Part shown: positions 1 to 33,869 of the stretch, piece by piece | Numbering within the stretch: position 1 is the stretch's first letter | How the letters are laid out: every line of letters starts with the position of its first letter | Origin: an uncultured Opitutaceae bacterium | GTDB taxonomy: Bacteria; Verrucomicrobiota; Verrucomicrobiia; Opitutales; Opitutaceae | DNA: 33,869 bases | Direction: 5' to 3' | Assembly (NCBI GenBank): GCA_937942145.1 | Contig: CALDFV010000066.1 | Span: 1-33,869 of the forward strand | The notes under the pieces: model-generated | What the model was told of the DNA's origin: nothing | What the model saw: only the letters and a program-made list of their open reading frames with translations | Database searches by the model: none | Translations under genes and position numbers: made by a program

Positions 1-38
1 AATTTGATCGAAGCCAATCAGATGGTAATGCTCTCGAA

Positions 39-794
39 ATGCCCGACTTTCGGAGTTACTGCCCAACTCTAAATCCAAACGTGCCGCAGATCACACTTTC
101 GGCTGATGAGTCGCATCACTTGATCTCGGTAAATCGCGCCCGTCAGGGGGACTCGGTCGTTATTTTTGACGGTTTTGGGAATGAATGGGCCTCAGAAATA
201 ACCATAGCCAATAAACGGGAGGCTGTCTTGGAGGGAAAAACCTTCAACCGCCACTCTCCTCCCCTTCAAAGAATCGCTTTAGCCCAGTCGATTCCAAAAT
301 CGAAGGGCTTGGAGAACATCATTCGCAAAGCAACGGAGCTGGGGGTTCAGGACATCTATCCTTTGATTTCCAATCGAACCGAAACCAAGATCCGCGATGG
401 CAAAGAAAAAACGAAGAACGAAAAATGGCTCTGGGCCGCAATTGAGGGAGCGAAACAGTCGGGAAACCCATTTATTCCCACCATTCATCCCGCTCAGCGT
501 TTGGATCTTTTTCTGGAAAAAGAATCGGGAAATTTCCAGCTGAAGCTCATTGCCTCCCTCGAAGAAGGCAGTACCACGCTTCACGGGCAAATTGAACAAG
601 CCGTTCTAAATCCCAACGCTTCGGGGATATTTCTAGTCGGCCCCGAAGGCGATTTCACGGAAGCCGAGTATGCCCGAATCCGCCAGGCAGATTTCCTCCC
701 AGTCTCACTGGGGCCCTATGTGCTGAAATGCGAAACCGCCGCGGTCAAAGCCCTTAGCATCTTGCAGCACGAATTTTCTAAATGGGCCCCCTGA
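39..794 (+). CDS. rsmE: 16S rRNA (uracil(1498)-N(3))-methyltransferase RsmE
   Basis: 251-aa ORF; IRKATELGVQDIYPLISNRTE, EGAKQSGNPFIPTI, GIFLVGPEGDFTEAEY and PVSLGPYVLKCETAAVKALSILQ match the RsmE/SPOUT family. Confidence 0.95.
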   Translation: MPDFRSYCPTLNPNVPQITLSADESHHLISVNRARQGDSVVIFDGFGNEWASEITIANKREAVLEGKTFNRHSPPLQRIALAQSIPKSKGLENIIRKATELGVQDIYPLISNRTETKIRDGKEKTKNEKWLWAAIEGAKQSGNPFIPTIHPAQRLDLFLEKESGNFQLKLIASLEEGSTTLHGQIEQAVLNPNASGIFLVGPEGDFTEAEYARIRQADFLPVSLGPYVLKCETAAVKALSILQHEFSKWAP

Positions 795-807
795 TAGGCG
801 CCATTGT

Positions 808-2394
808 CTACCAAACCATCAAACCGCCAGCGTAGGTAAACCCGGCCCCGACGGAACAGAAGATAATCTTGTCACCTTCTTCAAAAATCCCCTCTTCCGC
901 AGCCCATCCCAAAGCCATTGAGACGGAAGCAGCCGACGTGTTGCCATACTTCCCCACCGTAACGATGAATTTCTCGTAGGAGATTCCAACGCGCTTGCTG
1001 ACTGCTTTCAGGATTCGAGCGTTCGCCTGGTGAGGCACAATCCAGGATACATCTTCCTCGGAAAGCCCATGACGCTTCATAGCGCTTTCAATAATATCGG
1101 AAAACGCAAGCACGGCCCTTTTAAAAACCACTCCGCCGTCCAGCTGAATATAGAAAGAGTCCAGGCTGTCTCCCGGTTGTGGAATCGGATTCATCGCCCC
1201 ACCGCCTCTGCGGCAAATTGCCTCGGTGTACCGCGAGTCACCACTGAGTTCATGCCGATAAAAGCGATGGCCTCCTTTTTGCGGAGTCAATACTGCCGCT
1301 CCTGCTCCGTCGCCAAAAAGAAAGGCGGTTTCGTGATCTTTAGAGTTTGTGATTCGCGAAAGAATTTCCGCGGTAACCACGAGAGCATTTTTTGCCGTTC
1401 CTCCAATGATGAAAGCCCGTCCCACCTCGAGAGCGTAAAGCCAGCCCGAACAGGCCGCATTAAGATCAAAAGCCAGTGCCTGTCCTATGCCGAGCTCCTT
1501 GGCCAAGGCGCTCGCGGCTCCGGGAACCGGTTGATCGGGAAGAAGGGTCGCGACAATCACCGCATCGATGTCGTCCACTGACATACCGGCCATTTCCAGG
1601 GCCTTGTTTGTCGCCTCTGTAGCCAGGCTGGTAGCCGATTCACCATCGCTGATGATATAGCGCTGCTGAATTCCGGTTACCTTTTCAATCTCTTCGGCGG
1701 TCTTTCCAGGAAACTCTCTTAGAATCTCCTCGTTAGAACGGGCATTCTTGGGAACGGCATAGCCGATACCCGCTACGCACACCGTCTGAGCGGCAAGTGA
1801 GTCTACGCCCGCATCACTTGATGCGACTGTACTTTCCGGTGATGAACCTTTGTAGCGAGTCAAGTCGTCTCCGGTCACCCGACCTCCGGGTCCCGTACCC
1901 ACAATATCGAAAATCGTATCCGGATTCAAACCACGCTCTAGGGCAATCTTTCGAGCTCGAGGAGTCCAGCGAATCGCTCCCTTTTTATCTGATGGGGCCG
2001 GGGTCTCCGAGATCGTGCTTTCGGCGGTTGCGATTTCCGCCAGCGGGGCAACGAGCTTCTGCTTAGATTCGGTTTCCGGTGTTGATTCGGAATCCGAGGA
2101 TCCCGAATCGGTTCCGGGGTCCACTGCTAAGTGGCTCATGGATTGATCTTCTGTCTCTATCCGGAAAAAAGGAACCCCCACTTTTAGGATGTCTCCCGCG
2201 CGACAGCAAATCTCACGAATAACCCCATCACAGGGAGACTCGAAATCGAATATTGATTTGTCGCTTTCCAGCTCGGCTAGCTTCTCGCCTTTAGCGACTG
2301 CACTTCCCGCCTCGCAAAAAAGATCGATCAACGTTATTTCGTTTACCGTCGCGCCCATCGATGGGATGGGAACTTCTATCAGCTGCTTCGCCAT
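808..2394 (-). CDS. Lipoyl domain - peripheral subunit-binding (E3-binding) domain - beta-ketoacyl-ACP synthase III fusion
   Basis: aa ~1-82 lipoyl domain (VPIPSMGATVNEITL...LAELESDKSIFDFESPCDGVI, candidate lipoyl-Lys K46); aa ~141-181 PSBD (IRWTPRARKIALERGLNPDTIFDIVGTGPGGRVTGDDLTRY); aa ~204-528 KAS III with Cys (LNAACSGWLYAL), His (PHQANARI) and Asn (GKYGNTSAAS). One uninterrupted frame. Confidence 0.93.
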   Translation of the reverse strand: MAKQLIEVPIPSMGATVNEITLIDLFCEAGSAVAKGEKLAELESDKSIFDFESPCDGVIREICCRAGDILKVGVPFFRIETEDQSMSHLAVDPGTDSGSSDSESTPETESKQKLVAPLAEIATAESTISETPAPSDKKGAIRWTPRARKIALERGLNPDTIFDIVGTGPGGRVTGDDLTRYKGSSPESTVASSDAGVDSLAAQTVCVAGIGYAVPKNARSNEEILREFPGKTAEEIEKVTGIQQRYIISDGESATSLATEATNKALEMAGMSVDDIDAVIVATLLPDQPVPGAASALAKELGIGQALAFDLNAACSGWLYALEVGRAFIIGGTAKNALVVTAEILSRITNSKDHETAFLFGDGAGAAVLTPQKGGHRFYRHELSGDSRYTEAICRRGGGAMNPIPQPGDSLDSFYIQLDGGVVFKRAVLAFSDIIESAMKRHGLSEEDVSWIVPHQANARILKAVSKRVGISYEKFIVTVGKYGNTSAASVSMALGWAAEEGIFEEGDKIIFCSVGAGFTYAGGLMVW

Positions 2395-2459
2395 GAGGGT
2401 TTTTGATTTAGGTAAGCACTCAAAAAGAATTGACTGGCATCATTTCGAACGGGCTTCAA

Positions 2460-4112
<1,653 letters not shown>

Positions 4113-4153
4113 TCAACTAGGGAGTTCCCTAAAATCGAAATCTCTCCTTCAAT

Positions 4154-4351
4154 CTAGGCAATAATGAGCGTCCAGGCGGCAAATGCGACGAGAGCGATCA
4201 AAAGTGCCGTCACCACGAGGACGATACCAAACTTTACAATCCGCCACATGACATAGAGCAATCCTGCACCCACAACGATCAAGCAGGCAGTAACCAGCCA
4301 AGGGGGGTATAGCTCTAGCAACTCGCGAACTTCGTCGATCAATTCTGTCAT
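4154..4351 (-). CDS. Small hypothetical membrane protein
   Basis: MTELIDEVRELLELYPPWLVTACLIVVGAGLLYVMWRIVKFGIVLVVTALLIALVAFAAWTLIIA; two hydrophobic segments; same strand as and just upstream of pyrG; internal ATG preferred over the track start at 4474. Confidence 0.55.
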   Translation of the reverse strand: MTELIDEVRELLELYPPWLVTACLIVVGAGLLYVMWRIVKFGIVLVVTALLIALVAFAAWTLIIA

Positions 4352-4483
4352 CCACGCACACGCTACGGGAGGCGGGCTCCATCCTTCAATCTCGAATTTA
4401 TGTTGCGCGTTGGAACGCAGACGATTTCGTTCTCCCAATCCTGTTTCGAGGGGATCTAGCAAAACAAAACACAATTAATAGCA

Positions 4484-5482
4484 ATGGCGAAGAAATATCA
4501 CGTCTACGGAATGGGCAATGCCCTCGTCGATATCGTAACCGAGGTGACCGATGAATTTTTCAAGGAGCATTCCATCGAGAAAGGCTTCATGACGCTCGTT
4601 GACGAAAACCGTCAGCACCAGCTCACCAACGCAATCCACATGCCCAGCGCGGACCGCCAATGCGGAGGATCCGCCGCCAACACGATTATCGGAGCGGCTC
4701 AGTTCGGCGCTTCCTGCTTCTACTCCTGCAAGGTGGCTAACGATGAAATGGGGGATTTCTACCATGACGACCTTACCTCCCACAACGTGAGTACCAATCT
4801 TTCTCCCGGGGCCCACGAAGAGGGAATTACCGGGAAATGCCTCGTGATGACTACGCCTGACGCGGAACGAACGATGAACACGTTCTTGGGTATTACCGCC
4901 AGCTATTCTACGAAGGAAGTTGACGAAACCGCGCTTAGAGACTCGGAGTTCCTATACATTGAAGGCTACTTGGTAACCGGCGAATCGGGGCTCAACGCAA
5001 TGAAAGAGGCCAAAAGACTGGCCGAGGAGCATAGCGTTAAAACGGCTCTCACTTTCTCCGACCCTAGCATGGTCAAGTACTTCAAGGACCAAATGGCCGA
5101 TGTCGTCGGCTCGGGTGTCGATTTGCTATTTTGCAACGAAGAGGAAGCGATGCTCTTTACAGAAACGGAAACGGTTGCCCGGGCGATCGAAGCATTGAAA
5201 CAGAAGGCAAAGACGTTCGTTGTCACTCTTGGAGCAAAAGGCGCCCTCGTATTCGATGGATCCGAGGAAATCAAAATTGATCCCTTCCCAACCACGGCCA
5301 TCGATACCAACGGAGCGGGCGACCTTTTTGCGGGCGCATTTTTGTATGCGCTAACTCAAGGTAAAACGCATGCCGAATCCGGACGCCTCGCGAGTCTCGC
5401 CTCCTCGAAAGTCGTTTCCAAATGGGGGCCGCGCCTTGACGAAGGCCAGGCCAAGGCATTGCACGACCAACTTTTTAGCTGA
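4484..5482 (+). CDS. PfkB-family carbohydrate kinase, adenosine kinase-like
   Basis: 332 aa; GNALVDIVTEV, GGSAANTIIGAAQFGA, TNGAGDLFAGAFLYALTQG (PfkB signature 2). Confidence 0.92.
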   Translation: MAKKYHVYGMGNALVDIVTEVTDEFFKEHSIEKGFMTLVDENRQHQLTNAIHMPSADRQCGGSAANTIIGAAQFGASCFYSCKVANDEMGDFYHDDLTSHNVSTNLSPGAHEEGITGKCLVMTTPDAERTMNTFLGITASYSTKEVDETALRDSEFLYIEGYLVTGESGLNAMKEAKRLAEEHSVKTALTFSDPSMVKYFKDQMADVVGSGVDLLFCNEEEAMLFTETETVARAIEALKQKAKTFVVTLGAKGALVFDGSEEIKIDPFPTTAIDTNGAGDLFAGAFLYALTQGKTHAESGRLASLASSKVVSKWGPRLDEGQAKALHDQLFS

Positions 5483-5506
5483 TCGGCAAGTTTCCTCTTT
5501 ACCCCT

Positions 5507-6745
5507 ATGGAGGCTCCTCTAGATCCAGTTCGAATCGCGATTGTCGGAGGGGGAGCCGCCGGGATATTCGCAGCCATTTCGGCGAAAGAGGCAAATCCCA
5601 ACGCGCAGGTTTGCGTTTTTGAAAAATCGAACCGTTTTCTCACTAAGGTAAAGATATCTGGAGGCGGGCGCTGCAATGTCACTCATGCTTGTTTCGAGCC
5701 GCGAGAGCTCACCTCACGATACCCTCGTGGCTCTAAGGAACTTCTGGGTCCGTTCTACAGTTGGCAACCGCAGGATACGGTGGATTGGTTCGAGTCGCAT
5801 GGGGTCGCGCTGAAAACCGAGCCCGATGGGAGGATGTTTCCGGTTACCGATTCCTCCCAAACCATCATCGACTGCCTTCTTGATACCGCTCGGGGAAGCG
5901 GGGTAGAGCTCAAGGCGAAGACCGGAGTCGACAGTGCCCATATCGACCGTACAGGTAAATTCCAGCTTTCTACCAATGAGGACCTGGTTCTAGAATTTGA
6001 TCGTCTGGTCTTGGCTACCGGTGGTGGGCAGAATTCGCCGGGGCACAGGATCGCAGAATCTTTTGGCCATACGATTTCCTCCCTGGCTCCGTCACTCTTC
6101 ACATTCCATATCAGTGATGCCCGCATCGACGGTCTGCAGGGACTCTCGGTTCCCAATGCCGTCGTCACCTGCCCCTCGATAAAGCTTTCTCAAAGCGGAC
6201 CACTGCTGATCACTCATTGGGGATTGAGCGGCCCGGCCATTCTAAAGTTGTCGGCCTGGGGCGCCCGCCAGTTCGCAGAATTTGAATACACGTTCAAGCT
6301 ACAGGTAAACTGGACAGGAACGCACGACCTAGAATCCGCCAAGCAGGTTTTAATGGATGCAAAGCGGCAGCATGGAGCCAAGCAGGTCGGCACAAACCCA
6401 CTCTTAGGGCTTCCGCGCCGCTTGTGGGATCGATTTTTAGATACTGAATCGATCGACCCAAAAATGAAACTATCGCAAGTAGCGAATCACCAATTGCTCT
6501 CCCTCGCCACAACCTGCGTTGCCTGCGATTTTCAGGTAACCGGGAAAAGTATGAACAAAGAGGAATTTGTAACGTGCGGTGGTGTTTCCCTGCGCGAGGT
6601 TGAATTTAAGAGAATGGAGAGCAAGCAAGTGCCTAAGCTCTATTTCGCGGGCGAAACACTCGATATCGACGGGGTAACAGGAGGGTTCAATTTCCAGGCG
6701 GCATGGACAACCGGCCGGATTGCCGGCACGAGCGCGGCAATCTAG
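5507..6745 (+). CDS. NAD(P)/FAD-dependent oxidoreductase, BaiN/HI0933 family
   Basis: 412 aa; IAIVGGGAAGIFAAISA Rossmann motif, KVKISGGGRCNVTHAC, TGGGQNSPGHRIAESFGH, FAGETLDIDGVTGGFNFQAAWTTGRIAG. Confidence 0.93.
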   Translation: MEAPLDPVRIAIVGGGAAGIFAAISAKEANPNAQVCVFEKSNRFLTKVKISGGGRCNVTHACFEPRELTSRYPRGSKELLGPFYSWQPQDTVDWFESHGVALKTEPDGRMFPVTDSSQTIIDCLLDTARGSGVELKAKTGVDSAHIDRTGKFQLSTNEDLVLEFDRLVLATGGGQNSPGHRIAESFGHTISSLAPSLFTFHISDARIDGLQGLSVPNAVVTCPSIKLSQSGPLLITHWGLSGPAILKLSAWGARQFAEFEYTFKLQVNWTGTHDLESAKQVLMDAKRQHGAKQVGTNPLLGLPRRLWDRFLDTESIDPKMKLSQVANHQLLSLATTCVACDFQVTGKSMNKEEFVTCGGVSLREVEFKRMESKQVPKLYFAGETLDIDGVTGGFNFQAAWTTGRIAGTSAAI

Positions 6746-6803
6746 CGATACCTGAAATTATCTATTGCCCCCAACCGGCTACCCTTCGAGTAGTCGCTTC
6801 ACT

Positions 6804-7364
6804 ATGAAGATGACCCACATCAAAACACTGTCCTTCTTTATCACATCCTGCCTGGTGTTCTGGGGTTGCTAAGATTCTTCGAATGAGTCCGTAACCGCGC
6901 CAGAAGTAGATAATAGCGCCACCAAAGATGAATTAGCCAGCGTTCAGGAAAAAGCGTCTGGGGAGATTGCGAATTTGAAGCAAAAAGCTGAGGAGGAGGC
7001 CGCGAAATTGAAGTCCGAAGTTGCGGCGGCACTAAAGAAGCAGCGCGACGAGCTCCTTTCCGAAATGAATGCGAACACGAGTAACTTGACGAGCCAGATG
7101 AGCGGAATCAAGAAACAGTACGAGTCGCTCAAAGGGGCATTGCCCGAGGAAGTGCTGAAGGTTGTTAAGGAGCAAATTCCCGACCTCGAATCCAGCATCA
7201 CCAAACTCAAAGACATGGCCGCTAAGTTCGATCCGAGCACGATAGAGCAATTGAATGCGTTCAAAACGAAATACCAAAAGGAGTACGAGCTGGCGTTAGG
7301 CCTGATGAAGAAGGCATCCGAACTACTCGAAAATTCGGGTGTAAAAGTACCCAAGCTCTTTTAG
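6804..7364 (+). pseudogene. Coiled-coil lipoprotein gene interrupted by an in-frame TAA immediately after the lipobox Cys
   Basis: ATG at 6804 gives MKMTHIKTLSFFITSCLVFWGC, then TAA (6870-6872), then the same frame stays open as DSSNESVTAPEVDNSATKDELASVQEKASGEIANLKQ...VKVPKLF to 7364. Confidence 0.75.
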
Positions 7365-7393
7365 ACAAAGCGTCAGAAATCTTTTGATAGAGC

Positions 7394-7430
7394 AAAGCGG
7401 AGTCCTCGAATAAGGGGCTCCGCTTTCTTG
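7394..7430 (+). terminator. Rho-independent terminator-like hairpin
   Basis: AAAGCGGAG (7394-7402) / CTCCGCTTT (7418-7426), T-rich 3' side, directly after the lipoprotein ORF. Confidence 0.7.
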
Positions 7431-7464
7431 TACCATTCATCGAACTTCCGATTTAGCGCCTCAC

Positions 7465-8959
7465 ATGAGAAATGACACTCTACAAGCCCTCGATCGAAAA
7501 TTTATGCGTATCCATACACTCGACTCAATATCAGGCTTATTGGGCTGGGACGGGCTCGTGAACTTGCCTCCCAATAGCGCTGACCAAAAGGGGTGAACAA
7601 TCAGCTGCCATCGCTGAGGTATGCCACACCGCGTCCATTGATCCCGAAATCAGGAAACTCTTGTCTTAGCTCAAATCGGAATTCGAGTCGCTGGACCGCG
7701 AGGCTCAAATCGTGGTTCGCTAAGCGAGAAAGGACTACGATCGCAATATAAAGCTCCCTGCCGACTACGTTCAGCGGAAAGCCCTGCTCGATAGCGCCTC
7801 CTACCATGCGTGGGCTCGAGCCAAAGAGAACTCTGACTATGCAGAATTTTCCGCCTACCTGCAGCAATAGCTCGATTGCGCGACGGAATTTACCAGTTAT
7901 CTCAGCTGGAGCGAACGACCCTACGATTGCTTAATCGATCTACACGATCCGGGGATGGATACCCAGTCGATCTCAGCTCTCTTCGATTCCCTGAAAGGTG
8001 ACCTCGTACCCATCGTTCAGCAGATCCTTCATTCTAAAACAAAACCGGATACCTCAATTTTCAAAGGATTCCCGGTCGAGGTCCAATGTGCGTTTCTCAC
8101 AGAAGTCACCTCCGCAATTGGCTTCAACTACCAAAGAAGACGTATCGATGTCTCTCTGCACCCTTTCTGCAGCGGCAACGGGGGTTGATACGCGGATGAC
8201 CCCCGGTTTGACGAAAACAACCCACTTGATTCCCTCTTTCGTTCGATCCATGAGACAGGTCATGGCATGTATGAGCAGGGACTGCCGCTAAAGCGCTTGC
8301 ATAATGCCCTGGGTAAGGCCGCTGGAATGGGCGTACACGATTCCCAAAGCCGCCTTTGGGAAAACCAGGTTTGCCGCAGTCGTTCGTTTTGGACTCGGTT
8401 TGAGCCTAGGTTCAGGGAAACCTTCGAAGCTCAACTCGATTCCATTCCGAGTGACCAACTTTATCTCGCAATCAACAGTGTATCCAAAAACCCGATCCGA
8501 GTCGACTCTGATGAAGTCACCTATAATCTTCACATTATAATTCGATTCGAACTTGAACGCCAACTCTTTGCTGGATATCTATCGGTCAAAGACATACCCG
8601 AGGCATGAAACTCTCTCCATCTAGAGCTGTTGGATATCAATCCCAAAAACGATGTAGAGGGCGTCCTTCAGGATGTCCATTGGTCTGGAGGGGCCTTTGG
8701 CTATTTTCCAAGCTATTGCCTTGGCAATATGCTCGCCGCTCAATTAAGCTACGCTGCAAACGACCAATTGTCAGGATTGGAGGAGAATATCGCTGAGGGC
8801 AAATTCGCTCCTCTTCTCTCTTGGCTCAGGAACAATGTTCATCAGCACGGCAAACGCTACGACCTTAGGGAACTAAGCCTTAGAGCAACAGGAAGGGAGC
8901 TTTCTCCCGGTAGTCTAATCCGGTATTTGAAAGAAAGATACCTTCCCCTATATCAGTAG
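7465..8959 (+). pseudogene. Decayed M32-family (Taq-type) metallocarboxypeptidase
   Basis: Fragments across frames: MRNDTLQALDRKFMRIHTLDSISGLLGWDGLVNLPP; ...GRRIDVS-type region RRRIDVSLHPFCSGNGG; RFDENNPLDSLFRSIHETGHGMYEQGLP (HEXXH); HDSQSRLWENQVCRSRSFW; DEVTYNLHIIIRFELERQL; EGVLQDVHWSGGAFGYFPSYCLGNMLAAQ. Stops at 7594, 7667, 7721, 7868, 8186, 8606 and at least one frameshift near 7594. Confidence 0.93.
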
Positions 8960-9119
8960 GAAAATCATTCCCGATGGGCGCGAGCGCGAAACACTCGATT
9001 CGTATTCTCAAGGCTAGGGAAAAGTGGATGAAAATCCAAACTCGATCGAAGGATTGATTGGGCAGATCGAAAACGTTCGAGACTGGAGTGATTAAGAAAG
9101 GATTGCCAGCGCTCCATCT

Positions 9120-9142
9120 AGCGGACATCGTCCGCTCCTTTT
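9120..9142 (+). terminator. Short perfect hairpin followed by CCTTTT
   Basis: AGCGGAC (9120-9126) ATC GTCCGCT (9130-9136) CCTTTT; lies just upstream of proA. Confidence 0.4.
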
Positions 9143-9157
9143 CATTTCACATTTCCT

Positions 9158-10441
9158 ATGACAACGGATGCAATAGACATCGATGCTCTGGTTAGAGAAA
9201 TAGCCCGAGACGCTCGCGAGGCGTCTCTCACCTTGGCGAATGTGCAGACAACCCAGAAAAACCAGGCTATCCTCCGACTCGCAGACCTAATCGAAGAGAA
9301 CACGGATTCTCTCCGAAAAGAGAATGCCAAAGACCTGGCAGCGGCAGAGGACAACGGAATTACGCAGGCAATGCTCAAACGCCTAGAGCTGAGCGACCGC
9401 ATGATTTCCGACATGCTTGCTGGCGCCCGTCAGGTCGCTGCTCTCCCCGATCCTCTGGGAGAACTACTGGAGACCTATAATCATCCTCAAGGGTTCAAGA
9501 TTGAGAAAGTACGCGTTCCGATTGGAGTAATCGGGATTATCTATGAGTCCCGCCCCAACGTAACCATCGATTGCGCCATCCTTTGTCTCAAATCTGGAAA
9601 CGCTAGCATTTTGCGGGGCGGGAAAGAGGCCTACTACACGAATATCGCTCTGGCGAAGCTCGTAACGCAAGCCCTTGAAACATGCGGACTGCCTCCAAAG
9701 GCGTCTCAATTCATTCCCACGAAAGACCGGTCTGCCCTCAATACGCTGCTGAAATTGGATCAGCAAATTCAGTGCATCATTCCAAGAGGGGGAGAGGGTC
9801 TGATTCGATTCGTCTCTGAAAACAGCCATATTCCTGTGATTAAGCATTTCGACGGGATATGTACGCTCTATGCAGACAAGTCGCTCGATATCGCACAAGC
9901 GAAGGATATTATCGTCAATTCGAAGTGCCAAAAACCTGGCGTCTGCAATGCGGCGGAAAACCTGTTAATCCACACGGAGGTGGCTAACGAAGCGCTTCCC
10001 CAAATCGCGCAGGCCTTGAGAACTGAGGGTGTGGAGCTGAGGATAGACGAATCCGCCAGGTCGATTCTAGACAATCAGGGGATCGACTCGACCCCGGCAA
10101 CCGATGAGGATTGGGGGACAGAGTACTTAGATCTGATATTGTCTGTGAAAGTAGTGGATTCCATAGAGGAGGCCATCGCCTTCATAAATCAGTACGGGAG
10201 TTCGCATAGTGACTGTATTCTGACCACAGATACTGATGCTGCTGAGTCCTTTTTAAGCGGGGTCGACTCGGCAACCGTTTATTGGAATGTCAGCACGCGG
10301 TTTACCGATGGATTCGAATTTGGCCTTGGAGCTGAGATTGGAATATCTACAGACAAGCTCCACGCTCGAGGACCCATGGGGCTAAGAGAACTCTGCACGT
10401 ACAAGTTCAAAATCGTGGGTGATGGACAAATTAGAACCTGA
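9158..10441 (+). CDS. proA: Glutamate-5-semialdehyde dehydrogenase (gamma-glutamyl phosphate reductase)
   Basis: 427 aa; VPIGVIGIIYESRPNVTIDCAILCLKSGNASILRGGKEA, NSKCQKPGVCNAAENLLIH, FTDGFEFGLGAEIGISTDKLHARGPMGL. Confidence 0.97.
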   Translation: MTTDAIDIDALVREIARDAREASLTLANVQTTQKNQAILRLADLIEENTDSLRKENAKDLAAAEDNGITQAMLKRLELSDRMISDMLAGARQVAALPDPLGELLETYNHPQGFKIEKVRVPIGVIGIIYESRPNVTIDCAILCLKSGNASILRGGKEAYYTNIALAKLVTQALETCGLPPKASQFIPTKDRSALNTLLKLDQQIQCIIPRGGEGLIRFVSENSHIPVIKHFDGICTLYADKSLDIAQAKDIIVNSKCQKPGVCNAAENLLIHTEVANEALPQIAQALRTEGVELRIDESARSILDNQGIDSTPATDEDWGTEYLDLILSVKVVDSIEEAIAFINQYGSSHSDCILTTDTDAAESFLSGVDSATVYWNVSTRFTDGFEFGLGAEIGISTDKLHARGPMGLRELCTYKFKIVGDGQIRT

Positions 10442-10632
10442 CCACCTAGACCTGAACAGGATTAGGAGCTTACCACACCGCATCCAAGCCATTAAGGAAT
10501 CACCTGGACAGCGTTCACTCGCCAATTCGGCGCTCTTCTATTGCAATCCTAGTCGCTAGTCCTCAACTTTTTCCCAAACTGTATTTTCACTGAAAAGGGA
10601 ACTTCCCGTAAAGACCTCTCATCTCACACACC

Positions 10633-11334
10633 ATGAACCATATCTTCCGGACAGTCACAGTCATACTCGCCCTAGCAATAGGAGCTGGAACTCTTTTTGC
10701 CGCTCCTAAACGGGAAAACCTAGCTACGCGCATCATAAATAGCGAGTATGCCCTGGAAGAAATCATGAAAAAGCCGGAGACCAGAATTCCCGCTTCCATT
10801 CTTCAGCAAGCGAAGGGCATCATACTAACCCTAAACTATCGGGCTGGATTCATGCTCGGAGGTCATGGTGGGAGAGGTGTACTCGTTGCGAAAAACCCAT
10901 TAAATGGGAAATGGGGCGTGCCTGCCTTCGTTTCTACGGGTGGAGCCAATTTCGGTTTTCAAATCGGAGCCAAGGAAGTCGACACAATTTACGTAATCAT
11001 GGACGAAGCGACCGTGGGACGGGCTTATACCGGGCGCTTCGATTTGAGTGCCGATGCTGGCGTCGTGGCTGGACCCGTGGGAGTGATTTCTGAAAAGAAA
11101 GAAAGCGACGATTACAAAAACGCCAACATTTTGGTATATACCACAACCAAAGGACTTTACGCAGGAGTATCCATCAAAGGCGGGTGGGTAAAACCAGACA
11201 ACTCGGCTACAAAGGCATTTTACAATACAGAGTACAACGCCCCCGAAATCGTACTGAGCGATTGGTTCGAACTACCTCGGGAAGCCAAAGCATTGATCAA
11301 TCGAATCAACTACTACACGGCCGGCCAATTTTAG
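10633..11334 (+). CDS. SYLF/Ysc84-domain protein with N-terminal signal peptide
   Basis: 233 aa; signal-like N-terminus MNHIFRTVTVILALAIGAGTLFA; AKGIILTLNYRAGFMLGGHGGRGVLVAK, GANFGFQIGAKEVDTIYVIM, DLSADAGVVAGPVG. Confidence 0.85.
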   Translation: MNHIFRTVTVILALAIGAGTLFAAPKRENLATRIINSEYALEEIMKKPETRIPASILQQAKGIILTLNYRAGFMLGGHGGRGVLVAKNPLNGKWGVPAFVSTGGANFGFQIGAKEVDTIYVIMDEATVGRAYTGRFDLSADAGVVAGPVGVISEKKESDDYKNANILVYTTTKGLYAGVSIKGGWVKPDNSATKAFYNTEYNAPEIVLSDWFELPREAKALINRINYYTAGQF

Positions 11335-11388
11335 CTGGTTTCAATCGTTTCTTTCGCAACGATATAATTCTTTCTGCCAATCGCCCGA

Positions 11389-11676
11389 TCAGCGATTTAA
11401 ACTAGTTTTTGAAACCGATCTAAATAGACGTCGCATTGCTCCTATTGGCGCTTGAAGCTCATCCAGGACCTCCTTTTCTCGCCGCAGCAAGAAGCGGCTT
11501 TCAATGTGGCCTTTACGTTCGGGAACGTTCAAGTGATCTAATTGCAGACGGATCTTTTCGCCCTTCGATTCGCTGCCCCTATCGACACTTACCGGACTCC
11601 CCCACTTTTGGGCCGCAGCAACGGTAGTATTTTCAGACTTTTCTAGGTGGGAAATCATTGGTAATAATGTGTTCAT
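11389..11676 (-). CDS. Hypothetical protein (uncertain ORF)
   Basis: 95-aa ATG ORF in an otherwise unassigned interval; no family recognised. Confidence 0.3.
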   Translation of the reverse strand: MNTLLPMISHLEKSENTTVAAAQKWGSPVSVDRGSESKGEKIRLQLDHLNVPERKGHIESRFLLRREKEVLDELQAPIGAMRRLFRSVSKTSLNR

Positions 11677-11921
11677 AGTTGTGTTTACACCTTATTTACG
11701 GCTTACCGCTTTTTTACTTTAGCAATTATTTTAATTTTAGTGGGACTATCATCTGGATTTCGATCTCCGACAATTAGCTATTCTTTGCGAATCATTAATC
11801 ATCAGATGCTTACGGATGAATTGTTTTGAAGTCGTCCCGAAGAAGACAATCAAACGATTACCCATCCCAGGAAGGAATGGGGATTGTTTCAGTCAGGGAA
11901 AAATCCCGCTGCCAAAGATGG

Positions 11922-13583
11922 CTAACGCTTTCTGCTGCCTCTGATGATGTCAAACGCCACCCAAATCCCTAGAATCATTGAAATCACATAGCCAATCCAC
12001 CCGATTACTGGGATTCCGAATAAAAGCGGCGGGATGTCGGTGGTGATGACGAGGGATGAGCCTACAATGAGACAGCCAATGATGATGCCCAATGTGATTT
12101 TGTTGCTGGCGTCGCTAATGGTGTAGTCGAGTTCCTCAAGACCCTTGTGTTGAAGGTTCACCTTAAGACTGTCTTTCTCGATTTTTTTCAGAATGCGTCG
12201 CAACTCATCCGGAAGGCTCTGCAAATATTGCATCCCTTGCATCGCGCTGTCTCGAGCTTCTTTGAGCAGACGGGCAGGATTCCGCCGCTCTTTCATCAGA
12301 TCGATCAAAATGGGTTCAAAGGCGTCCTTTAAATTATAGTCGGAGTTCAAAGTAGAGCCCATCTCTTCCACACAAAGAATCGCCTTTGCGGTCAAAGAGT
12401 ACTCGCGTGCCAGGTCGATTCCGTTACGCCCAAAAATGTACAGCAATTGAAGGATCGCCCGTCCTATATTCCCCACGCCAGTCTCGGGATTGTAGTGCTC
12501 TCGCATTGCAACCATCACTTCCCTTTCCATGCTTCTCTCGTCAATCGGTGAGCCGGAATCCGCTAGATTGACCGCAGTACGCACCACCCTCTCCGCGTTT
12601 CCCTGGATAAACGCTAGAAACAAATCGACCAACCCATAACGCATGCGACGGGTCAGCTGGCCCACCAAACCCCAATCGAGCAGACACAGTCGACCATCCG
12701 ACATGAGCCTCAGGTTCCCTTCATGAGGATCTGCATGAAAGAAGCCGGTTATTAGGATCTGGTGAAAAAGCGACCGCGATCCATTGTCGGCGATCTGCTT
12801 GGACTCCGGAGTGTCCACTTCCAGCTCGGAAAGCCGCTTTCCATCGATGCGCTCCATCACAAGAACCCGCTTCGAGCAGAGTTCCTCGTAGATCTTCGGA
12901 GCGTGCACCGTTTCCGGATAGGGATTCTGTAACGCGAAAAAGGCTAGGCTCCGAGCTTCGTTTCTAAAGTCGATTTCCTTTTCCAAGCCCTTTCTCAAGG
13001 TCTCCACAACTCCTGGGAGATCGTAGGGCTTTAGCTCTTCTATACGCTCGTGCGCTTGTTGCGCAAACCACATCAGTATATCGAAATCTGCATCGATGGT
13101 CTTTCCAAGTCCTGGTCGCCGGACTTTCACTGCAACTTCTTCACGCGTCTTCTTTAAAACGGCAAAGTGTACCTGGGCCATGGATGCGCCCGCTGCTGCG
13201 GTTTGATCGAACGATTCAAATATCTCTTCCAGAGAAGCCTCCAAAGCGCCCTCTATTACCGGTCGGACTGCGTCAAAATCATCGGGTGGCACACTCTCCT
13301 GAAGTTTACGCAACTCATTGATCAATGACTCTGGCACCACATCAGGCCGCATGCTCAAGAGCTGCCCAAACTTGATGAATGTCGGCCCGAGCTGTTCCAG
13401 CACCTCGCGAACCCGTTCCCATTGACTCAGCTTCTCCTTGTCCGACGTACCGAAGGCCCTCAAGATTTGAGGCGGCAGATCCAAACGCTGAAGCAGGTCC
13501 GCAAATCCATTCCTCGCCAGGACAGAAACGATCTCTCTCGCCCGAGAAAAATTGGCAATCAGTTCAAAGGTCTTGATAGGCAC
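11922..13583 (-). CDS. ABC1/UbiB (AarF) family protein kinase-like protein
   Basis: 553 aa; LGPTFIKFGQLLSMRPDVVPESLINELRKLQESVPP, AAAGASMAQVHFAVLKKTREEVAVKVRRPG, FHADPHEGNLRLMSDGRLCLLDWGLVG; two C-terminal TM segments. Confidence 0.95.
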   Translation of the reverse strand: MPIKTFELIANFSRAREIVSVLARNGFADLLQRLDLPPQILRAFGTSDKEKLSQWERVREVLEQLGPTFIKFGQLLSMRPDVVPESLINELRKLQESVPPDDFDAVRPVIEGALEASLEEIFESFDQTAAAGASMAQVHFAVLKKTREEVAVKVRRPGLGKTIDADFDILMWFAQQAHERIEELKPYDLPGVVETLRKGLEKEIDFRNEARSLAFFALQNPYPETVHAPKIYEELCSKRVLVMERIDGKRLSELEVDTPESKQIADNGSRSLFHQILITGFFHADPHEGNLRLMSDGRLCLLDWGLVGQLTRRMRYGLVDLFLAFIQGNAERVVRTAVNLADSGSPIDERSMEREVMVAMREHYNPETGVGNIGRAILQLLYIFGRNGIDLAREYSLTAKAILCVEEMGSTLNSDYNLKDAFEPILIDLMKERRNPARLLKEARDSAMQGMQYLQSLPDELRRILKKIEKDSLKVNLQHKGLEELDYTISDASNKITLGIIIGCLIVGSSLVITTDIPPLLFGIPVIGWIGYVISMILGIWVAFDIIRGSRKR

Positions 13584-13669
13584 AAGGTGTATTCAAAATA
13601 GTACGCTCATCTAACTCAGCTACCTGCGCCATTGCGCGTTTAGCGAATTCAACGGGAAAAGTGGGATAC

Positions 13670-14002
13670 CTATTTAGACTTTGCCGACTTGGCGTTCGCA
13701 GCTTCAAATTCAGACAGCCGCGCCTCCAGTTCAGAAACTTTGGTCTCCAGGCTATCTATACGTTCGGAATTTTTCTGGCCCATTTTACTGAGCAGCTCAT
13801 CAAATTTCTCTTGCAGAGTCGCCGAGGCAGACTCGAACTCCTGCTTTCCATCGTCAGAAATCTTTCTGGCCGTTTCTTTCGCGTCGTTCGCTGAGATCTT
13901 TCCCTTTTCCACCAGTTCACCGAGGGCTTCTTCCACCTTATCCTTAGTCAAAACCGCGGCTCCGACTCCTGCTAACATAGCTTTTTTAATCGAATCTATC
14001 AT
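13670..14002 (-). CDS. Phasin-like coiled-coil protein
   Basis: 110 aa; MIDSIKKAMLAGVGAAVLTKDKVEEALGELVEKGKISANDAKETARKISDDGKQE resembles phasin-like/PHA-granule-associated proteins; upstream of UbiB on the same strand. Confidence 0.65.
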   Translation of the reverse strand: MIDSIKKAMLAGVGAAVLTKDKVEEALGELVEKGKISANDAKETARKISDDGKQEFESASATLQEKFDELLSKMGQKNSERIDSLETKVSELEARLSEFEAANAKSAKSK

Positions 14003-14116
14003 AATAGAGAAAAATTAATTCGATTTTGGGTTAACAGCAAAGGATAAAACACGTTGTACCCTCCAAAATGCGAATTTGTGGCCCATCCCCGGGTTTAAAT
14101 TCAGCCACCCGTATCG

Positions 14117-14608
14117 ATGTTAAACCAAGACTCAAAAATTAGTTCGATCCTCTTCGTTTGCTGGGGGAATATTTGCCGCTCTCCCGCCGCAGAAAACGTG
14201 ATGAGGCAACGGCTCGAGCAATCCGATTTTTCCCAAATAATCTGTGATTCTGCCGGTACACTGGATGCCCATGCAGGGCATTCTCCTGATTCTCGCATGA
14301 CCGCTGCCGGACAACGCCGAGGATTGCCCATGAATGGGAAGGCTCGAGGGGTGCGCCCCGAAGATTTCGAAAAATTCGATCTCATACTCGCGATGGACCG
14401 GGCAAATTTTAGTGATCTGCAGCGCATCGCTCCAAATCCCCAGGCTATGGAAAAGGTGCGGCTTTTTTGCGAATACTGCCGCAATCACGATGATACAGAA
14501 GTGCCTGATCCCTATTTTGGCGGACCGCAGGGATTCGAACATGTACTCGATCTCCTGGAGGACGGCTGCGAAGGGCTTCTGAAAAATATTCTCAAGTCGG
14601 AGAAGTAG
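14117..14608 (+). CDS. Low-molecular-weight protein-tyrosine-phosphatase family
   Basis: 163 aa; FVCWGNICRSPAAENVM (C(X)5R loop), SAGTLDAHAGHSPDSRM, VPDPYFGGPQGFEHVLDLLEDGC. Confidence 0.95.
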   Translation: MLNQDSKISSILFVCWGNICRSPAAENVMRQRLEQSDFSQIICDSAGTLDAHAGHSPDSRMTAAGQRRGLPMNGKARGVRPEDFEKFDLILAMDRANFSDLQRIAPNPQAMEKVRLFCEYCRNHDDTEVPDPYFGGPQGFEHVLDLLEDGCEGLLKNILKSEK

Positions 14609-14668
14609 TGACTTTTGAGACCCGAATGACCGGTTTCCCTCCCTCGCTCTCTCCCAATCGAACCCCTG

Positions 14669-15547
14669 ATGTCAGGAGCATTCTATCAAGCAGTCGAAGC
14701 AACGGTATCCCAAACGACCTCTAGATCGTTCCAGATCGTTAATCGAACTTCCCTCGCAGGAGGCTGCATCAGCAAAGCCGAACGCCTAGACGGCAGCGAT
14801 CGCTCATACTTTCTGAAGCGAAATACAGAGTCATTTCTCATTCACTTTGAGGAAGAACAAGCAGCCCTAGACGAATTGAACGGGACTGGAACCATTCGGG
14901 TTCCTGAACCTATTTGCTCTGGGACCGCTGAGAACCAATCCTACTTAGTGCTGGAGTTCATTTCCTCGGGTCGACCCGCTGAGACAAGCTGGGAACGATT
15001 AGGGGAGCAGCTTGCCCAACTCCACCAATCCATCCTGCCTCACTTCGGCTGGCATCGAGACAACACGATCGGCGCCACAAAACAAATAAACAGTGTATCC
15101 GATGATTGGATCTCGTTTTTTCGCAATCGTCGCCTTCTGCATCAGATGGATCTGGCCCAGAAAAACGGTTTCAAGCTGAAAAACGGACCCCAACTTCTAA
15201 CAAGTTTATCATCATTCTTTGACGGCTACTCGCCATCGCCTTCACGACTGCACGGAGACCTGTGGTCTGGAAACGTCGGATTCGATACCAATGGAGCTCC
15301 ATTCGCCTTCGACCCTTGTTGCTACTATGGTGACCGGGAAACCGATCTAGCGCTTAACGAGTTTTTTGGAGGGTTTCATCCCAAATTCTACGCCGCATAC
15401 AACGAAGCCTATCCTCTTGATCAGGGTTATGCGCAACGCAAGATCCTCTACAATCTCTATCATTGCCTGAATCACTTCAACCTTTTCGGATCACCCTACG
15501 ACTCGCAGTCCCAATCGATGACAAATCAATTGCTCAAGTTCGTCTGA
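14669..15547 (+). CDS. Fructosamine/ketosamine 3-kinase family protein
   Basis: 292 aa; SRLHGDLWSGNVGFDTNGAPFAFDPCCYYGDRETDLALNEFFGGFHPKFYAAYNEAYPLD. Confidence 0.92.
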   Translation: MSGAFYQAVEATVSQTTSRSFQIVNRTSLAGGCISKAERLDGSDRSYFLKRNTESFLIHFEEEQAALDELNGTGTIRVPEPICSGTAENQSYLVLEFISSGRPAETSWERLGEQLAQLHQSILPHFGWHRDNTIGATKQINSVSDDWISFFRNRRLLHQMDLAQKNGFKLKNGPQLLTSLSSFFDGYSPSPSRLHGDLWSGNVGFDTNGAPFAFDPCCYYGDRETDLALNEFFGGFHPKFYAAYNEAYPLDQGYAQRKILYNLYHCLNHFNLFGSPYDSQSQSMTNQLLKFV

Positions 15548-15656
15548 CTTGGACCGAGAGTATCTTCAGACCAAACCAGACCGTCCCTCAACTCTGGCCC
15601 TCCCTCCATTTTCAGTCTCGCTACGCCAGCCGATCACACTCTAATTCGCCTGAAAC

Positions 15657-16445
15657 ATGTCATTGCTAGAAGCCATTATCCTAGGGGTTATACAAGGTCT
15701 GACTGAATTTCTTCCCGTCAGCAGCAGCGGACATCTCGAACTAGGAAAGGCATTGCTGGGCATTGAAGCAAACAGTGACGTTACATTTACCGTCGTGGTC
15801 CACGGAGCCACCGTTCTCAGCACCATAGTCGTGTTTCATCGCGACATCCTCGGCCTTATCAAGGGCGCTCTACAATTTCGCTGGAACGAATCTACCGACT
15901 ACATCCTTAAAATTGCGATTTCAGCGATACCCGTCGTCGCCATAGGATTGCTGTTCAAAGAGGAAATCGAAAGCCTCTTTAGCAATAACGTGTTACTCGT
16001 CGGATGCATGCTGCTCGTCACGGGAGCGCTGCTCGCCTTCACCTACTATTCCCCTCAAGTTGGAGATGAAGTAAGCAAGACAAAGGCCTTCCTCATCGGA
16101 ATCACCCAAGCAATCGCTGTATTGCCTGGGATTTCCCGTTCTGGCTCGACGATCGCTGTCGGACTGCTACTTGGCGTCGACAAGAAGAAGGTCGCACGGT
16201 TCTCATTCCTTATGGTTCTGATACCCATTATTGGAGCAAATGCTAAGGATATTATCGATGGGGGGATGGCGAATAGTTCAGTGACCGCGCTTCCTCTCAT
16301 CGTTGGATTCCTGGCCGCCTTTCTTTCCGGAATGCTCGCGTGTCGGTGGATGATCGCAATTGTGACTAGAGGAAAGCTCATTCACTTTGCTTACTACTGT
16401 TTTATAGTCGGTGCGGGCTCAATCATCACCCACTTTTTGATCTAG
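15657..16445 (+). CDS. uppP: Undecaprenyl-diphosphatase UppP/BacA
   Basis: 262 aa; ILGVIQGLTEFLPVSSSGHLELGKALLGI, GITQAIAVLPGISRSGSTIAVGLLLGVD. Confidence 0.97.
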   Translation: MSLLEAIILGVIQGLTEFLPVSSSGHLELGKALLGIEANSDVTFTVVVHGATVLSTIVVFHRDILGLIKGALQFRWNESTDYILKIAISAIPVVAIGLLFKEEIESLFSNNVLLVGCMLLVTGALLAFTYYSPQVGDEVSKTKAFLIGITQAIAVLPGISRSGSTIAVGLLLGVDKKKVARFSFLMVLIPIIGANAKDIIDGGMANSSVTALPLIVGFLAAFLSGMLACRWMIAIVTRGKLIHFAYYCFIVGAGSIITHFLI

Positions 16446-17079
16446 CTATTCGCTCCAGTAGCTTCAGCCGCACAGCGTTTATTGAATCAAGGCGGAGGGC
16501 TTCCTTGATCACTTCCAAAACACCGTCTTTCCTCCGAAGGAGACCCCAGCCCATCGGTATTTCTGAATCCAAGGCAACGACCCCATCGCTCGCTGCGATG
16601 TAGCAGTAATTCGCGCAACCGTATCGCGCAATCTTGGAGAATTTTACCCCATGCTCCAAACGATTCTCTAAAACCTGCAATCGTCTTGTCAGCCGGTACC
16701 ACGCTTCGTGACGCCAGTCGCAAAAGTCAAATGTGTCGTATTCTGAAAATAATGACTGATGCCTCCGACATTGAGGAAGATGCACAACTAGAAGGGCCCG
16801 GAGTGTTCGCAACCGTTCCCGCAAATCGCAACGCTCCGATTTAGACGCCTCTTCCAATCCAGCATCACGCAGGAAATCCGCTCGGCTTTGCTTGCATTCC
16901 ACCGCAAACGTTTCACCAGGGGAATCCAACATCCGTCTTAGAGAACGATAGCCCGCTACATCCACTCGATAATTCGATAGTGGGAGTTTCACTTCTGGCG
17001 CGATTGCGTCGCAACCCCTTAGCCTCAGCCAATCGACCGACAATGCCTTCAGCTCGCGATGGGCTTTAGTTTCTGCCAT
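16426..17079 (-). CDS. Hypothetical, MmcB-like / PD-(D/E)XK nuclease-like protein
   Basis: 217 aa; RVDVAGYRS...ETFAVECKQSRADFLRDAG fits D...ExK nuclease core spacing; C-terminal MGWGLLRRKDGVLEVIKEA; 3' end overlaps uppP by 20 bp. Confidence 0.55.
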   Translation of the reverse strand: MAETKAHRELKALSVDWLRLRGCDAIAPEVKLPLSNYRVDVAGYRSLRRMLDSPGETFAVECKQSRADFLRDAGLEEASKSERCDLRERLRTLRALLVVHLPQCRRHQSLFSEYDTFDFCDWRHEAWYRLTRRLQVLENRLEHGVKFSKIARYGCANYCYIAASDGVVALDSEIPMGWGLLRRKDGVLEVIKEALRLDSINAVRLKLLERIARSKSG

Positions 17080-17182
17080 CCAGGTTTTCTAGCATAGTCG
17101 ATCAGACAACGGCGGTCTTCCCCCCTCATTTTTGGAGCAAAGTCTATTGATCTCCACGAGGCGACCAATCAACCTCCCTCAT

Positions 17183-17782
17183 ATGAAACTGGGTTTTCTG
17201 GCCTCCCACGGCGGCAGCAACATGCAAGCGATAATCGACCAATGCCTCAGTGGAGCGATTGCAGGCAAGCCAGTGATTCTAATTTGCAATAACCCGAACG
17301 CAATCGCGGTCGAAAGAGCCCGTGACGCCCAATTACCCGTTGAAATCCTTAACGGGAGGACCCATGCCGATCCAGATCAGCTTGATCGCCAAATGGAGAA
17401 GTCACTTCTGGAAGCCGGAGTCGATCTAGTCGTATTGGCAGGCTACATGAAAAAGATCGGTCCCACTACGCTTTCCACTTTCTCAAATCGGATTCTGAAT
17501 ATCCATCCTTCCCTTCTTCCCAAGTTTGGGGGTCAGGGCATGTTCGGTATACGCGTTCACGAGGCAGTGGTCGCAGCGGGTGAACCCCAATCTGGCGCTA
17601 CGGTACACTTGATCGACAACGGATACGATCAGGGTCAAATCATCCGTCAAGCGATGCTTAAAGTGGATACAAGCGACACACCAGCGACCCTTCAAAAGCG
17701 AGTCTTGGAATTGGAGCATATTCTATATCCTAATACAATCGCAGAGATCGCTTCGGGAAAGATTAAACTACCTGTAAACTAG
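17183..17782 (+). CDS. purN: Phosphoribosylglycinamide formyltransferase
   Basis: MKLGFLASHGGSNMQAIIDQ, ILICNNPNA, LAGYMKKIG, NIHPSLLPKFGGQGMFGIRVHEAVVAAGEPQSGATVHLIDNGYDQGQII; internal ATG at 17183 preferred. Confidence 0.95.
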   Translation: MKLGFLASHGGSNMQAIIDQCLSGAIAGKPVILICNNPNAIAVERARDAQLPVEILNGRTHADPDQLDRQMEKSLLEAGVDLVVLAGYMKKIGPTTLSTFSNRILNIHPSLLPKFGGQGMFGIRVHEAVVAAGEPQSGATVHLIDNGYDQGQIIRQAMLKVDTSDTPATLQKRVLELEHILYPNTIAEIASGKIKLPVN

Positions 17783-17881
17783 ATAGGGTCCTCGTAATTG
17801 CGCTTAGCCATCCTTGACAGAAGTAACAATACCGCTAATCCTCACTTTCCCTTGCAGAGGTGTCTAAAAAGACTCCTTCGA

Positions 17882-18133
17882 ATGGAACCCGAGAAGATTA
17901 ACTATATGAAAGGATATCGTCCGCCCGTCACTTCATGGCGAGCATTCGTCAATTGCGAGCAAATCGGATACCGGTTTGCGACCAAAGCAGACGCGACCGA
18001 GGCCGCCAATGCCTATGTCTCCAAAAACAATACGAGTGAAATGCTGGAGCCAGTGGTGGTAATCCGACCCTCCTACACTCCCGTGGAGCCTATTGCGGCA
18101 CCATCTGGCTCAATTGAACTCTATCCCGCTTGA
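17882..18133 (+). CDS. Small hypothetical protein
   Basis: MEPEKINYMKGYRPPVTSWRAFVNCEQIGYRFATKADATEAANAYVSKNNTSEMLEPVVVIRPSY; compact and plausible, no family recognised. Confidence 0.45.
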   Translation: MEPEKINYMKGYRPPVTSWRAFVNCEQIGYRFATKADATEAANAYVSKNNTSEMLEPVVVIRPSYTPVEPIAAPSGSIELYPA

Positions 18134-18155
18134 TAGACTAAAATCATGCTGCTGG

Positions 18156-18227
18156 TAGGGCCACCGAGAATCGAACTCAGATCTAACGTTTAGGAAACGC
18201 TTGTTCTATCCGTTGAACTATGGCCCC
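18156..18227 (-). tRNA. tRNA-Arg (anticodon CCT)
   Basis: Reverse complement GGGGCCATAGTTCAACGGATAGAACAAGCGTTTCCTAAACGTTAGATCTGAGTTCGATTCTCGGTGGCCCTA; acceptor GGGGCCA/TGGCCCT, TPsiC arm GAGTTCGATTCTC, anticodon loop TTCCTAA; 3' CCA not encoded. Confidence 0.93.
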
Positions 18228-18364
18228 AGCAGAAATCGAGCATCTGCGATTAAGGAGAGGGGGTTTTGCCGAAATTTGTCCCATCTGTAAAGGCTGACTT
18301 CCACAGAATTTCCCACTTTCCGCTATTGACAACGGAAAGCCCGATCCTACTTTCCCCCCTTCCT

Positions 18365-18556
18365 ATGGTTAACGAAGAGATAAACAGAAGCCTCACTCCA
18401 CAAGAGCTGGACTTCACCCATGCTCACATCATGAGCCGTTATGTCACCGAGACAGGCAAGATCCTTCCTCGCAAAGTGACTCGTCTGTCATCCAAGCAGC
18501 AGCGCAAGATCAACAAGGCGATCAAACGCGCTCGCAATATGCTGACGATGCAGTAA
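18365..18556 (+). CDS. rpsR: 30S ribosomal protein S18
   Basis: 63 aa; LDFTHAHIMSRYVTETGKILPRKVTRLSSKQQRKINKAIKRARNMLTM matches the S18 core; ATG at 18365. Confidence 0.88.
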   Translation: MVNEEINRSLTPQELDFTHAHIMSRYVTETGKILPRKVTRLSSKQQRKINKAIKRARNMLTMQ

Positions 18557-18614
18557 TCCGCCCAAGCTGCTACGAGTCAGTGCGGGTACGGGTTTACCTG
18601 CAAACCAGTTAACT

Positions 18615-19592
18615 GTGGCTACTATACTAAAACCCAACGAGGAAAACTTGCGTGAAATTCGCAAGTTTTTGCGTTTAGGAGAGCTCGTAGCGGTTCCCAC
18701 AGAAACCGTCTACGGATTAGCGGCTAATGCGCTGGACCCCAAGGCCTGTCAGAAAATCTTTACCGTCAAAGAACGGCCCCACAATGACCCCCTCATTTGT
18801 CACGTTCCAGATTTCGAATCACTTGAACAGTACTGTGAAACCAATCCACTTGCAAAAAGACTCGCCGAAGCCTTCTGGCCTGGACCGCTGACCTTGGTTC
18901 TACCCAAAAAGTCAATCATCCCCGATATCGTTACTGCAGGCCATGACTCCGTCGCCGTCCGATGCCCGAGTCACCCCATCTTCCGCGAACTCATTGAAGG
19001 ATGTGACTTCCCCCTAGCTGCGCCTAGCGCCAATCCTTTTGCCTATATCAGTCCCACCCTCGCAATCCACGTTCAAGCGAATCTGGGGGATCGGATCGAA
19101 ACGATCCTCGACGGGGGTCCGTGCCACCTGGGAGTTGAATCGACGATAATCGATGTTCGTGACCCCAAATCCGCGCGTATCCTTAGATACGGAGCCCTAC
19201 CCATTGAGCAAATTGAAGACGCTGTAAAAAGACGAGTCGATCGCCCGCTTCCCCATCAAAGCGGAATGTCGATTGCTCCCGGAGCGCTGCCAAAGCACTA
19301 CAGCCCGAAAACTAAGCTTGAACTTAGATCAGTCCCGGTTCTGGAAGAAGAACTCCAAAAGGGTGACGGATCCATTGCCTATCTACTTCTTCGTAAACCG
19401 TCTCACTCATCCTCCAGCCACATCCATTGGCTTTCAGAGAACGGGGAGCTTGACCGTATTGCATCGCAGCTCTACGCAAAACTAAGAGAGCTCGATGCCG
19501 CTGGCTACAAGAAAATCGTCGTTGAAGAAGCTCCAGAACTTGATCTGGGCAGGACCATCAACGACCGCCTTCGCCGTGCAGCCTTCCAGTAA
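18615..19592 (+). CDS. L-threonylcarbamoyladenylate synthase (Sua5/TsaC/YwlC)
   Basis: 325 aa; LGELVAVPTETVYGLAANALDPKACQKIFTVKERPHNDPLICHV, APSANPFAYISPT, LDGGPCHLGVESTIIDV, GALPKHYSPKT (Sua5 C-terminal linker). Confidence 0.95.
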   Translation: MATILKPNEENLREIRKFLRLGELVAVPTETVYGLAANALDPKACQKIFTVKERPHNDPLICHVPDFESLEQYCETNPLAKRLAEAFWPGPLTLVLPKKSIIPDIVTAGHDSVAVRCPSHPIFRELIEGCDFPLAAPSANPFAYISPTLAIHVQANLGDRIETILDGGPCHLGVESTIIDVRDPKSARILRYGALPIEQIEDAVKRRVDRPLPHQSGMSIAPGALPKHYSPKTKLELRSVPVLEEELQKGDGSIAYLLLRKPSHSSSSHIHWLSENGELDRIASQLYAKLRELDAAGYKKIVVEEAPELDLGRTINDRLRRAAFQ

Positions 19593-19610
19593 AACCACGG
19601 CTTTCGAAAC

Positions 19611-20720
19611 CTAATAGGACACTGAGGCGGATAAACGGATAATCTGTTCCGCCTCAAACTCATTTAGCTGGCTCAGGCTCCCACTGCGGTATACATAGCC
19701 CCCTGAAAAACTGATCGATTGGGTCGGAGAGAAACTGACCGCCATTTCGCCACTAAAGATATCCTTACCAAAGCTCGGTTCCATTTCCACCCAACTATTC
19801 GACACCCCGTAATAGGCGGACCACATATCCGAAAGCGTGAAATCACCTGTAAATGAAACCGTATCCGCCTCTACAAAGTCGTTGGCGATCAGGGAAGGCC
19901 TTGTCGAACGATTGAAAGTGAGAGAATATTGGGAATCGGATCCAGCCTGCCAAATTATAGCGGCATCGAGTTCGACTGCAGCGTTCGTTCTGCCATCTGA
20001 AAACCGGGAATTTCTACCCCCCGCAGTTACTTGTCCGTAAAGACCATCCGAAAGCTCCGATCCAAAGCCGACTTTTGCTGCCTGTTCCGAGGACTGGGAA
20101 AAGTCCCCCTTCGTAGTCAGGGAGGTCGAACGAAACTCCATACCTGCAATGAAATCTGCGTTTTGTCCTAAATCAGCCCGGATCTCCACCGGAATACTAG
20201 TCTGGTCCAAAATGCCTGAACCCTCACCTGATAGTACCGACTGGTAGTGTTGAACCGCTATCGACATCTCATACTCCTGCCCCTTGCCAAACTCTCGCGC
20301 CACGAGACCTTGAAAACGCGAGCCGTCAAGAAGTCGCGCTTCAACCATTCGTTCTGGATCAGACCAAGGAGAGCGACGCAGGCGATAGCTGACTTCCGCC
20401 ACTACTGGGTAATCGGATGCGGTTGTGTCGCTGGGACCAAAAAAACGACCTCCCGACCAAATCGCATCTACCCGATGCTTCAGCGCCAGAGGCAATCCTG
20501 AACTTTTCGCGGAATGATAGTCCAAAGGAGCCGCGTGCTCCAAATCTCTGTCAAAAGAGTATCCCAACACAGGAACCACGTACTCTTTTCCTGACGCTTC
20601 ACTCGTTGCTTCAAGACTTTGGCCCGATTCGTCCGCAAACAGCCCTGAATATCCCAACCCAAGGCACAGTAGCCCAAGGGAGACATTCCGACCGTAAACT
20701 GAGGGACAAAGACCTAGCAT
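19611..20720 (-). CDS. Predicted outer-membrane beta-barrel protein
   Basis: 369 aa; signal-like N-terminus, alternating amphipathic strands and terminal aromatic ...IIRLSASVSY; no family recognised. Confidence 0.55.
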   Translation of the reverse strand: MLGLCPSVYGRNVSLGLLCLGLGYSGLFADESGQSLEATSEASGKEYVVPVLGYSFDRDLEHAAPLDYHSAKSSGLPLALKHRVDAIWSGGRFFGPSDTTASDYPVVAEVSYRLRRSPWSDPERMVEARLLDGSRFQGLVAREFGKGQEYEMSIAVQHYQSVLSGEGSGILDQTSIPVEIRADLGQNADFIAGMEFRSTSLTTKGDFSQSSEQAAKVGFGSELSDGLYGQVTAGGRNSRFSDGRTNAAVELDAAIIWQAGSDSQYSLTFNRSTRPSLIANDFVEADTVSFTGDFTLSDMWSAYYGVSNSWVEMEPSFGKDIFSGEMAVSFSPTQSISFSGGYVYRSGSLSQLNEFEAEQIIRLSASVSY

Positions 20721-20791
20721 CTAGAGTTGTTGTTGAGTTTGATTGGAAACGATTTTCCCAGCCCTCACAAAAGCCCCTTTCGCAAGAAAAC

Positions 20792-22144
20792 TCAAGCCTC
20801 TAAATCACTATCACTCGGACGATCATCAACGCCGGGGTTCCCTTCCTCCGCACTATCTCGCCACTCTAGCACGTTTACACTGGCGGCTATCACTCTTTTG
20901 TCGTCCATGCTTCCCGCCGTAATTTCCAAATTACCGATAGTGAAAACCTCATTGAGTCTCGGCATTCGACCCAGTTTTACCGTTATGAAGCCTCCAAACG
21001 TCGAAACTTCCTCCGACTCCAATTCAACCCCAATTTCTTGGGAAACGTCATGCAAAGGCGTTAGGCCGTCCACGAGATAGGAGTTTTCACCGAGTTTCGA
21101 AATCATTTCCCGATCGCGATCAAACTCGTCCTGGATCTCGCCTACCAGCTCCTCCAGCACGTCCTCCAGCGTAACCGCCCCAACCGTACCGCCAAACTCG
21201 TCAATCAGAAGAGCGAAGTGCTGCTTTTGCTTTAGAAAGCCCTGCAAGACCGACTCCAACGGTTCGTCCATGGAAAACCGGGCTATCGGACGTTTTACCT
21301 CATTCAAATCAATTTCCTCAGAGGACTTCCCAATGCGGAAGACGTCCTTGATATGAACAATCCCCACGCATTGATCGAGATCCCCCTCGCAAACGGGGAA
21401 ACGGGTATGACCTGTCTCTCTAGCGACTTTTAGATTTTCGTCAGGAGAGTCCTCCACGTCGAAAAACTTGAGCTGATTCCGAGGGATCATGATGTCGTGG
21501 GCCACGCGCTTTCGCAAATCCATCACGTTATTCAAAATGCTTTCCGTCACCTCCGGCAGTTCGTCCCCATTACTGACGATCGACCGGATTTGCGATTCTA
21601 CATCGATCAAATTGAGATCGGAATCAGCGTCGAGACGAAGCGCCTTGAGCACCATTCGGGATACCGCGTTAAACAGGTTCGAGAGAGGTTGGGCGATGAA
21701 CTGGAAAATTCGGACAAAAGGCACCGTAAACTGGAGGGTCCTAATCGGGGCCTGCATAGCAATGGACCGAGGAATCAGTTCGCCAAAAACAAAGCCGATG
21801 CTCACGGAAAAGACTATTCCAAATACGATCGCCATTCCAAGTGGATATTCGCCAAACCAATCCTGCGACGCCAGCCCTGCGTAAACCAGGGGAACGAAGA
21901 GTATCCCTAACACAATCGTGCTTAAAGTGATGCCCAATCTAAGTATCTTCAGGCTCGAACTCATATTCTCCAAAAGGTCCGCAACGGGCTTTGACTCCTT
22001 CAGCTCATCCATTTTACCCGTTCCGAAACGCGTGAAGCGCATTTTCATGAGGCTGAACTCCGTCGCAACGAAAACAGCGTTCATCCCGAGAAGAACGAGT
22101 ATGGCTATCCCGAAGAGAATCAATTCGTTCGAAGAGAAATTCAC
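20792..22144 (-). CDS. CNNM/HlyC-CorC family membrane protein with CBS pair and CorC_HlyC domain
   Basis: 450 aa; four N-terminal TM segments, FGELIPRSIAMQAP, VAHDIMIPRNQL, HFALLIDEFGGTVGAVTLEDVLEELVGEIQDEFD. Confidence 0.93.
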   Translation of the reverse strand: MNFSSNELILFGIAILVLLGMNAVFVATEFSLMKMRFTRFGTGKMDELKESKPVADLLENMSSSLKILRLGITLSTIVLGILFVPLVYAGLASQDWFGEYPLGMAIVFGIVFSVSIGFVFGELIPRSIAMQAPIRTLQFTVPFVRIFQFIAQPLSNLFNAVSRMVLKALRLDADSDLNLIDVESQIRSIVSNGDELPEVTESILNNVMDLRKRVAHDIMIPRNQLKFFDVEDSPDENLKVARETGHTRFPVCEGDLDQCVGIVHIKDVFRIGKSSEEIDLNEVKRPIARFSMDEPLESVLQGFLKQKQHFALLIDEFGGTVGAVTLEDVLEELVGEIQDEFDRDREMISKLGENSYLVDGLTPLHDVSQEIGVELESEEVSTFGGFITVKLGRMPRLNEVFTIGNLEITAGSMDDKRVIAASVNVLEWRDSAEEGNPGVDDRPSDSDLEA

Positions 22145-22191
22145 CTGTGTATCAAAGTAGAACCCAAACTCCTACAATGCGACTACTCACC

Positions 22192-23289
22192 CTACCGACT
22201 CAAGAACGAAGTGAGCGCCTTAATTGCCAGCTCATTCTGTTCTTCCGTTCCCACTGATACACGGATCCATTGGCTCATCCCGTAAGGTGCCAAGGGTCGA
22301 ACGATGATCCCTTCTCGCTGCATCGCTTCGAAAGCCGCGTTGCCATCTGCAACGTTTAGCGTTATGAAATTCGCTGAACTGGAAATGTATTCGATATTCA
22401 ATGATTCTACACATTCCACAAAATAACGCAATCCCGCAGCATTAGCGATACGGCATGAAGAAACGAAGCCCTGATCTTCAAGGGCTGCACGGGATGCGGC
22501 CAAGGCTACCGAATTAACATTGAACGGAGCGCGAGCACGATTCAAGAGAGACACCAATTCCGGATCTCCGTATCCGTAACCAACTCGAAGCCCTGCCAGA
22601 CCGTAGATCTTGGAAAAGGTTCTTGTGCAGAGCACTTTTTTACCCTTGGCAATCAACGGTCTTAAATCAACGGGTTCGTCCTGATATTCAGAATACGCCT
22701 CATCAAGAACAAAGAGAACATCGTCGGGAAGGGCCTCAACCAGCTCCTCGATTTCGCTCGATGTATTAGCCGATCCACTCGGGTTGTCCGGACTCGCCAA
22801 AAAAACGATCCTGGTCCTATCCGTAACCGCCTCCCGCATTCCTTTTAAATCGTGTCGGTGATTTATCGTGGGCACTTCAACTGGCCGACCACCAAAAAGC
22901 AGGGTAACCAGTTTATATACGATAAACGAGCCTTCCCCCATGACCACTTCGTCACCTTCACGCACAAATGCATGCCCTAACAGTTCGAGGACTTCGTTCG
23001 ATCCATTTCCTACGATAAATTGATCCGGTTCCATTTTTAGCAGCTGAGCAAGAGCGTTTTTCAACTCGTAGCATCCGCCATCCGGATACAGCTCAACGCT
23101 ATCCAGTGCCTTTTTCCCAGCCTCTATCGCTCTAGCCGAAGCTCCCAATGGATTTTCGTTGGATGCGAGTTTGACGATTGTGTTCGGGTTCAGCCCCAGC
23201 TCACGGGCTACGTACTCGATCGGTTTACCCGGCTGATACACAGGCTGCGAGAGTAGTTCAGGTTTAACAAGTTCAGAGTAAGTAGGCAT
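22192..23289 (-). CDS. hisC: Histidinol-phosphate aminotransferase
   Basis: 365 aa; YQPGKPIEYVARELG, KLASNENPLGASARAIEA, LYPDGGCYELKNALA, VLDEAYSEYQ, RTFSKIYGLAGLRVGYGYGDPELVSLLNRARAPFNVN. Confidence 0.95.
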   Translation of the reverse strand: MPTYSELVKPELLSQPVYQPGKPIEYVARELGLNPNTIVKLASNENPLGASARAIEAGKKALDSVELYPDGGCYELKNALAQLLKMEPDQFIVGNGSNEVLELLGHAFVREGDEVVMGEGSFIVYKLVTLLFGGRPVEVPTINHRHDLKGMREAVTDRTRIVFLASPDNPSGSANTSSEIEELVEALPDDVLFVLDEAYSEYQDEPVDLRPLIAKGKKVLCTRTFSKIYGLAGLRVGYGYGDPELVSLLNRARAPFNVNSVALAASRAALEDQGFVSSCRIANAAGLRYFVECVESLNIEYISSSANFITLNVADGNAAFEAMQREGIIVRPLAPYGMSQWIRVSVGTEEQNELAIKALTSFLSR

Positions 23290-23385
23290 TTCCTTTAAAA
23301 TGGACGACTGACCACAAACTCAAATCCTCATCCGCCGCAAGCTCGGAGCGAACCCTTTGGAACGAAATTTTGAGGCTAAAACGCG

Positions 23386-23416
23386 AAAAACCCGGGCGAA
23401 TCCCCATCCGCCCGGG
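23386..23416 (-). promoter_or_regulatory. Terminator-like hairpin in the hisC 5' leader (candidate attenuator)
   Basis: Minus strand CCCGGGCG-(10 nt)-CGCCCGGG-TTTTT (arms 23409-23416 and 23391-23398), ~100 nt upstream of hisC start. Confidence 0.6.
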
Positions 23417-23681
23417 CCCTCCTCTAGTTTTCTGGGTTCCTCAAATCCACTCCAGAAAAAAATTCTCCAAACTTTTCTCACACTTAAAAACTGAGCAGTC
23501 TCCCGTTTGAATGAGACCAAATGTTAGCAGAATTGGTTCCAGAAATCTATGTTACTCAAAACTCTTTGATCTACATGATCTTAAGGGATCTTTGCCCCCG
23601 ACAAATATTTGAGCCGATTGACTTTCTGACTCGATTAGGAGCGAGGATTCTTACACCTTGGGCAAATACTCATACGATCCC

Positions 23682-24746
23682 ATGACTTCTTCTGAGCTTC
23701 CCCAATCCCACCTTCTCCGATCTTTTCTCTGGCTAGGAATAACGGTCACCGTCTTCTTCATCCTCTACATCGGCCAAAAGCTCATAATCCCGCTAATTCT
23801 GGCAGTCTTCATTTGGTACCTCATCAACGTGCTCTCGTTCGCAATAATGAAATTGAAGATCGGAGGGCGATCGCTTCCGGCATCTTTGCGGTATATCGCC
23901 TCGGTGATGGCGATTGTTGCAATCCTGAGCGTGTTTTTCAATTTCATTACGAAGAACGTGAGCGAGGTCGTGCGAGTCGCGCCAGAGTATCAGGAAAAAA
24001 TTGGCCCAATGATTGACAAGGTCTATGGCTGGCTACCGTTTGAGGAACCCCCTCCGATCAAGGAATTCGTAAACCAGCTGAACTTCAGTTCACTGCTCAA
24101 AATGGTCGCGGGAGCCCTCGGCTCACTCGCTGGAAACGCCGGCCTCATCAGCATCTATGTTGTTTTTCTATTTTTGGAGCAGCGCAGTTTTGGACCAAAG
24201 ATCAAAGGGATGGCTCATGGGAATATCAAAGAAAACGAGGTCTTTAAAATCATCACTCAAATCGACAAGGATACTCGCAAGTACATTGGTATTAAAACCC
24301 TCACTAGCCTGACCACCGGTATACTGAGTTTCGCGATAATGACGTCTGTAGGCCTCGATTTCGCCGCCTTCTGGGCAATGCTGATCTTCTTCTTCAACTT
24401 TATTCCCACCGTAGGTTCGATACTGGCTACCGCCTTTCCTTCGGTCCTTGCCCTCATCCAATTCGAAGAGCCCACTAAAATTGGTGTCACGATTGGAGGC
24501 GTCGTGGCTGCCCAAGTTCTAGTGGGGAATTTTCTAGAACCCCGTCTTATGGGAAACTCTTTGAACCTCAGCCCGCTCGTGATTCTCCTTTCCCTCAGTC
24601 TTTGGGGATCCCTCTGGGGCGTGCCTGGAATGTTCCTTTGCGTACCCATCACAGTGATCGCCATGATCATCTGCTCCCATTTTCAGCAGACTCGACCCAT
24701 CGCCGTCCTCCTTTCAGGTGACGGGAAGATCAAGGGGAGCTCCTAG
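23682..24746 (+). CDS. AI-2E family transporter (PerM/YdiK-like)
   Basis: ~354 aa multi-TM; LIIPLILAVFIWYLINVL, FWAMLIFFFNFIPTVGSILATAFPSVLALIQ, GNFLEPRLMGNSLNLSPLVILLSLSLWGSLWGVPGMFLCVPITVI; ATG at 23682 or track start 23658. Confidence 0.9.
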   Translation: MTSSELPQSHLLRSFLWLGITVTVFFILYIGQKLIIPLILAVFIWYLINVLSFAIMKLKIGGRSLPASLRYIASVMAIVAILSVFFNFITKNVSEVVRVAPEYQEKIGPMIDKVYGWLPFEEPPPIKEFVNQLNFSSLLKMVAGALGSLAGNAGLISIYVVFLFLEQRSFGPKIKGMAHGNIKENEVFKIITQIDKDTRKYIGIKTLTSLTTGILSFAIMTSVGLDFAAFWAMLIFFFNFIPTVGSILATAFPSVLALIQFEEPTKIGVTIGGVVAAQVLVGNFLEPRLMGNSLNLSPLVILLSLSLWGSLWGVPGMFLCVPITVIAMIICSHFQQTRPIAVLLSGDGKIKGSS

Positions 24747-24747
24747 A

Positions 24748-25448
24748 CTATTTTAGGTTTACCAAGATCCCCAACGTCTGGTTCGCGCCACGAAAGAACT
24801 CGTGATCGACATCTAGAATTTGGGTAGCGTAACCGAGATCCTCGATGCGCTCCCGAAACTCACTGAGTTTTCCATATTTCATCCCCGAGCTGTCAACGGT
24901 CGGATGGACTCGAACTTCCTCACGCGAAACCCGACAGAACTCGCGAATCGATCGATAGAAGAAGTCCAGATCGAAGAGGCTCGAGTAGATGAAGAGCAAG
25001 TGGCCACAAAGCGTGATACCGAAACTCCGGTCCGCAAAAGGTAGATCGGGTAGCGCTGGACCAACGTAACGACCCAGTGGGAAAGCGCTTCGGTAGTGCG
25101 CCAAGAATCGCTTCAAGGCCTCCAAGCGAATTCGCTTCGATTCGTCGATGGATTGATAGGGTTTCGCGACTATGAATTCTCGCTTTGACTGAACCCTGAA
25201 AAAATGTCCTCAAAGTCCTAATACGCGAGTTTTTCGATCGCATCCGGATTTCGATAGAACATCGGATCGCTTCCCGTCGCTAGAATTCCTGCCGGGTTCG
25301 CCTCGGCAACGAAGGATGAAGGTCCTGAGGGACAATCGAGGATCGCTTTTCCTTTGAGATCATTCTCCTCAAGGCCGAAGCAAAGGATAAGCTCCTCATA
25401 GGGTCTTCCAAAGAAGGACGTTTGTGTAAAATGGGTGAAAGGTTTCAT
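24748..25448 (-). pseudogene. Decayed class I SAM-dependent methyltransferase-like gene
   Basis: MKPFTHFTQTSFFGRPYEELILCFGLEENDLKGKAILDCPSGPSSFVAEANPAGILATGSDPMFYRNPDAIEKLAY, TAG (25218-25220), DFEDIF, frame change at a 6-nt homopolymer (25199-25204), then FRVQSKREFIVAKPYQSIDESKRIRLEALKRFLAHYRSAFPLGRYV...LPFADRSFGITLCGHLLFIYS... Confidence 0.85.
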
Positions 25449-25481
25449 GCCGATTGGCTTAAAAAGCGATTTTGGAAAAAC

Positions 25482-25509
25482 AAAAAACCCGATGCTTGAG
25501 AACATCGGG
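25482..25509 (-). terminator. Rho-independent terminator
   Basis: Minus strand CCCGATG TTCTCAAG CATCGGG TTTTTTG. Confidence 0.8.
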
Positions 25510-25533
25510 CTCGATCAAAATAGATGGGCTGAA

Positions 25534-25614
25534 CTACGGACTACTTTTCACCGTGAGACCATCGTCGAGCCAATTCATGGATCCACCAAAGCGAGCAATC
25601 CCTTTCCGGCACAT
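25534..25614 (-). CDS. Possible small ORF between FmdB-like gene and terminator
   Basis: ATG at 25614: MCRKGIARFGGSMNWLDDGLTVKSSP-stop (26 aa; open upstream to a TTG at 25641), ending ~25 nt before the terminator. Confidence 0.3.
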   Translation of the reverse strand: MCRKGIARFGGSMNWLDDGLTVKSSP

Positions 25615-25717
25615 CGAAAAAACGCGTCGGGTTTCGACCAATTAAGCTCTGCGGGTTAGCTGTCATTCGAAGTAAGCGTTACTTAACCTATGATCAGAAA
25701 TAAAGATCTTTTTCTTC

Positions 25718-26248
25718 TCAGTCACAGTACTGTGACATGTCGTATAGCTCAGGATCCTTTTTTGGTCCCCTGAATCGACGACGTAGGTTCTGGAGACCAC
25801 CGGCTCCATTCTCCCCCATCCAATCTTCTCCCAGATCGTCCATCGAGTCGCCGAATTCCTCTTCCAACTTCTCCGGATCCTCCCCGGCTTCCAGACGGCG
25901 GACCATCTCCTCCATTTCGCCCGGCAGTTTTTCCCCAGTGAGGGAAGACATCTTTCTCATCAGATGCGCCATCTGCTTCGGGTCTGGATTGTCTTCGCTG
26001 AATCCCGCCATGTCCCGCTCTAGCTCCGCCATGACGCTTTCCATTTTGGCGTCGTCAATATCATCCATTCCATTCGCATCGGTTGGATCCTTCGCCTTTC
26101 CTATAAACGCAAATCCAGACACCTTTTTTTCCATGGAAAATTGTGGGTCTTCGGGACACCGCGGAACGGAATTCTGGTAGGCCAACGACTTAGCGAGAAA
26201 GGAGTATAGCGTGTTGTTTTCCTTACAGTAGAATTCGTAAATGGGCAT
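25718..26248 (-). CDS. FmdB-like protein with degenerate zinc ribbon and acidic C-terminal extension
   Basis: MPIYEFYCKENNTLYSFLAKSLAYQNSVPRCPEDPQFSMEKKVSGFAFIGKA resembles FmdB ribbons; ATG at 26248. Confidence 0.7.
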   Translation of the reverse strand: MPIYEFYCKENNTLYSFLAKSLAYQNSVPRCPEDPQFSMEKKVSGFAFIGKAKDPTDANGMDDIDDAKMESVMAELERDMAGFSEDNPDPKQMAHLMRKMSSLTGEKLPGEMEEMVRRLEAGEDPEKLEEEFGDSMDDLGEDWMGENGAGGLQNLRRRFRGPKKDPELYDMSQYCD

Positions 26249-26421
26249 AATTATAATCCTGAAAGAAAACTTGTGGAAAATAGCAATCCTTTCTGCGATC
26301 GGAACGAATGCCAGCAAAAGTGCTCCTCGTCGGAACGGTCAGAACTTCCAAAAATTCTCATCTCTCTTATGGGTGCTCGGCTTGAGCCACCGTAGCTAAC
26401 ACGAAGAAGCAAGATCGCTCG

Positions 26422-28173
26422 CTATCCCAACTTTGTCATCGCTCCCACACCCGTAATGACTTCATCTAAACTCCTAATTTGCTCAGAATCAAAATAACTA
26501 TTCACTTTCGCTATGATCTGTTGAAGCAACCCATCTGGGCAGGAGGCGCCTCCCGTAATGAGGATTTTCATAGGGGCGTCTCGCATCGGCAAAAACGCTC
26601 GCGTCTCCATCCGCCCTTGTTGCGGGTTCTTTGGATCGTAAGGAAATATAAAATGCTCTATCTGGGACCGGGATAAAATATTCGACTCTGACTGAATGTA
26701 GAAAGCTCGTTCTCCAAACGCTTCCTCACATATTCGATACAGCTGATACGTGTTGGAACTGTTCTTTCCTCCCACAACAATCGCAACGTCCACCGGTTGC
26801 TTTATTGCCTGGGCCAAAGCGTCTTGGTTTACTTGGGTGGCGTAACAAAGGGTGTCTCCCTTGCTGCTCATCGCCATATGCTCCTCGATATGCGCTCTGC
26901 CGTATCGGTCCTCCAAAGCGGACTCGAGAAGCTCGATAATTCTTAGTGTCTCATTGCGAAGGAGAGTAGTCTGATTGACGACTGCCAATTTTGCCAAGTC
27001 GCCGCTCAAATCGAAGCCTTCACTGCAACGGGCTTTAAAGGGTAAAAACAACTCCACCTTCTCGGTTTCATTATCCGCCTTTATCACCTCTGCCAGCAAT
27101 GCCGCTTCCTTGAGATCCCGGACGACTATGGAGGGCGCATACTTCGAACTGTTTGAAAAGGTTGCCTTCGTCTCCTCGTGCTCCGCTTTTCCGTGGATCA
27201 CTACTGTGAACCCCTTTTGTCCGAAGCGCTTGGCCGCTTTCCAGACTTTTTCCACGAGCATGCAAGTAGCATCGTACGCATTGAGTGGGAGTCCCCGCTC
27301 GATCAATCTCAATTTGTCTTCGTCCCGTGCGCCGAAAGCCGGAATAATCACGATGTCCTCATCAGTCACTGAATCCCAATAGGCTACGTCGGTCTCAGGA
27401 TCCACCACAGACACGCCCTTGTCGCTCTGCAAGTAACGAAGCCCCCTCCGTCTCAAATCTTCATTCACAAACGGATTGTGTATTAGCTCGCTGAGCATGA
27501 ATACCCGCTTGTCCGGATTCGACGCGATCGTCTCGTACGCGCGTTCTATCGCATTCTGAACACCGAGACAAAAACCGAAATGACTCGGAAGCAGATACTC
27601 AACCGCTCCAAAATCAAGCCTCGCCGGATCAGCCGCCGAACGCTCTTTCGTCCGCTTGACTGCCTTGATCGCATCACAAAGCGCACTGTGGTACAAGGCC
27701 ATTGAGGAGGCGTCGACGTGATAAACGTCTCTGTTTCTCTGCTTGTCCGTTCGAAATCGGTATATGTAGTCCGTCTCTTTGAAGTTCAGGTACGGAATCC
27801 GAATTGCGTGCGCTCGAATCACCGGCCCATCTTCGAGAAGCTCTGCTGAGAGTCTTCCACCCTCTTTTCCATACGCTTCAATCGTTCTCAAAGAAGCAGT
27901 TTCGCAGCCTTCAGCCGCCAACACTGGGGGAATATCGCAACCCTTCACGTTCGAAAAGAAGACATAGTGGTTCCCGTTTCGGCAAATGGCTACCGGCACC
28001 CCCGATTCGATCTTCTGAAAAAGTGAATTTCCATTGAGTCGTTCAAGCACGTATCCGTCCCGATCTGCCCTTTGAGCGCGTCTCAATAGCAACTTGTTGT
28101 TCTCCAAAAACAAGTAGAGTCGATGATCGGGATTCGATGGGTCGTAGACCGGCAATTCACTCTGTGAGATCAT
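26422..28173 (-). CDS. ispH: 4-hydroxy-3-methylbut-2-enyl diphosphate reductase with ~190-aa N-terminal extension
   Basis: C-terminal ~390 aa IspH-like: LPSHFGFCLGVQNAIERA, YDATCMLVEKVWK, HGKAEHEETKATFSNSS, VNQTTL, KGDTLCYATQVNQDAL, VVGGKNSSNTYQLYRIC, ITGGASCPDGLLQQII; residues 1-190 unassigned. Confidence 0.9.
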   Translation of the reverse strand: MISQSELPVYDPSNPDHRLYLFLENNKLLLRRAQRADRDGYVLERLNGNSLFQKIESGVPVAICRNGNHYVFFSNVKGCDIPPVLAAEGCETASLRTIEAYGKEGGRLSAELLEDGPVIRAHAIRIPYLNFKETDYIYRFRTDKQRNRDVYHVDASSMALYHSALCDAIKAVKRTKERSAADPARLDFGAVEYLLPSHFGFCLGVQNAIERAYETIASNPDKRVFMLSELIHNPFVNEDLRRRGLRYLQSDKGVSVVDPETDVAYWDSVTDEDIVIIPAFGARDEDKLRLIERGLPLNAYDATCMLVEKVWKAAKRFGQKGFTVVIHGKAEHEETKATFSNSSKYAPSIVVRDLKEAALLAEVIKADNETEKVELFLPFKARCSEGFDLSGDLAKLAVVNQTTLLRNETLRIIELLESALEDRYGRAHIEEHMAMSSKGDTLCYATQVNQDALAQAIKQPVDVAIVVGGKNSSNTYQLYRICEEAFGERAFYIQSESNILSRSQIEHFIFPYDPKNPQQGRMETRAFLPMRDAPMKILITGGASCPDGLLQQIIAKVNSYFDSEQIRSLDEVITGVGAMTKLG

Positions 28174-28328
28174 GTGCCTCGCATCATTGCCACGGGTTTC
28201 ACACTTTCAATCGGAAATCACTTTCGGGTTGGGCAATCAAAAGTCGTCCGACCGAGAGGACCATCTTTGTAAGATACGACATTAAGCTCGATTTATCCCC
28301 TTTATCCCGAAATCCTCAGTTGATTCAT

Positions 28329-30122
28329 ATGGCTAGCGCCTCTCCCAACGTATCAAAAACCAAGTCTAGGGTCTTTGCCAAAAAACTGGATCTTTTCCCG
28401 CTGCGCAAGACCGCGGCTGGATACAATCGCGCTTTGCTATCAGGAGACCTCCATGCCGCGGTCAACGTCGCCCTTCTCGCTTTTCCCCAAGGCATGGCCT
28501 ATGCCGTCATCGCAGGACTCCCGCTCTCGTACGGCCTTTTCGGCTCCGCTATCGCTTCGGTTGTCGGAATGTACTTTGCTGGATCCAAATTCATTGTCCT
28601 TGGCCCCACCAACGCGACTTCCGTTATGGTCCTCAGTTCGTTCGCCGCGCTGGGTATCGCCGGAGATCAAGCCGTAGGATACATCTCTCTGCTGTTACTG
28701 ATGGTCGGGATTATATTGGTGGCAGGTGCCTATTTAGGGATCGCGACCCTGATTCAATATATTTCTAGAACAGTAATAACTGGATACATTACTGCCGCGG
28801 CTGCCCTAATCATAGCCAATCAAATCAAGAAAGCCCTCGGATTCGAATTCGGCGACAGCATCCAGGCAACCACATTCTTTGAAGTACTAGCTGCGACCGC
28901 TAAAAGTATCGACCGGACTCATCTGCCCACCCTTGGACTGAGCGTAATTACTTTGCTGATATATCTAGCTTTTCGACGATTTTCTCCGAGGCTCCCCAAT
29001 GTCGCTTTTACCCTCATTCTCTCTTCCTTAATAGCGTTCATTGCCCAGAAAATTGAACCGTCGCTGCACGTTCAATTGATGCCCAGTCTCAATTTGTCCG
29101 ACTGGGGGCCATCCATTCCCAACGTCAACTTTGACACCATCAACTTGCTGATCACGCCCGCAATGGCGATCGCCCTGCTCTGTGTTCTCGAGGGAAACTC
29201 GATCGGAAAATCACTGGCCGCACGGGAGGGAGCTCGCCTTGACAGCAACCAGGAGATGCTGAGTTCCGGGATGGCCAACATCGCTTGCGGACTCCTTTCA
29301 GGAATGGCCGCTTCCGGGTCGCTCACTCGTTCTCAGCTTAACGCCAACAGCGGAGCCACCACACCGTTGTCTGGATTGTACTCTGGAATCATCGTCCTTA
29401 TTGGCGCCATTCTATTGGGCCCGCTGATTGGATACATTCCTAGTGCTTCTCTCGCGGTTGTTGTAGTTACGATCGGGATTTCCCTCATCAACAAGCACCA
29501 GCTTCGAATGGTCACAAAAACCACTCGTTCGGACAGCATCACGTTTTTTGTTACTTTTCTAACGGGACTTGTGTTCGCATTGGATTTCGCTATCTATATC
29601 GGGGCCGTGTGCTCCATCGCCCTTTTTATCAAGAAAGTCGCCCATCCGGAAATTGTAGAGTATGCGTTCGATGACGAGGGCAAGCTTGGTAAAAGAGAGC
29701 GCAAGCCCGAGGATGAAAACCTAGAGGTTTCCATTGTCCATGTTGAGGGAGAGTTATTCTTCGGGGCATCGGAGTTGTTCCGCGACCAGATGCGGCGAGT
29801 AAGCGATGCGGAAAACCTAAAAGTGGTTATCATGAAATTGCGTAACGCCCACAACCTCGATGCCACCAGTTGCATGGCCCTCGAAGAGTTGATCAAATAC
29901 ATGAATGAGCGTAATCGCATACTCCTTGTCAGCGAAGTTCGCCCCGATACCATGAGAATATTCAAACGATCAGGACTCGTAGACGTTATCAATTCGATAA
30001 ACCTCTTTGAAGACGAGGAATCAAACCCCACCCTCAGCACCGCCAAAGCCCTCAAACGGGCCAAAGACATTATCGGAGACCGCGAAACCAAGGTATCGAT
30101 CTACGCCAAGGACAAGCACTGA
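28329..30122 (+). CDS. SulP family anion transporter with C-terminal STAS domain
   Basis: ~597 aa; GDLHAAVNVALLAFPQGMAYAVIAGLPLSYGLFGSAIAS, SGSLTRSQLNANSGATTPLSGLYSG, STAS region VSIVHVEGELFFGASELFRDQ...LDATSCMALEEL; ATG at 28329 avoids overlap with ispH. Confidence 0.94.
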   Translation: MASASPNVSKTKSRVFAKKLDLFPLRKTAAGYNRALLSGDLHAAVNVALLAFPQGMAYAVIAGLPLSYGLFGSAIASVVGMYFAGSKFIVLGPTNATSVMVLSSFAALGIAGDQAVGYISLLLLMVGIILVAGAYLGIATLIQYISRTVITGYITAAAALIIANQIKKALGFEFGDSIQATTFFEVLAATAKSIDRTHLPTLGLSVITLLIYLAFRRFSPRLPNVAFTLILSSLIAFIAQKIEPSLHVQLMPSLNLSDWGPSIPNVNFDTINLLITPAMAIALLCVLEGNSIGKSLAAREGARLDSNQEMLSSGMANIACGLLSGMAASGSLTRSQLNANSGATTPLSGLYSGIIVLIGAILLGPLIGYIPSASLAVVVVTIGISLINKHQLRMVTKTTRSDSITFFVTFLTGLVFALDFAIYIGAVCSIALFIKKVAHPEIVEYAFDDEGKLGKRERKPEDENLEVSIVHVEGELFFGASELFRDQMRRVSDAENLKVVIMKLRNAHNLDATSCMALEELIKYMNERNRILLVSEVRPDTMRIFKRSGLVDVINSINLFEDEESNPTLSTAKALKRAKDIIGDRETKVSIYAKDKH

Positions 30123-30141
30123 AATCGGGCAACCCTATCCC

Positions 30142-31014
30142 CTACCATTTCAGCGTCGGCGGCAGGTACTTAGCAATCAGCTCTTCATAGTAGGGCTTTA
30201 GCTCACTCCAAACAGGGGCTTCAGGACACTTGGTGTACAGATCGAACGGATTGAACCGCTTTACCCAAGGAAGCATTTTCCGGTCATGATCGTCGAGCAG
30301 GTACTCGTATTCGCCCTCTCGATGCCAAGCATAAAAACTATGGTAGCGGATCATGTACAAAGCGGGATCGGGCAAATAGTCTTTAACGAGATGATACATG
30401 TACTCGTCGTGTCCCCAGGACATGTATACGTTTCTCAGTCCACAGCCTTCTTCGTAGATTCCTAGACGCGTATTGTATCGGGAGTCGTTGAAGTCCGGAT
30501 TGAGCTCGAAAAATTCTGGGTAGACAATCTTATCACTATACTGGCATCCGACGGGAAAAGTGTCTCCCACCACGGCCCATTGGGGTTCGCCAAAAATGCA
30601 TAGCAGTTTTCCTAAATCATGTATCAGTCCAACCAGAACAAACCAGTCCTCGCAACCGCGGGAACGAATCGACTCGGAAGTCTGTAGCAGGTGCTGGATT
30701 TGCGGCAGGTCAATATCCGGATCGGAGTCATCGACGAGCGTGTTGAGCAATTCGATCGCCTGTATGATCGTCATTTCTTTCCGTTCTCGTTTTTCTCCTA
30801 GAAACTCTTCCCGCTTCTTCATGACGAAATCGAAAGACTGGTGTTTGTGATTCAGGCGATAAAACTCCCTCACGCAATCCCTAGCCGGATCATCGTAATT
30901 GCGGTAGTCTTCCTTCTTTCTGGATTCAGGTTCCGGATAGGTGGCTGTTTCTACGAAATCCTCCCATTGGTCCAGGTTCTCGAGGGGATTTGATTCGGGT
31001 TTTTGTGAGTTCAT
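30142..31014 (-). CDS. Myo-inositol oxygenase (MIOX) family protein
   Basis: 290 aa; DWFVLVGLIHDLGKLL, EPQWAVVGDTFPVGC, YNTRLGIYEEGCGLRNVYMSWGHDEYMYHLVKD, MIRYHSFYAWHREGEYEYLLDDHDR, FNPFDLYTK. Confidence 0.93.
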   Translation of the reverse strand: MNSQKPESNPLENLDQWEDFVETATYPEPESRKKEDYRNYDDPARDCVREFYRLNHKHQSFDFVMKKREEFLGEKRERKEMTIIQAIELLNTLVDDSDPDIDLPQIQHLLQTSESIRSRGCEDWFVLVGLIHDLGKLLCIFGEPQWAVVGDTFPVGCQYSDKIVYPEFFELNPDFNDSRYNTRLGIYEEGCGLRNVYMSWGHDEYMYHLVKDYLPDPALYMIRYHSFYAWHREGEYEYLLDDHDRKMLPWVKRFNPFDLYTKCPEAPVWSELKPYYEELIAKYLPPTLKW

Positions 31015-31228
31015 CGGGTAGTACTTCTCCTTCGAATTTTAACAATCAGACCGTGTCTAAGCATTGTCTAGATGTTGATTTCCACCTGATTCGCAATCCT
31101 GAAAATCGGGCTTGCCACAGAACTCGTTACGCCCCGGAAAATGACCCTTGATTAGGCTTTTCATTGCCCAAGCGGATAGGCTATCTTTAAATCCGTAAGT
31201 TCATAGTCTACCTGTTCATTTTTTTAAT

Positions 31229-32245
31229 ATGGCCAAAATCGCTCTCAAACCCAACCTTCAGATCGGCATCGTGCCGACTCACATCAAGTTCGTCGGTGGA
31301 CTCGTGCCCGACGAAAACGGCAAGATGCCTCGCGGCCAAGATGGGAAAATGCTCATCTCCACCGAACTCGAGCACATCAATCAAACATCTAGAGTCGCCC
31401 CCAATTGTGCTCAAACCTCTGTTTTTCCGGGGACAGACGAGGGCGACATGGACGAACTGATTGAAGACATCAAGTCGCTGGGTCTAAAGCCCCACATGAT
31501 CATGATGGTTGCCGGCGGAAACCCAATGGATCCTGCTGACGAAGACAAAGTTGCGCCCAGCCTGCTCGCAGGGCTTGAGGCTGCGAAGAAGCACGGAGTG
31601 GAACACGTAGCCTCCACTTCGTTCGAGGAGTGGATGAAGCCCGGAGCTGAAACGCTGACGGGAGACGCATTCGACGCCGCCGTCGCTCAGCTCGTAAGAC
31701 TCCACACCCGCGTTTGCCAAGAAGCGGATATTCTCAATAGTTCCGTCAAGGCTTGGCACATGGAGTTTCTCCGAGGGACCGAGTTTCAAACGTTCACCGA
31801 CATCAGCAAAGCATGGACCTTTGTAAAGGCGGCCAACGAAGCCATCGGAAAGCCCTTTTTCAAAGTTCTCGTCGACGCCGCTCACTGCGGAGACTCCATT
31901 CTCAGCATGGAAGAGAATGTCGCCGTGATCCAGGAGATGGGGAAAGCGGATGGATTCAGCATGTTCCACGCCTCAGCGAAAACAACCCGTGGCTGCCTTT
32001 CGACCGACGATGGTTGGATAGGAAATCTTCTGACTGCCTGTGCGGCAACCGGCAAACTCGAGATCGTTCTCGTCGAGCTTTTTCACCACGAAGATGCCGC
32101 CCTGGCGGGTTTACGGGAAGCGGATCCTCGCCACGGCATCGACACGACTGATGGTCGAACCTATTCCGAGACCGTTTGCGATGGCTTGGAAGAAGTCGCT
32201 CATCGGCTCAACAATCTAGTCAATCGCAGTATCCTGCCCCAATAA
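31229..32245 (+). CDS. Sugar phosphate isomerase/epimerase-like TIM-barrel protein
   Basis: 338 aa; KAWHMEFLRGTEFQTFTDISKAWTFVKAANEAIGKPFFKVLVDAAHCGDSILSMEENVAVIQEMGKADGFSMFHAS resembles xylose-isomerase-like TIM barrels; exact family uncertain. Confidence 0.65.
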   Translation: MAKIALKPNLQIGIVPTHIKFVGGLVPDENGKMPRGQDGKMLISTELEHINQTSRVAPNCAQTSVFPGTDEGDMDELIEDIKSLGLKPHMIMMVAGGNPMDPADEDKVAPSLLAGLEAAKKHGVEHVASTSFEEWMKPGAETLTGDAFDAAVAQLVRLHTRVCQEADILNSSVKAWHMEFLRGTEFQTFTDISKAWTFVKAANEAIGKPFFKVLVDAAHCGDSILSMEENVAVIQEMGKADGFSMFHASAKTTRGCLSTDDGWIGNLLTACAATGKLEIVLVELFHHEDAALAGLREADPRHGIDTTDGRTYSETVCDGLEEVAHRLNNLVNRSILPQ

Positions 32246-32277
32246 CTCAAGCTCAGAGCACTCAACCCCAATCAGCC

Positions 32278-33669
32278 ATGACTGTCCCAATTCGAATCAT
32301 TACCCTTCTGTCTCTTTTCCACATCTCGGTTTGGGCCTCCGATTGGCCTCAGTGGAGAGGCCCCGATAGCACCGGAATCGCAAACGCATCAGATTTGCCG
32401 ACCGAGTGGAGCGACTCCAAGAATATCGCCTGGAAAATTGCTCTTCCCGCCTGGAGCGGCTCAACGCCCATTGTTATAGGAAAGCGCGTATTTGTGATGT
32501 CGCCATCCAAGCAAGCCCCCAAAAAGGCGGAACCGGAGGTGCAGGCCCCGCCCAGTCGCGGTCCCGGCCCGGGCAGAGCCGCCGGCGGCGGGCGACCCCA
32601 ACGTCGCCAGCAACAAGGCGCCGTAGACGGTCCTGGCGGAAACGAGCTACTCATGATTTGCCTCTCACGCAAAGACGGCACCGAACTGTGGCGAGCGCAA
32701 GTCGACTCGGGAAACGAGCTTAAGCGAAAGCAAAACAACAGCTCGCCCTCACCCGTTAGCGATGGAAAACACGTCTGGGCGACCACCGGCAACGGAATCG
32801 TTCGCGCTTACACCATCGATGGCGAAACGCTCTGGAAAGTGAACCTTGAAGAATCCTACGGTGAATTCGGCCTCAACTGGGGGTTCGCATCCTCCCCACT
32901 TTTGCACGAAGGAAATCTAGTAATAGGCGTGGTCCGAGGACAGAACACTGAGGTGCCGGGATACGTCGTCGCCTTGGATGGAAAGACCGGCAAAGAAGTT
33001 TGGAAAGTGGATCGGCCTTCCGACGCCCCTTATGAGTCTAAAGATGCCTACACCACACCCATTCCCGTCGAGGTGGATGGGGAGATCCAAATCGTGGTTT
33101 CCGGCGGGGCTTACGTAACCAGCCATGACCCGAAAACGGGCAAGGAGATTTGGCGTTCAGGTGGTTTGAATCCTGAGAATTCGCGCAACTACCGGATCAT
33201 CGCTTCCCCCGTAGCGGCCAACGGAATCGTCTATGCCCCTTCTCGTAAGACTCCCCTCCTAGCGATCAAGGCAGACGGAAAGGGGGATGTCACCGAAAGT
33301 CACTTGGCCTGGAAAATGGAGGACAAAAGCGGGCCAGACGTGCCGACTCCAATCGCAGACGGAACCTACTTCTATGTATTGAATGATTTTGGACAAATTT
33401 CCTGCTTCGACGCCCAGACCGGAACCGCCATCTGGGGTCCTGAAGAAACCGGAATTGGACGAGTCAGCTCTTCGCCACTACTAGCCGACGGCAAACTCTA
33501 CCTCGTCAGCGAAACCGCTGATGTGGCAGTGGTCCAAGCAGGACCAAAGTTCAAGCTGCTCGGTACCAACAGTCTCGACAATAGTTACACGCTCTCCTCC
33601 CCTGCCGCAGCCGGAGACCAGATATTCATCCGGACCGGCGAGCACCTGTACTGTCTGAGCAAGTCGTAG
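32278..33669 (+). CDS. Secreted PQQ-like beta-propeller repeat protein
   Basis: Signal peptide MTVPIRIITLLSLFHISVWA then SDWPQWRGPDSTGIA, repeated blade motifs VVALDGKTGKEVWKVDRP, SHDPKTGKEIWRSGG, CFDAQTGTAIWG; ATG at 32278. Confidence 0.9.
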   Translation: MTVPIRIITLLSLFHISVWASDWPQWRGPDSTGIANASDLPTEWSDSKNIAWKIALPAWSGSTPIVIGKRVFVMSPSKQAPKKAEPEVQAPPSRGPGPGRAAGGGRPQRRQQQGAVDGPGGNELLMICLSRKDGTELWRAQVDSGNELKRKQNNSSPSPVSDGKHVWATTGNGIVRAYTIDGETLWKVNLEESYGEFGLNWGFASSPLLHEGNLVIGVVRGQNTEVPGYVVALDGKTGKEVWKVDRPSDAPYESKDAYTTPIPVEVDGEIQIVVSGGAYVTSHDPKTGKEIWRSGGLNPENSRNYRIIASPVAANGIVYAPSRKTPLLAIKADGKGDVTESHLAWKMEDKSGPDVPTPIADGTYFYVLNDFGQISCFDAQTGTAIWGPEETGIGRVSSSPLLADGKLYLVSETADVAVVQAGPKFKLLGTNSLDNSYTLSSPAAAGDQIFIRTGEHLYCLSKS

Positions 33670-33691
33670 TTGAATAGTCTGAAAATAAAAT

Positions 33692-33850
33692 CGTAGGGCT
33701 GGCGCTCGCGCCACGCCGCGTTTTTGGGATTACTCGAAACCTCCTAAATACCTGTCCACCTCGAACGGACATGGGCACGCCAATATACAATTCCTTTCCC
33801 CTTGTTTCTTGAGGAACCTACGCGGCATGGCGCAAGCCCAGGCCTACACG
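33692..33850. repeat. Pair of inverted GC-rich REP-like repeats
   Basis: Arm 1 CGTAGGGCTGGCGCTCGCGCCACGCCGCGT (33692-33721); reverse complement of 33820-33850 is CGTGTAGGCCTGGGCTTGCGCCATGCCGCGT, close to arm 1 with a few mismatches and one gap; ~100 bp between arms. Confidence 0.75.
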
Positions 33851-33869
33851 TCGGGAAATAGGGTTTTAA

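Follow-up and report, generated by a model that had tools for sequence, protein, structure and literature searches.

What does a protein do that starts like the E2 subunit of a 2-oxoacid dehydrogenase complex and ends as a fatty-acid condensing enzyme? This question is raised by a gene in the window analysed here, a 33,869-nucleotide stretch of DNA from an uncultured Opitutaceae bacterium (contig CALDFV010000066.1). The gene lies on the minus strand at positions 808..2394 and encodes a lipoyl-PSBD-KAS III fusion of 528 amino acids, identified by its open reading frame and translation, by domain matches and by 14 other full-length homologues. The frame on the opposite (+) strand at 808-2394 is interrupted by many stops. 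At the N-terminus, a lipoyl domain (residues 7-79; 2158..2376, minus strand; Pfam Biotin_lipoyl PF00364, 2.3e-13) carries the acceptor lysine K46 in the motif ESDKS. It is followed by a peripheral subunit-binding domain (PSBD) with an invariant WTP motif (residues 144-178; 1861..1965, minus strand; Pfam E3_binding PF02817, 1.9e-9) and by a KAS III domain (residues 204-528; 811..1785, minus strand), which matched NCBIfam PRK09352, beta-ketoacyl-ACP synthase 3, at 7.5e-96. Within the KAS III part, Pfam recognised ACP_syn_III at residues 309-384 (E 2e-25) and ACP_syn_III_C at residues 440-528 (E 3e-29). All four Pfam matches exceeded their gathering cut-offs, and a chance open reading frame was ruled out because every domain scored above cut-off.

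The C-terminal part showed the hallmarks of KAS III/FabH, with the thiolase-fold domains ACP_syn_III and ACP_syn_III_C and a Cys-His-Asn triad formed by C315, H455 and N485, the aligned counterparts of E. coli FabH C112, H244 and N274 (reference sequence checked against PDB 1HN9). The N-terminal part showed those of an E2, namely a lipoyl domain with a DK lysine and a PSBD, and the ESDK and WTP[RK] motifs were each found in 40/40 lipoyl-PSBD sequences counted. The catalytic acyltransferase core of an E2 (2-oxoacid_dh, PF00198) gave no Pfam match in the 528-aa protein, and the fusion is not among the PF00198 places listed across the window genome. The first-pass annotation had described, without giving a strand, one continuous 528-aa lipoyl, PSBD and KAS III frame, placed the catalytic Cys 315 at about residue 112 of the KAS domain, as in FabH, and seen no E2 acyltransferase core; the frame was borne out by the open reading frame, Pfam and NCBIfam, the cysteine by the alignment to E. 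coli FabH, and the missing core by the lack of a PF00198 match. The E2 subunits of PDH, OGDH and BCKDH have an N-terminal lipoyl domain, a flexible linker and a PSBD in the same order as the fusion, but they end in the PF00198 CoA acyltransferase core, whereas the fusion has KAS III as its catalytic core. An AlphaFold run on a 15-row alignment of the fusion gave a mean pLDDT of 57, too low for the model to be of use.

When one genome per species was scanned, the 14 other full-length homologues of the fusion were found at 60-95% identity, and one further homologue was interrupted by a run of unknown bases. All were recorded as Opitutales, Opitutaceae or otherwise Verrucomicrobiota, and they included isolate assemblies (DG1235 and two Pelagicoccus) plus a record titled as a single MAG chromosome. 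Because there are 14 other full-length homologues, isolates among them, the fusion is no assembly artefact, and a misassembly or frameshift joining two genes was ruled out. The first-pass annotation had named misassembly and the lack of a homologous fusion in relatives as grounds for giving up its reading; both were examined and neither was found. Among 390 Verrucomicrobiota genomes, KAS IIIs of the fusion lineage (57% identity and more) were restricted to the GTDB family to which the window belongs, and the remaining genomes had canonical FabH at about 33-42% identity. The best matches in 398 Bacteroidota genomes did not include a fusion-lineage KAS III. One genome with the usual fusion also has a second, divergent one (about 61% identity; L105:7405-8982, G298:C66), in which C112 is retained and R151 is replaced by Pro (FabH numbering), and among the genes compared neither pyrG nor kdsA adjoins it.

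The surroundings of the gene were also compared among relatives. Its conserved upstream neighbour, about 65 bp away, is pyrG (2460..4088, minus strand; NCBIfam CTP synthase, synteny), and the lipoyl gene is separated from pyrG by kdsA in many relatives. On the other side stands an rsmE-like 16S rRNA methyltransferase gene (39..794, plus strand; NCBIfam TIGR00046 above cut-off, synteny), which is convergent with the fusion and often with the lipoyl gene across relatives. Most KAS III carriers have the fused form. In five relatives (G016, G106, G168, G292 and G360) the protein is split into adjacent genes of the same order and strand, encoding a lipoyl-PSBD of about 150-165 aa and a KAS III of about 330 aa, so the pairing of lipoyl-PSBD with KAS III is independent of fusion. 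In 14 genomes the lipoyl-PSBD gene stands alone at the pyrG-kdsA locus, without an orthologous KAS III. In a midpoint-rooted pyrG tree, fused forms occurred in both deep branches, and the split and lipoyl-only forms fell within one of these branches. The fusion therefore looks old, which rules out a recent oddity, and fission and KAS III losses likely came later, a polarity that depends on the midpoint root.

We propose that the protein works as a lipoyl-primed condensing enzyme that initiates chains, being E2-like with its acyltransferase core replaced by KAS III and fed by an alpha-beta E1 of the same genome, and we put the probability of this reading at about 0.64. The E1 would oxidatively decarboxylate a branched 2-oxo acid and load the acyl group on lipoyl-K46, with the PSBD docking the alpha-beta E1 and/or E3. 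The lipoyl arm would then reach the KAS III tunnel and pass the acyl group to C315, after which condensation with malonyl-ACP by KAS III would yield the first branched 3-oxoacyl-ACP, and E3 (Lpd) would re-oxidise the dihydrolipoyl group. By this route iso and anteiso fatty acids would be begun without free acyl-CoA. That branched fatty acids have a CoA-independent start, running from E1 over the lipoyl arm to a KAS III no longer binding CoA, with the dehydrogenase complex and FAS sharing the arm, we judge somewhat better than an even bet. In cultured Opitutales members, anteiso-C15:0 and iso-C15:0 dominate the fatty acids (PMC12193912, PMC5303756), and in the known route the BKD complex makes branched acyl-CoA for FabH (PMC6461809).

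The candidate partner was found among the dehydrogenase genes of the window genome. NCBIfam matches or linkage identified E1 alpha, E1 beta and E2 of a pyruvate complex as well as E1 and E2 of an oxoglutarate complex; in addition, this genome has a third E1, in which alpha and beta parts are joined in a single chain of 685 aa (G000, C169:465-2519). A catalytic E2 gene was not found adjoining the alpha-beta E1, whereas the pyruvate- and oxoglutarate-type E1s adjoin theirs. The check suggested by the first-pass annotation, a look for E1 genes and other fabH copies in the genome, yielded an E2-less alpha-beta E1 and a canonical FabH. The alpha-beta E1 was present in every KAS III-carrying genome tested. 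Across 37 family genomes, the alpha-beta E1 and the E2-core-less lipoyl-PSBD, whether fused, split or alone, occurred together in 35 and were jointly missing from two, G024 and G283 (Fisher p 0.0015, uncorrected for kinship), and G283 has congeners in which both are retained. The tie to an E1 that goes with an E2 was thus seen as co-occurrence, linkage being loose: the fusion and the alpha-beta E1 are about 12-18 kb apart in the fusion's genus and one near genus, and far apart elsewhere. In six contexts compared, the alpha-beta E1 neighbours kdsC and an lptB-containing LPS-export locus, followed by hprK (L276:10180-15760, matching parts of L272-L275 and L277). Envelope genes thus surround both halves of the proposed system, kdsC/lptB near the E1 and pyrG-kdsA near the lipoyl gene.

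The best solved relatives of both halves of the alpha-beta E1 are branched-chain-type E1s, and the B. stearothermophilus pyruvate E1 matched the alpha half slightly more weakly than the human branched-chain E1 did. These matches suggest a branched-chain type of substrate, with pyruvate-type E1s not far behind. The CoA-free mechanism might instead deliver an acetyl group, with pyruvate as its source, or the product of some other 2-oxo acid, or it might make a specialised lipid, for instance an acyl chain of lipid A, instead of bulk branched fatty acids. In favour are the near-equal pyruvate E1 match and the position of the E1 near kdsC and the LPS-export locus and of the lipoyl gene near pyrG-kdsA. 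Even so, we consider this unlikely, as both E1 halves match branched-chain-type enzymes best, the acids of cultured members are mostly branched (PMC12193912, PMC5303756), and the window genome has a separate pyruvate dehydrogenase.

In FabH, CoA is held by Thr28, Trp32, Arg36 and Arg151 (PMC4606726). These sites were compared between 34 lipoyl-linked KAS IIIs, both fused and split ones, and 47 canonical FabHs, most of them from members of the same family and phylum. All four residues were invariant in 47/47 canonical FabHs and replaced in 34/34 linked enzymes, Trp32 by Glu (32/34), Arg151 by His (33/34), Arg36 by Val or Leu, and Thr28 by Lys, Arg, Met or Glu. In the fusion, K231, E235 and V239 occupy the positions of Thr28, Trp32 and Arg36, and H354 (codon 1333..1335, minus strand; site alignment) stands at the place of the CoA-adenine-stacking Arg151; the CoA-primer contacts T28/W32/R36/R151 of a KAS III are thus missing from it. 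C112, H244, N274, A246, N247, R249 and G209 were retained in all 34 linked enzymes, and C112, H244, N274, N247 and R249 were invariant in both sets alike. The ACP-docking residues were present as well, with R249 in 34/34, K214 in 33/34 (Arg in the other), Lys or Arg at 256 and Arg at 257. Because 23 of 81 canonically fixed positions are lost in them, the linked KAS IIIs are diverged enzymes. Judged from the sequences, loss of the nucleotide-side contacts together with retention of the pantetheine/ACP side would be the pattern expected of a lipoyl-fed KAS III that condenses with malonyl-ACP.

It could be argued that acyl-CoA or acyl-ACP still primes the KAS III and that the lipoyl-PSBD only tethers it to a dehydrogenase complex for acyl-CoA released nearby. 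FabH normally condenses acyl-CoA with malonyl-ACP, B. subtilis FabH takes branched acyl-CoA made by BKD (PMC6461809), and the linked enzymes keep the catalytic triad and the pantetheine-side residues N247 and G209. Loss of the four CoA residues is no proof against the use of CoA esters, as other KAS III families may lack them and use CoA. We nevertheless regard this explanation as rather improbable, because the four contacts are lost in every linked enzyme, the lipoyl-accepting ESDK motif, which mere tethering would not need, is kept in 40/40 sequences, and 19 of the 21 KAS III carriers of the family have no more than two E2 cores, which in the window genome belong to the pyruvate and oxoglutarate complexes, a third catalytic E2 for a branched CoA ester not being found in these 19. 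Direct lipoyl feeding is favoured because an E2-less E1 co-occurs, the CoA contacts are lost, and cultured Opitutales are rich in branched acids although most carriers have no more than two E2 cores; the comparative evidence favours the route that the first-pass annotation had suggested, in which acyl groups would pass from E1 over the lipoyl-lysine to the KAS III cysteine.

Position 87 also differed between the two kinds of enzyme. It is Val or Ile in 34/34 linked enzymes and Phe in the canonical FabH of the window genome, as in E. coli, and from the residues involved a wider primer pocket would fit the linked enzymes. In canonical FabHs (loci L278-L307 and others), this position is Phe in the window's genus and in Pelagicoccus, mostly Met in other carriers of the fused or split form, and mostly Leu, Ile or Val in lipoyl-only genomes, which possibly reflects a wider primer pocket of canonical FabH where the KAS III was lost.

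Counting against lipoyl-primed condensation, 14 relatives keep the alpha-beta E1 and the lipoyl-PSBD without an orthologous KAS III, so some further acyl acceptor must serve the pair there, whether original or acquired. In five of these 14 lipoyl-only genomes a third E2 is entirely absent, so some other acceptor must exist in them. That the lipoyl-PSBD is an accessory arm carrying acyl groups from the alpha-beta E1 to the pyruvate or oxoglutarate E2 cores, with acyl-CoA as the product and KAS III secondary, would suit these 14 relatives and the five without a third E2, but it is very doubtful, since it leaves unexplained why this particular KAS III is repeatedly paired, fused or adjacent, with the lipoyl-PSBD and why the KAS III has lost its CoA contacts, and the pyrG tree suggests an old fusion with later KAS III loss.

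A 2-oxoacid dehydrogenase that unites E1 alpha, E1 beta, a lipoyl domain and an E2 core, without PSBD, in one chain of about 1050 aa was observed at L314:775-3924 (G129) and at L315, L316 and L317. It is present in 11/16 KAS III-less and 2/21 KAS III-carrying family genomes (Fisher p 0.0003). As a replacement for KAS III it was rejected, since the pattern fails kinship correction with only 3 independent pairs. Within the lipoyl-only genomes it is present in 9/14 and absent in 5/14, and in those nine it could form acyl-CoA unaided.

Several known systems resemble parts of the proposed one. Acetoin dehydrogenase E2 proteins of the AcoC type (NCBIfam PRK14875) consist of a lipoyl domain and an alpha/beta hydrolase-type domain; they offer an earlier example of a lipoyl domain attached to a catalytic fold other than that of an E2, but their fold and chemistry are different and AcoC is no condensing enzyme. 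Naphthyridinomycin and quinocarcin synthesis use an E1 together with lipoyl/ACP proteins (NapB/NapD, QncN/QncL), a precedent for a lipoyl group handing an acyl unit made by a dehydrogenase on to a biosynthetic carrier. There the acceptor is a peptide-synthesis carrier protein, whereas in the fusion it would be a fatty-acid-starting KAS III. The branched-chain FabH and BKD of B. subtilis share with the fusion family the condensing chemistry (acyl-enzyme plus malonyl-ACP, Cys-His-Asn) and the type of 2-oxo-acid source (PMC6461809). B. subtilis goes through free acyl-CoA by way of a catalytic E2, whereas the fusion family has lipoyl and PSBD on or beside the KAS III and lacks both the tested CoA-contact residues and an E2 core. 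The folds are known and the combination of fusion, lost CoA contacts and a co-occurring E2-less E1 appears to be new, no description of such a fusion having been found in the openly accessible journal papers searched. If the proposal is true, keto-acid dehydrogenases and fatty-acid synthesis would be joined without the textbook acyl-CoA intermediate, and a lipoyl carrier would prove able to feed a KAS III. The proposal would also explain the branched starters of branched-acid-rich Opitutaceae without an evident branched-chain CoA-forming E2, and would provide a compact module for channelled branched-chain priming.

Two further genes of the window are worth recording, both on the minus strand. 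One encodes a 583-aa IspH/LytB protein (26422-28173), in which about 195 residues ahead of the LytB domain matched no Pfam family. The other encodes a myo-inositol oxygenase (30142-31014; PF05153, 1.9e-109); this family is known chiefly from eukaryotes.
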